Assembly: GCA_947631405.1 (NCBI GenBank)
Contig: CANRLC010000002.1
Span: 52,083 to 116,082, forward strand
Direction of reading: 5' to 3'
Source: an uncultured Clostridia bacterium
GTDB lineage: Bacteria; Bacillota; Clostridia; Christensenellales; Aristaeellaceae
Length of the DNA stretch: 64,000 nt
Shown: positions 1-64,000 of the stretch, in pieces
Position numbering within the stretch: position 1 is the stretch's first letter
How the letters are laid out: each line of letters opens with the position of its first letter
Program-made: the position numbers and the translations under genes
The notes under the pieces: generated by a model
Told to the model about the DNA's origin: nothing
Database searches by the model: none
Seen by the model: the letters and a program-made list of their open reading frames with translations, nothing else

Positions 1-170
1 CGGGGTCGCTTCTGCGCCTGCCCGTCGCGAGCGTCCACCGCGCCAAGCGTGTGCGCGTCCGCCGCGAGGGGATGATCGTCAACATCGACGGCCGCCTCGA
101 GGCGATGGACGAGGCGGAGTTCACGCTGCTTCCAAGCGCGCTGCGCGTGATGCGCCCGGCGGAGCGCTGA
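1..170 (+). CDS. C-terminal fragment, possibly a diacylglycerol/YegS-like lipid kinase (5' truncated by window edge)
   Basis: Open frame from the window start to TGA at 168-170; ends ...NIDGRLEAMDEAEFTLLPSALRVMRPAER, resembling the C-terminal beta-strand region of YegS/BmrU lipid kinases. Confidence 0.45.
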   Translation, partial: GSLLRLPVASVHRAKRVRVRREGMIVNIDGRLEAMDEAEFTLLPSALRVMRPAER

Positions 171-310
171 TATATCGGCTGACAATAGAATACCGCGCGG
201 GCGGGCCGTCTGGCCCGTCCGTTTTTTGCGACCCCGCGCGCCTTCCGTCATATTTTGGCCGTGAATAGAGTATATGTAGAGTAAATCCGCTTCACGGGAG
301 GTGCGCAAAA

Positions 311-1966
311 GTGTGCGGGATGGGGAAAAGGCGGGCCGTTTGCCTGCTCGTGTGTACATTGCTGATGCTCTTTGGCGCGGCGTGCCGGGCCGACGGTCTG
401 GTCGTCTGCAACCGGGAAAGCGATCTTCGCGACCCCGAGCGGCTGAACATGCGCGCGGAGCCGTCCGCGGGCGGCGCGATCATCGGGCTGTATTACACCG
501 GCGCGCAGGTCGAGGATCTCGGCCCGGTCAACGACGCGTTTGAGCATGTGCGCATCGGCGGCGTGACGGGCTACATGGTGCGCCAGTACCTGATGAGCGA
601 GGAGGAGGCGCGAAGACTCTACGGCGAGGAGAGCGGCTTTGGCGGCTGCCGCGCGGCGGAGATCGACCTGACCGGGCTGTGGCGGCAGGAGCAGCCGCTC
701 CTTCCCGAGATGGACGAGCGCGCCGAGCCGCTCGCCTCGCTCCGCACCGGCGACGCCGTCCGGCTGATCGGCATCGTCGGGGACTGGGCGTATATCGGCG
801 CGGGCGACCTGATCGGCTATGTGCCGCTGGATGCGCTGACCGACGTCGGCGCGGCGAAGGTCTGCGTCGTCGCGGGCGCGGGCGAGGAGGGCGCGATCAC
901 CCTCTACGACCTGCCCAACAACAGCGCCGCGGCGATTTTGCAGGTGCAAAGCGGCGCGTCCTGCTTTTCGCTGTTCGGGCGCGGGGAGGGCAACTGGCGG
1001 CGCGTGCGCGTGGGCGGCGTCACGGGCTGGATCAAGTACACGCAGGCGGATGCGCTGCAAAGCGTCGGCGGCGCGGTGAGGCGCGGCGCGGTGCCGTATT
1101 ATCCGCCCGTCTACCTCGCGCGCGCGGGCGCGTCGCTGAGCGAGATGCCGGGCGGCGCGCCCTCCGTCCCGCTTGCCGAGGGAACGCCCGTCGAGGTGCT
1201 GGGCAGGACGCAGGCGTTCGCCTATGCGCGCACGCTGGAGGGCGGCGCGGGCGCGTCCGGCGAGGGAAGGTTCGGCTACGTCGCGCTCTCGCTGCTCGGG
1301 GAGGAGATGCGCGGGCCGTCCGGGGACGTCGCGCAGGCGGACGACGGCGACCTGCCCGTGCTGCTCTACGCCGCGCCCGACGAGGACGCGGAGCGCGTGG
1401 GCGCGCTGTGCGCGGGCGCGCAGGTGTACGTTGCCGACTACACGCAGACCGACTATGCGCTCCTCGCGCTGGGAGAGCGGCGCGCGTATGCGCAGAAGGC
1501 GAAGCTGCGCATCCTCGGCGGCGCCGGGGAGCAGGCCGGCGAGCGCATCCCGCAGCGGGCGCGCGCCCGGGAGACGCTGCCGCTGCTGAGCGCGCCGTCG
1601 CAGGGGGCGCAGGCGCTGCGCGTCGTGGCGGCGGGCGCGCGGGTGTACATGCTCGGCGTCATGGGCGAGTGGGCGTATGTGTGTACGGGCGACGCCGCGC
1701 AGCTCGCCGGGGCCGAGGGCGACCGCATGGGCTTTGTGCCGCTCGCCTCGCTGGACGCGCCCGCCAGCACCACGCACCTGACGGCGTTCGTGACGCGCGA
1801 CAAGGTCAACCTGCGCGACCGGAGCGGGCTGAGCGGCGAGATCATCAGCCGGGCGAGGCTAGGGGAGTGCCTGCGCGTCGCGGAATACGGCGTGGACTGG
1901 TGCTGCGTCGTCACGCCGGACGGCAAGCGCGGCTACATCATGACGGAGTTTCTCGAGTTCGGCTGA
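311..1966 (+). CDS. Secreted multi-SH3 (bacterial SH3/SH3b) domain protein
   Basis: N-terminal signal-like segment (RRAVCLLVCTLLMLFGAACRA) and repeated SH3b-like motifs (LNMRAEPSAGGAIIGLYYTGAQVEDLG, VNLRDRSGLSGEIISRARLGECLRV). Confidence 0.75.
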   Translation: MCGMGKRRAVCLLVCTLLMLFGAACRADGLVVCNRESDLRDPERLNMRAEPSAGGAIIGLYYTGAQVEDLGPVNDAFEHVRIGGVTGYMVRQYLMSEEEARRLYGEESGFGGCRAAEIDLTGLWRQEQPLLPEMDERAEPLASLRTGDAVRLIGIVGDWAYIGAGDLIGYVPLDALTDVGAAKVCVVAGAGEEGAITLYDLPNNSAAAILQVQSGASCFSLFGRGEGNWRRVRVGGVTGWIKYTQADALQSVGGAVRRGAVPYYPPVYLARAGASLSEMPGGAPSVPLAEGTPVEVLGRTQAFAYARTLEGGAGASGEGRFGYVALSLLGEEMRGPSGDVAQADDGDLPVLLYAAPDEDAERVGALCAGAQVYVADYTQTDYALLALGERRAYAQKAKLRILGGAGEQAGERIPQRARARETLPLLSAPSQGAQALRVVAAGARVYMLGVMGEWAYVCTGDAAQLAGAEGDRMGFVPLASLDAPASTTHLTAFVTRDKVNLRDRSGLSGEIISRARLGECLRVAEYGVDWCCVVTPDGKRGYIMTEFLEFG

Positions 1967-2064
1967 GGGGACGCAGGACAAAATCGGCGAAATGCGAAAA
2001 AAACCAGCCGCTTTTCGCACGCGGCGCGGAAAGGCTTGTTTGACAACGCGCGTGAAACAGCGCG

Positions 2065-2104
2065 AAACGCCGCCCGGTTGACCAAAACGGGGCGGCGTTT
2101 TTTC
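2065..2104 (+). terminator. Rho-independent terminator
   Basis: AACGCCGCCC-loop-GGGGCGGCGTTTTTT. Confidence 0.7.
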
Positions 2105-2137
2105 GTGGAAGCGGCGAAACGGCGCTCGGCGGCCCGG

Positions 2138-2166
2138 TTGCGAAAACGCGCCGGAGCGCTTATAAT
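2138..2166 (+). promoter_or_regulatory. Sigma-A-like promoter for HPr-like gene
   Basis: TTGCGA - 17 bp - TATAAT. Confidence 0.55.
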
Positions 2167-2227
2167 AGCGGCGGCCCGGCAAGGAAGCCGGACAAAGCAG
2201 GGGGCTTTGCCCCAAGGAGTGAATGGA

Positions 2228-2482
2228 TTGAAACAGTTTCGTTATGTGCTGACCCAAGATGCGAGAGGTTCTCGCCGCATGGGCAGCCTTTCGCGCGCCG
2301 CGGCGCGCTTTCATAGCACCGTGCGCCTGCACAGCGGCAACAAGGACGCGGCCCTCGCCGAGCCGCACGCCCTGCAGGAGCTGGACATGCGCTGCGGCAG
2401 CCAGGTGACCGTCACCGTGGAGGGCAGCGACGAGGAGGCCGCCGTCGCGGCGATCCAGGATTACTTCGTCTCCAACCTCTGA
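2228..2482 (+). CDS. HPr family protein, degenerate active site
   Basis: TTG start preceded by AAGGAG; 84 aa with HPr-like length and C-terminal pattern (GSQVTVTVEGSDEEAAVAAIQDYFVSNL). Confidence 0.7.
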   Translation: MKQFRYVLTQDARGSRRMGSLSRAAARFHSTVRLHSGNKDAALAEPHALQELDMRCGSQVTVTVEGSDEEAAVAAIQDYFVSNL

Positions 2483-3609
2483 CGCGGCAGGAAGGTCATG
2501 AATTCGCACTCCAGCCGCCCGTTGTAAAAGCGGCGCTTGCGGTCGGCGCGCCTGCCGAAGCAGCGCTCAAAGCCCGGGTGCGAGCTGATCGCCGAGAGCG
2601 ACCAGCCGGGGTGGCGGCGCGCCATCTCGCCGAGCGCCCGGTAGAGCGTCTCGCACGCTGCGCGGTCGCCGAGGCGCTCGCCGTAGGGCGGATTGGTCAA
2701 AAACGCGCCCGCAGGCTCGTCCCTGCGGCAGTCGCGCGCGTCGAAAACGGTAAACTCGACCCGGCCCGCGAGGCCCGCCTGCTGCAGGTGGCGGCGGGCG
2801 AGGGATACGGCCTGCGCGTCGATGTCCGCGCCGGACAGGCCCGCGACGCGCGCGGGATCAAATTCGCCCTGCGCCCGCTCGCGCAGCGGCGCAAGGTCGG
2901 GCATGTCCCGCCAGTCTTCCATCGCGAAGGCGCGGCATAGCCCCGGCGCGCGGCGCGCCATGCGCATCGCAGCCTCGATGACCAGCGTGCCCGTGCCGCA
3001 CATCGGGTCGTGCAGCGGCAGGCCGGGCCGCCAAGGGGACAACTCCACCAGCGCGGCGGCCAGCGTCTCGCGCAGCGGCGCTTCGCCGACGAGCGTGCGG
3101 TAGCCGCGCTTGTTCAGCGCGTCGCCGCTGGTGTTGACGGAGACCGTCGCCTCGTCGCCGTGCAGCGCGACGTGGATGGGGACGGTTTCGCCCGTCTCCT
3201 CAAACCAGCTGAGGCCGTACCGCGCGCGCAGGCGCTCCACGACGGCCTTTTTGGCGATCGCCTGACAGTCGCGCACGCTCATGAGTCGGCTGCGCGCGCA
3301 CTGTCCCGTGACGGGGAAGCGCGTCTTGGGGCCGATAAAGCGCTCCCACGGCAGCGCGCGCACGCCCTCGAAGAGATCGTCAAAGGTGTACGCCGTAAAC
3401 CGGCCGAGCACGAGCAGCACGCGGTCGGCGCAGCGCAGGCGCAGGTTCGCCTCAAAGGCGTCCTCCAGCGTTCCGCTAAAGCGCGCGCCGCCGACGTCTC
3501 CCTTGGCGTCGATCCCCAGCGCGCGCAGCTCGCGCGCGACCACGCCCTCCAGGCCAAAGGCCGCGGTAGCGGTAAACGCAAAGCTCTCCCGCATGGTTTC
3601 CCTCCTCAT
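2461..3609 (-). CDS. THUMP-domain class I SAM-dependent RNA methyltransferase (RlmL/YpsC-like)
   Basis: Motifs PMCGTGTLVIEAA and FLTNPPYGERLG, N-terminal THUMP-like region; 382 aa. Confidence 0.88.
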   Translation of the reverse strand: MRRETMRESFAFTATAAFGLEGVVARELRALGIDAKGDVGGARFSGTLEDAFEANLRLRCADRVLLVLGRFTAYTFDDLFEGVRALPWERFIGPKTRFPVTGQCARSRLMSVRDCQAIAKKAVVERLRARYGLSWFEETGETVPIHVALHGDEATVSVNTSGDALNKRGYRTLVGEAPLRETLAAALVELSPWRPGLPLHDPMCGTGTLVIEAAMRMARRAPGLCRAFAMEDWRDMPDLAPLRERAQGEFDPARVAGLSGADIDAQAVSLARRHLQQAGLAGRVEFTVFDARDCRRDEPAGAFLTNPPYGERLGDRAACETLYRALGEMARRHPGWSLSAISSHPGFERCFGRRADRKRRFYNGRLECEFMTFLPRQRLETK

Positions 3610-3783
3610 CGTCGTCTCCAGTATACCAGCGCGCCGCGCGGCGCGTCAAGAAAAACCGGGAAAGGCGCAACTTGGGGCTGGTCAAACGGGGGAAAAGTTG
3701 GTATACTAGACCTGTACGCAACATAGGTACGCGGCGCGGGGCGGCGGCGTCCCCGCCAAAGAACAGAAGGAGTGATTTCAAGT

Positions 3784-4752
3784 ATGGCTCTTGTCACGTC
3801 GAAAGAGATGTTCAAGAAGGCGTATGAAGGGCACTATGCCGTCGGCGCGTTCAACGTGAACAACATGGAGATCGTTCAGGGCATCACCGAGGCCTGCCGC
3901 GAGGAGAAGGCGCCCGTGATTCTGCAGGTCTCCAAGGGCGCGCGCGCCTACGCCAACCACACCTATCTGGTGAAGCTGGTCGAGGCTGCCGTGCTGGAGT
4001 GCCCGGAGATCCCGATCGTGCTGCACCTCGACCACGGCCCCGACTTTGAGACCTGCAAGAGCTGCATCGACGGCGGCTTCACCTCCGTCATGATCGACGC
4101 CTCCAGCAAGCCGTTTGAAGAGAACATCGCGATCACCCGCAAGGTCGTCGAGTACGCGCACGACCACGGCGTCGTGGTGGAGGCGGAGCTGGGCACGCTC
4201 GCCGGCGTCGAGGACGACGTGAAGGTCTCCGCCGAGGATTCCTCCTACACGCGCCCCGAGGAGGTCGAGGAGTTCGTCTCCAAGACGGGCTGCGACAGCC
4301 TCGCCATCGCCATCGGCACCAGCCACGGCGCGTATAAGTTCACCGCCGCGCAGTGTACCCGCAACGCCGAGGGCATCCTCGTGCCGCCGCCGCTGCGCTT
4401 CGACGTGCTGGAGGAGGTCTCGCGCCGCCTGCCCGGCTTCCCGATCGTGCTGCACGGCTCTTCCTCCGTGCCGCAGGAATATGTGAAGATGGTCAACGAG
4501 CACGGCGGAAAGATGCCCGACGCCGTCGGCATCCCGGAGGAGCAGCTGCGCAAGGCCGCGAGCCTCTCCGTCTGCAAGATCAACGTGGACAGCGACCTGC
4601 GTCTGGCGCTGACGGGCACCATCCGGCAGTTCTTCGACGAGCACCCCGAGAAGTTCGACCCGCGCGAGTACCTGAAGCCCGCGCGCGCGGCCATCAAGGA
4701 GATCGTCCGCCACAAGCTGATTCACGTCATGGGTTGCAACGGCAAGGCCTGA
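3784..4752 (+). CDS. fba: Class II fructose-1,6-bisphosphate aldolase
   Basis: MALVTSKEMFKKAYEGHYAVGAFNVNNMEIVQG..., HLDHGPDFETCKSCIDGGFTSVMIDAS, VLHGSSSVP; RBS upstream. Confidence 0.95.
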   Translation: MALVTSKEMFKKAYEGHYAVGAFNVNNMEIVQGITEACREEKAPVILQVSKGARAYANHTYLVKLVEAAVLECPEIPIVLHLDHGPDFETCKSCIDGGFTSVMIDASSKPFEENIAITRKVVEYAHDHGVVVEAELGTLAGVEDDVKVSAEDSSYTRPEEVEEFVSKTGCDSLAIAIGTSHGAYKFTAAQCTRNAEGILVPPPLRFDVLEEVSRRLPGFPIVLHGSSSVPQEYVKMVNEHGGKMPDAVGIPEEQLRKAASLSVCKINVDSDLRLALTGTIRQFFDEHPEKFDPREYLKPARAAIKEIVRHKLIHVMGCNGKA

Positions 4753-4764
4753 TCTGGCTTTACA

Positions 4765-4806
4765 AAAAGGCCCCGCTTCGATTCGCCGAGGCGGGGCCTT
4801 TCTTTC
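4765..4806 (+). terminator. Rho-independent terminator after fba
   Basis: AAAGGCCCCGC-loop-GCGGGGCCTTTCTTTC. Confidence 0.85.
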
Positions 4807-4890
4807 TTCCAAATTGCCCTGCGCCGCGGGCGGGAAAGAGGGCGCTTTGCCTAAATTTTGATGAGCGCTCAATAAATTGCCTCAAAACGC

Positions 4891-4919
4891 TTGCAATCCG
4901 CGCGAGAATACGGTATGAT
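4891..4919 (+). promoter_or_regulatory. Sigma-A-like promoter upstream of degV
   Basis: TTGCAA - 17 bp - TATGAT. Confidence 0.6.
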
Positions 4920-4984
4920 AGGAGCCGCTTTTGCGGGGGCAGCGACGCCCCCTTCAAAACCCGGAGAGGAAAGGATGAAGCGCC

Positions 4985-5854
4985 GTGCGAAATTATGCCG
5001 TGCTGACGGACTCCACCTGCGACCTGCCGCAGGAGCTGGCCGAAAAACACCACATCGACATCCTGTGCTTTAAGATCGCGCTGGACGGAGAGGGTTACAC
5101 CGAGCGCGTGGACTTTACCGCCGAGCAGTTCTGCGACATGCTGCGCAAGACGGACGGCCTGCCCACGACCTCGCAGGTGACGCAGTACGAATTCACCGAA
5201 CAGTTTGAGCGCTACGCCGCGCAGGGCGTGCAGGACGTGCTCTATATTTCCATCTGCGCCTCCGGCTCCGGCACGAACGCCGCGGCGCACGCCGCGAGCG
5301 AGCAGTTCCACGCCGACCACCCGGACAGCCCCATGCGCATCGCCATCGTGGACAGCCACTGTTATTCGATGGGCTACGGCATGCAGGTCTGCGAGGCGGA
5401 GGAGATGCTCTCGCAGGGCAAGCCGATGGACGAGGTCGTCGCATATCTGGAGGACATGTTCGCCCGCCGCGAGATTTTGCTGGCCGCCTACACGCTGAAC
5501 GTCATCCGCAAGTCCGGCCGCATCAGCGCCGCCGCGGCGATCGCGGGCGGCCTGCTGGGCATCCACCCGATCTTCACCCTCAACGACGGCGTCAGCGAGG
5601 TCGTCAAGAAGGTGCGCGGGGAGAAGCACGTCGTCTCCAGCATGGTCGAGATCTTCGCGCAGCGCATGACGCCCGGCAAGCCGTATTACATCGGCGTCGC
5701 CGACCACAAGTACGAGCAGGAGTACGTCGAGGCCTGCACCAAGGCCGTGGGCTACTCGCCCGCGCTGGTGTTCCACCTCGGCTGCGCCGTCTGCTCCAAC
5801 ACCGGCCCCGAGGCCGTCGGCCTCATCTACGAGGGCGAAAAGCGCGCGAGGTAA
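4985..5854 (+). CDS. DegV family fatty-acid-binding protein (GTG start)
   Basis: YAVLTDSTCDLPQELAEKHHIDI, TSQVTQYEFTEQFE, SGRISAAAAIAGGLLGIHPIF. Confidence 0.92.
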   Translation: MRNYAVLTDSTCDLPQELAEKHHIDILCFKIALDGEGYTERVDFTAEQFCDMLRKTDGLPTTSQVTQYEFTEQFERYAAQGVQDVLYISICASGSGTNAAAHAASEQFHADHPDSPMRIAIVDSHCYSMGYGMQVCEAEEMLSQGKPMDEVVAYLEDMFARREILLAAYTLNVIRKSGRISAAAAIAGGLLGIHPIFTLNDGVSEVVKKVRGEKHVVSSMVEIFAQRMTPGKPYYIGVADHKYEQEYVEACTKAVGYSPALVFHLGCAVCSNTGPEAVGLIYEGEKRAR

Positions 5855-5872
5855 GCGCGACAAAAGCGTTAT

Positions 5873-5911
5873 AAAAAAAGCCGCCGACGAAGGAGCCGAC
5901 GGCTTTTTTGC
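5873..5911. terminator. Bidirectional Rho-independent terminator
   Basis: AAAAAAAGCCGCCGACGAAGGAGCCGACGGCTTTTTTG between convergent genes. Confidence 0.75.
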
Positions 5912-5952
5912 CGATATGCCTTACCCAAACAAAGCGCTTTCCCCAAGCCGCG

Positions 5953-6495
5953 TCACAGACGATGCGTCTTGAAGACCTCGCCCGCGAGCGTTTTGATTTC
6001 AAACAGCCCGCTTTCGTAGACCATGTAGCTCTTGGGGTTGCCGTCCTTGGGCAGCGCCGCCGAGCCGGGGTTGATGTAGGTGACGCCATGCGCGCGCTCC
6101 ACCACGGGCAGATGCGTGTGGCCGTGGATGAGCAGGTCGCCCTCCTTGTGCGGCGGCAGCGCGTCCAGATGATACAGGTGCCCGTGCGTCACGAAAGCGA
6201 GCGTCCCGTCCAGATCCATCAGTGCGTAGTCGGCCATGATGGGGAAGTCGAGCACCATCTGATCGACCTCCGCGTCGCAGTTGCCGCGCACGCAGAACAG
6301 CTCGTCCTTCGCGCCGTTGAGCAGCGCCGTCACGGCCTTGGGGTCGTAGGCGTCGGGCAGGTCGTTGCGGGGGCCGTGGTAGAGCAGGTCGCCCAGCAGC
6401 ACGAGCCGGTCGCAGCGCTCGGCCTCGTAGCGCCGCAGCACCGCCTCGGCCGCGCTGCGCGAGCCGTGCAGATCGGAGGCAAACATCAGTTTCAT
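5953..6495 (-). CDS. yfcE: YfcE family phosphodiesterase (metallophosphoesterase)
   Basis: MKLMFASDLHGS, LLGDLLYHGP, RGNCD, THGHLYHL, HGHTH motifs. Confidence 0.92.
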   Translation of the reverse strand: MKLMFASDLHGSRSAAEAVLRRYEAERCDRLVLLGDLLYHGPRNDLPDAYDPKAVTALLNGAKDELFCVRGNCDAEVDQMVLDFPIMADYALMDLDGTLAFVTHGHLYHLDALPPHKEGDLLIHGHTHLPVVERAHGVTYINPGSAALPKDGNPKSYMVYESGLFEIKTLAGEVFKTHRL

Positions 6496-6529
6496 CGCTA
6501 TCGCACCTTTCTGTAAATGGGTTGGGTCT

Positions 6530-7285
6530 TTACAGGTCGATCGTCAGCGCCACCGGACAGTGGTCGCTGCCCATCACCTGCGCGTCGATGCGCGCCTCGC
6601 GCACGCGTTCCTGGAGGCGATCGGAAACGAGGAAGTAGTCGATGCGCCACCCGGCGTTGTTTTCGCGCGCGTGGTACATGTAGCTCCACCAGCTGTACGC
6701 TCCGGTCTCCTGCGGGTGCAGCAGGCGGAAGGTGTCGCAAAATCCGTCCGCCAGCAGCCGGGTCAACGCCGCGCGCTCCTCGTTTGTGAAGCCTGCGTTG
6801 CCCATGTTGGGCTTGGGGTTTTTGAGGTCGATCTCCTCGTGCGCGACGTTCAGGTCGCCGCAGACGATCACGGGCTTTTGCGCGTCCAGCGCCTTCAGGT
6901 AGAGGCGGAAGTCCTCCTCCCAGCAGAGGCGGTAGGGCAGGCGCGTCAGCTCGCGCTGGCTGTTGGGCGTGTAGACGGTGACCAGGAAAAAGCCCTCGTA
7001 TTCCAGCGTGATGAGCCGCCCCTCGCGGTCGTGCAGCTCGCTGCCCATGCCATAGCGCACCGAGAGCGGCTCCGGTTTGGCGAAGATCGCCGTGCCGGAA
7101 TAGCCCTTCTTTTCGGCGAAATTCATGTATTGCCGGTGGCCGGGCGTGTCGAGGGCAAGCTGGCCCGGCTGCAGCTTCGTCTCCTGCAGGCAGAAGAAGT
7201 CGGCGTCCTCGCGCGCGAAGTAGTCCATAAAGCCCTTGCCCATGCAGGCGCGCAGGCCGTTGACGTTCCATGAGATCAGCTTCAT
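6530..7285 (-). CDS. xth: Exodeoxyribonuclease III / AP endonuclease
   Basis: MKLISWNVNGLRACMGKGF, FFCLQETKL, CGDLNVAHEEIDL, WRIDYFLVS, GSDHCPV. Confidence 0.94.
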   Translation of the reverse strand: MKLISWNVNGLRACMGKGFMDYFAREDADFFCLQETKLQPGQLALDTPGHRQYMNFAEKKGYSGTAIFAKPEPLSVRYGMGSELHDREGRLITLEYEGFFLVTVYTPNSQRELTRLPYRLCWEEDFRLYLKALDAQKPVIVCGDLNVAHEEIDLKNPKPNMGNAGFTNEERAALTRLLADGFCDTFRLLHPQETGAYSWWSYMYHARENNAGWRIDYFLVSDRLQERVREARIDAQVMGSDHCPVALTIDL

Positions 7286-7409
7286 TCGTTCCTCCGTGTA
7301 TGTCCAGTCTCGGCCTCTTGCGCCATGGGATGCGCGCATAGCGCGGCGGCCTCCCTGTCATTATACAGGAAAAGGGCGAAATTGCCTAGAGGGGAAAAGG
7401 GGAAAAGCG

Positions 7410-7958
7410 ATGGCGCTCGCGGCGATGGTCTACCTGCTCGCGTGCATGCCCGTCACCGTGTGCGCGAGCTTCTTTATAGACGGAATGCAGGGCGCGGCGC
7501 GTCTGCGCGTGGAGGCGCTCTGCGTGCGTCTGGAGTGGGACTGGACGCTCCGCCTGACGCCGAAGCCCGCAGCGCGGGCGCGCTATGGCCGGAAGGAGCG
7601 AAAGCGCGGCGGGAAAGGCGGGGCGGACGCCCTGCGCGCGGCGCTCTCGCTTTGGCGGCGCGACCCGGGCGCGCGGGGCGAGGTTGCCGTGCGGCTGGGC
7701 CTGCCGGGCGCGCGGGAGACGGCGCTCGCCGTGGGCGGCGCGCGCGCCGCGCTCTTGGCGCTGCTCTCGCCGCTGGGGGCTAGGGGACGCGTACATTGGC
7801 TCGTCGAGCCGGACTTCTTTTCGCCGGGGCTGCTTGCCTGCGGGCGCTGCATATTTGCCGTGACGCCGGGCGATATTAGTATCGCCGCGATCAAGGCGGC
7901 GGCAAGCAAGCTGCGAAAAGAGGGAGCGACATGGCACAGCATCCCATCGAGAGCCTGA
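7410..7958 (+). CDS. DUF2953-like protein upstream of ytfJ
   Basis: N-terminal hydrophobic segment, size and position immediately 5' of ytfJ/gerW. Confidence 0.55.
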   Translation: MALAAMVYLLACMPVTVCASFFIDGMQGAARLRVEALCVRLEWDWTLRLTPKPAARARYGRKERKRGGKGGADALRAALSLWRRDPGARGEVAVRLGLPGARETALAVGGARAALLALLSPLGARGRVHWLVEPDFFSPGLLACGRCIFAVTPGDISIAAIKAAASKLRKEGATWHSIPSRA

Positions 7959-8365
7959 TGGGCACGTCAATGGAGAGCATCCGGGAGATGGTGGACGTCA
8001 ACACCGTCGTCGGCGATCCGGTGCTCACGCAGGACGGCTCCACGATCATCCCGGTCTCGCGGGTGAGCTTTGGATTTGTGGCAGGCGGCGGCGAGTATGC
8101 GCCGGCGTCCGCGGCGACGGGAGAGCCGCCCTTTGCGGGCGGCGCGGGCGCGGGCGTGTCGGTCAGCCCGGTCGCCTTTCTGGTCTGCTCGCCGGGCGGC
8201 GTGCGGCTGCTCAGCGCCACCTGCGCTTCGCCCGTGGAGCGGCTGGTGGAGACGCTGCCGCAGGCCATCGAGAGCCTGCGCCATCTGGGCGAGGACGAGC
8301 AGAAGGAAGAGCCGCCCGCGCCGCGCCCGCACGCGCGCGTGCAGGCGGCCTACGACGGGGACTGA
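7931..8365 (+). CDS. ytfJ: GerW family sporulation protein (YtfJ)
   Basis: HPIESLMGTSMESIREMVDVNTVVGDPVLTQDGSTIIPVSRVSFGFVAGGGEY; Gly/Ala-rich centre. Confidence 0.9.
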   Translation: MAQHPIESLMGTSMESIREMVDVNTVVGDPVLTQDGSTIIPVSRVSFGFVAGGGEYAPASAATGEPPFAGGAGAGVSVSPVAFLVCSPGGVRLLSATCASPVERLVETLPQAIESLRHLGEDEQKEEPPAPRPHARVQAAYDGD

Positions 8366-8378
8366 GCGCAAAAACCAA

Positions 8379-8408
8379 ACGGGGCGGACGCACGGCGTCC
8401 GCCCTTTG
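8379..8408 (+). terminator. Rho-independent terminator after ytfJ
   Basis: GGGGCGGACG CACG GCGTCCGCCCTTT. Confidence 0.6.
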
Positions 8409-8550
8409 CGCGCCGAACGCAGCGCGCGTTTGACGCATACGATGGGGCAGAGCCTTCCGCCGCGCGGGCGACGAGCCGCGCGCAACCTCCAAAAAACCGC
8501 GCATTTTTGCGGCAGATGCGGCGAAAGCCGCGCGCGCACGCGAATTGCTC

Positions 8551-8579
8551 TTGACTTTATCCGCACGATTCTTTAGAAT
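8551..8579 (+). promoter_or_regulatory. Sigma-A-like promoter upstream of aspartate kinase
   Basis: TTGACT - 17 bp - TAGAAT. Confidence 0.6.
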
Positions 8580-8620
8580 TGTAGCGTTCAGGAATCTGTT
8601 GGAAATCGGAGGGCTTCCGA

Positions 8621-9961
8621 ATGGGCATCAAAGTGGCGAAATTCGGCGGGAGTTCGCTGGCGGACGCGGCGCAGTTCGCGCGCGTGCGCGACATCCTGCT
8701 GATGGATGCGGATCGGCGCATCGTCGTCCCCAGCGCGCCGGGCAAGCGCTGCTCCACGGACGAAAAGGTGACCGATCTGTTTTACGCGTGCAACCGGATG
8801 GCGGCGGCAGGGGAGAGCATCGACGCTCCCTTCGGCGCGATCGCCAGCCGTTACCATGCCATCGCCTCGGAGCTGGGCTTGTCGCTCGACCTCGACGCGC
8901 AGCTCGCCGACGTGCGCATGCGCATCGAGCTGGGCGGCGGCGCGGATTACGCGGCCAGCCGCGGCGAATACCTCAACGGCCTGCTTCTGGCCGACTATCT
9001 GGGCTGGGATTTCATCGACCCGCAGCAGGGCATCTTCTTTGACGAGGAGGGCCGGCTGGACGAGGAGCGCACGCAGAGTAAGCTCGGCGCGCTGCTCGCG
9101 GGCCGCGAGCACGCCGTCGTGCCGGGCTTCTACGGCTGCGACACGCACGGGAACGTGAAGACCTTTTCGCGCGGCGGCAGCGACATCACGGGCGCGATCG
9201 TCGCGCGCGCGGTGGGCGCGTCGCTCTACGAAAACTGGACGGACGTCTCCGGGTGCCTGATGGCCGACCCGCGCATCGTGCGCAACCCCGAGCCGATCCG
9301 CTACGTCACCTATCGCGAGCTGCGCGAGCTTTCCTACATGGGCGCGTCCGTGCTGCACGAGGATGCGATCTTCCCCGTGCGCATCGCGGGCATCCCGACC
9401 AATATCCGCAACACGAATCACCCCGAGGAGCCGGGCACGATCATCGGCTACGAGGCCGAGGAGGAGGAAAGCCCCTACGCGATCACCGGCATCGCCGGGC
9501 ACAAGGACTTCGCGATCATCGCCGTGGAAAAGGCGATGATGAACGCGGAGCTGGGCTTCGGCCGCCGCGTGCTGCAGGCGCTGGAAGAGGAGGGCATCTC
9601 CTTCGAGCACATGCCCAGCGGCATCGACACGATGAGCGTCGTCGTCCACGAGGACGTCATCGCGGGCAAGAAGGAGCGGCTGATCGCCCGCATCAAGGAG
9701 CTTTGCCACCCGGATACGGTCGAGATTCACTCCGGCCTCGCGCTCATCGCGACGGTGGGCCGGGGCATGGTGCGCTCCAAGGGCGTCTCCGCGCGGCTGT
9801 TTGACGCGCTCATGCGCGCGGGCATCAACGTGCGGCTGATCGACCAAGGCTCCAGCGAGCTGAATATCATCGTCGGCGTCGATAACCTCGATTTTGAAAA
9901 CGCCGTCCGGGCCATCTACCGCGCGTTCGTCGTGCGGGAAAACCGGGAAAACCGCTGGTAA
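8621..9961 (+). CDS. lysC: Aspartate kinase
   Basis: IKVAKFGGSSLADAAQF, FSRGGSDITGAIVARAV, ACT-domain-like C-terminus (INVRLIDQGSSELNIIVGVD). Confidence 0.93.
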   Translation: MGIKVAKFGGSSLADAAQFARVRDILLMDADRRIVVPSAPGKRCSTDEKVTDLFYACNRMAAAGESIDAPFGAIASRYHAIASELGLSLDLDAQLADVRMRIELGGGADYAASRGEYLNGLLLADYLGWDFIDPQQGIFFDEEGRLDEERTQSKLGALLAGREHAVVPGFYGCDTHGNVKTFSRGGSDITGAIVARAVGASLYENWTDVSGCLMADPRIVRNPEPIRYVTYRELRELSYMGASVLHEDAIFPVRIAGIPTNIRNTNHPEEPGTIIGYEAEEEESPYAITGIAGHKDFAIIAVEKAMMNAELGFGRRVLQALEEEGISFEHMPSGIDTMSVVVHEDVIAGKKERLIARIKELCHPDTVEIHSGLALIATVGRGMVRSKGVSARLFDALMRAGINVRLIDQGSSELNIIVGVDNLDFENAVRAIYRAFVVRENRENRW

Positions 9962-9967
9962 ACGACG

Positions 9968-9996
9968 GGGCCGCGTCCAAAAAACGCGGCCTCTTT
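9968..9996 (+). terminator. Terminator/attenuator hairpin after aspartate kinase
   Basis: GGCCGCGT CCAAAAA ACGCGGCC TCTTTT. Confidence 0.65.
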
Positions 9997-10022
9997 TGCG
10001 CGCGGGAAGGAGAGGAGAGCGC

Positions 10023-10682
10023 ATGAAGACCATCGCGATCATCGACGACGATCCGCACATCGGCGACCTGCTGGAGGAGCTTCTCTCGCGCGAGGGCTAC
10101 GCCACGCTGCGCGCCTATTCGGGCACGGAGGCGCTCTATCTGCTCGAGCGCACGCGGCCCGATCTCGTGCTGCTCGATCTGATGCTGCCGGGGCTGCCGG
10201 GCGAGGAGGTCATCGCGCACATTCGGGGCATCCCCGTGATCGTGCTCAGCGCGCGGCTGGACGTGGGCGACAAGGTGCGCCTGCTGCTGGGCGGCGCGGC
10301 GGATTACATGACCAAGCCCTTTGACGCGCGGGAGCTGCTCGCGCGCGTCGCCGTGCAGCTTCGCGAGCGCGGCGGGGACGGCGCGCTTTCCTGCGGCGCG
10401 ATCCGCCTCGACCCAGACGCGCGCGAGGCCGCCGTCGGGGAAAACGCCGTTCGCCTGACGCGCACGGAGTTCGCGATCCTGCGGCTGCTCATGCGCCATC
10501 CCGGGCAGGCGATGAGCAAGAGCGCCATTCTGGAACGCATCGGCGAGGACACGCCGGACTGCACGGAAAGCTCGCTCAAGATTCATGTGAGCAACCTGCG
10601 CCGCAAGCTGCGGCAGGCGGGCGCGGGCGACGCGATCGAGGCGGTGTGGGGCATCGGCTTCAGGCTGCGCGCGGAGGAATAG
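10023..10682 (+). CDS. OmpR-family response regulator
   Basis: MKTIAIIDDDPHIGDLLEELL; DLVLLDLMLP; winged-helix C-terminus (LTRTEFAILRLLM...SSLKIHVSNLRRKL). Confidence 0.93.
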   Translation: MKTIAIIDDDPHIGDLLEELLSREGYATLRAYSGTEALYLLERTRPDLVLLDLMLPGLPGEEVIAHIRGIPVIVLSARLDVGDKVRLLLGGAADYMTKPFDARELLARVAVQLRERGGDGALSCGAIRLDPDAREAAVGENAVRLTRTEFAILRLLMRHPGQAMSKSAILERIGEDTPDCTESSLKIHVSNLRRKLRQAGAGDAIEAVWGIGFRLRAEE

Positions 10683-10762
10683 CTTGACCGTTTCTTTACG
10701 CTTTTCTTTCCCGCTCGCTTTACGCTTTCCTGCTATGCTGTACGGGAAAGGAGGGAGGGCGT

Positions 10763-11674
10763 ATGGAATACGTCTTTACGGCCGCAAAGCTCGCCAAGCG
10801 CTACGGGCGCTATCAGGCGCTGAGCGGCCTCGACATGCGCGTCCCCAAGGGTGCGATCTACGGCCTTGTCGGGCGCAACGGCGCGGGCAAGACCACGCTG
10901 ATTCGCATCCTCTGCGGGCTGCAAAGGCCCACGTCCGGCGGCTTCACGCTCTACGGCGAGGCGCACGACGGCAAGGGCTTTTGCCGGGCGAGGCGGCATC
11001 TGGGCGCGGTGGTGGAGTCGCCGTCCATCTATGGCGGCATGACCGCCGAGGAAAACCTGCGCGTGCAAAACCGCGCGCTCGGCCTGCCCACCGATGAAAA
11101 CGTGGGGCCGCTGCTCGAGCTGGTGGGCCTTGGCGGCACGGGGAAGAAGCGCGCGAAGGACTTCTCGCTGGGCATGCGCCAGCGGCTGGGCATCGCCGTC
11201 GCGCTGGCGGGCGACCCGGACTTCCTCGCGCTGGACGAGCCGATCAACGGGCTGGATCCGCAGGGCATCGTCGAAATGCGCGAATTGCTTCTGCGCCTCA
11301 ACCGCGAGCGGCAGATCACCGTGCTGATCTCCAGCCACATCCTCGACGAGCTGGCGCGGCTGGCCACGCACTACGGCTTCCTCGCCGAGGGGCGCATGGC
11401 GCGCGAATTGAGCGCGGAGGAATTGGAGGGCGAGTGCAGCAAGTGCGTCCGCGTGCGCGTCGATCGTGTGGACGCGCTTGCGCGCGCGCTGGACGGCATG
11501 GGCCTGCCCTATACCGTCGTCTCGAAGAGCGAGGCGGACGTCTTTGCGCCCGTGAACGTCACGCGGCTCGTCCACGCGCTGGACGCCGAGGGCTGCGAGG
11601 CGCTCTCCGTGACCGAGCGGGACGAGAGCTTGGAGAGCTTCTTCCTCTCCGTGACGGGAGGTGGACGCGCATGA
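10763..11674 (+). CDS. ABC transporter ATP-binding protein
   Basis: GLVGRNGAGKTTLIRIL, SLGMRQRLGIAVAL, FLALDEPINGLDP. Confidence 0.94.
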   Translation: MEYVFTAAKLAKRYGRYQALSGLDMRVPKGAIYGLVGRNGAGKTTLIRILCGLQRPTSGGFTLYGEAHDGKGFCRARRHLGAVVESPSIYGGMTAEENLRVQNRALGLPTDENVGPLLELVGLGGTGKKRAKDFSLGMRQRLGIAVALAGDPDFLALDEPINGLDPQGIVEMRELLLRLNRERQITVLISSHILDELARLATHYGFLAEGRMARELSAEELEGECSKCVRVRVDRVDALARALDGMGLPYTVVSKSEADVFAPVNVTRLVHALDAEGCEALSVTERDESLESFFLSVTGGGRA

Positions 11675-12525
11675 GCAGGCTGATCCACGCGAACCTCTAC
11701 CGCCTGCGGCGCAGCAGGCTCTTCTGGGGCGTGCTCCTCGCCTGCGCGCTGGAGAGCGCGTACCTGTGCGCCGTCAACCGGGACGTGGCAAACTACTACG
11801 AGTGGAACATGATGCAGATTCCGCTGTACCTGACGTTCGTGGACGCGGCGTTTGTCGGCATGTTTATCGGCACGGACTGGTCGGACGGCACGCTGCGCAA
11901 CCGGCTGATCGTCGGCCACACGCGCGCGGCGGCGTACTTTTCAAACCTCGCGACGACGGCCCTTTGCTGCGTCGCGTTTCAGGCGGCGTCCTTCGCCGTC
12001 TTCGCAGGGCTGGGCATCCCGCTGATCGGCGCGGGCTACGGCGCGGGCACGGTGCTGACGGCGGTCGCCGTCGTGCTCTTCGCGTGCGTAGGCTTCGCGG
12101 CGCTGATGACCGCGATCTCGATGAACGTCCCCTCGCGCTCGGCGGCGATCCTCGTCGGGATGGGCGTGACGTTCCTGCTCGTCCTCTTCAGCGCGCAGGT
12201 GTGGGACGCGCTCGAGGAGACGGAGTATGTGACCGCGGCGGGGGAGATCGTCATCACGGAGGACGGCACGATCAGCATGCTCCCGCACGAGCAGGAGGAG
12301 AACCCGCGCTATATCCCCGAGGGGCCGCTGCGCGACGCGCTGACGACGCTCAACCTGCTGCTGCCCTCGGGCCAGATGCTGCGCGCGGACGGCTATTTCA
12401 GCCGCTTTTCGCCCGCCCCGCCCGACCCTGCGCGCGAGTGGCCGCTGCCGCTGCTGATGCTGCTGTTCTCGGCGCTTGCGACGCTCGCGGGCTACGCGCT
12501 GTTCCGAGGGCGGGACGTGAAATAA
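11671..12525 (+). CDS. ABC transporter permease (ABC-2 type)
   Basis: ATGA overlap with upstream ATPase; multiple hydrophobic segments. Confidence 0.85.
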   Translation: MSRLIHANLYRLRRSRLFWGVLLACALESAYLCAVNRDVANYYEWNMMQIPLYLTFVDAAFVGMFIGTDWSDGTLRNRLIVGHTRAAAYFSNLATTALCCVAFQAASFAVFAGLGIPLIGAGYGAGTVLTAVAVVLFACVGFAALMTAISMNVPSRSAAILVGMGVTFLLVLFSAQVWDALEETEYVTAAGEIVITEDGTISMLPHEQEENPRYIPEGPLRDALTTLNLLLPSGQMLRADGYFSRFSPAPPDPAREWPLPLLMLLFSALATLAGYALFRGRDVK

Positions 12526-12545
12526 AAGCGAGGGGAGGGCTGCCC

Positions 12546-13436
12546 ATGACGCTATGCCTGCTTCTGGCCGCGTTGGCGGCCCTCGCCGCGCTGTCGGTGA
12601 AGACGCTGCTGCTGCGCCGCTCCGCGCGCGAGATCGCGAAAGCGCTCGACGAGCGCCTCTCGCGGGAGACGAACGCGCTCATCGACATCCCCTCGCGCGA
12701 CGGCGCGATGCGCGAACTGGCCAAGGGGCTAAACGATCAGCTCGCCGAATTGCGCGCCCAGCGCCGGCGCTTTGCGCAGGGCGACAGGGAAATCAAGGAA
12801 GCGGTCGCCGCGCTCGCGCACGACCTGCGCACGCCGCTGACGGCGATGAGCGGCTATCTCTCCTTGCTGGAGGCGGAGCCGCTCACGGACGGCGCGCGGC
12901 GCTACGCGGCGGCCCTGCGCGCGCACACGAACGACATGAGCCGCCTGTCGGAGGAGCTGTTCCTCTATGCGGCGCAGGTCAGCGGGCGGCCGCTTGCGGC
13001 GGAAAACGTCGATCTGCGCCGCGCGCTGGAGGACTGCCTGATCGCCTTCAGCGCGCAGATCGAGGCGCGCGGCATCGCGCCGGACATCCGCCTGCCCGAT
13101 TCGCCCGTTCCCCGCACGCTGGACGGGGAGGCGCTCTCCCGCGTGCTTGGGAACATCGTGAGCAACGCCGTCAAGTATTCCGACGGCGACCTGCGCGTGA
13201 CGCTGACCGAGGCGGGAGAGATGACCTTTTCCAACCGCGCGAGCGCGCTCTCGGGCGTGGACGTCGGCAAGCTGTTTGACCGCTTCACCACCGTCTACAC
13301 CGGGCGCGACGCGACCGGGCTGGGGCTGGCCATCGCCAGACGGCTGACCGAACGCATGGGCGGCGCGATCGGCGCGGACTACGCCGGGGGCGAATTGCGC
13401 ATCCGCGTCCGCTTCCCGGCGGAGGCGGGGAAATGA
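12546..13436 (+). CDS. Sensor histidine kinase
   Basis: H-box ALAHDLRTPLTAMSGYLSLLE; N-box VLGNIVSNAVKYSDG; G-box TGLGLAIARRLTERMGG. Confidence 0.93.
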   Translation: MTLCLLLAALAALAALSVKTLLLRRSAREIAKALDERLSRETNALIDIPSRDGAMRELAKGLNDQLAELRAQRRRFAQGDREIKEAVAALAHDLRTPLTAMSGYLSLLEAEPLTDGARRYAAALRAHTNDMSRLSEELFLYAAQVSGRPLAAENVDLRRALEDCLIAFSAQIEARGIAPDIRLPDSPVPRTLDGEALSRVLGNIVSNAVKYSDGDLRVTLTEAGEMTFSNRASALSGVDVGKLFDRFTTVYTGRDATGLGLAIARRLTERMGGAIGADYAGGELRIRVRFPAEAGK

Positions 13437-13768
13437 CCCCGCTCTGCGGGCGCTACCGCGCCTGCGGCCTGCGCGAGGGGCTTGACCTGCGCACGCCGGA
13501 CGGGCGGCACGCTTACTATCCCGTGGGGCGCGGCGGGCTGACGCTCTACCCAAACGGCATGCTCGCGGTGCGCAACGCCAACGCGGGCGGGACGTTTTTG
13601 CGGCGGGGCCGCTGGGCGATGGAGGGCGATCTGCTGCTGCTTCGCCTCGGCGCGGACACGGGGCGCTTTCGCGTCTCCATCGAGGGCGCGCGGCTGCGCC
13701 TGACCCCGTGTGCCTCGCCTCTGCCGAGAAGGCTGCTCCACGCGCCGGAGTTTGAGCGGGTAGATTGA
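13433..13768 (+). CDS. Small uncharacterised protein, translationally coupled to the histidine kinase
   Basis: ATGA overlap with the kinase stop; 111 aa beta-rich sequence; followed directly by a terminator. Confidence 0.55.
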   Translation: MTPLCGRYRACGLREGLDLRTPDGRHAYYPVGRGGLTLYPNGMLAVRNANAGGTFLRRGRWAMEGDLLLLRLGADTGRFRVSIEGARLRLTPCASPLPRRLLHAPEFERVD

Positions 13769-13770
13769 CA

Positions 13771-13799
13771 GGGCCGCCTCTTGCGAGGCGGTTTTTTTC
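13771..13799 (+). terminator. Rho-independent terminator
   Basis: CCGCCTC TTG CGAGGCGG TTTTTTT. Confidence 0.85.
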
Positions 13800-14015
13800 T
13801 GCGCCCGCGCGCCGCCCGCGAAGGTTTTCGCAAGAAGTTTCGCGGGCGTTTGCCCGCCCGGCTTGCATCCTCGCTGAAATTTTGATACAATGGTGTCGAT
13901 TCCGGCTGCCGCTCGACGCAGGGCAGACCTTGGAAGGCCGCGAAACCACTGACGCCGCCTCGCGCGGCGGAACCTTGTCGGGTATCCTGTGCGAACCCGA
14001 ACGGAGGAACCGAAG

Positions 14016-14660
14016 ATGAAAAGAACCGATGGACACGGGCGGTTCACCCTTCAATGGATGACGGGCACCGCCATGATGATCGCGCTCACGCTGGTGCTGG
14101 CCAACACGCCGCTGGGGCGCATCACGATGCCGTTTCTGACCGCGACGACGCTGCATATCCCGGTCATCATCGCCACGCTCGCGCTGGGCGTGGAGTCGGG
14201 CGTGCTCGTGGGGCTGACCTTCGGCGTGCATAGCCTCATCAGCAACCTGACGGGCGCGTCGTTTTTCGCGCCGTTCTTCATTAACCCCCTGGTCTCCGTG
14301 CTGCCGCGCGCGCTGTTCCCGATCTGCGTCTATGCGATCGCCAAGGGCGCGCAGCGCGTTCTGGGCCGCTTCGATCCGCACCGCGCCGTCTCCTATGTGC
14401 TCGCGAGCTTCGTGGGCACGGCGCTGCACACGACGATGGTCATGGGCATGATCTACCTGACCGGGGCGGGCCGCATCGCCGAGATGCTCGCCTCCGGCGT
14501 GAACGCGCCCGCCGCGCTCGCGGAGCGGGGCATTGGGCTGGGCATCGCCGCGATGGGCGTGGCCAACGGCCTGCCGGAGGCCCTCGTCGCCGCGGTGATC
14601 GCCCCGGTGGTGACCATCGCGCTGGACAAGGCCATCGGGCGCATCAAGGTGCGGCGCTGA
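14016..14660 (+). CDS. ECF transporter S component, possibly pantothenate-type (PanT-like)
   Basis: ECF S-type pattern (MMIALTLVLANTPLGRITMPFLTATTLHIPVIIATLALGVESGVLVGLTFGVHSL); directly upstream of coaX. Confidence 0.75.
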   Translation: MKRTDGHGRFTLQWMTGTAMMIALTLVLANTPLGRITMPFLTATTLHIPVIIATLALGVESGVLVGLTFGVHSLISNLTGASFFAPFFINPLVSVLPRALFPICVYAIAKGAQRVLGRFDPHRAVSYVLASFVGTALHTTMVMGMIYLTGAGRIAEMLASGVNAPAALAERGIGLGIAAMGVANGLPEALVAAVIAPVVTIALDKAIGRIKVRR

Positions 14661-14700
14661 CGCGCTGCGTTTCAGGCGACACGACGGAGGGATACACGCG

Positions 14701-15468
14701 ATGATTTTCGTGATGGACATCGGCAACACCAACATCAAGGCGGCCGTCTTTAACGGCGATCGCCTGCTGCGTCGCTGGCGCTGCGCGACCGACACCTCGA
14801 TGACGAGCGATCAGTACGGCATCCTGATGGCGGAGCTGTTCCGCTATAACGGGCTGGACATGCGCGACATCGACGGCATCATGATCTCCTCCGTCGTGCC
14901 GACGATCAACTACACGATCGACCACATGTGCCGCGATTACTTTTCCATCGAGCCGAAGCTGCTCGTGCCGGGGATGCGCACGGGACTCAACCTGCGCTAT
15001 GAGAACCCGCGCGAGCTGGGCAGCGACCGCATCGCCAACGCCGTGGCCGTCGCCACGCGCTACGGCGGGCCGAGCATCTTCGTGGACTTTGGCACCGCGA
15101 CGACCTACGGCGCGCTCTCGGAGAAGAACGAGTTTCTGGGCGGCGCGATCGGCCCGGGCCTGCGCATGATGAATATGGCGCTGGCCAGCGGCACGGCCAA
15201 GCTGCCCTCCATAGAGCTGGTCATGCCCACGCAGGTCATCGGCCGCACGACCGTGTCGAACCTGCAATCGGGCGTGGTGTACGGCTACGTCGGCTCGGTG
15301 GAAAAGATCGTGGAGGGGATGAAGCGCGAATTGGGCGGCAAGGCGTTCGTGGTCGCCACGGGCGGCATGGCGCATCTGGTACGCAGCCATTCGAGCGTCA
15401 TCGATGAGATCGACCCCGATCTCACGCTCACGGGCCTGCGCATCCTCTACGACAAGAACAGGGCGTAA
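14701..15468 (+). CDS. coaX: Type III pantothenate kinase
   Basis: MIFVMDIGNTNIKAAVF, ISSVVPTINYTI, GSDRIANAVAV, FVDFGTATTYGAL. Confidence 0.95.
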   Translation: MIFVMDIGNTNIKAAVFNGDRLLRRWRCATDTSMTSDQYGILMAELFRYNGLDMRDIDGIMISSVVPTINYTIDHMCRDYFSIEPKLLVPGMRTGLNLRYENPRELGSDRIANAVAVATRYGGPSIFVDFGTATTYGALSEKNEFLGGAIGPGLRMMNMALASGTAKLPSIELVMPTQVIGRTTVSNLQSGVVYGYVGSVEKIVEGMKRELGGKAFVVATGGMAHLVRSHSSVIDEIDPDLTLTGLRILYDKNRA

Positions 15469-15501
15469 AGCCTTTCCTACTATTCTACTGCGAACGGACG
15501 G

Positions 15502-16776
15502 GTGACTATGGCGCATATCGGCATCGGGTTTCTGGGCTGCGGCAATATCGGCTGCGGCGTGTATCGCCTTCTCGAGGAGCAGACGCACCACATCGAGCAA
15601 AACGAGGGCGTCCGCTTTGACGTGCGCCGCATCCTCGTGCGCGATACGCGCAGGGCGCGCGCGGCGCAGATACCGCAAGCGATGCTCACCGACCGCCCGG
15701 AGGACGTGCTCTGCGATCCGGAGATCCGCATCGTGCTCGAGTTCATGGGCGGCGAGGAGCCTGCGGCTTCCTATATGATCCGCGCGCTGTCGGCGGGGAA
15801 GAGCGTCGTCACCGCGAACAAGATGGCGCTCGCCTCCCGCTGGACGGACATCGTCGCCGCCGCGCGGCAGAGCGGGGCCGGGCTGTATTACGAGGCGAGC
15901 GTCTGCGGCGCGGTGCCCATCCTGCGCGCGCTCAATCACTCGCTGCAGGCGAACCGCGTCGAGTCGGTGACGGGCATCATCAACGGCACGACGAACTACA
16001 TCCTCAGCCGGATGAGCCGCGAGGGCGCGTCCTACGGGGACGTCCTTGCCGACGCCCAGCGCATGGGGCTGGCCGAGCCGGATCCGACCGCAGACGTCGA
16101 GGGATACGACGCGGCCTACAAGCTGTCCATCCTCGCCACGCTCGCCTTCCACCAGCACGTCCCGGTCGATTGCGTCTACCGCGAGGGGATCACGCATGTG
16201 GAGCCGATCGACATCCAGTGCGGCCGCGAGCTGGGCCTGACGCTCAAGCTGCTCGCCGTCGCCAAGGAGAAGGATGGGAAGATCGAGGCGCGCGTTCACC
16301 CGGCCTTCGTGCCGGACAGGCATCCGCTCGCCAGCGTTTCGGACGCGTTCAACGCCGTGTACGTCCGCGGGCATGCCTGCGGGGAGATGATGTTCTACGG
16401 CCGCGGCGCGGGGGATATGCCCACCGCCAGCGCCATCGTCTCCGATCTCATCTGCGCGGCGAGCGCCGACCGCCACGCGCTGCCCGCCGTCAGCGACGAG
16501 CCGTGCAGCGTCGCGGAGGATTGGCGCTGCCAGCACTTCGTGCGCATGCTCGCCAGCGACGAGCCGGGCGTGCTGGCCGCCGTGTGCAGCCGCTTTGCCG
16601 AGCACGGCGTGAGCATCGAGACCGTGGTGCAGAAGGGCGAGCGGGACAGACAGGGGCGCGCGCAGCTGATCCTGCTCACGCACGAGGCGTCCGAGCGGGC
16701 CGTGCGCGGCGCGCTCTCCGAGATCGGGCGGGGCGTGGCCGAGCTGGGCAGCGTCATCCGCGTCGAGGGGAGATAA
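15502..16776 (+). CDS. hom: Homoserine dehydrogenase (ACT domain; start 15502 GTG or 15508 ATG)
   Basis: IGIGFLGCGNIGCGVYRLL, SVVTANKMALA, YEASVCGAVPIL, GIINGTTNYILSRM; C-terminal ACT-like region. Confidence 0.94.
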   Translation: MTMAHIGIGFLGCGNIGCGVYRLLEEQTHHIEQNEGVRFDVRRILVRDTRRARAAQIPQAMLTDRPEDVLCDPEIRIVLEFMGGEEPAASYMIRALSAGKSVVTANKMALASRWTDIVAAARQSGAGLYYEASVCGAVPILRALNHSLQANRVESVTGIINGTTNYILSRMSREGASYGDVLADAQRMGLAEPDPTADVEGYDAAYKLSILATLAFHQHVPVDCVYREGITHVEPIDIQCGRELGLTLKLLAVAKEKDGKIEARVHPAFVPDRHPLASVSDAFNAVYVRGHACGEMMFYGRGAGDMPTASAIVSDLICAASADRHALPAVSDEPCSVAEDWRCQHFVRMLASDEPGVLAAVCSRFAEHGVSIETVVQKGERDRQGRAQLILLTHEASERAVRGALSEIGRGVAELGSVIRVEGR

Positions 16777-16784
16777 AGAGAGGG

Positions 16785-16822
16785 GCCGGGCCGTTCCCAT
16801 GGCGGGAGCGGCCCGGCTTTTG
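16785..16822 (+). terminator. Rho-independent terminator after hom
   Basis: GCCGGGCCG-loop-CGGCCCGGCTTTT. Confidence 0.8.
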
Positions 16823-17295
16823 CGCGCCGCAGGATAAACTAAAAGGATTTGCAAGTTACTTAAATTTGCCCGGGGAAAGTTGCACAGCGTTTTGCTTCAG
16901 TTTGTATATGGTCAACTTGCACAATTTTCGATCGGCGCGCCGTCCCGAAAACGATTGAACCTCCGAAAGAATCAAACAGCAATTTTGAACCGATATGCAG
17001 GATTTGAAGGAAATAAGGCGAAATATCGCGTGTTTTTGACGGAGAAAACGACGGATTTCTTGCATTTTCGCTTTGAAGGATGAAAATGGAACAATCACGC
17101 CGCGGGGGACTTGATTTTTGCTCAAGAGGGCCGGCTGAACAGTTCGCAAGAAAAACCGCGAAAAACAAAGAAAACGAAAGGAACAGATCAATAAACTGAA
17201 AATCCAAAGAAATATGAGTAAAATCGACGAAAATCAATCGCTTCAACGGAAAAAATTGCGCCGCATAAGCGCCATTTTTTTGTGAAGTTGAGCAC

Positions 17296-17324
17296 TTGAA
17301 AATCGGCGGTAAAAGCCCTATAAT
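17296..17324 (+). promoter_or_regulatory. Sigma-A-like promoter upstream of msmX/ugpC
   Basis: TTGAAA - 17 bp - TATAAT. Confidence 0.7.
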
Positions 17325-17405
17325 AAGCGCAGACAAGACGCCGAAGCTCGAAAACAGCGGCGCCTGACGCACGAACATCTTTCTAATCTAAAGGAGGAAA
17401 TCCCC

Positions 17406-18527
<1,122 letters not shown>

Positions 18528-18539
18528 GCCTTTGCGGCA

Positions 18540-18571
18540 GCCTGTACCGATTTCGGTGCAGGCTGTTTCTT
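18540..18571 (+). terminator. Terminator hairpin, copy 1 at locus A
   Basis: GCCTGTACCGATTTCGGTGCAGGCTGTTT. Confidence 0.75.
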
Positions 18572-18618
18572 ATTCTCAAAACCTTTATCCAACCATAAAA
18601 CGCATTTTGAATGGTGTC

Positions 18619-18650
18619 GTCTTTCCTCCCCCTTCCGGGGGAGGAAAGAC
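18619..18650. repeat. Intergenic hairpin element at locus A
   Basis: Perfect 14-bp inverted repeat GTCTTTCCTCCCCC-TTCC-GGGGGAGGAAAGAC. Confidence 0.8.
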
Positions 18651-18665
18651 TTTATGACAGACTGA

Positions 18666-18700
18666 GCCTGTACCGATTTCAGTGCAGGCTGTTTTTCTTT
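18666..18700 (+). terminator. Terminator hairpin, copy 2 at locus A
   Basis: GCCTGTACCGATTTCAGTGCAGGCTGTTTTTCTTT; near-identical to 18540-18571, preceded by TGACAGACTGA. Confidence 0.75.
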
Positions 18701-18889
18701 TGCCACGCTTTCGTCCGTCTCCGCAAGCCTGTCCAAAAAGGGAACCCACAAGAATCTGTGCAATCTGCACAAAAACAGGCGGAGCTTTACGAGCCTAGCG
18801 GAGAGAATTGCGCGAACATATGGATTTTTCACAGATGATACGGTATAATGATTGCGTCCTTTGAACGAATGTGAAACCCTGAAAGGAGC

Positions 18890-19966
18890 ATGTCTGTGAT
18901 CCCGGAAAAGCGCTTTCTGAACCAGATTCAACAGGTCCTCGCGCGCCTGATGCAGCCGCTGTGGCTGCTGGACACCGAGGGCGCCGTGTTGCTGCCGGAG
19001 GAGAACCTCGGCAAGATCAACCTGCCGGAGTTCATGGAGCCGGGAATGCCCGTCGCCTTTGAGGGCAAGACCTTCCTGATGATCGGCATCACGCCCGAGC
19101 TGATCCTGTGCGCCGATGCACAGGGCGCCGCCACGCACGACTGCATCGTGCTGGCCGGGGCGATGGTGCAGTCGATGGGGCGCGGAGAGGCGCCCATCCA
19201 GAGCCGCTACGACGTCTACCGCCGCGTGCTGCGCGAGGAGCTGGCCGGTTCCGAGCTGGAAGCGCTCGCGCACGAGCACCAGATCGAGATGGAGCGCGAG
19301 CGCTGCGTGATGACCTTCCAGATCCTGCAGGCCGATCAGGAGACCGCCTTTAACGTCTTGGAGGCGCTGGTGCCTCGCTCGGGCGGCGACCTGCTCGTGG
19401 AGATGGACAGGCACACCGTCGTCTTCCTCAAGAGCATGGAGAATATCGAGGCGTTCGACGAACTGTATCAGCTCGCCGAGGCCATCGAGCAGACCCTGCT
19501 TGACGAGGCCGGGCGCAGCTGCGTCGTGGGCATCGGCGAGCCGAAGAAGACCTTCCCGGAGATCGGCGAGAGCTATCGCGAATCCCGCCGCGCGGTCGAG
19601 GTTGGCCGCATCTTCCTGCCGGAGGAGCACATCTACGTCTACCGTAGCCTCGTGCTGGAGCGCTTCCTGATGGACATCCCGCGCGAGATGGGCACGCGCT
19701 ATCACGGCATCCTCTTCAACCGCAAGACCGCGCGGCTCTTCAACGACGAGATGCTCCACACGATCGAGATGTTCTTCGCCAAGGATCTCAACCTTTCGGA
19801 CACCGCGCGCCAGCTCTACATCCACCGCAATACGCTGGTGTATCGCCTGGACAAGGTGCAGCGCCAGACGGGCCTCGATCTGCGCAAGTTTGACGACGCG
19901 GTCACCTTCAAGATGATGATGCTGCTGGGCAAGAGCGGCAAGGATAAGCCGCGCCCGGTGTACTGA
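18890..19966 (+). CDS. PucR/CdaR-type transcriptional regulator
   Basis: C-terminal PucR-type HTH (LNLSDTARQLYIHRNTLVYRLDKVQRQTGLDLRKFDDAVTFKMMMLL). Confidence 0.88.
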   Translation: MSVIPEKRFLNQIQQVLARLMQPLWLLDTEGAVLLPEENLGKINLPEFMEPGMPVAFEGKTFLMIGITPELILCADAQGAATHDCIVLAGAMVQSMGRGEAPIQSRYDVYRRVLREELAGSELEALAHEHQIEMERERCVMTFQILQADQETAFNVLEALVPRSGGDLLVEMDRHTVVFLKSMENIEAFDELYQLAEAIEQTLLDEAGRSCVVGIGEPKKTFPEIGESYRESRRAVEVGRIFLPEEHIYVYRSLVLERFLMDIPREMGTRYHGILFNRKTARLFNDEMLHTIEMFFAKDLNLSDTARQLYIHRNTLVYRLDKVQRQTGLDLRKFDDAVTFKMMMLLGKSGKDKPRPVY

Positions 19967-20050
19967 TCGACGACGCGCCCCTTGGGGCCGCGAACAACGG
20001 ACGCGCACGCGAGAGGAGCAGGAAAGCTGCGAGCGCTTGTGTCGCGCGGG

Positions 20051-20077
20051 AGCCGACCTTGCCGGGTCGGCTTTTTG
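20051..20077 (+). terminator. Rho-independent terminator
   Basis: AGCCGACC TTGCC GGGTCGGC TTTTTG. Confidence 0.75.
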
Positions 20078-20114
20078 TGAAACCGCCCGCGCGCGGGCAA
20101 AGGGAGGCCAACGC

Positions 20115-21353
20115 ATGAAACAAAGACATCTGCCGGGAAAGGCGCTGCTGCTCGTCGCGGCGCTTGCGCTGCTGCTGGCATCGACGCTCCCGGCGTGCAG
20201 CAAGGCGATCACCGGGCCGATGTTCAGACAACCGCAGGAGGACACGGTGACGATCACGCGCGAGGAATACGAGCGCCTGCAGCGTTACCAGAAATTGGAT
20301 CTGCTGATCGACCTCACGCAGCAGTATTATTACGAGGACGTCGACGTGGACGAGATGCTCGAGATGGCCGCCGTGGGGCTGATGAGCGGCGTGGGCGACA
20401 TCTACACCATGTACTACACCGCCGAGGAGATGGCGGATCTGAACGAGGAGACGACGGGCCGGTACGCCGGGCTGGGCATGCAGCTTCTGGCCGACACAAC
20501 GGACTACACCATCACCATCACGCGCGTCTTCAAGGGCAGCCCGGCGGAGGCGGCTGGCCTTCAATCCGGCGACAAGATCGTCTATGTGAACGACGAATAC
20601 TACTCCGCGCGCGACATCAACGCGGCGGTGAACGTGATGCGCGGCGAGCCGGGACAGCATGTGAAGGTGACGGTGCTGCGCGGCCTCGAGCAGATCGACT
20701 TTGACGTCGAGTGCCAGATCATCGACATCAACTACGTCGAGTACGAGATTCTGGACGGGAACATCGGCTATGTGATGATCTACGATTTCCTCGGCGACGC
20801 GAGCGAGGGCTTCGCCGAGGCGGTCTCCGCGTTTGAGCGCGCGGGCGTGCGCGGCATGATCATCGACCTGCGCAACAATGGCGGCGGGCTGGTGGACGCC
20901 AGCATCGAGATGGCCGACCGCATCCTGCCGGAGGGCCTCGTGGTCTCCATGCGGGACAAGGCGGGCAACGTGGAGGAGCACAAGATCGACGGCGACTATT
21001 ACGACGTGCCGATGGTCGTGCTGGTGAACGGTTACACGGCCAGCGCGTCGGAGATTCTGGCGGGCGCGATTCAAGACGACGGGGCGGGCCTGCTCGTGGG
21101 CACGCAGACGTTCGGCAAGGGCGTCGTGCAGGGCGTGATGGATCTTCAGGACGGCACCGGCGTCAAGATCACGATGGCGCAGTATTTTACCCCCAGCGGC
21201 GCGTCGATTCAGGGCGTCGGCCTCACGCCGGACGTCGAGATCGAATTAAACGAGGACGCCGTCACGCGCTACGGCATCAACAACATCCCGCGCGAAATGG
21301 ACAACCAGCTCCAAAAGGCCATCGAGCTGATCGAGCGCGGCGAGGCGAAGTGA
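20115..21353 (+). CDS. S41 family C-terminal processing peptidase (CtpA-like, PDZ domain, lipoprotein-like signal)
   Basis: LLLVAALALLLASTLPAC signal; PDZ GSPAEAAGLQSGDKIVYVND; catalytic VLVNGYTASASEILAGAIQDDGAGLLVGTQTFGKG. Confidence 0.93.
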   Translation: MKQRHLPGKALLLVAALALLLASTLPACSKAITGPMFRQPQEDTVTITREEYERLQRYQKLDLLIDLTQQYYYEDVDVDEMLEMAAVGLMSGVGDIYTMYYTAEEMADLNEETTGRYAGLGMQLLADTTDYTITITRVFKGSPAEAAGLQSGDKIVYVNDEYYSARDINAAVNVMRGEPGQHVKVTVLRGLEQIDFDVECQIIDINYVEYEILDGNIGYVMIYDFLGDASEGFAEAVSAFERAGVRGMIIDLRNNGGGLVDASIEMADRILPEGLVVSMRDKAGNVEEHKIDGDYYDVPMVVLVNGYTASASEILAGAIQDDGAGLLVGTQTFGKGVVQGVMDLQDGTGVKITMAQYFTPSGASIQGVGLTPDVEIELNEDAVTRYGINNIPREMDNQLQKAIELIERGEAK

Positions 21354-21373
21354 CGGCCCGCCGCGCGGACTCG

Positions 21374-21411
21374 AGCGCTCCGACGAGGGCAAGATCGCCG
21401 GAGCGCTTTCC
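21374..21411 (+). terminator. Putative terminator after ctpA-like gene
   Basis: AGCGCTCCG-loop-CGGAGCGCTTTCC. Confidence 0.45.
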
Positions 21412-21495
21412 ATACGGGAGGGGCGCGGAATGCGAATGAACGCAAAGATCGGGTGCGGCCGCCTTGACGCATATGATTGATAGGAGACGTTACAT

Positions 21496-22272
21496 ATGGA
21501 TGCTTTGGAGAATTTGCTTCAAAGATTTGTTGCCCAAAGTCAGGAGATATTGGGAAATCATCTGGTTGGGATCTATCTTCACGGCTCCGCTGCAATGGGA
21601 TGCTTTCATTGGGCAAAAAGCGACATTGATTTGCTGGTTGTCGTAAATGAAACCGTGCCAAACGACATCAAACGCCGCTTCATGGATAGGGTTATAGCGT
21701 TAAATGCGGCCGCGCCCCCAAAGGGAATTGAGATGAGCGTTGTAAAAAGAGAGGTCTGTAATCCGTTTGTCTATCCGACGCCCTTCGAACTGCACTTCTC
21801 GGTCGCGCATTTGCAGTGGTATAAAGCCGATCCTCTGGATTATATCGACAAGATGAAGGGAACGGATAAAGACTTGGCGGCGCATTTTACGGTGATCGTT
21901 CACAGGGGAAAATGCCTTTATGGAAGCGCCATCGAGGATGTCTTTGGAGCGGTCGGCAAAGAGGACTACTTTGATAGCATCTGGAGCGATATTGAGCATG
22001 CCGAAACGGAAATCATGGATAACCCAACGTACATGATTCTGAACCTGTGCAGAGTATTGGCGTATCAAAGAGAAGGGCTTATCCTGTCGAAGCAGGAAGG
22101 CGGCCGCTGGGGAATGGACAACCTCCCCCAAGGGCATCGGGCTTTGATCGCACAGGCGCTGGATGACTATGCTTCAAATCCATCGGCAGCATGGGATGAA
22201 GATCAGGCGCGTGCTTTTGCCGCAACGATGATCGCGCAGATCAGGGACGAGTCCATTCCGGCCTGTCGCTGA
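21496..22272 (+). CDS. Aminoglycoside nucleotidyltransferase-like protein (ANT(3'')/ANT(9)-type with DUF4111-like C-terminus)
   Basis: Nucleotidyltransferase motif LHGSAAMGCFHWAKSDIDLLVVV plus C-terminal NLCRVLAYQREGLILSKQEGGRWGM. Confidence 0.8.
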   Translation: MDALENLLQRFVAQSQEILGNHLVGIYLHGSAAMGCFHWAKSDIDLLVVVNETVPNDIKRRFMDRVIALNAAAPPKGIEMSVVKREVCNPFVYPTPFELHFSVAHLQWYKADPLDYIDKMKGTDKDLAAHFTVIVHRGKCLYGSAIEDVFGAVGKEDYFDSIWSDIEHAETEIMDNPTYMILNLCRVLAYQREGLILSKQEGGRWGMDNLPQGHRALIAQALDDYASNPSAAWDEDQARAFAATMIAQIRDESIPACR

Positions 22273-22311
22273 ATGCCCGTCAGCGCAATCGCCATCTGAG
22301 AAAGGATCGCT

Positions 22312-22788
22312 ATGAAGATCAGAAGGTTTGAGGAAAAGGACGCGGCGGAGGTCTCCGCGTTGATCGCGACGACGCTCCGGACGTCGAATATCAAGGATTA
22401 TTCGGTGGAATACATCGAAAACGACATCAAGGTCTTGCAGCCGCAAAACATTTTGGAGCGCGCGAGCTGGATGCATTTTTATGTGGTTTGCGAGGACGAA
22501 AGGATCGTCGGATGCGGCGCGATCGGCCCCTTCTGGGGGAAAACCGACGAGAGCAGTTTGTTCACGATCTTTGTCCTGCCCGAATATCAGGGACGGGGAA
22601 TCGGCAGGAAGATCATCCAAACGCTCGAAGAGGATGAGTATTTTTTGAGGGCAAAGCGGACGGAGATCCCCGCTTCGATCACAGCCGTGCCCTTCTATCG
22701 CAAGATGGGTTACGAGTATAAAAACGGGATCGCCGCGCCGGATGATGAAGGGCTGCTGCGGCTGGAGAAGTTTCGGTCGACGAATTAA
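22312..22788 (+). CDS. GNAT family N-acetyltransferase
   Basis: MKIRRFEEKDAAEVSALI...FVLPEYQGRGIGRKIIQTLE...AVPFYRKMGYEYK. Confidence 0.9.
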   Translation: MKIRRFEEKDAAEVSALIATTLRTSNIKDYSVEYIENDIKVLQPQNILERASWMHFYVVCEDERIVGCGAIGPFWGKTDESSLFTIFVLPEYQGRGIGRKIIQTLEEDEYFLRAKRTEIPASITAVPFYRKMGYEYKNGIAAPDDEGLLRLEKFRSTN

Positions 22789-22819
22789 GGCGGTCAGTCG
22801 GGATGAAGGAGAGACGGGC

Positions 22820-23344
22820 ATGGTCTATTACGATGAAGATGGAATCGTCATTCGGGATTTGCAGCGCAGCGACGCGCAGATCATCACGGATGAGGAGATC
22901 GCGCAGGGCTGGGATGCGACGATAGACAAATACAAAATGCGGCTCAGGCATCAGGCCGAGGGCAAAGCGATCGCGCTGGTCGCCGAATGGAACGGGCGCG
23001 TTGCCGGATATATCAACGTCTATCCCGATTGCAAGTGCGGCGCGTATGCGAATCGCGGCTATGCCGAGATCGTCGATTTCGGCGTGCTGGAAAAATACAG
23101 ACGCAGAGGCATTGGCGGCAGGCTCATGGATATTGCGGAGCAGATCGCGTCCTCCTATTCGGACGTGGTCACCCTCGGCGTGGGGCTGCATAGCGGGTAC
23201 GGAAGCGCCCAGAGAATGTATGTCAAGCGAGGATACATTCCGGACGGGAGCGGCGTCTGGTATCAGGGCCAAGTTTGCGAGCCGTATCGCAAGTGCCGCA
23301 ACGACGACGATCTCGTACTGTATTTGGCGAAACGAATAAAGTAA
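22820..23344 (+). CDS. GNAT family N-acetyltransferase
   Basis: IVDFGVLEKYRRRGIGGRLMDIAEQIA...SAQRMYVKRGYIPDG. Confidence 0.88.
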   Translation: MVYYDEDGIVIRDLQRSDAQIITDEEIAQGWDATIDKYKMRLRHQAEGKAIALVAEWNGRVAGYINVYPDCKCGAYANRGYAEIVDFGVLEKYRRRGIGGRLMDIAEQIASSYSDVVTLGVGLHSGYGSAQRMYVKRGYIPDGSGVWYQGQVCEPYRKCRNDDDLVLYLAKRIK

Positions 23345-23404
23345 ATCCCCGCGTGTCTGTGAGACGGCAAAGGCGGCAAATCGGGATTTGTGGAGGTAAT
23401 ATTT

Positions 23405-23878
23405 ATGGAAATTATAACATACAGTGAGAACTATAAGGATGAAATTATATCACTTATTCTTGGAATACAAAACGATGAAGCCGGAATCAATTTGTCGCTT
23501 CAAGAACAGCCGGATTTACTCGATATAAGTCAAAGCTATCAGCGAAATGGTGGAGAATTTTGGATTGCATTAAATGATGGTAAGGTAATTGGTACGATTG
23601 GTCTTATGAAAAAGGAACAGAGGTGTGCTATTCTAAAAAAGTTTTTTGTAAAAAAAGAGTTTCGTTCACAGAAGGTGGGGTTAGCTTTATATAATGAGCT
23701 TTTGACGTTTGCCAAGAGCTTGGATATTCAACATATCATATTAGATACTCCTTCTGTTGCGCTTGCATCTCATAAATTTTATCAGAAAGCTGGATTTCAC
23801 AGAATTAGTATAGAGGAATTGCCTGTACCATATTCATATCCTGACAGGAACAGCATTATTTATATGTTAAATCTATAA
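23405..23878 (+). CDS. GNAT/MarR-associated-type N-acetyltransferase, strongly AT-rich
   Basis: FFVKKEFRSQKVGLALYNELLTFAKS...ASHKFYQKAGFHRIS; GGAGGT RBS at ~23392. Confidence 0.88.
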   Translation: MEIITYSENYKDEIISLILGIQNDEAGINLSLQEQPDLLDISQSYQRNGGEFWIALNDGKVIGTIGLMKKEQRCAILKKFFVKKEFRSQKVGLALYNELLTFAKSLDIQHIILDTPSVALASHKFYQKAGFHRISIEELPVPYSYPDRNSIIYMLNL

Positions 23879-24016
23879 CTTCCCGTTTACACATTTTCCA
23901 AAACGCGCGGTTTTCGCCATGCTTCCAACTGCCCAAGCAAAGGGATGGTGAAACGCCGCGACTTATGCTATAATACATGGCGACATGTACATGTGCGCGA
24001 AGGGAGGCGAGGCAGC

Positions 24017-25063
24017 TTGCGCAAGGTGAGCGTGATCGTTCCGGTCTATCAGGTCGAAGCGTACCTGTCCCGGTGCCTCGACAGCCTCCTTTCGCAGACC
24101 TATTCCGACTTTGAACTGATCCTCGTGGACGACGGCTCGCGCGACGGCTCCGCGGAGATCATGCGCCGCTACGCCGGGCGGGACGCGCGCATCGTCGAGG
24201 TACACAAGGAAAACGGCGGCCTGTCCTCCGCGCGCAACGCGGGGCTGGACGCGGCGCAGGGGGAGTACGTCGCCTTTGTGGACTCGGACGACTATGTGGA
24301 GCCGACGCTGCTCGCCGATACCGTGGCGCTCGCGGAGAAGACGCGCGCACAGCTCGTCGTCTTCAACTACGACCGGGTGGACGAGCGGGGCGCGGGCGGC
24401 GGTGCGGCGCTGTCGATGGCGGACGAGACGATCGACGTGCGCGGCCGCGCGCTGGCCGAATACTACTGGCGCTACCTGCTGCCGTATCGCCACGGGCACG
24501 AGGCGTGGTGCAAGCTCTGGCGGCGGGACGTGATCGAGCAGCACGGCCTGCGCTTTGCGCCCAACGACGAGATCTTCGCCGAGGACGCGCTTTTTACCAC
24601 CCAGTACCTCATGCACGCGGACGCCGTCGCGGCGAAGAACGCCGTGTACGTTCACTACCTCCAGCGCGCGGATTCGATCATGGGCATGCGCAAGCCGCGC
24701 CTGTGCCTGCGGCTGACGACGCTGGCCATCCGCCTGTACGCTTACGCAAAGGCGTGCGGCCGGCTGGGCGACATCCGAAACGCGCTGGCGATGTTTTGCT
24801 ACGACAAGCTGATCTGCAAGGGCATCAAGCTCGACGAGAGCGAGGAGGGCGCGGTAAGGGCGCTCGCCTCGCTCTGCGGCGACGAGACGCTGTGCGCGCT
24901 GCTGCGCGATCTGCTGGGGGTGGGGCCGCTGGCGGAATACACGCTGCGCACCGGGCGCGGGCTGCGCAGCCAGGCGACGGGGCGGCTCTTCGCGTTGCGC
25001 CTGCTGCGCGGGGATGCGCGCGGCGCGGCGGCGCTGATTCGGGAACGGGGGAGGGAGCCGTGA
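24017..25063 (+). CDS. Glycosyltransferase family 2 (TTG start)
   Basis: VSVIVPVYQVEAYLSRCLDSLLSQTYSDFELILVDDGSRDGS...FVDSDDYV. Confidence 0.93.
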   Translation: MRKVSVIVPVYQVEAYLSRCLDSLLSQTYSDFELILVDDGSRDGSAEIMRRYAGRDARIVEVHKENGGLSSARNAGLDAAQGEYVAFVDSDDYVEPTLLADTVALAEKTRAQLVVFNYDRVDERGAGGGAALSMADETIDVRGRALAEYYWRYLLPYRHGHEAWCKLWRRDVIEQHGLRFAPNDEIFAEDALFTTQYLMHADAVAAKNAVYVHYLQRADSIMGMRKPRLCLRLTTLAIRLYAYAKACGRLGDIRNALAMFCYDKLICKGIKLDESEEGAVRALASLCGDETLCALLRDLLGVGPLAEYTLRTGRGLRSQATGRLFALRLLRGDARGAAALIRERGREP

Positions 25064-26082
25064 GACTGAGCGTGATCGTTCCCTGCTACAACGCCGAGGC
25101 GACGCTGGGGGACTGCGTCTCCTCGCTGCTTTCGCAGGACATGGCGGACTTTGAGGCGATCCTGATCGACGACGGCTCCACGGACGGCACCGCCGGGGAG
25201 ATCGCGCGCTGGGCCGCGCGGGATGCGCGGGTGCGAGCGATCTCCCAACGCAACGCGGGCGTCTCCGCCGCGCGCAACGCGGGGCTTGCCGCGGCCCGCG
25301 GGGAATGGGTGACCTTTGTGGACGCGGACGACCTGCTGCCGCCCGGCGCGTTTCGCGCGCTCCTCGCGGCGGCGACGGAGGACGTCGATCTCGTCGTGGG
25401 CGCACACGAGACGTTTGGCGAAGACGGCGCGCGGAAGACCGTGCGCCCGGATACGCGCTGGCCGCGCCTTTCGGGCGAGGCGCGCCGACGCGCCGTCGCG
25501 CTGCGGCTGATCGAGGGCGACAGCGTGCTCAACATCATGTGCGGCAAGCTGGCCCGCCGCGAGATGATCGAGCGGGAGGGCCTTCGCCTCGCGCCGCAGG
25601 TGGCCGTGGCGGAGGACGCGCTGTTCAATCTTGAGGCGGCGCTGCTCGCGCGCGGCGTCGCCTATGTGGATGCGGTCGTCTACCGCTACCGCATGCGCGC
25701 GGACTCTGCGACGCACACGCAGGGCGAGGAGACGTTCCCCGTCCACGAGCCGTGGTTTGCGGCGATGCGGGAGATGCTCTCCCGGCGCGGCGAGCTGGAA
25801 AGGTACTTCCCGGCGTTTCTTGACAGCGTGGCGCTGCGCCTGTACAAGGACGGCGGCGTAGCGGGCGTCGTGCGGGGCTTTAACCGCCGCGCGCTGCCCG
25901 TCTTGCAGGTGGAGACGTTGCGGCGGGAGGCGCTCTCCCCGTATGGGCGGCTGCTTCGCGGACTCTGCCTGCGCGGGCTGTATCCAGCCGCCTATCCGCT
26001 GATCTATCCCGCGCAGGTCGCGCGCCGCAAGCTCACGGAGGCGGCGAATCGCCTGCGCGCGGGAAAGGAGCGCGCCGTATGA
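25060..26082 (+). CDS. Glycosyltransferase family 2 (GTG start)
   Basis: LSVIVPCYNAEATLGDCVSSLLSQDMADFEAILIDDGSTDGTAG...FVDADDLL. Confidence 0.93.
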   Translation: MRLSVIVPCYNAEATLGDCVSSLLSQDMADFEAILIDDGSTDGTAGEIARWAARDARVRAISQRNAGVSAARNAGLAAARGEWVTFVDADDLLPPGAFRALLAAATEDVDLVVGAHETFGEDGARKTVRPDTRWPRLSGEARRRAVALRLIEGDSVLNIMCGKLARREMIEREGLRLAPQVAVAEDALFNLEAALLARGVAYVDAVVYRYRMRADSATHTQGEETFPVHEPWFAAMREMLSRRGELERYFPAFLDSVALRLYKDGGVAGVVRGFNRRALPVLQVETLRREALSPYGRLLRGLCLRGLYPAAYPLIYPAQVARRKLTEAANRLRAGKERAV

Positions 26083-26996
26083 AGCCGACGGTCAGCGTCG
26101 TGATGCCGTGCTACCAGTGCGAGGCGACCGTCCGGCGGACGGTCTTGAGCGTACAGGCGCAGACGTTTGAGGATTGGGAGCTGATCGCCGTGGACGACGG
26201 CTCTGCCGACGGCACGGCGGCGATCCTCGCGGAGCTTTCCGCACGGGAGCCGCGCCTGCGCGTGCTGCGGCAGGAAAACCGGGGCGTCTCCGCCGCGCGC
26301 AACGCGGGGATCGAGGCGGCGCGGGGGGAATGGCTCGCGTTTGTGGACGCGGACGACACGCTTCCGCCGGACGCGCTGCGCGCGCTGCTCTCGCTGCAGG
26401 GGGACGGCGCGGACGTGCTCTGCGGCGCGTGCGAGCTGGCGCAGGGCGGCAAAAGCACGCTGCTTCTGAGCGCGCATGGGGACAAGCGCGCGATGCTGGA
26501 GAGCCTCGTGCGCACGGACAGCGCGCTGCACCACATGGTCGCCAAGCTCTACCGCGTCTCGCTCGTGCGGGCGCGCGGCCTGCGCGTCCCGGAGGACGTC
26601 AAGGTCGGCGAGGACGTGCTCTTTAACCTGCGGGCGTGCGTCGCCTCCGGCGCGTGGCGGGTGTGCGACGAAAACGTCTATCGCTACGAGTTCCGCGCGG
26701 ATTCCGCGATGGGACGCGCCCGGCGCGACGTCTACCGCGCGAGCGGGCCGCTGCTCGCGGGCGTGGGGCGCTTCCTGCGGGAGAACGATTTGCAAACCGC
26801 GCTCTTTCGCGCGCATCTGGATCTCTATCTGCGCACGCTGCGCGCCGACCGCGGCCGCCTGCGCGCGGCGCTATCCATGCGGGAGGCGGCCCGCGAGGTG
26901 ACGCGGGGCGTGCGCCCCGGCGAACTCCCGCTCAAGCAGCGGGCTTACTATCTCGCGCTGCGCGTCTGCCCACCGCTTTCCTACTTCATCCCGTGA
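26079..26996 (+). CDS. Glycosyltransferase family 2
   Basis: VSVVMPCYQCEATVRRTVLSVQAQTFEDWELIAVDDGSADGTA...FVDADDTL; ATGA overlap with previous gene. Confidence 0.93.
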   Translation: MKPTVSVVMPCYQCEATVRRTVLSVQAQTFEDWELIAVDDGSADGTAAILAELSAREPRLRVLRQENRGVSAARNAGIEAARGEWLAFVDADDTLPPDALRALLSLQGDGADVLCGACELAQGGKSTLLLSAHGDKRAMLESLVRTDSALHHMVAKLYRVSLVRARGLRVPEDVKVGEDVLFNLRACVASGAWRVCDENVYRYEFRADSAMGRARRDVYRASGPLLAGVGRFLRENDLQTALFRAHLDLYLRTLRADRGRLRAALSMREAAREVTRGVRPGELPLKQRAYYLALRVCPPLSYFIP

Positions 26997-27012
26997 CGCT
27001 TTGGAGGTACAC

Positions 27013-27996
27013 ATGATCGTCAGACCCGACGTCAGCGTGATCGTGCCCTGCTACAACGCCGACCGCTATCTGAGCGTATGCATGGAGAGCTTGCGCGCCC
27101 AGCGCGCGCCGGAGGCGGAGTTTCTGCTGATCGACGACGGCTCCACCGACGCGACCGGGGCGATGCTCGACGCCTTCGCCCGGCAGGAGCCGCGCGCGCG
27201 GGTGACGCACACGCGCAACGCGGGCGTGTCGGCGGCGCGCAATCTGGGCCTCACAATGGCGCAGGGGCGCTATATCGCCTTTGTGGACGCGGACGACGCG
27301 CTGGAGGAGGAGAGCCTGATCCGGCTCCACCAGCTCGCCGTGCGCAGCGGCGCGCAGATCACCTCCGCCAATCACACACTCTTTGACATGACGCGCGGCC
27401 GGCGCGTTCCGGTCAACATCGAACCCGTCGTGCAGCAGCCCCTGGAGATCGCGCGCGAGATCATCCACATGCACCGCATCTACAACAACCTCTGGAACAA
27501 GCTCTACGACCGCGAGCTGTTCGAGGGCGGCATGACGCTCGACGAGGACGTGCGCATCGGCGAGGACGCGCTGCTCAACCTGCGGCTGTACCTGCGCGCG
27601 CGGCACGTCGAGCATTTGCAGGAATCGACCTACGTCTACCGCGTCCACCGCCACTCGGCGATGGCGACGATCTCCGGCTACAGCGAGGCGCACCAGCCGA
27701 TGCTGCGCGGCATGAACCGCATCCTGCTGGAGGAGGGCGTCAAGGAGCTGTACTTCAGGGATTACCTGCAAAGCTGCGTCTGGATCGACGAAAAGGAAAA
27801 GGGCATCCGCGCGTGCATGCGCGGCTTCAACGACGGCATCCGCCCGCTGGCGCTGGACGGCATCGACCCGTCGCGCATCCCCCAAAAGGACGCGCGGCTC
27901 TACCGCCTCGTGGCGCGCGGCGGATTCCCGGCCTTCTATCTGGCCGCGCGGGTCTGGGAAAAGCTGACGGGCAGAAGATGGGGGATACGCCGATGA
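27013..27996 (+). CDS. Glycosyltransferase family 2
   Basis: VSVIVPCYNADRYLSVCMESLRAQRAPEAEFLLIDDGSTDATG...FVDADDAL. Confidence 0.93.
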   Translation: MIVRPDVSVIVPCYNADRYLSVCMESLRAQRAPEAEFLLIDDGSTDATGAMLDAFARQEPRARVTHTRNAGVSAARNLGLTMAQGRYIAFVDADDALEEESLIRLHQLAVRSGAQITSANHTLFDMTRGRRVPVNIEPVVQQPLEIAREIIHMHRIYNNLWNKLYDRELFEGGMTLDEDVRIGEDALLNLRLYLRARHVEHLQESTYVYRVHRHSAMATISGYSEAHQPMLRGMNRILLEEGVKELYFRDYLQSCVWIDEKEKGIRACMRGFNDGIRPLALDGIDPSRIPQKDARLYRLVARGGFPAFYLAARVWEKLTGRRWGIRR

Positions 27997-29168
27997 AGCG
28001 CGTGCTGCTCTACAACCACGGCGGGTGCGAAAACCGCGGCTGCGAGGCCATCGTGCGCGCCACGTCGCGCCTGTTTGCAAGGGCGGGCGCGCGCTGCGCG
28101 CTCGCCAGCGACCAGCCCGCTTTCGACCGCGCCGCGTCCCTGCCGGACGTCGAGCGCGTGATCGCCTCGACGATCGCGCCCGTGAGCGTGCGCAGGCTCG
28201 TCAACTCGGTGGGCTTCAGGCTCGGCATGCCGCGCGAGCACGAGGTCGCGCGCAAGTACGCGCCCGTGATCGCGCAGGGCGCGCGCAGCGACGTCTGCCT
28301 CTCCATCGGCGGGGACACCTATTGCTACGGGCCGCAGGAACACCTCGCGGTCGTCAACGCGCGGCTCGCGGGCAAGGGCAAGCCGCTCGTGCTCTGGGGC
28401 TGCTCCGTGGAGCCGGACGTGCTGCGCGGCGAGGCGCTATGCGATCTTCGGCGCTATCGCCTGCTGGTGGCGCGCGAGTCGATCACCGAGGCGGCGCTGC
28501 GGGATGCGGGCCTGCCCGCCGCGCGCTGCTGCGACCCGGCCTTCTTCCTGCCGCGCGAGGAGACCGCGCTGCCGGAGGCTTTCGCGCCGGGGAAGACCGT
28601 CGGCGTCAACGTCAGCCCGCTCATCCTCGCGCGCGCGCCGCAGGCGCAGGCCGCGCTCGCGGCGTTCGAGGGGCTGATTCGCCACATTTTGGATACGAGC
28701 GGCGACGCCGTCGCGCTCATCGCGCACGTCGCGTGGGCGCATGACGACGACCGCGCGGCGCTCTCGGCGCTCAAGGCGCGCTTTGCGGACGAGCCGCGCG
28801 TCTTTGCGCTGCCGGACGGCCTGAACGCCCCGCAATTAAAGGGCGCGATCGCTCGCCTGCGCGCGCTGGTCACGGCGCGCACGCACGCGTCGATCGCGGC
28901 CTATTCCTCCTGCGTGCCGGCGCTGGTGATCGGCTATTCGGTCAAGGCGCGCGGCATCGCGCGCGATCTGTTCGGCCGCGAGGAGGGGCATCTGCTCCCG
29001 GCGCAGGAGCTGCGCGCGGCGGACGAGCTGATCGCCGCCTACGACGCGATGATCGCGCGCGAGGCGCAGGAGCGCGCGTTTTTGCGCGAGCGGCTGCCCG
29101 CATACACGGCGGGCATGGAGGACATGGTGCGGCGGGTGCTTTCGCTCGCCGGGGAGGACGCGCGATGA
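27993..29168 (+). CDS. Polysaccharide pyruvyl transferase family protein
   Basis: MKRVLLYNHGGCENRGCEAIVRAT...SIGGDTYCYGP...LVLWGCSVEP...VTARTHASIAAYSSCVPALVIGYSVKARGIARDL. Confidence 0.88.
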   Translation: MKRVLLYNHGGCENRGCEAIVRATSRLFARAGARCALASDQPAFDRAASLPDVERVIASTIAPVSVRRLVNSVGFRLGMPREHEVARKYAPVIAQGARSDVCLSIGGDTYCYGPQEHLAVVNARLAGKGKPLVLWGCSVEPDVLRGEALCDLRRYRLLVARESITEAALRDAGLPAARCCDPAFFLPREETALPEAFAPGKTVGVNVSPLILARAPQAQAALAAFEGLIRHILDTSGDAVALIAHVAWAHDDDRAALSALKARFADEPRVFALPDGLNAPQLKGAIARLRALVTARTHASIAAYSSCVPALVIGYSVKARGIARDLFGREEGHLLPAQELRAADELIAAYDAMIAREAQERAFLRERLPAYTAGMEDMVRRVLSLAGEDAR

Positions 29169-30352
29169 GGACGACGGTGCTTGCCGAGCGCGCGCGCTGC
29201 ACGGGCTGCGGCGCGTGCGTGAGCGTCTGCCGCCGCGGCGCCATCCGCATGCAGGCGGACGCCGAGGGCTTTTTATACCCTGCGGTGGACGCCGCGCGCT
29301 GCGTGGAATGCGGCGCGTGCGAGGCGCGCTGCCCCGCGGGGCGTGAGCATCCCGAGCGCGACGTGCGTGCGTTCGGCGCGCAGAATACGGACGAAGCGGT
29401 CAGGCGCGCCTCGTCCTCCGGCGGCGCGTTTACGGCGCTGGCGCGGCAGACGCTCGCGCGCGGCGGCGTGGTGTTCGGCGCGGCGTTCGGCGGGGGCTTT
29501 CGCGTCGAGCACGTCGGCGCGCTGGATGAGAAGGGGATCGTGCCTATGCGCGGCTCCAAATATGTGCAGAGCGACGCGAGCGAGGCGATCGCGCAAGCGG
29601 CGGAGCTTCTGGAGCGGGGCGAGCGCGTGCTCTTTTCCGGCACGCCCTGCCAGATCGACGGCCTGCTCGCGCGCGTGGGAACGGACTGGGGCGACCGCCT
29701 GCTGACGGTGGACTTCGTCTGCCACGGCGTGCCCTCGCCGGGCGTGTTCGCGTCGTACCTGCGGGCCATGGAAGAGGAGCAGGGGAGCGCGGTCACGGCC
29801 TACGCCTTTCGCGACAAGCGCCGCGGCTGGAAGGACTTTTCCGCCGTGGCGACGTTTGCCGACGGCACGGAGCGCGCGGGCACGCAGGCGGACGAGCCGT
29901 TTTTGCGCGGCTTTCTGGCCAACCTCTATCTGCGCCCGTCCTGCGCGGTCTGCACGGCGCTGCGAGGCGCGCGCCACGCAGCCGATCTGACGCTGGCCGA
30001 CCTGTGGGGCGCTGGAGACATCTGCCCGGAGCGGGACGACGACGCGGGCCTCTCGCTCGTTCTGGTCAACACGCCCGCGGGGCGGCAGGCGCTAGACGCC
30101 TGCGCGGGGGAGCTTGCCGTCTTCCCGGTGGACGCGTCGCGGCTCACGCGCGCCAATCCGTCGCTGATTGCGCCCGCAAAGCCGCATCCCCGGCGCGCGC
30201 GGTTCTTTCGCGCGTACCGCAGGAACGGATTTTCTTCGACCCTTGTGGAGCGTCTGCTCGCCCCGCCGGGGCGGCTCGAGCGACTCGTTCGCCGCATCGC
30301 AAGCCTGCCGGGCGCGCTGCTGCGGCGCCTGCGCAAAGCGGCGCGCGGATAG
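29165..30352 (+). CDS. Coenzyme F420 hydrogenase beta-subunit-like (FrhB) 4Fe-4S protein of polysaccharide clusters
   Basis: Two CxxCxxC ferredoxin motifs (CTGCGACVSVC, CVECGACEARC), RASSSGGAFTAL, FSGTPCQIDGL, FVCHGVPSP. Confidence 0.9.
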   Translation: MRTTVLAERARCTGCGACVSVCRRGAIRMQADAEGFLYPAVDAARCVECGACEARCPAGREHPERDVRAFGAQNTDEAVRRASSSGGAFTALARQTLARGGVVFGAAFGGGFRVEHVGALDEKGIVPMRGSKYVQSDASEAIAQAAELLERGERVLFSGTPCQIDGLLARVGTDWGDRLLTVDFVCHGVPSPGVFASYLRAMEEEQGSAVTAYAFRDKRRGWKDFSAVATFADGTERAGTQADEPFLRGFLANLYLRPSCAVCTALRGARHAADLTLADLWGAGDICPERDDDAGLSLVLVNTPAGRQALDACAGELAVFPVDASRLTRANPSLIAPAKPHPRRARFFRAYRRNGFSSTLVERLLAPPGRLERLVRRIASLPGALLRRLRKAARG

Positions 30353-30444
30353 CGCGCAGACTGCAAACGGCCAAAGTTGACCCCTTTGCGCGCCTTCCCC
30401 TGCGGCATTTGCCCGCAGGGGCGGCGCGGAACAGAGGATGCGTT

Positions 30445-32757
30445 ATGAAGCGATGCGTGCGTTTTCTGGAGCGCGGCCCCCGGCGCAAGCTGCTGGGGCT
30501 GGCGGTCGCCTGCCTGTGCGGCGTGTACGCGGCGGGCTTTTGCTGCGCCTATGCGCGCGCGTCGCTCGCGCTCTTTGCGCTCTTTGCGTCCCTCGGCGCG
30601 CTCGCCCGGCTGCGCCGCAGGGGCGCCTTTGCGTTTGCGGCGCTCGCGACGGCGTGCCTGTTCTACGCGCAGGCGGCCTCGCAGCTCGCCCTGCGCGACG
30701 CGCCGACGCCGAGCCGCACGTCGATCAGCGGCGTGGTCTCCCGCGTCGTATACGACGGGCGCGTGGCGCTGCGCGACGTGACGCTCTCTGGCGGCGCGCG
30801 CCTTTCGCGGCCCGCCGTGGTCACGCTGATGCTGGACGAATACGACGCGCGCGCATACCCGACGGTCGGCGAGCGCGTGTCGGGGCTGGGCAGGCTGTTT
30901 GCGCAGGACGAGCCGCGCAACCCCGGCGAGAGCAACCGGCGCGTGGCGGCGCTGGCGGACGGCTACGAGCTGTCCGGCTATCTGCTGCCGGGGTGGAGCG
31001 TCTCGGGCGAGGCGCGATTTTCGCCACAAGAGGCGTTTCGCCGCGCGCGGGAGGCGCTGCTCGCGCGCCTTTCGCTGGTGTTCGGCGAGGACGCGCCGCT
31101 TTTGCAGGGCGTGCTGCTCGGCGATTCCGGCGAGATGGACGAGGCGTCCGTCGCCGCGATGCGCCTGACGGGCACGGCGCACCTGCTCGCGGTATCCGGC
31201 CTGCACCTGAGCCTGATCGGCGCAATGCTGGGGCGTCTGCTGCGCCGGCTGACGCCCTCGCGCAGGGCGCGCTGGGCGCTCAAGACGCTGCTGCTCACGG
31301 CGTTCGCCGCGCTGACGGGCTTCGCGGCGGGCACGGTGCGCGCGCTGCTGATGAGCACGCTGCGCTCGGTGGCGGCGCTTCGCGGCAAGCGCTACGACCC
31401 GCTGACCGCGCTCTCCTTCGCCGCGCTGGCGATGACGTTCGTGCGCCCGCTCTGGCCGCTGACCGGGTCGTTCCAGTTTTCCTTCTTCGTGGTGCTGGGC
31501 ATTTTGCTGCTCTGCGACCGGCTTTCTGCGCTGCTGCTCCGCCTGTGCCCGGCGAATGGGAGGCGGCGCGCGGAGCGGCCCGTGCGGCTGCTCTGCGTCA
31601 GCGCGGGCGCGCAGATCGCCGCCGTGCCGGTGCAGCTGCGCTTTTACGGCTTCGCGCCGCTGCTCGCGCTGCCGATGAATCTGCTCTGCGGCCTGCTCGC
31701 GCCCGTGCTGCTGTTTGCGGGATGGGCGGGGCTGCTCGTCAGCGCTTTGTCGCTCCCGCTCGCGCAGGCGTGCGCCGGGGCGCTGGCGCTGCCGGGGCGC
31801 GCGTTCCTGTCCCTGAGCGCGGCGGCGGCGAATATTCCCGGCGGCATCGTGCGCCTGCCCGCGCCGTATGCCGCGACCGTCGCGCTTTGCGTACTGCTCA
31901 TGGCGCTGTGCTCTAAGGCGTTTCGCATGCCCCGGCGCGCAGGGCTTTATCGCGCGGCGACGCTCGCGCTGATCGCGGCGCTGACGCTCCCGCGCTTTGA
32001 CCCGACGCCGCGCTATGTGCAGCTGGACGTGGGGCAGGGCGACGCCGCCGTGCTGCGCAGGGGACGCGAGGCCGTGCTCGTGGACGTCGGCCCGCTTAGC
32101 AGCTACGCCGCGCTGCGCTATGTGCGAAGCGAGGGGCTGCTGGTGCGCATGGCGGTGCTCTCGCACCTCGATCAGGATCACGCGGGCGCGCTGGGTACGC
32201 TGCTCTCCTCGGAGGTCGACATCCCTGCGCTGGCGCTGCCCGAGCGCGCCGAGGAGGACGGCGCGACGGACGCGGTGACCTCTGCGCTGGCCCTTGCGCG
32301 CGCGCAGGGCTTGGACGTGCTGTATCTCTCGCGAGGCGATCGCTTTGAGGCGGCGGGCATGGCCTTTGACGTCCTCTCGCCTTCGGAGGAACTGGAAGGC
32401 GACAACGAGCGCTCCCTGCTGCTTTCCACCGAGGTGGAGGGCGTGCGTTTCCTGCTCGCGGGCGACCTTCCGGCCGCGTGCGAGCCGGAGGAGATTCCCG
32501 ACTGCGACGTGCTCAAGGTCGCCCACCACGGCAGCGCGAACGCGACCTCGGCGCGCTTCCTCGAGGCGGCGACGCCTAGCGTGGCGCTCATCAGCGTGGG
32601 CGCGGGCAATTCCTACGGCCACCCGACCGCGCGCGTGCTGCAGGATCTCGCCTCGGCCGGCGCGCAGGTTCTGCGCACGGATGAGGCGGGCTGCGTGACG
32701 CTGCGCCTGAAGGACGGCGCATGGCGCGCGCAGACGTTTTTGCCGCCGGAGGAGTAG
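30445..32757 (+). CDS. comEC: DNA internalization-related competence protein ComEC/Rec2
   Basis: Competence domain (LTGTAHLLAVSGLHLSLIG), metallo-beta-lactamase C-terminus (LSHLDQDHAGAL, VLKVAHHGSANATS, GHPTARVL). Confidence 0.94.
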   Translation: MKRCVRFLERGPRRKLLGLAVACLCGVYAAGFCCAYARASLALFALFASLGALARLRRRGAFAFAALATACLFYAQAASQLALRDAPTPSRTSISGVVSRVVYDGRVALRDVTLSGGARLSRPAVVTLMLDEYDARAYPTVGERVSGLGRLFAQDEPRNPGESNRRVAALADGYELSGYLLPGWSVSGEARFSPQEAFRRAREALLARLSLVFGEDAPLLQGVLLGDSGEMDEASVAAMRLTGTAHLLAVSGLHLSLIGAMLGRLLRRLTPSRRARWALKTLLLTAFAALTGFAAGTVRALLMSTLRSVAALRGKRYDPLTALSFAALAMTFVRPLWPLTGSFQFSFFVVLGILLLCDRLSALLLRLCPANGRRRAERPVRLLCVSAGAQIAAVPVQLRFYGFAPLLALPMNLLCGLLAPVLLFAGWAGLLVSALSLPLAQACAGALALPGRAFLSLSAAAANIPGGIVRLPAPYAATVALCVLLMALCSKAFRMPRRAGLYRAATLALIAALTLPRFDPTPRYVQLDVGQGDAAVLRRGREAVLVDVGPLSSYAALRYVRSEGLLVRMAVLSHLDQDHAGALGTLLSSEVDIPALALPERAEEDGATDAVTSALALARAQGLDVLYLSRGDRFEAAGMAFDVLSPSEELEGDNERSLLLSTEVEGVRFLLAGDLPAACEPEEIPDCDVLKVAHHGSANATSARFLEAATPSVALISVGAGNSYGHPTARVLQDLASAGAQVLRTDEAGCVTLRLKDGAWRAQTFLPPEE

Positions 32758-32835
32758 CGCGGCATGAACGGGCCTCCCGCATGCATATATTGGCATGATG
32801 GGAGGCGCGCGCGATTGAAAAGACGGCCTAGGAAT

Positions 32836-33645
32836 ATGGACAAGCCCCGCCCGGACGGGGGCGGGATGACGGCGCTGCGCCTGCGCGTCGAGGACATCTA
32901 CGGGGGCATGCTGAGCGCGCGCGCCCGCGGGGACGTGACGCTGCTGGCGGCGTCCATCGCGCGGCATGGGCTGCTCAGCCCCGTGATCGTGCGCCGAAAC
33001 GAGCAGGCGGGGCGCTACGCGCTGGTGTGCGGCGCGCGCAGATTGCAGGCCTGCCGCCTGCTTGGCATGAAGGAGATCGACGCGCTGCTCTTTCCGGGCG
33101 ACGAGCGGGAGGCCGCCGCCTGCTTTTTAGAGGAGCACTGGACGCGCGAGGCGCCCTCCTGCGCGGACGAGGGGGAGCTGGCCCGCCGCTCGGGCGGCGC
33201 GGCGCTGCTGCCGCGCTTCGCGCTGCCGCACGGGCCGCTTTTGCGCAGGCTGCGATTGCTGGCGCTGGGCGAAAAGACGCTCTCGCTCGTGCGGCGGGAG
33301 CGCCTGACGCTCGAGCAGGCCGAGCCGCTGCTGCTCGTGCGGGACGAGGACAGGCGGCTTGAGGCGGCGTCGATCATCGCCCAGCGCGCTCTGGGCGGCG
33401 CGCAGGCACGGCGGCTCGTCGCCGGGGAAACGTTTGCAGGCCCGGCGCGCGGCGAGGGAAGGCGGCGGGCGACCCGGCAAGCGCTGCGGGAAATGAACGC
33501 GCTGGCGCAGCGCCTGCGCGCGCAGGGCGTGGAGGCGAGCGTGCGCGTGTGCGCGCAGGAGCGCGGCCTGTGCGTGCAGATCCTGCTGGCGGCAGAAAAT
33601 TGCGCCGGGATGCAGGAAAAGCAAGCGCGCGCAGAGAATATATAA
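32836..33645 (+). CDS. ParB/Spo0J-like N-terminal domain protein, divergent (start uncertain: 32764, 32836 or 32866)
   Basis: ParB-like LRVEDIYGGMLSARARGDVTLLAASIARHGLLSPVIVRRNEQAGRYALVCGARRLQACRLLGMKEIDALLF. Confidence 0.7.
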   Translation: MDKPRPDGGGMTALRLRVEDIYGGMLSARARGDVTLLAASIARHGLLSPVIVRRNEQAGRYALVCGARRLQACRLLGMKEIDALLFPGDEREAAACFLEEHWTREAPSCADEGELARRSGGAALLPRFALPHGPLLRRLRLLALGEKTLSLVRRERLTLEQAEPLLLVRDEDRRLEAASIIAQRALGGAQARRLVAGETFAGPARGEGRRRATRQALREMNALAQRLRAQGVEASVRVCAQERGLCVQILLAAENCAGMQEKQARAENI

Positions 33646-33743
33646 AAGTCAGTGTTCGTTATTAAAATAACGGAACCGTTTCGCTGATTTCCAAGAATTC
33701 AAAAGCGCGGGCAAGCCCGCACCGCATGAAAGGAACGGACGCT

Positions 33744-34613
33744 ATGTACACGATCTTCACGGATTCCTGCGCAGACCTGAACCCCGAGTTCATCAAGCGC
33801 TACGAATCCCTGCGCATCCTGCCGCTCAGCTACACGATGGCGGGAGAGACGCACCCCGACGCGCTTGGCGACGAGGCCAAGACGCACGCCTTCTACGAGC
33901 GGCTGCGCGCGGGGGAGGCCTGCACGACGTCGCAGGTGTCGCCCGCCGAGTTCGTCGAGGCGTACAGGCCCTACGTCGAGCGTGGCGAGCCGCTCCTGTG
34001 CCTGCACTTTTCCTCGGCGCTCTCGGGAACGTACATGTCCGCCTGCATCGCGCGCGACCAGCTTTTAGAGGAGTTCCCGGGCGCGGTGATCGAGGTGGTC
34101 GATACGCTCGCGGCGAGCGCCGGGCAGGGCCTGCTGGTCTACGACGCGCTGGAAAACCGCGCGCTGGGCATGAGCGTGGAGGACAACGCCAAGTGGGTGC
34201 GCGAGCATTTGCAGCAGCTGGCCCACTGGTTCACCGTGGACGACCTGCATTTCCTCAAGCGCGGCGGCCGCTGCTCGCCGTCTGCGGCGTTCTTCGGCTC
34301 GATGCTCAGCATCAAGCCCGTGCTCCACGTCTCCAGCGAGGGCAAGCTGATCGCGCGCTCCAAGGTGCGCGGCCGCAAGCAGGCGCTGCGCGCGCTGGTC
34401 GCGCAGTTTGAGGCGCTGGGCGGCGCACGCGACATGGTCTTCATCAGCCACGGCGATTGCAAGGAGGATGCCGAATTCGTCGCCGGCGAGCTGGTGGAGC
34501 GCTGCGGCTGCCCGCGCGAAAATATCGTCATCAGCCTGATCGGCCCGGTGATCGGCAGCCACTCCGGCCCCGGCACCGTCGCGGTGTTCTTCCACGGCAG
34601 GGATCGCGGCTGA
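33744..34613 (+). CDS. DegV family protein (second copy)
   Basis: MYTIFTDSCADLNPEFIKRYESLRILPLSY, TTSQVSPAEFVEAY, FLKRGGRCSPSAAFFGSMLSIKPVL. Confidence 0.9.
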   Translation: MYTIFTDSCADLNPEFIKRYESLRILPLSYTMAGETHPDALGDEAKTHAFYERLRAGEACTTSQVSPAEFVEAYRPYVERGEPLLCLHFSSALSGTYMSACIARDQLLEEFPGAVIEVVDTLAASAGQGLLVYDALENRALGMSVEDNAKWVREHLQQLAHWFTVDDLHFLKRGGRCSPSAAFFGSMLSIKPVLHVSSEGKLIARSKVRGRKQALRALVAQFEALGGARDMVFISHGDCKEDAEFVAGELVERCGCPRENIVISLIGPVIGSHSGPGTVAVFFHGRDRG

Positions 34614-35065
34614 TGCGCGAGGAGCACATGCGCGAGGCGCTCGCCCAGGCGCGTCAGGCGCTGGAGGAGGGCGAGGTGCCCGTCGGCGCGGCGATCGTGC
34701 TGGACGGGCGAACGATCGCGCTGGCGCACAACGAGCGCGAGCGCACGCAGGATCCGACCGCGCACGCCGAGGTGCTGGCGCTGCGCCGCGCCGCAAAGGC
34801 GCTGGGGAGCCGCCGGTTGACGGGCTGCGCGCTCTACGCGACGCTGGAACCCTGCCCGATGTGCGCGGGCGCGGCGGCGCTCGCGGGCGTGTCCGAGGTG
34901 ATCTTCGGCGCGTATGACCCGCGCGCGGGCTGCGCCGGGAGCGTCTACGTCCTCCCGGAGGATCCCGCGTTTGGCGCGGACGCCGCGTGTACGGGCGGCG
35001 TGCTGGAGGACGAGTGTACGGCGCTGCTCGCGGAATTCTTTGGCGCGCGGCGCGCGCGCCCGTAA
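34613..35065 (+). CDS. tadA: tRNA-specific adenosine deaminase
   Basis: HAEVLALRRAAKAL, TLEPCPMCAGAAALAGVSEVIFGAYDPRAGCAGS. Confidence 0.92.
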   Translation: MREEHMREALAQARQALEEGEVPVGAAIVLDGRTIALAHNERERTQDPTAHAEVLALRRAAKALGSRRLTGCALYATLEPCPMCAGAAALAGVSEVIFGAYDPRAGCAGSVYVLPEDPAFGADAACTGGVLEDECTALLAEFFGARRARP

Positions 35066-35093
35066 GGCGCGGCATTTTGGCGCGTCCTGCCTC

Positions 35094-35122
35094 TTGACAG
35101 GGCGCGCTTTTGCGTGTAGAGT
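35094..35122 (+). promoter_or_regulatory. Sigma-A-like promoter upstream of lysA
   Basis: TTGACA - 17 bp - TAGAGT. Confidence 0.6.
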
Positions 35123-35173
35123 GAGACCTATCCATTTGGCCCCGCAACCGTTGCTTGCGGGAGGGAGGCTTCC

Positions 35174-36436
35174 ATGTTTGACAAAAGGCCATTTCTGACG
35201 CTCCAAAAGGCGCGCGAGATCGCTGCGGTCACGCCGACGCCCTTTCACATCTACGATGAGGCGGGCATCCGCCGCACGGCGCGCGCGCTTTGCGATGCGT
35301 TCCGCTGGAATCCCGGCTTTAAGGAGTATTTCGCCGTCAAGGCGACGCCCAATCCCGCGATCCTGCGCCTGCTGCGCGAGGAGGGCTGCGGCGTGGACTG
35401 CTCGTCGCTGACCGAGCTGATGCTCGCCGGGGCGTCGGGCTTTCAGGGGGAGGAGATCATGTTCTCCTCCAACAACACGACCGAGGAGGAGTTCGCCCGC
35501 GCGCACGCGCAGGGCGCGATCATCAATCTGGACGACGTCACGCTCATCGAGACGCTCGAGCGCGCGTGCGGCGTGCCGGAGACGGTCTGCTGCCGCTTCA
35601 ACCCCGGCGGGTCGTTCTCCATCGGCAACGAGATCATGGATCAGCCGCGCGAGGCCAAGTACGGCATGACGCGCGAGCAGCTCGCGCAGGCATTCCGCGC
35701 GCTGAAAAAGAAGGGCGCGCGCCGCTTCGGCCTGCACGCCTTTCTGGCCAGCAACACGCTGACGAACGCCTACTATCCCGTATTGGCGCGCATGCTCTTT
35801 ACCGCCGCGGTGGAGCTTTCCCGCGAGACGGGCGTGTGCATCGCGTTCATCAACCTCTCCGGCGGCATCGGCATCCCGTACAGGCCGGGGGAGCAGCAAA
35901 ACGACATCGCGCAGATCGGCGAGCAGGTGCGAAGCGCGTATGAGGAGATCCTCGTGCCCGCCGGGCTGGGCGACGTGGCGATCTACACGGAGCTGGGGCG
36001 CTACATGCTCGGCCCCAACGGCGCGCTCGTCACCACGGCGACGCACGAGAAGCACATCTACAAGGAGTACGTCGGCGTGGACGCGTGCGCCTGCAACCTG
36101 ATGCGCCCGGCGATGTACGGCGCGTACCACCACATCACCGTGCTGGGCAAGGAGGACGCGCCCTGCGATCACGTCTACGACGTGGTGGGCAGCCTGTGCG
36201 AAAACAACGACAAGTTCGCCATCGACCGCCGCCTGCCCAAGATCGAGCGGGGCGATCTGCTCTACATCCACGACACGGGCGCGCACGGCTTCTCGATGGG
36301 CTACAACTACAACGGCAAGCTGCGCAGCGCCGAGCTGCTTCTGCGCGAGAACGGCGACGTGGAGCTGATCCGCCGCGCGGAGACCCCGGCGGACTACTTT
36401 GCGACGCTCGACGTGACGGGCCTACGATTCGAGTAG
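35174..36436 (+). CDS. lysA: Diaminopimelate decarboxylase family (PLP-dependent)
   Basis: EYFAVKATPNPAILRLLREEGCGVDCSSLTEL, NLSGGIGIPYRPGEQQ, DTGAHGFSMGYNYNGKLRSAELLL. Confidence 0.9.
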   Translation: MFDKRPFLTLQKAREIAAVTPTPFHIYDEAGIRRTARALCDAFRWNPGFKEYFAVKATPNPAILRLLREEGCGVDCSSLTELMLAGASGFQGEEIMFSSNNTTEEEFARAHAQGAIINLDDVTLIETLERACGVPETVCCRFNPGGSFSIGNEIMDQPREAKYGMTREQLAQAFRALKKKGARRFGLHAFLASNTLTNAYYPVLARMLFTAAVELSRETGVCIAFINLSGGIGIPYRPGEQQNDIAQIGEQVRSAYEEILVPAGLGDVAIYTELGRYMLGPNGALVTTATHEKHIYKEYVGVDACACNLMRPAMYGAYHHITVLGKEDAPCDHVYDVVGSLCENNDKFAIDRRLPKIERGDLLYIHDTGAHGFSMGYNYNGKLRSAELLLRENGDVELIRRAETPADYFATLDVTGLRFE

Positions 36437-36452
36437 AGAAGGGGGCGGCTCC

Positions 36453-36932
36453 GTGGGCAAGGTGATCCTCATCTGCGGGCGCATCGCCGGCGGCAAGAGC
36501 GTCTACGCGCGGCGGCTGTGCGAGGGCGGCCGCGCTGTCGCGCTCTCCATCGACGAGGTGATGCTCGCGGTGTTCGGCCAGCACGCGGGCGACATGCACG
36601 ACGTGTACGCCTCGCGCATCGAGGGCTATCTGCTGGGGAAGGCGGAGGAGCTTGCGCGCGCCGGGGTGGACGTCGCGCTCGACTGGGGGCCTTGGACGCG
36701 CGCGGGCCGCGCCGCACTGCGCGAGCGCTTTGCCTCGCGCGGCATCCCCTTCGAGACGCACTGCGTCTGCGTGGACGACAAGACGTGGCGCGCGCGGCTC
36801 GAGGGCCGCAACCGCGCGGTGACCGACGGACGGGAAAACGCCTACTACGTCGACGAAAACATCATGCAAAAATTCCTCGCCCGCTACGAGGAGCCGGGCG
36901 AGGAGGAGATCGACGTCTGGGTGTGCTCGTGA
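36453..36932 (+). CDS. P-loop kinase / AAA ATPase (zeta-like or gluconate-kinase-like)
   Basis: Walker A GRIAGGKS; VALSIDEVMLAVFG; DVALDWGPWTRAGR; RLEGRNR. Confidence 0.75.
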   Translation: MGKVILICGRIAGGKSVYARRLCEGGRAVALSIDEVMLAVFGQHAGDMHDVYASRIEGYLLGKAEELARAGVDVALDWGPWTRAGRAALRERFASRGIPFETHCVCVDDKTWRARLEGRNRAVTDGRENAYYVDENIMQKFLARYEEPGEEEIDVWVCS

Positions 36933-36935
36933 AGG

Positions 36936-38159
36936 TCACAGCCAGCCCAGCTTGCGCATGCGCGCCTCGATGGGCGCGTGCAGGCGCTCGTCCTTGAAAT
37001 AGACGTATTGCGCGGAGGACGGGACGCTCCGCCCGTCCGGCCAGAGCACCGTGCCGACGCCGCGCGCATCGAAGCGCAGCCCCGGCGGCTCAAACCCCGG
37101 CGCGGGCGCGATGCGCGTCACGCGCGCGTGGCAGCGGTTGCCCAGAAACAGCACGAAGCGCCCCATGGCCGGGCACAGGGACAGGTGATTGCCCGTGAAG
37201 CCGCTCAGGCCGATGCTCGGCGCGTCCATCCACGGCGGCACCTCGCTGAGCCGCTGCACCGGGTGCTTGGCGAAGCACAGGTAGCCCAGCGACTGGCGGC
37301 GCGTGCCGTCGCCGTTGTCGCGGCCCGTGCGATCCACGCCGATCTCGGCGAGCAGCGCGGGGGAGAGCAGCTCGCCGCGCAGCAGCGCCTGCGCGAAGCG
37401 CACCATGTCCGCGCGCGTGGAGAACAGCCCGGCGTGCCCGCACAGGTCGCGCCCGCCGCATGATAAGCGGCGCGCCTTCGGGTCGTGAACGGCCCCGGGC
37501 GTCGCGTCCTCGCGCAAAAGGTAGCGGTCGCCCTCGATGCGGTGCTCGTAACCGGTGCAGACGCAGCGGGGCAGCGCCTCCTGCGGCACGAGGGAAAACG
37601 TCTCGCGCATCCCGGCGGGGGCGAGGATGCGCTCGCGGATGACCTCATCAAGCGGCAGGCCCGTCTTCGCTTCGACGACGTACTTGATGACCATCGCGTT
37701 GATGTCCGAATAGGCGCGCACGCGGAGCGGTTCCCGCCGCTCGCAGGAAAACAGGCGGCGCAGCCCCTCCTCGCGGGTGGGCGCGTCGTCGATGCGCCCC
37801 GGGGTCAGCAGGCCCGCGGTAAAGCCCATCACGTCGCCGACGGGGACGTCCCGCAGGCCGGTAAAGCGGCGGTCGATGTCGCCGACGTTCTCCTGCAGCG
37901 AGAGCGCGCCGCGCTCCACGAGCTGCATCGCCGCGACCGCCGTAAACAGCTTGGTCAGCGAGGCGAGGTCAAAGAGGCTGTCCTCGGCGAGCGGGCGCAC
38001 GCAAGGGATAAAGCGCCCGTCCGCGCCCCGCGCGACCTCCTGCGCGCGGCCGTAGAGCGCGGTTTCGCTTTGCGTCCGCGTGCCGTAGGCCACGCTGATG
38101 CCTGTGAGCATGCGCGTCTCGTCGCAGAGGAAGCGCATGTTTTCGCGTAGGGTCTGCAA
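36936..38159 (-). CDS. Serine hydrolase, beta-lactamase class C-like (TTG start)
   Basis: SxxK motif SLTKLFTAVAAMQLVERGALSL; YSDINAMVIKYVVEAKTGLPLDEVIRERILAPAGM; GFTGNHLSL; AAAGGAG RBS upstream of TTG. Confidence 0.85.
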   Translation of the reverse strand: MQTLRENMRFLCDETRMLTGISVAYGTRTQSETALYGRAQEVARGADGRFIPCVRPLAEDSLFDLASLTKLFTAVAAMQLVERGALSLQENVGDIDRRFTGLRDVPVGDVMGFTAGLLTPGRIDDAPTREEGLRRLFSCERREPLRVRAYSDINAMVIKYVVEAKTGLPLDEVIRERILAPAGMRETFSLVPQEALPRCVCTGYEHRIEGDRYLLREDATPGAVHDPKARRLSCGGRDLCGHAGLFSTRADMVRFAQALLRGELLSPALLAEIGVDRTGRDNGDGTRRQSLGYLCFAKHPVQRLSEVPPWMDAPSIGLSGFTGNHLSLCPAMGRFVLFLGNRCHARVTRIAPAPGFEPPGLRFDARGVGTVLWPDGRSVPSSAQYVYFKDERLHAPIEARMRKLGWL

Positions 38160-38220
38160 GGCGATCGCTCCTTTCGCGGGGCGGGATGATATACAAAGAC
38201 AGGAATCGGAGGAATGGGGC

Positions 38221-39360
38221 ATGCAGGCGAGGAAGCTGAGTAAGGCGGACGAGGAGCGCGTCGAGCGCGCGCAGGGGGAAATGATCGAGCTGATCCGCGC
38301 GCTTTGCGCCATTCCCGCGCCCAGCGGACGCGAGGAGCGCCGCGCGGAATTCATTCGCGACTGGTTTGCGCAGCGCGGCATGCGCGCCGAGATCGACGCG
38401 GCGAAGAACGCGCTTTATCCCGTGGCGCTTGACCGCTTCGAGGACGTCGTCGTGATCGCGGCGCACACGGACACCGTCTTCCCCGATTTGGAGCCGATGC
38501 CCTTCGCGCAGGGAAACGGGCGGCTGTGCTGCCCCGGCGTGGGAGACGACACCGCCAACGTCGCGGCGCTGATGCTCCTCGCCGAGATGCTGAAGGGGCG
38601 CAGCCCGCGCTGCGGCGTGCTCTTCGCGTTCGACGCGGGCGAGGAGGGGCTGGGCAACCTGCGCGGCGCGCGCGAGATCATGCGCGCCTACGGCCCGCGC
38701 GTGCGCGCGTTCATCGCGCTGGACGGGCAGACCGACGCCGTCTGCGCGCGGGCGGTCGGCTCCACGCGCTACCGCATTGCCGCGCAGACGCGCGGCGGCC
38801 ACAGCTACTCGAATTTCGGCGAGCGAAACGCCATCGCCGTGCTCTCGGAGCTGGTCTGCGCGCTCTACGCGCAGCCGCTGCCGAAGGCGCAGGGCGCGAC
38901 GACGACCTACAACGTGGGCCGCATCGAGGGCGGCACGTCGGTGAACGCCATCGCCCAGCGCGCACAGATGCTCTATGAGTTCCGCTCGGACGACGAGGGC
39001 TGCCTCGCCGCGATGCGCGCGCAGCTCGAGGCGCTGCTCCGCGCACACGCGAAGAGCGACGCGCGGCTGACCTGCGAGGCGATCGGCGAGCGCCCCTGCG
39101 GGCGGCGGGAGATCGCGCAGGCGCAGCGCCGGCTTGAGGCGGCCTGCGTGGACGCGCTGCGCCGCTACGCGGGCGCTTCGCCCGAGATCGGCGCGGGTTC
39201 CACCGACTGCAACATCCCGCTGTCGATGGGCGTGCCCGCGGCCTGCTTTGGCGTCTATCGGGGCGAGGGCGCGCACACGCGCGAGGAATGGATCGACACG
39301 GCGTCGCTCTGCGGCGGCATGAAGGCCGCGCTCAGCGTGCTGCTGGGATTTTACGCGTGA
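38221..39360 (+). CDS. M20 family metallopeptidase
   Basis: LCAIPAPSGREERRAEFI, IAAHTDTVFP, GVGDDTANVAALMLLAEML, FDAGEEGLGN. Confidence 0.9.
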   Translation: MQARKLSKADEERVERAQGEMIELIRALCAIPAPSGREERRAEFIRDWFAQRGMRAEIDAAKNALYPVALDRFEDVVVIAAHTDTVFPDLEPMPFAQGNGRLCCPGVGDDTANVAALMLLAEMLKGRSPRCGVLFAFDAGEEGLGNLRGAREIMRAYGPRVRAFIALDGQTDAVCARAVGSTRYRIAAQTRGGHSYSNFGERNAIAVLSELVCALYAQPLPKAQGATTTYNVGRIEGGTSVNAIAQRAQMLYEFRSDDEGCLAAMRAQLEALLRAHAKSDARLTCEAIGERPCGRREIAQAQRRLEAACVDALRRYAGASPEIGAGSTDCNIPLSMGVPAACFGVYRGEGAHTREEWIDTASLCGGMKAALSVLLGFYA

Positions 39361-39371
39361 GGTGCAGAGGA

Positions 39372-39848
39372 ATGAAACGCGAAGAAGCCGGGCCGTCCCT
39401 CGTGATCGAAACGCCCATCGGGCCGCTGCGCCTGACCGAGGACGGCGGCGCGCTGTGCGCCGTGCGCCTGATCCCCGGCGCAAAGCCCGGCGGCGAGGGA
39501 ACGCCGCTGCTTTGGGAGGCGGCGCGCCAGCTTGACGCGTACTTTGCGGGGGCGCTCCGCGCGTTCGATCTACCGATCTCCCCGCGCGGCACGCCCTTCG
39601 AGCTGCGCGTCTGGCAGGCGCTGCGGGCCATCCCCTACGGGCAGACGCGCGCCTACGGCGGGATCGCGGCGGCAATTGGGCGGCCGACGGCGTGCCGCGC
39701 GGTCGGCGGCGCGTGCGGGCGCAATCCGCTGCTCATCGTGACGCCCTGCCACAGGGTGGTGGGCGCGGGCGGCAAGCTCACGGGCTTTGCGGCGGGGCTT
39801 TGCGCCAAGCGCGCGCTGCTCTCGCTCGAATCCGGCGTGGGGGCATAA
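39372..39848 (+). CDS. ogt: Methylated-DNA--[protein]-cysteine S-methyltransferase
   Basis: GTPFELRVWQALRAIPYGQTRAYGGIAAAIGRPTACRAVGGACGRNPLLIVTPCHRVVGAGGKLTGFAAGL. Confidence 0.95.
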   Translation: MKREEAGPSLVIETPIGPLRLTEDGGALCAVRLIPGAKPGGEGTPLLWEAARQLDAYFAGALRAFDLPISPRGTPFELRVWQALRAIPYGQTRAYGGIAAAIGRPTACRAVGGACGRNPLLIVTPCHRVVGAGGKLTGFAAGLCAKRALLSLESGVGA

Positions 39849-39853
39849 CAGGG

Positions 39854-39881
39854 AAAAGGGGCGCAAACCGCGCCCTTTTTT
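39854..39881. terminator. Bidirectional Rho-independent terminator between convergent genes
   Basis: GGGAAAAGGGGCGC AAACC GCGCCCTTTTTTTT. Confidence 0.8.
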
Positions 39882-41855
39882 TTATTCCTTCAGATAGGTG
39901 TATCGCACGGTCAGCCGGGGCATGGAATCGTACAGGCCGTAGACGTCGCCGTAGATCTGATAGGTTTCGCCCAGCTCCCACGTCGTCTTGGAGCTGTTTT
40001 CCAGCAGCACCTGCCGGGCGAGCGCGCCGTCGCCGATGGACATCACGGCGAGCTGCGGCGCGTCGCTGATGATGCGCTCGATGCGGCCCTCGCCGACGTA
40101 GATCTGCCCCTTGCGCAGGGTGATGTAGTTGATGAGGTCGGTGTAGCCGTCCTCCAAACTCCACGCGCGGCGGGTGTAGATGTCCTCGTTGGGCATGTAG
40201 TAGACGGTGTGGGTGATGACCGAATCCGCGCGGTTTTCGTAGGAGGCGCGGATGACCACGTCGTTGTTGCCCAGCTCGGTAAAGATGGGCCTGAAGCTGA
40301 ACGCACCCGTGTCGGGGTTGACCTCCAGCTCCTTGTGCGGGAACTCGACGGTGATGGTCGCGCCGGGTAGGGTCGTCCCGGTGATCAGCGGCTGGTTTTC
40401 GGGGTCTTCCGGCTCGTAGTTCCATTCCACGAGCACGGTCGGGGAAAGCTCCAGCGGGATCTCCTGCGGCTTGCGGTTGAGGGTGATCTCCATCTTGTTT
40501 TCGCGGCAGTAGCGGCTCTTGACGGAGATGGAGATCGTGTTCGCGCCGACGGGCAGCACCTGCACGTTCTTGGAGACGTTGCCCGTCTTGCGGATGAGCG
40601 TGGAGACGTTCGTGCCGTCGATGACGACGGTGGAACCCGGCTGCACGTTCAGGCGCACCTCGAAGATGGAGACGTCCACGTCGGCGACGGTGGTCGCGGG
40701 GTTGAGCAGATAGACGGGGGAGAGCGGCACGTCGATGGTGAACTCCACGGGTTCGAGCTGGAATCGCTCGCTCGACGAGGTGCTGATGGTCGGCGTGATG
40801 GTCACGTCCATCGTGTCCGTCTCAACGGGCACGGCGTAGGTGGAAAACTCCGTGTCGTACCACATGTAGTCGGGAATCTCCACCGCGACCTTTCCGTCGG
40901 CGATGACGTAGGAGCTTTGCGTTTCGATCAGGTAGACGGTCGCGTTCTCCCGGCCGTAGATGGTGATCGTGTGCGAGGGATGGCCGTCCTCGGTCTCGCC
41001 CGCCGTCAGCTCTACGCGCGTCTCGTTGTCGTTGCGCACCTGAATGCCCTGATTCATGACGAAGCGCCGCGCCGCAAACACGCCGCCCGCGCCCACGGCG
41101 AAGCAGCACAGCAGCGCGAGGAGCGCCTTGCCGATCACGCGCGCGGCGCTCTGCCTGCGGCGCACGCCCGCGCTGTAGCTCTCGTAGGCGTCGCGCGAGG
41201 CCGCGCGGGTCTGGATGCGGCGGGGCAGGTAGTCCTCGTCCGTGAGCGCCGCCTGATCGCCGCGCTCCGGCGTGAAGCCGTCGTAGAAGATCGGCGCGTC
41301 CTCGTCGTCCACATAGGTGAGCGGGCGCTCGGAGGCGTCGGAGAAGGTGCCGTAGGGGCTTTCCTGCGGGCGATGGGCGCCGGTGCGCGGCGGCTCCTCG
41401 CCCAGATACGCGCTCTGTCGCGCCGCCTGCCTGTGCCGGATGACCGCGCTGTCCCCGGCGTAGGCGGAGGGCATGTCGTCCGCCTCGGGCACGGGGCGAA
41501 TGATCTCCGCCTCGCGCACGGAGCGGCGCATGCGCTCGGCTTGTTCCTTCATCTGGCGGATGCGCTGCGCGCCCGCCTCGCGGCGGCGCTGCAATTCCTC
41601 CAGCTCGTCCGTGAGCGCCGCGCGGTCTAAGCGCTCCGGGTCGTAGGCGGCGTCGTCTTGCGCGTCGCCCGGCGGCGTCTGCGGGATGTCGGTATCGTGC
41701 TCGTCGAACGCGATGACCTGCAATTCGGGCTTTTTTTCGTGCATGGCGGCTTCCCAGTCCGCCGGCGCGGCGCTCTGCTCGGGCAGCGGCGCGCCGCAGC
41801 GGGTACACTTGGGCAGATAAGCGGCGTTCCACGCGCCGCACTGGGGACACTTCAT
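39882..41855 (-). CDS. Membrane-anchored zinc-ribbon protein with large extracellular Ig/cadherin-like region
   Basis: N-terminal zinc ribbon MKCPQCGAWNAAYLPKCTRCGAPL, coiled/charged linker, one TM (VIGKALLALLCCFAVGAGGVFAA), then beta-rich repeats (PLITGTTLPGATITVEFP). Confidence 0.75.
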   Translation of the reverse strand: MKCPQCGAWNAAYLPKCTRCGAPLPEQSAAPADWEAAMHEKKPELQVIAFDEHDTDIPQTPPGDAQDDAAYDPERLDRAALTDELEELQRRREAGAQRIRQMKEQAERMRRSVREAEIIRPVPEADDMPSAYAGDSAVIRHRQAARQSAYLGEEPPRTGAHRPQESPYGTFSDASERPLTYVDDEDAPIFYDGFTPERGDQAALTDEDYLPRRIQTRAASRDAYESYSAGVRRRQSAARVIGKALLALLCCFAVGAGGVFAARRFVMNQGIQVRNDNETRVELTAGETEDGHPSHTITIYGRENATVYLIETQSSYVIADGKVAVEIPDYMWYDTEFSTYAVPVETDTMDVTITPTISTSSSERFQLEPVEFTIDVPLSPVYLLNPATTVADVDVSIFEVRLNVQPGSTVVIDGTNVSTLIRKTGNVSKNVQVLPVGANTISISVKSRYCRENKMEITLNRKPQEIPLELSPTVLVEWNYEPEDPENQPLITGTTLPGATITVEFPHKELEVNPDTGAFSFRPIFTELGNNDVVIRASYENRADSVITHTVYYMPNEDIYTRRAWSLEDGYTDLINYITLRKGQIYVGEGRIERIISDAPQLAVMSIGDGALARQVLLENSSKTTWELGETYQIYGDVYGLYDSMPRLTVRYTYLKE

Positions 41856-41974
41856 AAGACGGCCTGACCTCCAAAGGGCGTAGCTCGCCCGGCGCTTTGC
41901 CGGACGCATATCTTTTTTATAATTCGCCGGGCAGGCGCAAATTCCTTTATTTCGCCGTGAGTCAGCGCAAAGGC

Positions 41975-42004
41975 TTGTCCTGCGGCGGGGTTTGGTGGTA
42001 TAAT
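41975..42004 (+). promoter_or_regulatory. Putative sigma-A promoter
   Basis: TTGTCC - 18 bp - TATAAT. Confidence 0.5.
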
Positions 42005-42037
42005 ACCCGGTAAGAAGCGGGAGGAGGCATTTTTGCT

Positions 42038-42571
42038 ATGATGGATAACTTCAAAGAGGAGATCGTCTCGCGGCGCAATTCGCTCTTGCCGAACGTCCTC
42101 TACGTCCTCGCATGGGTGATGATCGTCCTGTTCGGCCTGTACGCGCTGATGATGTTCCAGTTCGTCTTTCTGGCGTTCAGCGTGCCGACGCTGCTCGTCT
42201 TCCTCGTCAGCGCCGCGTGCGCCGTGCTGCTGTTCCTCTACAAGGATCACCTCAAGGTGGAGTACGAGTACACCTTCACCAACGGCTCGCTCGATTTCGC
42301 CAAGGTGATGCGCAATTCCAGCCGCAAGGAGCTGGGCAGCATGAACGTGCAGAACGTCACCGCCTGCGGCCACGTCGCGCACGATAGCTTCCAGCGCTAC
42401 CTGTCGATGAAGAACGTCGATCGAAAGAACTGGTTTCTCAACCGGGACGGCAACCTGTTCTACTTCTACTACGTCAAGAACGACGCCGGGCACATGATCA
42501 TCATCGAGCCGACCGAGGAGCTGGTGGAGATGATCCGCCGCTACCTGCCCGTCGGCGTCTATCAGGGCTGA
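42038..42571 (+). CDS. Two-TM protein, DUF6106-like
   Basis: MDNFKEEIVSRRNSLLPNVLYVLAWVMIVLFGLYALMMF...YEYTFTNGSLDFAKVMRNSSRKEL; conserved-looking clostridial small membrane protein. Confidence 0.65.
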   Translation: MMDNFKEEIVSRRNSLLPNVLYVLAWVMIVLFGLYALMMFQFVFLAFSVPTLLVFLVSAACAVLLFLYKDHLKVEYEYTFTNGSLDFAKVMRNSSRKELGSMNVQNVTACGHVAHDSFQRYLSMKNVDRKNWFLNRDGNLFYFYYVKNDAGHMIIIEPTEELVEMIRRYLPVGVYQG

Positions 42572-42591
42572 GCGCGCCGGGGGAGCATCCA

Positions 42592-43743
42592 TTGATCTAT
42601 TTGGACAACAGCGCCACGACGCGCCCGTTCGACGGCGTGATCGAGGCGATGGCCTCAAGCATGCGCGAGGGCTACTATAATCCCTCCGCCGCTTACGGCC
42701 CGGCGATCGCGGCGGAGCGCGAGGTGCGCGCCTGCCGCCGCGCGATCGCGGAGCAGCTCGGCGCGCGGGAGGAGGAGATCGTCTTCACCTCCGGCGGCAC
42801 GGAGGGCGACAATCTGGCGATCCTCGGCGCGGCGCAGGCGTTGCGCTCGCCGGGGGTCTTCGCGTGCAGCGACATCGAGCATCCCGCCGTCGCCGAGACG
42901 ATTGCGCGCGTCGAGCGCATGGGGCACGAGGTGCTGCGCCTGCCGGTCGACGCGCGCGGCGTGCTCGACCTCGCCGCGTGCGAGCGGCTGCTCAGCCCGC
43001 GCGTCGCGCTGGTGAGCTGCATGCAGGTGAGCAACGAGACGGGCGCGGTGCAGCCGGTCGAGGCGCTCTCGCGGCTGGTCAAGCGCATTGCGCCCGGGGC
43101 GCTCGTGCATGTGGACGGCGTACAGGGCTTTTTGCGCGTCCCCATGCACATGGCGCGCATGGGCGTCGATCTGTACACGATCAGCGCGCACAAGATTCAC
43201 GGCCCCAAGGGCGTGGGCGCGCTGGCGGTGCGCGGCGGCGTGCGCCTCGCGCCGCAGATGACGGGCGGCGGGCAGGAGCGCGGCCTGCGCTCCGGCACGC
43301 TCAACGGCGCGGGCATCGTCGGGCTGCACGCGGCGGTGCGCGAGATGGCCGCGCGGCGCGCGGAGGTCGAGGCGCTGCGCGGCATGAAGCGGCGCCTTCT
43401 GGACGATCTGTCCGGCCTTCCCGGCGTCACGGTCAACGGGCCGCTTCCGCAGGAGGCGGACAGCGCGCCGCACATCCTCAGCCTGTCGTTTGAGGGCGTG
43501 CGCGGCGAGGTGCTGCGCAACGCCTTGGAGGCGGAGGGCGTGATCGTCTCGACCGGGTCGGCGTGCGCGTCCCACAAGCAGAAGGTCAGCGACGCGCTGC
43601 TGGCGATGGGCCGCACGCGCGAGCAGGCCGACGGCACGATCCGCGTGAGCCTCGGCCTCATGAACGCGCCGGGCGAGATGGACGAGGCGGCCGCGCGCAT
43701 CGCGAGCGCGTGCGAGCAGCTTCGGCGGTACAGGAGGAGATAG
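42592..43743 (+). CDS. Cysteine desulfurase (NifS/IscS family; TTG start)
   Basis: IYLDNSATTRP, VFTSGGTEGDNLAI, HVDGVQGFLRVPMHM, SAHKIHGPKGVGAL, STGSACASHK. Confidence 0.94.
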   Translation: MIYLDNSATTRPFDGVIEAMASSMREGYYNPSAAYGPAIAAEREVRACRRAIAEQLGAREEEIVFTSGGTEGDNLAILGAAQALRSPGVFACSDIEHPAVAETIARVERMGHEVLRLPVDARGVLDLAACERLLSPRVALVSCMQVSNETGAVQPVEALSRLVKRIAPGALVHVDGVQGFLRVPMHMARMGVDLYTISAHKIHGPKGVGALAVRGGVRLAPQMTGGGQERGLRSGTLNGAGIVGLHAAVREMAARRAEVEALRGMKRRLLDDLSGLPGVTVNGPLPQEADSAPHILSLSFEGVRGEVLRNALEAEGVIVSTGSACASHKQKVSDALLAMGRTREQADGTIRVSLGLMNAPGEMDEAAARIASACEQLRRYRRR

Positions 43744-43744
43744 C

Positions 43745-44893
43745 ATGCGGACGATACTGCTGGTGCGCTTTGGCGAGGTCTTCTTAAAAGGGCAGAACCG
43801 CCCGTTTTTCATGAAGAAGCTGATCGACCGCATCAAGGAAGTGGTCGGCGATCTGGGCGGGCGCGTCTGGATGCGCGAGGGGCGCATCTACGTCTCCGAC
43901 TGCGCGGACATGGACGAGTGTGCGCGGCGGGTGTCGCGCGTGTTCGGCGTACACTCCGTCAGCCCGGCGGTGGAGATGGACAAGGCGGATTTTGCCGCCG
44001 TCTGCGAGCAGGCCGCCGCGATGATGGCCCCGCTCACCGGCACGTTCAAGGTGCTCGCCCGCCGCTCGGACAAGCGCTATCCGCTCGATTCGCCCGCGAT
44101 CATGCGCGAGGCGGGCGGCGTCATCTTGGAGCGCGCGCCGCACCTGACGGTGGACGTCAATCACCCCGACCATGTGATGACCATCGAGATTCGCGACCAC
44201 GCGTACCTGTCCGTGGAGCGCGTCATGGGCGTGGGCGGCATGCCGATGGGCACGAACGGCAAGGCGTGCCTGCTGCTCTCCGGCGGCATCGATAGCCCCG
44301 TGGCGGGCTTCATGATCGCTAAGCGCGGCGTGGAGCTTTGCTGCGTCCACTACCATTCCTTCCCGTACACGAGCGAGCGCGCGAAGGAGAAGGTGCTCGA
44401 GCTGGCGCGCCAGCTTTCCGAGTACAGCGGAAAGCTGCGCGTGCTGGTCGTCCCCTTCACCGAGATTCAGCTTGAGATTCACGAGCGCTGCCCGGAGAAC
44501 ATGACGACGCTCATCATGCGCCGCTTCATGATGCGCATCGCCGAGCGGCTGGCGCTCTCCGAGGGCGCGCAGGCGCTGGTGACGGGCGAGTCCATCGGGC
44601 AGGTCGCCAGCCAGACGATGGAGGCGCTCGCCTGCACGGATGAGGTCGTGAGCCTGCCCGTGTTCAGGCCGCTCATCGGCATGGACAAGAGCGAGATCGT
44701 GGAGCGCGCGGAGGCCATCGGCACGTTCGAGACGTCGTCGCTGCCCTACGAGGATTGCTGCACGATCTTCACGCCCAAGCATCCTGCGACGCATCCGCGC
44801 AGGGAGCAGGCGCGCGCCGCCGAAGAGGCGTTGGACGCCGAGGCGCTGATCGCCGCCGCGATCGAGGGGACGCAGGCCTACGAGATCGGTTAA
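43745..44893 (+). CDS. thiI: tRNA 4-thiouridine synthase
   Basis: LVRFGEVFLKGQNRPFFMKKL, LLLSGGIDSPVAGFMIAKRGVELCCVHYHSFPYTSERAKEKV, LVTGESIGQVASQT. Confidence 0.95.
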   Translation: MRTILLVRFGEVFLKGQNRPFFMKKLIDRIKEVVGDLGGRVWMREGRIYVSDCADMDECARRVSRVFGVHSVSPAVEMDKADFAAVCEQAAAMMAPLTGTFKVLARRSDKRYPLDSPAIMREAGGVILERAPHLTVDVNHPDHVMTIEIRDHAYLSVERVMGVGGMPMGTNGKACLLLSGGIDSPVAGFMIAKRGVELCCVHYHSFPYTSERAKEKVLELARQLSEYSGKLRVLVVPFTEIQLEIHERCPENMTTLIMRRFMMRIAERLALSEGAQALVTGESIGQVASQTMEALACTDEVVSLPVFRPLIGMDKSEIVERAEAIGTFETSSLPYEDCCTIFTPKHPATHPRREQARAAEEALDAEALIAAAIEGTQAYEIG

Positions 44894-44937
44894 TCCGCCG
44901 CCGGGCGTCGTAAACCGGCAGGGTCTGTCATAAGATG

Positions 44938-45270
44938 AACGCAGAGCGAAAGCCCTGCGTTTAGCTTGTCAAAGAAGTTTTTCCTCCCCCGAAGGGGAGG
45001 AAAAACACCCCAAATCGTTTCAATGATTGCTCCGTTTTTTCCTGCCAGAAAAAACAGCGCATCGAAAAGAAAGCGGGTTTTGACAGACTGAACGCAGAGC
45101 GAAGGCCCTGCGTTTAGCTTGTCAAAGAAGTTTTTCCTCCCCCGAAGGGGAGGAAAAACACCCCAAATCTTTCAATGATCGCTCCGTTTTTTCCCGCCAG
45201 AAAAAACAGCGCATCGAAAAGAAAGCGGTTTTTTGACAGACTGAACGCAGAGCGAAAGCCCTGCGTTTTT
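44938..45270. repeat. Locus B: 153-bp-period tandem repeat carrying three terminator hairpins and two CCTCCCC/GGGGAGG hairpins
   Basis: AACGCAGAGCGAARGCCCTGCGTTT at 44938, 45091 and 45244; GTTTTTCCTCCCC-CGAA-GGGGAGGAAAAAC at 44977 and 45130. Confidence 0.9.
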
Positions 45271-45296
45271 TGCGCGGTGCGGAGGGGAAGAACGCG

Positions 45297-46214
45297 GTGG
45301 ATTGGAGAGAGACGCTCTGCGCGCGGCTCAGCCCGCAGGCGGCGGCGCTGCTGCGGCGGCTAAGCGACGCCGACGCGCGCTCGCTCACGGAGATGCGCTT
45401 TTACCTGCGCCGCCCGGCCGAGCTGGTCTTTGGCCGCCGCGCGACCCGGACGGACTGCGCCTTGGACGAGGCCGGGATGGCCGAGCTGCTCGCCGCGCTC
45501 TCGGGCCGCGCGCTCTACGCGTGCGAGCGGCAGATGGCCGAGGGCTACATCCCGCTGCCGGGCGGGCATCGCGCGGGCGTCTGCGGCAGGCTCGTGCGCG
45601 AGGACGGGCGCGCGCGGCTGAGCGCGGTCACGTCGGTGTGCGTGCGGGTGGCGCGGCGCGTGCCGGGGGCGAGCCGGGCGATCAGGCCCTTTCTTCTGGA
45701 CAAGCACGGCCGCCCGATGCGCGTGCTGCTGCTCGGCGCGCCGGGCAGCGGCAAGACGACCGCGCTGCGCGACGCGGCGATCTACCTGTCCGACGAGCGC
45801 GGCCTGCACGTCGCCGTCGCCGACGAGCGCGAGGAGCTGTTCCCGGAGGGCGCGCTGCGCGACGAGGGGAAACGGGTGGACGTGCTCGCCGGGGAGGAGA
45901 AGGCCCGCGCGCTGTGCCGGCTGCTGCGCGCGATGGCCCCGGACGTACTGGTGACGGACGAGCTGGGCGGCGCACAGGACGCCGGTGCGCTGCTCGACGC
46001 GGCCCGCTGCGGCGTGGGGCTGCTCGCCTCCGCGCATGCCGACGGTCTGGCGGACGCGAGGAGCAGGCCTGCGCTGCGCGCGGCGCTGGGCGCGTTCGAT
46101 CGCTGCCTGTACATCGGGCCGATGGCGACGCTGTGCGGCGCGTGGGACGCGCGCGGGACGCCACTCACGGAGGAAGGGGAGGGAATTGTATGGCCGGATG
46201 GGACGTCGCGGTGA
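45297..46214 (+). CDS. spoIIIAA: Stage III sporulation protein AA (AAA ATPase; GTG start)
   Basis: LTEMRFYLRRPAELVF, YIPLPGGHRAGVCGRLV, VLLLGAPGSGKTTALRDAAIYLS, VADEREELFPEG. Confidence 0.92.
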   Translation: MDWRETLCARLSPQAAALLRRLSDADARSLTEMRFYLRRPAELVFGRRATRTDCALDEAGMAELLAALSGRALYACERQMAEGYIPLPGGHRAGVCGRLVREDGRARLSAVTSVCVRVARRVPGASRAIRPFLLDKHGRPMRVLLLGAPGSGKTTALRDAAIYLSDERGLHVAVADEREELFPEGALRDEGKRVDVLAGEEKARALCRLLRAMAPDVLVTDELGGAQDAGALLDAARCGVGLLASAHADGLADARSRPALRAALGAFDRCLYIGPMATLCGAWDARGTPLTEEGEGIVWPDGTSR

Positions 46215-46711
46215 CCGCGATGGGCGGCGTCGCCGCGATCGGGTTCCTTGTCGCGGATGGGGAAAAGCGCCGCGTCGCGTGGGTGAGCGCGCTGCGCCGC
46301 TGCGTGCTTCGCTTTTCCGACGCCGTCCGCTACGAGCAGCCGCCGCTGGCGACGCTCTTTGAGCGCATCGATCTGCGCGCCACGCCGCAGGAGCGGGAGC
46401 TGACCGGCCTTTTGCACGCCTGCGCAGGGAGGCTTGCGCGGGGCGAGGAGGCGCTCGCGGCGTTTCAAGCGGAGTGTGTGCGTTCGCCCGGGTACGCGAC
46501 GCTGCATGAGGAGGATCGAGCGGCGTTCGAGGGCGCGCTCTGCGAGCTGGGCAAGCGGGCGCTGCTCGAGCAGCTCCGCCTGCTCGGCGACGCAGACGAG
46601 CGCCTGCGACAGCGGGAGGCGGCGCTCTCCCGCGACGCGGCGCGGCGGGCGCAGCTCATCCGCTCGCTCTCGCTGGCGGGCGGCGCGGCGGTCTTTCTGC
46701 TGCTGGTCTGA
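46190..46711 (+). CDS. spoIIIAB: Stage III sporulation protein AB
   Basis: Overlaps spoIIIAA end; size, N-/C-terminal TM segments and operon order. Confidence 0.85.
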   Translation: MAGWDVAVTAMGGVAAIGFLVADGEKRRVAWVSALRRCVLRFSDAVRYEQPPLATLFERIDLRATPQERELTGLLHACAGRLARGEEALAAFQAECVRSPGYATLHEEDRAAFEGALCELGKRALLEQLRLLGDADERLRQREAALSRDAARRAQLIRSLSLAGGAAVFLLLV

Positions 46712-46796
46712 TTTGTGCAAAACAGACCGCCGTCCTGCGCTCGCCGCCGTGAGGCAAACAAACCAAAAGTCTATTTTACATCCGGGGAGGGCTTGC

Positions 46797-46994
46797 ATGA
46801 ACATCGATCTGTTGTTCCAGATCGCGGGGGTCGGGATATTGATCTTCGCGGTCAATCAGGTGCTGCAAAGGGCGGGCCGGGAGGACATCGCCGTGCTGGC
46901 CTCGGTCGCCGGGCTGGTGGTGGTGCTGTTTCTGGTGGTCGATCTCGTCGCTCAGCTCCTCAACAACGTCAAGAGCATCTTCGGCCTGTACTAA
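46797..46994 (+). CDS. spoIIIAC: Stage III sporulation protein AC
   Basis: MNIDLLFQIAGVGILIFAVNQVLQRAGREDIAVLASVAGLVVVLFLVVDLVAQLLNNVKSIFGLY. Confidence 0.95.
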   Translation: MNIDLLFQIAGVGILIFAVNQVLQRAGREDIAVLASVAGLVVVLFLVVDLVAQLLNNVKSIFGLY

Positions 46995-47011
46995 CCCATG
47001 GAGGACGCCTT

Positions 47012-47398
47012 GTGGAATGGACCCGACTGATCGGCTTTTGCCTGCTCGCCGCGGTGATGGTCATGCTCCTGCGGCAGATGCACCCGCAGGCCGCGGCGCT
47101 GCTGGGCGTCGCCTTCGGCGCGATGCTGACCGCGGCGCTGCTCCCCGGCATCCGGCAGACCGTGGAGACCGTGCGCGGCGTGCTCTCCTCGCTGGGGCTG
47201 GAGGAGGCGTATTACCGCGTGCTGCTCAAGGCGACGGGCATCGTGCTGCTGACGCAGCTCGCCTCGCAGATCTGTCAGGAGCTGGACGCGCCCGGCATCG
47301 CGAAGAACGCGGAGCTTTGCGGCCGCGTGGCGCTGCTGGGCGTGGCGCTGCCCGTGTTCCTCTCTCTCACACAGCTCGCCGTGGACGCGCTGCGCTGA
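47012..47398 (+). CDS. spoIIIAD: Stage III sporulation protein AD (GTG start)
   Basis: Operon order; LLRQMHPQAAALLGVAFGAMLTAALLPGI. Confidence 0.92.
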   Translation: MEWTRLIGFCLLAAVMVMLLRQMHPQAAALLGVAFGAMLTAALLPGIRQTVETVRGVLSSLGLEEAYYRVLLKATGIVLLTQLASQICQELDAPGIAKNAELCGRVALLGVALPVFLSLTQLAVDALR

Positions 47399-48531
47399 CG
47401 CTCTGCCTGCTCGCGCTCTGCCTTGCGTGCCCGCGCCCGGCGCTGGCGCAGGAGGGCGCCGCGTCGCTTGAGGAGACCCTCGATTCCGTGCTGGACGGCC
47501 TCGATTTTTCGGGGCTGGAGACGCTCAGGCTGCCGGGGCCTGATGGGGAGACGAGCGCGCGGGAGGCGGCGCGCGCGTTTGCGCGGGGCGGCTTCGTCCC
47601 GGCGGACGCGCTGCTCTCCGGCCTATTCGCGTCGTTCGCGGAGTCGCTCTCGCAGCTGGGGCGGCTGCTGTTTTCGCTGATGCTGCCCGCGCTGCTCTCC
47701 GGCCTTCTCATGCACCTGACGGCGGAGGGCGACCGGCTCGCGCCGCTCTCGCGCGGGGTGTGTCTGGTGCTGGTGCTCACGCCCGCGGCGCTCGCCGTGC
47801 TCGCGGAGCTGGCCCACGCGCGGGAGACCATCGTCGCGATGACCACGCGGATGGAGAAGCTGCTGCCGCTGCTGCTCACGCTGCTCACCGCCGTCGGCGG
47901 CAGCGCGTCCTCGGCGTTCCTGCACCCGATGGTCGCGGCGGCCTCGGGGAGCATGGTGCTTCTCTCGCGCGAGGTCATCCTGCGGCTGGTGATGGCGCAC
48001 TGCGCGGTCACGGCGGTCAACCGCCTGTCGGGCGGCATGCACCTGTCCCGGCTGGCGCGGCTGCTGCGCAGCGCGGTGTGCTGGCTGCTGGGCGTGAGCT
48101 TCACGGTGTTTCTGGGCGCGATGTCGCTGCAGGGCGTGTGCAGCGCGAGCGTGGACGGCGTGGCCATCCGCGCCGCGAAATACGCGGTGGACAACTTCGT
48201 CCCGGTCGTCGGCGGCATGTTCTCGGACACGATGGACACGCTCGTCGGGTGTACGCTGATCGTCAAGAACGCGCTCGGCGTGACCGCGGCGCTGGCGCTG
48301 GTCGTGGCGATGGCGGGGCCGCTGGCGCGCACGCTGGCGGTGGTGTTCGTCTTCAAGTTCAGCGCGGCGCTGCTGGAGCCGGTCGCCGACGCGCAGGTGG
48401 TCAGCGCCATCGGCGATTTCTCCGGCACGCTGGTGCTGTTTCTCATCACGATGCTCTGCGTGGGCACGATGTACTTTCTGCTGATCGTGCAGCTGCTGCT
48501 GGTGGGCAACCTGACGGTGATGCTGCGCTAG
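47395..48531 (+). CDS. spoIIIAE: Stage III sporulation protein AE (apparent CTG start overlapping the spoIIIAD stop)
   Basis: Signal peptide LTLCLLALCLACPRPALAQ; polytopic; AVDNFVPVVGGMFSDTMDTLVGCTLIVKNALG. Confidence 0.9.
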   Translation: MTLCLLALCLACPRPALAQEGAASLEETLDSVLDGLDFSGLETLRLPGPDGETSAREAARAFARGGFVPADALLSGLFASFAESLSQLGRLLFSLMLPALLSGLLMHLTAEGDRLAPLSRGVCLVLVLTPAALAVLAELAHARETIVAMTTRMEKLLPLLLTLLTAVGGSASSAFLHPMVAAASGSMVLLSREVILRLVMAHCAVTAVNRLSGGMHLSRLARLLRSAVCWLLGVSFTVFLGAMSLQGVCSASVDGVAIRAAKYAVDNFVPVVGGMFSDTMDTLVGCTLIVKNALGVTAALALVVAMAGPLARTLAVVFVFKFSAALLEPVADAQVVSAIGDFSGTLVLFLITMLCVGTMYFLLIVQLLLVGNLTVMLR

Positions 48532-48544
48532 GCGGCAAGGGGGG

Positions 48545-48760
48545 ATGCGCGTGATGACGCTGATCGCGCGGCTGTGCGCGCTGTGTACGGTCAGCGCGCT
48601 GCTGCAAATGGCCGTGCCGCAGGAGCGCGCGCGCGCCGGGCTGCGGCTCCTGTGCGGGCTGCTGATGATGGAACTGACGCTGCGCGGCGGCAGCGACGTC
48701 CTCGCGCGGATCGCCGCCGGGGGCGATCTGGGCCGCATAATTGAGCGCCTGCTGCAATAA
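48545..48760 (+). CDS. spoIIIAF: Stage III sporulation protein AF, short form (71 aa)
   Basis: Operon position; two TM segments (LIARLCALCTVSALLQMAVP, GLRLLCGLLMMELTL); no soluble C-terminal domain. Confidence 0.7.
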   Translation: MRVMTLIARLCALCTVSALLQMAVPQERARAGLRLLCGLLMMELTLRGGSDVLARIAAGGDLGRIIERLLQ

Positions 48761-48776
48761 GGAAGGGGTGGGGCGA

Positions 48777-49154
48777 TTGCTGGACGTGCTGCGCCGCCTG
48801 CGCGCCGCGCTGACGCCGCAGGCGCTGCTCGCGCTGGCGCTGCTGGCGCTGCTCGGCGCGGCGGCGGGCGCGTCGGGCGGCGGGCAGGAGACGGCGCTGG
48901 AAAGGCGCATCGCACGCGCGCTCTCCGCGGTGGAGGGCGCGGGCGAGGTGCGCGTGGTGATCATGACGCGCGCGGAGACGGAGAGCGCGCCCCTGAGCGG
49001 CTCGGCCTCGCGGGAAATCCCCTGCGGCGCGGTGGCGGTGGCGCGGGGCGCGGGGGATCCGCTGGTCAACCTGCGCCTGACGCAGGCGCTCTGCTCGCTG
49101 CTGGGGCTGCCCGCGTCGGCGGTGTCCGTGCTGGGCGGAGCGGGAGGACGATGA
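48777..49154 (+). CDS. spoIIIAG: Stage III sporulation protein AG
   Basis: N-terminal TM, ETALERRIARALSAVEGAGEVRVVIMTRAETE; operon position. Confidence 0.85.
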   Translation: MLDVLRRLRAALTPQALLALALLALLGAAAGASGGGQETALERRIARALSAVEGAGEVRVVIMTRAETESAPLSGSASREIPCGAVAVARGAGDPLVNLRLTQALCSLLGLPASAVSVLGGAGGR

Positions 49155-49660
49155 CGATGCCGGCAAGGATCAAAAACAGACTTTCGGTCTATTCGAGGAC
49201 GGCGGGCTGTGCGCTGCTGCTGGCGCTGCTGGCGGTTTGCGCGTTTGCGGGCGCGTCGGGCGGCGGGAAGAGCGCGGCGAGCGTCGCGGTCTCGCGCGCG
49301 TCGGACGGCGCGCTGGACGCGCAAAGCGCCGCTGAGCGCCTCGCGCGCGACCGCGCGGAGGAGCTGGCGCTGCTCTCCGGCGTGCTCGCGGACGGCGGCG
49401 CGGACGAGGCGACGCGCCAAAGCGCGCTCGCCCAGCAGGCGCAGCTCGCCCAGCGCATGGAGATGGAGGCGCAGGCGAGGGCGTGCCTGCGCGAGATGGG
49501 CTACGAGGGCGCGGAGGCGATCTACGGCGCGCAGACGTTGACGCTGCTGCTGTCGCAGGCGCAGGTGGCGGGCGGTGCGGAGGCGGCGCGCGCGGTGGAC
49601 GCGGTGGCCTCGCTGACGGGCACGGCCCCGGAAAACGTGAAGCTGCTGCTCACGCGTTAG
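49151..49660 (+). CDS. spoIIIAH: Stage III sporulation protein AH
   Basis: N-terminal TM, coiled coil and C-terminal ring-building-like domain (LREMGYEGAEAIYGAQTLTLLLSQAQVAGGAEAARAVDAVASLTGTAPENVKLLLT). Confidence 0.88.
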   Translation: MTMPARIKNRLSVYSRTAGCALLLALLAVCAFAGASGGGKSAASVAVSRASDGALDAQSAAERLARDRAEELALLSGVLADGGADEATRQSALAQQAQLAQRMEMEAQARACLREMGYEGAEAIYGAQTLTLLLSQAQVAGGAEAARAVDAVASLTGTAPENVKLLLTR

Positions 49661-49702
49661 CGCCGCGCGGCAAAACATTTTCATACAAATCGTTCTTTGT
49701 GA

Positions 49703-49731
49703 TTGTGCTTCGCGCGAAAATCTGCTATACT
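49703..49731 (+). promoter_or_regulatory. Putative sigma-A promoter of asp23 operon
   Basis: TTGTGC - 17 bp - TATACT. Confidence 0.55.
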
Positions 49732-49762
49732 AACAGATAGCCATAAGGAGGTGTTCGCGAAA

Positions 49763-50302
49763 ATGAGCGAAAACGAAAACTTGGAGCTGAATAAGGATCA
49801 GGAAAGCGGCCAGATCACATATGCCAACGAGGTCATCGCCACCATCGTGAGCGTGGCGACGACGGAGGTGCAGGGCATCTCCGGTATCGCGGGTGCAGGC
49901 CCGATCAGCGGCATCCTCGGCAAGGGCAAGTCCCCGCGCGGCGTCAAGGTCGAGATGGTCGGCGGCAACGTGCGCGTGGACATCAACGTCACCGTCGATT
50001 ACGGCATGCCCATCCAGAAGGTGGGCCGCAACGCGCAGGAGAACGTGCGCAAGTCCATCGAGACGATGACCGGCCTGCACGTCGAGAAGGTCGATCTGCA
50101 TGTGGTGGGCGTCAGCTTTGAAAAGGAAAATCAGGAGCTGCAGCAGGGCCAGAAGCTCGCGATGAGCCTGGAGGAGCCGGAGCACGACGCCGCCGCGGAG
50201 GAGCCGCAGTACCCCGTGGAGTACGACGTGGACGCGCCGCAGGCCGAGGCGGACGAGCCGGAGGCGGACGAGGCGCAGGGCGAGGAGCCGGAGCAGGAAT
50301 AA
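49763..50302 (+). CDS. Asp23/Gls24 family envelope stress protein
   Basis: ITYANEVIATIVSVATTEVQGISGIAG, VRVDINVTVDYGMPIQKVGRNAQENVRKSIETMTGLHVEKVDLHVVGV. Confidence 0.95.
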   Translation: MSENENLELNKDQESGQITYANEVIATIVSVATTEVQGISGIAGAGPISGILGKGKSPRGVKVEMVGGNVRVDINVTVDYGMPIQKVGRNAQENVRKSIETMTGLHVEKVDLHVVGVSFEKENQELQQGQKLAMSLEEPEHDAAAEEPQYPVEYDVDAPQAEADEPEADEAQGEEPEQE

Positions 50303-50450
50303 GCCGCCGGAAGCGGCGGCTTCACCCTGAGCCTTTTCCCCCGGCGGGGAAAAGACGCCCCTGTTCTTTTAGTGGTTGATTGGTTATTGAATCGGATCAA
50401 AACGGACTTCGATGCTTTTCGTCAAGCTGAGCCGCTGGAAGCGGCGGTTG
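50301..50450. repeat. Locus C: duplicated terminator-like hairpins flanking a CTTTTCCCC/GGGGAAAAG hairpin
   Basis: AAGCCGCCGGAAGCGGCGGCTT (50301) and AGCCGCTGGAAGCGGCGGTT (50430); CTTTTCCCC-CGGC-GGGGAAAAG (50333-50354). Confidence 0.8.
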
Positions 50451-50481
50451 ACCGATGGATCAAAAGCAAGGGGGAATACAT

Positions 50482-51330
50482 GTGAAACATCCCGTGAGAG
50501 ACAGGCTGCTCATCCTGCTCATGGCGCTCGTGATGCTGCTCGGCGCCGCAGGCTTTGCGGGCCTCGCGTCCGGCACGCTGAACCTCGCCGCGCAGGAGGC
50601 GGGCTTTTCCGGCGGCATGCTCAATCTGCCGCTCGTTCAGCATCTGACCAGCTGGGCCGAGGGGAGCATGTCGTGGCCGATGCGCGCGGCGCTGATCGTC
50701 GCCGCCGTGGTGCTGCTGGCGCTGTGCGTGCTGCTCATCGGCGTGCTGCTGCCCAGCCGCCGCAAGCGCTCGAGCAACTACGCCGTGCAGCATAACGAGA
50801 ACGGCATGGTGCGCATCTCGCTCAAGGCCATTGACGCCCTCGTGCAGAAGTGCCTCAATCAGCACGCCGAACTCAAGGTCGTCACCTCGTCCCTGTACAG
50901 CGACGAGGAGAGCGTGCGCGTGGACGTACACATCACGCTGCAATCGGACATCAGCATGCCGCTGGCGATCTCCGCGCTGCAAAAGCAGATCAAGAAGTAT
51001 CTGGAGGCCTGCTCCGGCGTCTCGGTGAAGGAGGTGCGCGTGTTCGTGGACGGCACGACGCCCGCCACCGAGGAGACGGCGCGCTCGCCCTACGCGATCC
51101 CGGCGACGCTTCTGGGGCTGGAGCCGGACGCGCTGCCCAGCGGCGCGCAGCAGGCGGAACAGGGCGAGCAGGACATGCCCGCCGAAGCGCCCGCGCCGCA
51201 GATCGCTTTCACGCAGAGCGAACCGGAGGCGGCGAACGACGAGACTGCCGAGCCTCAGAAGACTGACGAGGCGTTCGAGCCTGACGGCGAAACCGCGGCG
51301 GACGGCGCGGACAAGGAGGAGTGGGCATGA
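50482..51330 (+). CDS. amaP: Alkaline shock response membrane anchor protein AmaP (GTG start)
   Basis: Two TM segments plus Asp23-like domain; next to asp23 and DUF2273. Confidence 0.85.
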   Translation: MKHPVRDRLLILLMALVMLLGAAGFAGLASGTLNLAAQEAGFSGGMLNLPLVQHLTSWAEGSMSWPMRAALIVAAVVLLALCVLLIGVLLPSRRKRSSNYAVQHNENGMVRISLKAIDALVQKCLNQHAELKVVTSSLYSDEESVRVDVHITLQSDISMPLAISALQKQIKKYLEACSGVSVKEVRVFVDGTTPATEETARSPYAIPATLLGLEPDALPSGAQQAEQGEQDMPAEAPAPQIAFTQSEPEAANDETAEPQKTDEAFEPDGETAADGADKEEWA

Positions 51331-51569
51331 CGGATTTGCGCGGCTTCATCTCCCAGATGTTTACGCCCGGCACCGCGCCCTGCACGATCTTCGGCATCGC
51401 GGTCGGCCTGATCTTCGCGGTGCTGTGCCTGACGATCGGCGTGGTCAAGGCGCTGGTGATCGGCCTGTTCTGTCTGGCGGGCGCGTTCATCGGCGGCGTG
51501 AAGGATAAAAAGGCGTTCCTGCGGGGCGTCGTCTCCTTCTTCAGCCGCGACGAGGATCGCTACGAATAA
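51327..51569 (+). CDS. DUF2273 family small membrane protein
   Basis: TIFGIAVGLIFAVLCLTIGVVKALVIGLFCLAGAFIGGVKDKK; AmaP-DUF2273 neighbourhood. Confidence 0.88.
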   Translation: MTDLRGFISQMFTPGTAPCTIFGIAVGLIFAVLCLTIGVVKALVIGLFCLAGAFIGGVKDKKAFLRGVVSFFSRDEDRYE

Positions 51570-51593
51570 GCGATAGGACGGAGTAACAAAGGA

Positions 51594-51998
51594 ATGACAC
51601 GGCCTTTAGCGCGCGAGGCTGCGATGCAGCTCGTGTTTGAACAGCTCTTCGGCGGCGAGGGCGCGCCGGAGACGCTCGTGGAACTGACCGATTACAAGCC
51701 CGAGGAGGAAGACCGCCTCTACATCGAGTCGGTCGCCGGGGGCGTGCGCGAGCATGCGCGGGAGATCGACGAGACGATCGCCCCGTGCCTGCGCGGATGG
51801 ACGCTCGACCGCCTCTCCCGCGTCGATCTGGCGATCCTGCGCCTGTCCGTATACGAGATGCGCTACGCGGGCCTCGCGGCGGGCGTGTCCATCACCGAGG
51901 CGCTGCGCCTTGCGCGCAAATTCTCGGCGGAGGAGTCCTGCCCGTTCATCAACGGGGTGCTGGGCACGATCAGCCGCGCGCAGGCGGCGCAGGCATGA
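51594..51998 (+). CDS. nusB: Transcription antitermination factor NusB
   Basis: MTRPLAREAAMQLVFEQLF...LDRLSRVDLAILRLSVYEMRY...EALRLARKFSAEESCPFINGVLGTI. Confidence 0.94.
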   Translation: MTRPLAREAAMQLVFEQLFGGEGAPETLVELTDYKPEEEDRLYIESVAGGVREHAREIDETIAPCLRGWTLDRLSRVDLAILRLSVYEMRYAGLAAGVSITEALRLARKFSAEESCPFINGVLGTISRAQAAQA

Positions 51999-52972
51999 GG
52001 GCCGTCCTCGGGCTGGACACGAGCTGCTACACCACCTCGGCGGCGCTCGTCGAGGCGGAGAGCGGGGCGGTGTTGTCCTCCTCGCGCAGGCTGCTTTCGG
52101 TTGACGCCGGGGAGCGCGGCCTGCGCCAGTCGGACGGGCTGTTTCAGCATGTGAAGCGCCTGCCCGAGCGCGTGGAGGAGGCGCTGCGCGCCGCGCCGCA
52201 GGCGGAGATCGTCGCGGTCAGCGCGAGCGTTCGCCCGCGCCCGGCACAGGATTCGTACATGCCCGTCTTCAGGGCGGGCGAGAGTTTGGCGCGCGCAGCG
52301 GCGGCATTGTTGCGCGCGCCGTTTTTTCCCGTCAGCCATCAGGAGGGGCACGTTCGCGCGGCGACGCTGGATTCCGGCATCGACCTTGCGCGAGCGTTTC
52401 TGGCGCTGCATCTCTCCGGCGGCACGACGGAGGTGCTGCTCTGCCGCGGCGGCGCGCTGACGCTCTTGGGCGGCACGCTCGACTTGCACGCGGGCCAGCT
52501 GATCGACCGCGTCGGCGTGGCGCTGGGGCTGCCGTTCCCCGCAGGGCCGGAATTGGAGCGTCTGGCGCTGCGGGGAAACGCGCGCGGGCGCATCGGCGCG
52601 TCGGTCAGGGAAATAAGCTGCAACCTCGCCGGCGCGGAAAACAAGGCGCGGAGCTGGATAGAGACGCGCGAGCTGCCGCCGGAGGACGTCGCCGCGGAGA
52701 TCTTCGATCTGATCGCGCGCACGGTGCTGCGCCTGATCGCCGCGGCGTGTGCGCAGACGGGCTGCGATCAGGCGCTGCTGGCGGGCGGCGTGGCGTCCTC
52801 GGCGCTGCTGCGCGAGATGCTTTTGCGGCGCGCGCGCAAACAGGGATTGCCCTGCGCGCTGCATTTTGCCCGGCCCGAGCTGTCGGGGGATAACGCGGTC
52901 GGCGTGGCGCTGCTGGGCGCGGACGCGCTGCGCGCAAAGGAAAGGGAGAGCGAGACATGTCAGCGATCATGA
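51995..52972 (+). CDS. Kae1/TsaD-like paralogue (M22 glycoprotease family)
   Basis: [58 protein letters not shown]; differs from canonical TsaD. Confidence 0.85.
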
Positions 52973-53802
52973 TCGACGGAAAGCGCGTCGCCGCCGAAAC
53001 GCGCGCGCGCGCGGCGGAGGAGGCGGCGCAGCTGATCCGTCGGGGCGTGACGCCGCATCTGGCGGTGGTGCTGGCGGGCGACAACCCCGCCAGCCAGACG
53101 TATGTGCGCAACAAGGAGCGCGCCTGCCATGAGGCGGGGTTCCGCTCCACGATCCTGCGCCTGCCCGCCGACTGCACGCAGGCGGAGCTGGAGGAGGCCG
53201 TGCTGCGGCTGAACGCGGACGCGTCCGTACACGGCATCCTCGTGCAGCTGCCCTTGCCCGCGGGACTGGACGCCGCGCGCGTGCTGGCGCTCATCGACCC
53301 GGACAAGGACGTGGACGGCTTCCACGCGGTCAACGCGGGCAGGCTGGCGACCGGGCAGCCGGGCTTCGTGCCCTGCACGCCGCTGGGCGTGATCGCGCTG
53401 CTGGACGCCTATCAGATCCCCATCGCGGGCAGCCGCGCCGTGGTGATCGGCCGCAGCAACATCGTCGGCAAGCCGATGGCGCGATTGCTGCTCGCGCGCG
53501 ACGCGACGGTGACGATGTGCCACTCCGGCACGCGCGATCTGGCGAGCGTAACGCGCGAGGCGGACATCCTGATCGCCGCCGTCGGCCGGCCCGGCTTCGT
53601 GACACCGGAGATGGTGAAGCCCGGCGCGGCGGTGATCGACGTGGGCATCAGCCGCACGGAAAGCGGCCTCGCGGGCGACGTGGCCCCGCAGGTCGCGCAG
53701 GTCGCGGGCTATTTGACCCCGGTGCCCGGCGGCGTCGGGCCGATGACCGTGGCCATGCTGCTGCACAACACCCTGCAGGCCGCGCGGCGTCTGGCGCTAT
53801 GA
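52957..53802 (+). CDS. folD: Bifunctional methylenetetrahydrofolate dehydrogenase/cyclohydrolase
   Basis: [72 protein letters not shown]. Confidence 0.96.
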
Positions 53803-55019
53803 GCGCGCTCACGCTGAGCGTCTCCCAGCTCAACGAGTATGTGCGCAGGCTCCTCCAGCTCGACCCGACGCTGGGCGATCTCGTGCTGACGGGGGAGATC
53901 AGCAACCTGAAGTGGCATCAGTCCGGCACGCTGTTCTTCCGGATGAAGGACGAGCAGGCCGCGATCTCCTGCGTGATGCTCGCGCAGGACGCGGCGTGCC
54001 TGCGCGCGGAGCCGTTTGAGGGCATGCGCGCGCGGGTGAGCGGAGGCGTCGGCCTGTACGCGCGCGGCGGGCAGTATCAGTTCTACGCGCGCGACATTCG
54101 CGCAGACGGCGTCGGCGTGCTCTACGAGCGGCTGACGCGCCTTCGCGAGGCGCTCTCGCGCGAGGGGCTGTTCGATCCGGAGCGCAAGCGGCCCCTGACG
54201 CGCGTGCCGCGCACGGTGGGCGTCGTCACCTCGCCGACGGGGGCGGTGCTCCACGACATATTGAATGTTTCGCTGCGGCGCGATCCAAAGACGCGGCTGC
54301 TGCTCTGCCCGGCGCGGGTACAGGGCGCGGGCGCGGCGCAGGAGATCGTCCGCGCGCTGCATACCTTGGAGGCCGTGCCGGAGGTGGACGTCATCCTCCT
54401 CGCGCGCGGCGGCGGCTCGATGGAAGACCTGTGGACGTTTAACGAGGAGGAGGTCGTGCGCGCGGTCGCCGTGTGCAAAAAGCCCGTCGTCAGCGCGGTC
54501 GGCCACGAGACGGACGTGACGCTGTGCGACCTCGCCGCGGACTTGCGCGCGCCGACGCCCTCGGCCGCGGCGGAGTGTACCGTGCCCCTGCGCGCGGAGC
54601 TTGAGGACGAGCTGCGCGCGGCCCGGCGGGCGCTCTGCGACGCGCTGCGCGCGCGGCTTCAGGCGGAGCGCTCGGCGCTGTCCGCGCTGCGGCTGCGCAT
54701 GGCGGCGCTCTCGCCTGCGCGGCGGCTCGCCCTCGAGCGGGAAAGGCTTGCTCGCGCGCGCGAACGGCTGCGCGCGGCGGCGCAGGGCAGGCTGCAAAGG
54801 GAAGAGGCGCGCCTGCGCGCATCCCGTCAGGCGCTCGCGATGCTCAGCCCCTACGGCGTGCTCGCGCGCGGCTACGCCATCGTGCTGCGCGAGGGACGCG
54901 CGGTGCCCTCCAGCGCCGCGCTGCGCGCCGGGGACGGCGTGACGCTGCGCTTTTCGGACGGCGAAGCGCACGCGCTTGTGGAGGAGACCAAGCCGCACGA
55001 AGGGGAGGAACGCACATGA
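53799..55019 (+). CDS. xseA: Exodeoxyribonuclease VII large subunit
   Basis: [14 protein letters not shown]...[22 protein letters not shown]...[23 protein letters not shown]. Confidence 0.95.
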
Positions 55020-55246
55020 CCGCGAAGAAGAAGGCCCGCCGCACCTACGAAGAGGGCGTGCGGGCGCTGGAAGAGATGATCGGCAAGCTGGAGGACGGCG
55101 CGCTGCCGCTCGACGAGGCGATCGCCGCCTACGAGGCGGGCGTCGCGTTGGCGGACGAGCTGGACGCCGAGCTGCGCGAGCACGGCAGGCGCATCGAGCA
55201 GATCGACCCGCAGACGGGCGAGGTGTCGCCCCTCGAGGAGGCGTGA
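55016..55246 (+). CDS. xseB: Exodeoxyribonuclease VII small subunit
   Basis: RTYEEGVRALEEMIGKLEDGALPLDEAIAAYEAGVALADEL. Confidence 0.95.
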   Translation: MTAKKKARRTYEEGVRALEEMIGKLEDGALPLDEAIAAYEAGVALADELDAELREHGRRIEQIDPQTGEVSPLEEA

Positions 55247-55248
55247 GC

Positions 55249-56160
55249 ATGGATTACGAGCGCGAGTACCGCCGCTACGTCGGCCTCGTCGAGGAGACGA
55301 TCGAGCGGCTCCTGCCGCAGACGCAGGAGGCGTGCCCGGCGGACGGAGGCATCCCCAAGCTGCTGTGCGAGAGCATGCGCTACAGCCTGTTGGCGGGCGG
55401 CAAGCGCGTGCGCCCGGTGCTGCTGCTCGCCGCGTGCGAGGCGCTGGGCGGCGCGCTCGAGGAGGCGCTCGTCCCCGCCGCGGCGCTGGAGATGATCCAC
55501 ACCTATTCGCTCATCCACGACGATCTGCCCGGCATGGACGACGACGACCTGCGCCGCGGCCGGCCGACGAACCATAAGGTTTATGGCGTGGGGCAGGCGA
55601 TTCTGGCCGGGGACGGCCTGCTCAACTTCGCCTACGAGCGCCTGCTGCAAAACGCGCTGGCATATCCCCAAAACCTCGCGGGGCATGTCCATGCGGCGGA
55701 GGCGATCGCCACGCGCGCGGGCGTGACGGGCATGATCGCCGGGCAATGCCTCGACCTGCTCGCCGAGCGCATGGAGCCGGATGAAAGCCTGCTTCGCTAT
55801 ATCCACGCGCACAAGACCGCCGACCTGCTCACCGCGCCGCTGCTGGCGGCGGCGCACATCGCGGGCGCGGGCGAGGCGGCCTTCGCCGCGTTGACGGAGT
55901 TCGGCGCGTGCGTCGGCCTCGCCTTCCAGATCGACGACGACCTGCTGGACGTACAGGGCGACGCCGCGCTCATGGGCAAGCAGACCGGGATGGACGCGCA
56001 GCGGGGCAAGATGACGTGGCCGTCGCTCGTGGGCGTGGAGGAAGCGCGCGCGTCTTCGTCAAGGCTCTGGGATCGCGCGATCGCGTCGCTCTCGCCTTTG
56101 GGCGAGCGGGCGTGGTTCCTCACGGAATTCGCGCAGAAGCTGCGCGTGCGCACGCACTGA
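55249..56160 (+). CDS. ispA: Polyprenyl synthetase (farnesyl diphosphate synthase)
   Basis: GGKRVRPVLLLAACEALGG, YSLIHDDLPGMDDDDLRRGRPTNHKVYG, FQIDDDLLDVQGD. Confidence 0.95.
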   Translation: MDYEREYRRYVGLVEETIERLLPQTQEACPADGGIPKLLCESMRYSLLAGGKRVRPVLLLAACEALGGALEEALVPAAALEMIHTYSLIHDDLPGMDDDDLRRGRPTNHKVYGVGQAILAGDGLLNFAYERLLQNALAYPQNLAGHVHAAEAIATRAGVTGMIAGQCLDLLAERMEPDESLLRYIHAHKTADLLTAPLLAAAHIAGAGEAAFAALTEFGACVGLAFQIDDDLLDVQGDAALMGKQTGMDAQRGKMTWPSLVGVEEARASSSRLWDRAIASLSPLGERAWFLTEFAQKLRVRTH

Positions 56161-56193
56161 CGCCTGCCAAAGAAACGATCGGAGGGGAACACT

Positions 56194-56640
56194 ATGGACG
56201 TCATCAGGCAGATCGCGGGCAACCGCGCCATCGCCGCCGCCGTGATCGCGTGGGCGGTCGCGCAGGCGGTCAAGGTGCTGCTAACGCTGGCGATCAGCAA
56301 GCGCTTCGACAGCTCGCGCGTGCTCGGCTCCGGCGGCATGCCCAGCTCCCATTCCTCGACGGTCTGCGCGCTGGTGACCGTGATCGGTCTGCAGGAGGGG
56401 CTGTCTTCGCCGATCTTCGCGCTGGCGTTCTGCTTGGCCGGGGTCGTCATGTACGACGCGGCGGGCGTGCGCCGCTCCACCGGGCGAAACGCCGCCGTCA
56501 TCAACCGCCTGATCGAGGACTTGGGCAAGGACGGCTTCACCTTCACCGAGGAGCGCTTAAAGGAGCTGGTCGGCCACACGCCCATTCAGGTGTTGGCCGG
56601 GGCGCTGCTTGGCATTCTCATCGGCACGCTGCTCGCCTGA
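56194..56640 (+). CDS. Divergent PAP2 family protein (DUF212/YuiD-like)
   Basis: SGGMPSSHSSTVCALVTVIGLQEGLSSPIFALAFCLAGVVMYDAAGVRRSTGRNAAVIN. Confidence 0.92.
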   Translation: MDVIRQIAGNRAIAAAVIAWAVAQAVKVLLTLAISKRFDSSRVLGSGGMPSSHSSTVCALVTVIGLQEGLSSPIFALAFCLAGVVMYDAAGVRRSTGRNAAVINRLIEDLGKDGFTFTEERLKELVGHTPIQVLAGALLGILIGTLLA

Positions 56641-56660
56641 CGCGCGCCTCTTGACAGGCA

Positions 56661-56669
56661 TGGTATAAT
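56661..56669 (+). promoter_or_regulatory. Extended -10 promoter for the OLE-like RNA
   Basis: TGGTATAAT (perfect TGnTATAAT) immediately upstream of the noncoding region. Confidence 0.6.
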
Positions 56670-56675
56670 GGCTCT

Positions 56676-57296
56676 AGGTGGTGCAGTATTCTAGTCAGCG
56701 AAGTTCCATCTGAAGGCGGGGCTAAAAATCCGTTAAAGGGCATATCGATGAAGTTTCTGGTGCTGGCTGCTGACGCCCAGTCGGGGGTTGGCGCTGGAAG
56801 TAAGAATTATGGGCGCCCGTCAATGGCATGGCGGGGACGACCCATCTTTCGTGGAGGCATGACGCCTTGCGCGTCATGAAAACCTGCATGGCGGTCCCAA
56901 GCTGCCTGCAGCGTAGCCTGCCTTGAGCGGTTGTGGTGGATCGCGGAACAACGCGCGGCGACCAAAGGCTCACGGAAGCCGCGGCGATCGCCGGGTGAAA
57001 CCACGGCTGCAAAAGAGGCTAGGATGGTTCCAAGCTGCCGAGGAAAGCTCCTAGACTGTCGAATGGATATGGCAGAGATTACAGTGTGGTCTGAGTGGTA
57101 ATTCGGTCCCGCGCGCGGAGACGGCGCGGCGTTCGCTTTCAAGGGAAACCGCTTCTATGGCGACAGGAAGTAGCGGGCGGGGAAATCCTACCGGACCTAT
57201 GCCGCAAGGTTTATTTGCCGTATCACCACCTTTCTTGATCTTGTTGCGCGCGCCCCTGCGGCGCGGCGTTCGCCCACGCATCCGTGGGCTTTTTTG
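56676..57296 (+). ncRNA. ole: OLE (ornate large extremophilic) RNA candidate
   Basis: ~620 nt non-coding interval with its own promoter and terminator, many local inverted repeats, purine-rich conserved-looking segments (AAGTTCCATCTGAAGGCGGGGCTAAAAATCCGTTAAAGGGC); lies between ispA/PAP2 and a small membrane protein next to dxs-tlyA-nadK-argR-recN. Confidence 0.85.
57271..57296 (+). terminator. Rho-independent terminator at 3' end of the OLE-like RNA
   Basis: GCCCACG CATC CGTGGGC TTTTTT. Confidence 0.85.
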
Positions 57297-57312
57297 AAAT
57301 GGGACGGCGTGA

Positions 57313-57942
57313 GTGAGGGAAAACGCATTGAGCAAAAAGGAAAGGGACAGGCAGGATCATCAGCGCTGGGTGCTGACGGTGGTCTTGCTGTCCTTCGCGC
57401 TATCGGTGGCGATGTCGCTGCTGACGAGCCTGTTCGTCGAGTCCGCCGGGCTGCTCGTGGCGCTGCTGACCTTGATCGTGCTGGTGATGATCGGCATCGT
57501 CACCGACGCCGTCGGCACCGCCGTCACCTCCGCCAGCGAGCAGCCGTTCATCGCGATGGCCTCCAAGCGCATCCCCGGCGCGCGGCAGGCGCTGCGGCTG
57601 GTGCGCCGGGCGGAGCGGGTCTCCAGCGTGCTCAACGACGTCGTGGGCGACATCGTGGGCATCGTGGCCGGCTCGGCCGGCTCGGTGATCGCGGCGTATC
57701 TGGGCGCGGCGTTCGGCCTGCGCGTGATGTTCGCCTCGCTGATGACCACGGCGTTTACCTCCGCCTTCATGATCGGCGGCAAGGCCTACGGCAAGGGCAT
57801 CGCCATACGGCACAGCGAGAAGATCGTCCTCTTCGTGGGCCGGGCGATGGCGCCCTTCACGGGCGGGACGGGCGCGCCGAAGCGCGGCGCAGGAAAGCGC
57901 GCCCGCGGCGGCGAGGCGCCCCACAACAGACGCAATCCGTAG
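57313..57942 (+). CDS. OLE-associated protein A (OapA)-like membrane protein (start GTG 57313 or TTG 57328)
   Basis: ~205 aa, Lys/Arg-rich N-terminus (LSKKERDRQDHQR), several TM segments, IVTDAVGTAVTSASEQPF, basic C-terminus; directly downstream of the RNA. Confidence 0.78.
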   Translation: MRENALSKKERDRQDHQRWVLTVVLLSFALSVAMSLLTSLFVESAGLLVALLTLIVLVMIGIVTDAVGTAVTSASEQPFIAMASKRIPGARQALRLVRRAERVSSVLNDVVGDIVGIVAGSAGSVIAAYLGAAFGLRVMFASLMTTAFTSAFMIGGKAYGKGIAIRHSEKIVLFVGRAMAPFTGGTGAPKRGAGKRARGGEAPHNRRNP

Positions 57943-57953
57943 GGAGGAATACC

Positions 57954-59885
57954 ATGGCGATTCTCTCCGAGATACGCGGCCCGCAGGACGTCAAGCGCCT
58001 GACCTCCGAGGAATGCAAGGAGCTGGCGGTCGAGCTGCGGCAGACGATCATCGACACCGTCTCGCGGCAGGGCGGCCATCTGGCGTCCAACCTCGGCGAC
58101 GTGGAGTTGACCATCGCGCTGCACCGCGCGTTCGACAGCCCGACGGACAAGCTGATCTTCGACGTCGGCCACCAGATCTACGCGCACAAGCTGCTCACAG
58201 GGCGGCAGGAGCGCTTTGGCACGCTGCGCTCCTACGGCGGCATCAGCGGCTTTCCCTGCCGCGCGGAGAGCGAGCACGACCTGTTCGACACCGGGCACTC
58301 GTCCACGGCGATCTCGATGGCGCTGGGGCTGGCCCGCGCGCGCGATTTGCAGGGCGAAAACTATCACGTCGTGGCGGTCGTGGGCGACGGCGCGCTGACC
58401 GGCGGCATGTGCTACGAGGCGATGAACGACGCGGGCAACGGCAAAAACCGCCTGATCGTCGTGCTCAACGACAACGAGATGTCCATCGACCGCAACGTCG
58501 GCGCGCTGTCCAACTACTTTAAGCACCTGCGCGCCAGCGCGTCGTGGTACGGCGGCAAAAAGCGCGTCAAGCGGGGACTTGAGCGCATTCCGCTGGTGGG
58601 CAAGACGCTCGCGCGCTGGGCGGAGAGCGCCAAGAACATGGTCAAATCCGTGGTGACGGGCGGCGAGATGTTTGAGGCGCTGGGCTTTCGCTACCTCGGC
58701 CCGTTCGACGGACACGACATCGACGAGATGACGCACATCTTCGAGGAAGCCAAGCAGGTGGACGACATGCCGCTGCTCATCCATGTGGTGACGCAGAAGG
58801 GGCACGGCTACGATCTGGCCGAGCGCCAGCCGGAGAAGTTCCACGGCGTGGCGCCGTTTCGCGTGGAAAACGGGCTGCGCCGCGAGCAGTCCGGCAAGGA
58901 GAGCGCCGCGCACGCGGCGGGCAGCGCGCTGGTGGCGATGGCCGCGGAGGATAAGCGCGTCTGCGCGATCACCGCGGCGATGGCGGCCGGAACGGGCCTT
59001 GACGAGTTCGCGACGTATTACCCGGAGCGCTTCTTTGACGTGGGCATCGCCGAGCAGCATGCGGTCAGCATGGCGGCGGGGCTGGCCCGCGCCGGGATGC
59101 GCCCGTATTTCGCCGTGTACGCGACGTTCTTCCAGCGCGCTTACGATCAGATGATTCACGACGTCTGCCTGCAAAACCTGCCCGTGTGCGTGCTCTCCGA
59201 TCACGCCGGGCTGGTCGGGGACGACGGCAAGACGCACCACGGCGTGCTGAGCGTGCCGATGCTGCTCTCCCTGCCGAACCTGACGCTGCTCGCCCCGCGC
59301 GACACGCAGGAGCTGCGCGCCGCCGTGCGCGCCTCGCTCGCCGTCGAGGGGCCGTGCGTCATCCAGTACCCGAAGGAGGGCATCGAGCCTTACGCGCAGG
59401 CGTTGGGCGGCGAGGGCTTTGCGGTGGGCCGCTGGCAGCGCCTTTTAGAGGGCGAGGAGCGCGTGCTGCTCGCCTACGGCCGCATGACGCAGCACGCGCT
59501 GCGCGCGGCGGAAATGATGCGCGAGCAGGGCGTCAAGGTCGGCGTGATCGACTGCTGCTCGCTGCGCCCGATGGACATGACCTGCCTGCGCAGGTTGATG
59601 GCGAAGCGGGCGAAGATCGTCACCGTCGAGGAGGGCGAGATGATCGGCGGCTTCGGCGCGGAGATCGCGCGCCAATGCGCGCTGCACGGCGCGCCGCCCC
59701 CGGTCGCGATGCTGGGCACGCCCAACCGCTTCATCGCGCACGGCTCGGTCGAATTGCTGCTGCGCGAGTGCGCGCTGATGCCCGACCAGATCGCGCGGCG
59801 CGCGATGGAGGCGTTCGGCGGGGAGACCGCGGCCAAGGGCGGAGCCGAAGCGCAGGCCAAACCGGAGGAGACGCATGAGCGATAA
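57954..59885 (+). CDS. dxs: 1-deoxy-D-xylulose-5-phosphate synthase
   Basis: GGHLASNLGDVELTIALHRAFDSPTDKLIFDVGHQIYAHKLLTGR, VVGDGALTGGMCYEAMNDAG, RFFDVGIAEQHAVSMAAGLA. Confidence 0.96.
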   Translation: MAILSEIRGPQDVKRLTSEECKELAVELRQTIIDTVSRQGGHLASNLGDVELTIALHRAFDSPTDKLIFDVGHQIYAHKLLTGRQERFGTLRSYGGISGFPCRAESEHDLFDTGHSSTAISMALGLARARDLQGENYHVVAVVGDGALTGGMCYEAMNDAGNGKNRLIVVLNDNEMSIDRNVGALSNYFKHLRASASWYGGKKRVKRGLERIPLVGKTLARWAESAKNMVKSVVTGGEMFEALGFRYLGPFDGHDIDEMTHIFEEAKQVDDMPLLIHVVTQKGHGYDLAERQPEKFHGVAPFRVENGLRREQSGKESAAHAAGSALVAMAAEDKRVCAITAAMAAGTGLDEFATYYPERFFDVGIAEQHAVSMAAGLARAGMRPYFAVYATFFQRAYDQMIHDVCLQNLPVCVLSDHAGLVGDDGKTHHGVLSVPMLLSLPNLTLLAPRDTQELRAAVRASLAVEGPCVIQYPKEGIEPYAQALGGEGFAVGRWQRLLEGEERVLLAYGRMTQHALRAAEMMREQGVKVGVIDCCSLRPMDMTCLRRLMAKRAKIVTVEEGEMIGGFGAEIARQCALHGAPPPVAMLGTPNRFIAHGSVELLLRECALMPDQIARRAMEAFGGETAAKGGAEAQAKPEETHER

Positions 59886-60711
59886 GACGCGCGCGGACGT
59901 CGCGCTGGTGGAGCGCGGCTTGGCGCCCAGCCGCGAGCGCGCGCAGGCGCTGGTGATGGCGGGCGCGGTGTATGTGGGCGAGCGCCGGATCGAGAAGGCG
60001 TCCGAGCGCGTCGAGCCGGACGCGCCGCTGACCGTGCGCCAGAGCGGAACGGGCTACGTCAGCCGGGGCGCGCTCAAGCTGAAAAAGGGGCTGCAGGTCT
60101 TCGGCGTGGATGCGGCGAACCGGGTCTGCATGGATCTGGGCGCGTCCACGGGGGGATTTACCGACGTGCTGCTGCGCTCGGGCGCGCGGCACGTCTACGC
60201 GGTGGACGTGGGCTACGGACAGCTCGACTTCAGGCTGCGCGAGGATGCGCGCGTGACGGTCATGGAGCGCACCAACGCCCGCTACCTGACGGCGGAGGCG
60301 TTCCCCGAGCGGCCGACGCTGTGCGTGATGGACGTGTCGTTCATCTCGATCACGAAGATTCTGCCCGCGGCGGCGGCCATTCTGGGCGAGGCGGGCGAGA
60401 TCGTCACGCTCGTCAAGCCGCAGTTTGAGGCGGGGCGCGAGCGCGTGGGCAAGAAGGGCGTCGTGCGCGACGCCGCCGTCCATCTGGACGTGCTCCTGAG
60501 CATCCTGCATTTCGTCGAGACGCAGATGCGCTGGCGCGCGCAGGGTCTCTCCTTTTCGCCGATTCGCGGGCCGGAGGGCAATATCGAGTTTCTGCTGCAC
60601 CTGCTGCCGCCCGAGCGCTGCACAGGCGGTGTCGGGCGCGAGGAGGCCGGGCGGGTCGTCCGCGAAGCGCACGAAAGCTTCTCGTCCGGCAGGGACGGGG
60701 AGGAGGTCTGA
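59875..60711 (+). CDS. tlyA: TlyA family rRNA methyltransferase
   Basis: S4 domain RADVALVERGLAPSRERAQALVMAGAVYV; YVSRGALKLKKGL, DLGASTGGFTDVLLRSGARHVYAVDVGYGQL. Confidence 0.95.
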   Translation: MSDKTRADVALVERGLAPSRERAQALVMAGAVYVGERRIEKASERVEPDAPLTVRQSGTGYVSRGALKLKKGLQVFGVDAANRVCMDLGASTGGFTDVLLRSGARHVYAVDVGYGQLDFRLREDARVTVMERTNARYLTAEAFPERPTLCVMDVSFISITKILPAAAAILGEAGEIVTLVKPQFEAGRERVGKKGVVRDAAVHLDVLLSILHFVETQMRWRAQGLSFSPIRGPEGNIEFLLHLLPPERCTGGVGREEAGRVVREAHESFSSGRDGEEV

Positions 60712-60713
60712 CG

Positions 60714-61598
60714 ATGATACGCAGGGTGCTTTTCGATCTCAATCCCAACAAGGACGCCGTCTTCGCGGCGGCGCGCGCCTGCGCCGAACTCTGCGTGGAG
60801 CACGGCATTTCGCTGTGCATGCTCGCCGAAAACGAGGGCGCGCTCACGGGCGAGATGGCCGCGCTGCGCGGCGCGTTCACGCTGCTTCCGTCTTTGCGAC
60901 CCGGCGACGTGGACGCGATCGTCGTCTTCGGCGGGGACGGCACGGTGCTGCGCGCGCTGAGCGCGTATTCCCTGTGCGACGCTCCGGTGCTGGGCGTCAA
61001 CCTCGGTCGGCTGGGCTTTCTGCTGGAGACGCAGACGGACGAGCTGCCGCAGGCGATCGAGATGCTCTGCCGGGGCGAGTACGACATCGAGCGGCGGATG
61101 ATGCTGCACGTCGAGGCGACGTGCGGCGGGCAGCGGGTTGATCGCTATGCCGTCAACGAGGTATCGGTCTCGCGCGGCATGTCGCAGCGGCTGATCGCGC
61201 TGGACGCGCTGGTGGGCGACACGCTGGTCGATCACTACATCGCCGACGGCGTCGTGGTCGCCAGCCCCACGGGTTCCACGGCCTATTCGCTCTCGGCGGG
61301 CGGCCCCATCGTCAGCCCGGACGTGCCCTGCTTCGTGCTCAATCCCATCTGCCCGCACACGCTGCAATCGCGGCCCATCGTGCTCTCCGATCGCGAGCGG
61401 GTGACGCTGCGCATCCACATGATCGAGAGCCGCGAGGGCATCCTGCTCTCCGTGGACGGGCAGACCGTCTGCCGCATGAACAACATGGACGAGGTGCGCG
61501 TCAGCCGCGCGCCGCACGACGCGCTGCTCATCCGCTTCCCCAAGGAACGCAACTTCTTCTCGCTTCTCAAGGACAAGCTCTCCCAGTGGAGCCTGTAA
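60714..61598 (+). CDS. nadK: NAD(+) kinase
   Basis: IVVFGGDGTVLRAL, VLGVNLGRLGFLLE, VVASPTGSTAYSLSAGGPIVSP. Confidence 0.95.
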   Translation: MIRRVLFDLNPNKDAVFAAARACAELCVEHGISLCMLAENEGALTGEMAALRGAFTLLPSLRPGDVDAIVVFGGDGTVLRALSAYSLCDAPVLGVNLGRLGFLLETQTDELPQAIEMLCRGEYDIERRMMLHVEATCGGQRVDRYAVNEVSVSRGMSQRLIALDALVGDTLVDHYIADGVVVASPTGSTAYSLSAGGPIVSPDVPCFVLNPICPHTLQSRPIVLSDRERVTLRIHMIESREGILLSVDGQTVCRMNNMDEVRVSRAPHDALLIRFPKERNFFSLLKDKLSQWSL

Positions 61599-61617
61599 GC
61601 ACGACAAGGAGGTCACT

Positions 61618-62067
61618 ATGAAGGCAAACCGTCAGGCGCTCATCCGCGAGATCGTGGAAGGGCAGGTCATCCAGACGCAGGAGGAGCTTGCCGAGGTGCT
61701 GCGCAGCCGCGGCATGGACGTCACGCAGGCGACCGTCTCGCGCGACATCAAGGAGATGCACCTGCTCAAGGTGCTCTCCGAGGGCGGCGTCTACCGCTAC
61801 GCCACGATGGACAAGGGCGAGCAGGGCGTCAGCGACAGGCTCATCCGCATGCTCGCCGACTCGGTGATCGACGTCGCCAGCGCCAACAACCTGATCGTCG
61901 TGCGCACGCTCTCCGGCAGCGCGCACGTCGCGGGCGAGGCGCTGGACAGCCTCAAATGGCCGGAGGTGCTGGGCACCATCGCCGGGGACAACACCATCCT
62001 CGTCATCGTGCGCACCAACGAAGAGGTCGAGGCCGTGCTCAAGCGCTTCCGCGCGCTCACGCGCTGA
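61618..62067 (+). CDS. argR: Arginine repressor
   Basis: RQALIREIVEGQVIQTQEELAEVLRSRGMDVTQATVSRDIKEMHLLKV; GTIAGDNTILVIVRTNEEVEAVLKRF. Confidence 0.95.
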   Translation: MKANRQALIREIVEGQVIQTQEELAEVLRSRGMDVTQATVSRDIKEMHLLKVLSEGGVYRYATMDKGEQGVSDRLIRMLADSVIDVASANNLIVVRTLSGSAHVAGEALDSLKWPEVLGTIAGDNTILVIVRTNEEVEAVLKRFRALTR

Positions 62068-62091
62068 GGCAAGCGAAAGGAAGATGCGCCC

Positions 62092-63825
<1,734 letters not shown>

Positions 63826-63870
63826 CGCGCAGCCTGCGGATAGAAAAGAGTGAAATAAACAAGCTGCCTC

Positions 63871-63906
63871 CGCGGTGAAATGCCGCAAGAGGCAGCTTAC
63901 TTTTTG
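63871..63906 (+). terminator. Rho-independent terminator after recN
   Basis: AAGCTGCCTC-loop-GAGGCAGCTTACTTTTT. Confidence 0.75.
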
Positions 63907-63959
63907 CTTCGGTTTTTCCCGAATCATACTAGGCCTTGTTTGAAAAATAGTGAAGCATA

Positions 63960-63988
63960 GTGCTATTTCAACAAAACGGAAATAGCAC
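63960..63988. repeat. Inverted repeat near right window edge
   Basis: GTGCTATTTC-AACAAAACG-GAAATAGCAC. Confidence 0.7.
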
Positions 63989-64000
63989 CAATGTAAACGA

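Follow-up and report, generated by a model that had tools for sequence, protein, structure and literature searches.

We found that the interval 56661-57296 of the window, the 64-kb stretch of DNA analysed here, almost certainly carries an ole gene, which would have the function expected from published work on OLE RNA. The Rfam model of OLE RNA (RF01071) matched positions 56662-57245 of the plus strand with 469.2 bits (E 1.5e-134), and model positions 1-616, i.e. the full length, were all covered. The first-pass annotation had proposed OLE RNA from the position and size of the interval, and a cmsearch against the OLE gathering cut-off had been set beforehand as the refuting test; the score cleared that cut-off (50 bits) by more than 400 bits. 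No other Rfam match was found in the 64 kb at any Rfam cut-off. OLE is present in one copy in the genome of the host (2.28 Mb, 68 contigs), a member of Candidatus Ventricola, a genus known from animal guts, and in none of 14 control genomes. All conserved OLE sequence blocks are intact in the window copy. Membership of the OLE class is thus established at the sequence level, and the RNA is a fresh example of a known RNA, not a new kind.

The base composition of the interval differs from its surroundings, as had been noted earlier (57.6% GC versus 67.2% for the whole window), and no plausible plus-strand ORF was found in it, again in line with the annotation; the longest one inside encodes 56 aa. 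Open frames of 94-111 aa do exist on the minus strand and might suggest that the interval is protein-coding. Open antisense frames, however, are common at high GC. These frames overlie conserved OLE structure, and the changes over 19 homologues track RNA base pairs, while the indels fit the structure and not codons. The covariation described below has already refuted a coding role, the probability of which we regard as negligible.

For the covariation test, 145 base pairs of the Rfam model were mapped on the window sequence and followed through an alignment of 19 OLE genes. Paired combinations filled 89.1% of the cells, and 67 of the 145 pairs showed two-sided changes, compared with a mean of 37.2 after shuffling (none of 500 shuffles was as high) and with at most 32 when the partners were slid. 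The covariation score was 0.296, versus 0.155 on average for shuffles and ≤0.098 for slid partners. The secondary structure of OLE is, therefore, backed by strong covariation across the 19 genes. The folding energy of the single window sequence gave a weak signal (z -1.8), and covariation was used as structural evidence instead of minimum free energy. In addition, the 5′ GGUGGU (56676-56682) pairs with a 3′ ACCACC upstream of 57245 in 19 of 19 OLE genes, so that the ends of OLE are joined; a change on both sides (U-A to C-G) is seen once, as is a U-G pair. The structure line of the Rfam model leaves these positions unpaired.

Individual helices (P6, P7, P12.2 and P13) were numbered by the order of the stems in the Rfam model. 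The apical loops of P12.2 (GGAGAC, 57117-57122, plus strand) and P13 (GGCGAC, 57159-57164, plus strand), which belong to the OapB-binding region of OLE as described in PMC9723947, follow the patterns GGNNAC and GGNGAC, respectively, in 19 of 19 loci. P8, P9 and the P13 loop are all in place, and only P7 is clearly shortened, to the plus-strand hairpin CATGACGC-CTTGC-GCGTCATG at 56858-56878, where model positions are missing in the cmscan alignment. Every locus of the genus has such a short P7, and its helix shows compensatory changes. The 3′ strand of P6 reads CCCAUCUUUC in the window and CCCAUUUUUC in most congeners, and P6 of Ventricola OLE, at 56803-56853 in the window and in loci L004-L010, contains no CCUCC anti-Shine-Dalgarno mimic. 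Such a mimic in P6 is not class-defining for OLE. In the OLE of Halalkalibacterium halodurans it binds bS21 (PMC12054373). The absence of CCUCC, together with the short P7, suggests that some partner contacts may differ. Two positions within the P6 stem are also unpaired in Ventricola OLE.

The annotation had placed an extended -10 at the 5′ end and an intrinsic terminator, GCCCACG-CATC-CGTGGGC-TTTTTT, at the 3′ end, and both are there. The extended -10 TGGTATAAT (56661-56669, plus strand) consists of TATAAT at 56664-56669 with TG before it, and AGGUGGUG follows 7 nt after; TGN-TATAAT recurs in every one of the 14 loci of the genus, counting that of the window (congener loci are numbered L051-L064). 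The predicted terminator (57272-57295, plus strand) has the same stem in all 14 loci, with the consensus CCCACG...CGTGGG-T5/6. A single site of this kind in 3 kb of GC-rich DNA would be expected by chance (shuffle mean 1.9), but chance leaves the conservation in 14 of 14 loci unexplained. Taking these ends, and the usual spacing of sigma-70 promoters, the predicted primary transcript would run from about 56676 to 57295 on the plus strand, some 620 nt. Since every locus keeps both the extended -10 and the terminator, OLE is probably made as a separate transcript of ~620 nt.

The remainder of the promoter is less regular. The -35 position, 17 nt from the -10, is occupied by CGCGCG in the window species, i.e. 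there is no -35, versus TTG (TTGC or TTGA) in the other 13 of the 14 loci. The spacer contains CTTGACA (56650-56656, plus strand), 7 nt before the -10 and found in 13 of 14 loci. TTGACA at 56651 was rejected as a -35 element because, at only 7 nt from the -10, it is too close; elsewhere in the host genome TTGACA...TATAAT pairs are, with few exceptions, 16-18 nt apart. A second TTGACA-N7-TATAAT, on contig C29, overlies the reverse complement of the ribosome-binding site that serves a gene for an ABC substrate-binding protein, and is thus probably a chance occurrence.

With oapA and dxs just downstream and an intrinsic terminator at its 3′ end, OLE could also be read as a mere cis-acting leader, serving oapA-dxs as a riboswitch or attenuator, instead of a trans-acting RNA. 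We consider such a leader very unlikely. The RNA is full-length OLE, and experiments have shown that RNAs of this class work as membrane RNPs (PMC9723947, PMC12265935). Furthermore, the last conserved OLE pairs join the 5′ end of the molecule to its 3′ end and none of them overlaps the terminator stem, so that no terminator/antiterminator switch is visible.

The genes around the interval also fit OLE RNA. OLE and oapA are located inside the classic nusB-folD-xseAB-ispA...dxs-argR-recN cluster, with xseA and xseB for exonuclease VII (53799-55246; TIGR00237, TIGR01280), ispA for farnesyl diphosphate synthase (55249-56160; NF045485, 317.9 bits) and a DUF212 gene (56194-56640; PF02681, 166 bits) upstream, and dxs for 1-deoxyxylulose-5-phosphate synthase (57954-59885; TIGR00204, 685 bits) downstream, all on the plus strand. 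The gene order given previously holds, except that the gene called PAP2 is a divergent PAP2-family member, DUF212, and that a TsaD-like gene (Kae1 family, 51995-52969) stands between nusB and folD. Upstream of the TsaD-like gene is a trio of Asp23, Asp23-like and DUF2273 genes (49760-51566).

The gene directly downstream, oapA (57328-57942, plus strand), encodes a membrane protein of 204 aa with a TTG start, and was assigned by its position, a CNNM/DUF21 match, orthologues and hydrophobic segments. The CNNM/DUF21 match is weak (27.3 bits, slightly below the Pfam cut-off); the protein, however, is 35-79% identical to its counterparts at 20 other named loci, which bears out the proposal that this is the membrane-protein partner OapA. 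In nine of these 20 loci OLE was confirmed directly upstream of oapA, and a tenth has the 3′ part of OLE, the rest being cut by the contig end. A KOW-domain search for OapB found L24 alone; OapB (100 aa) was located by its position between map and infA and by its match to PDB 7k9b, 'OLE-associated protein B' (1.4e-9). OapC, an L7Ae-type protein, sits before rpsL and matches YbxF 3v7e (7e-15). OapB and OapC are common in OLE genomes, though not universal. With bS21 also encoded in the host genome, the known OLE particle is complete as judged from the gene content.

We compared the occurrence of OLE and of MpfA, the CNNM-CBS-CorC type of Mg2+ exporter, in the host family. Under strict filters and among draft genomes, OLE was found in 10 of 201 genomes, representing 3 of 50 genera. 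A strong CNNM match of the MpfA type (E below 1e-10) was present in 3 of the 10 OLE genomes versus 180 of the 191 OLE-less ones (Fisher p 1.4e-6, uncorrected for kinship). The CNNM-CBS-CorC layout was confirmed for two CNNMs in OLE-minus congeners and for one in an OLE carrier. Within the genus there are species with OLE only, species with both systems (G136 and G152) and species with MpfA only, in which the locus is closed up: it reads ispA-DUF212-dxs in G117 (L045) and G198 (L046), and ispA-dxs in G097 (L047), lacking OLE and oapA in each case, and all three carry MpfA-type CNNM proteins. In a two-gene tree G117 falls within a clade of seven (support 87) whose other six members have OLE, for which loss of OLE in G117 is the simplest reading. 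Horizontal transfer as the source of the patchy distribution is not favoured, given this nesting of an OLE-minus species among carriers and the same ispA-DUF212-OLE-oapA-dxs placement in two genera. On a finer scale, the Ventricola pattern agrees with the anticorrelation of OLE and MpfA across genomes described in PMC11332333.

The loss of OLE in three congeners that have MpfA raises the question of whether the window copy is itself a decaying relic, in a lineage replacing OLE by MpfA. The window species has no -35, its P7 is short, and some pairs of the P9 region are broken (helix 11 is 59% paired). We regard decay as extremely improbable, however, because the OLE match scores 469 bits with every conserved block intact, the short P7 is common to the genus and carries compensatory changes, and oapA, oapB and oapC are intact. 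Moreover, there is no MpfA in the host genome to take over, the sole CNNM match there being OapA. It is possible, if on balance somewhat doubtful, that the genus is swapping OLE-OapA for the all-protein MpfA, and that CTTGACA is a regulator site tying OLE to stress.

For a functional ole gene, the mechanism we propose is drawn from published work on H. halodurans, one distant model species, and from cryo-EM, by which OLE dimers have been solved (PMC12286853, PMC12265935). By analogy, ole would be transcribed as a stable ~620-nt RNA that dimerises and that OapA, a half-size CNNM-type and probably ion-handling protein, would dock on the membrane, with OapB and OapC helping the RNA to fold. The particle would act as a stress-responsive membrane RNP that limits Mg2+ toxicity and aids survival in the cold, in alcohol and under poor carbon supply. 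As the exchange pattern suggests, OLE in the genus appears to do the job of MpfA in OLE-less relatives. OapA has the CNNM membrane domain as MpfA does, and the two systems tend toward mutual exclusion, but OapA lacks CBS and CorC domains and works with an RNA.

The window OLE resembles those of H. halodurans and Clostridium acetobutylicum in its length, conserved blocks, helices of both domains and GGNGAC OapB loops, in the presence of OapA, OapB and OapC, and in its place upstream of oapA in an isoprenoid/DNA-repair cluster. It differs in that P7 is a hairpin of 7-8 bp and P6 is without the CCUCC mimic known from H. halodurans, and in that Ventricola keeps a predicted terminator between OLE and oapA across the genus, whereas ole of H. 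halodurans reportedly lies inside a large operon while having a promoter of its own (PMC9723947). With OLE variants 1 (TANB77 clade) and 2 (RF39 clade) it shares a gut host and a shortened P7. According to PMC11332333, these clades shorten or lose P7-P9 and are largely without OapB and OapC, and variant 1 has P7, P8 and P9 shortened and has often lost the P13 OapB site. In contrast, the window OLE keeps P8 and P9 as well as the loops that bind OapB, and the host genome encodes OapB and OapC; having P8, P9 and the P13 loop, it falls outside variant 1.

OLE is among the largest conserved bacterial RNAs of unknown biochemical function, and this locus adds one confirmed OLE system, with the full known partner set, in animal-gut Clostridia. 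The new detail lies in the patchy occurrence of OLE in the family, the MpfA-type congeners, the spacer CTTGACA, the lost -35 and the changes in P6 and P7. A genus that has OLE-only, MpfA-only and doubly equipped species offers natural comparisons by which the proposed equivalence of OLE to MpfA can be examined, and, if the exchange is true, comparison of close host relatives could reveal the function of OLE.

The earlier annotation had seen in this genome a gut- or host-type spore-former that would extend the ecological range of OLE. The extension is the weak point of that reading: a scan of GTDB R214 found OLE in 2,822 Bacillota genomes, uncultured gut clades included (PMC11332333), so that there is little novelty in the ecological claim. 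Ventricola genomes were very likely among those scanned; our literature search found no paper naming Ventricola together with OLE. The description of the host itself fares better. Its nearest named relatives are Candidatus Ventricola, described from chicken gut, along with unnamed Clostridia MAGs, and several of these relatives are labelled as coming from the rectum of water deer and goat and the caecum of water buffalo. The C-terminal domain of Spo0A also occurs in two proteins of the host genome (contigs C21:15967 and C68:346), which supports the view of it as a spore-former.
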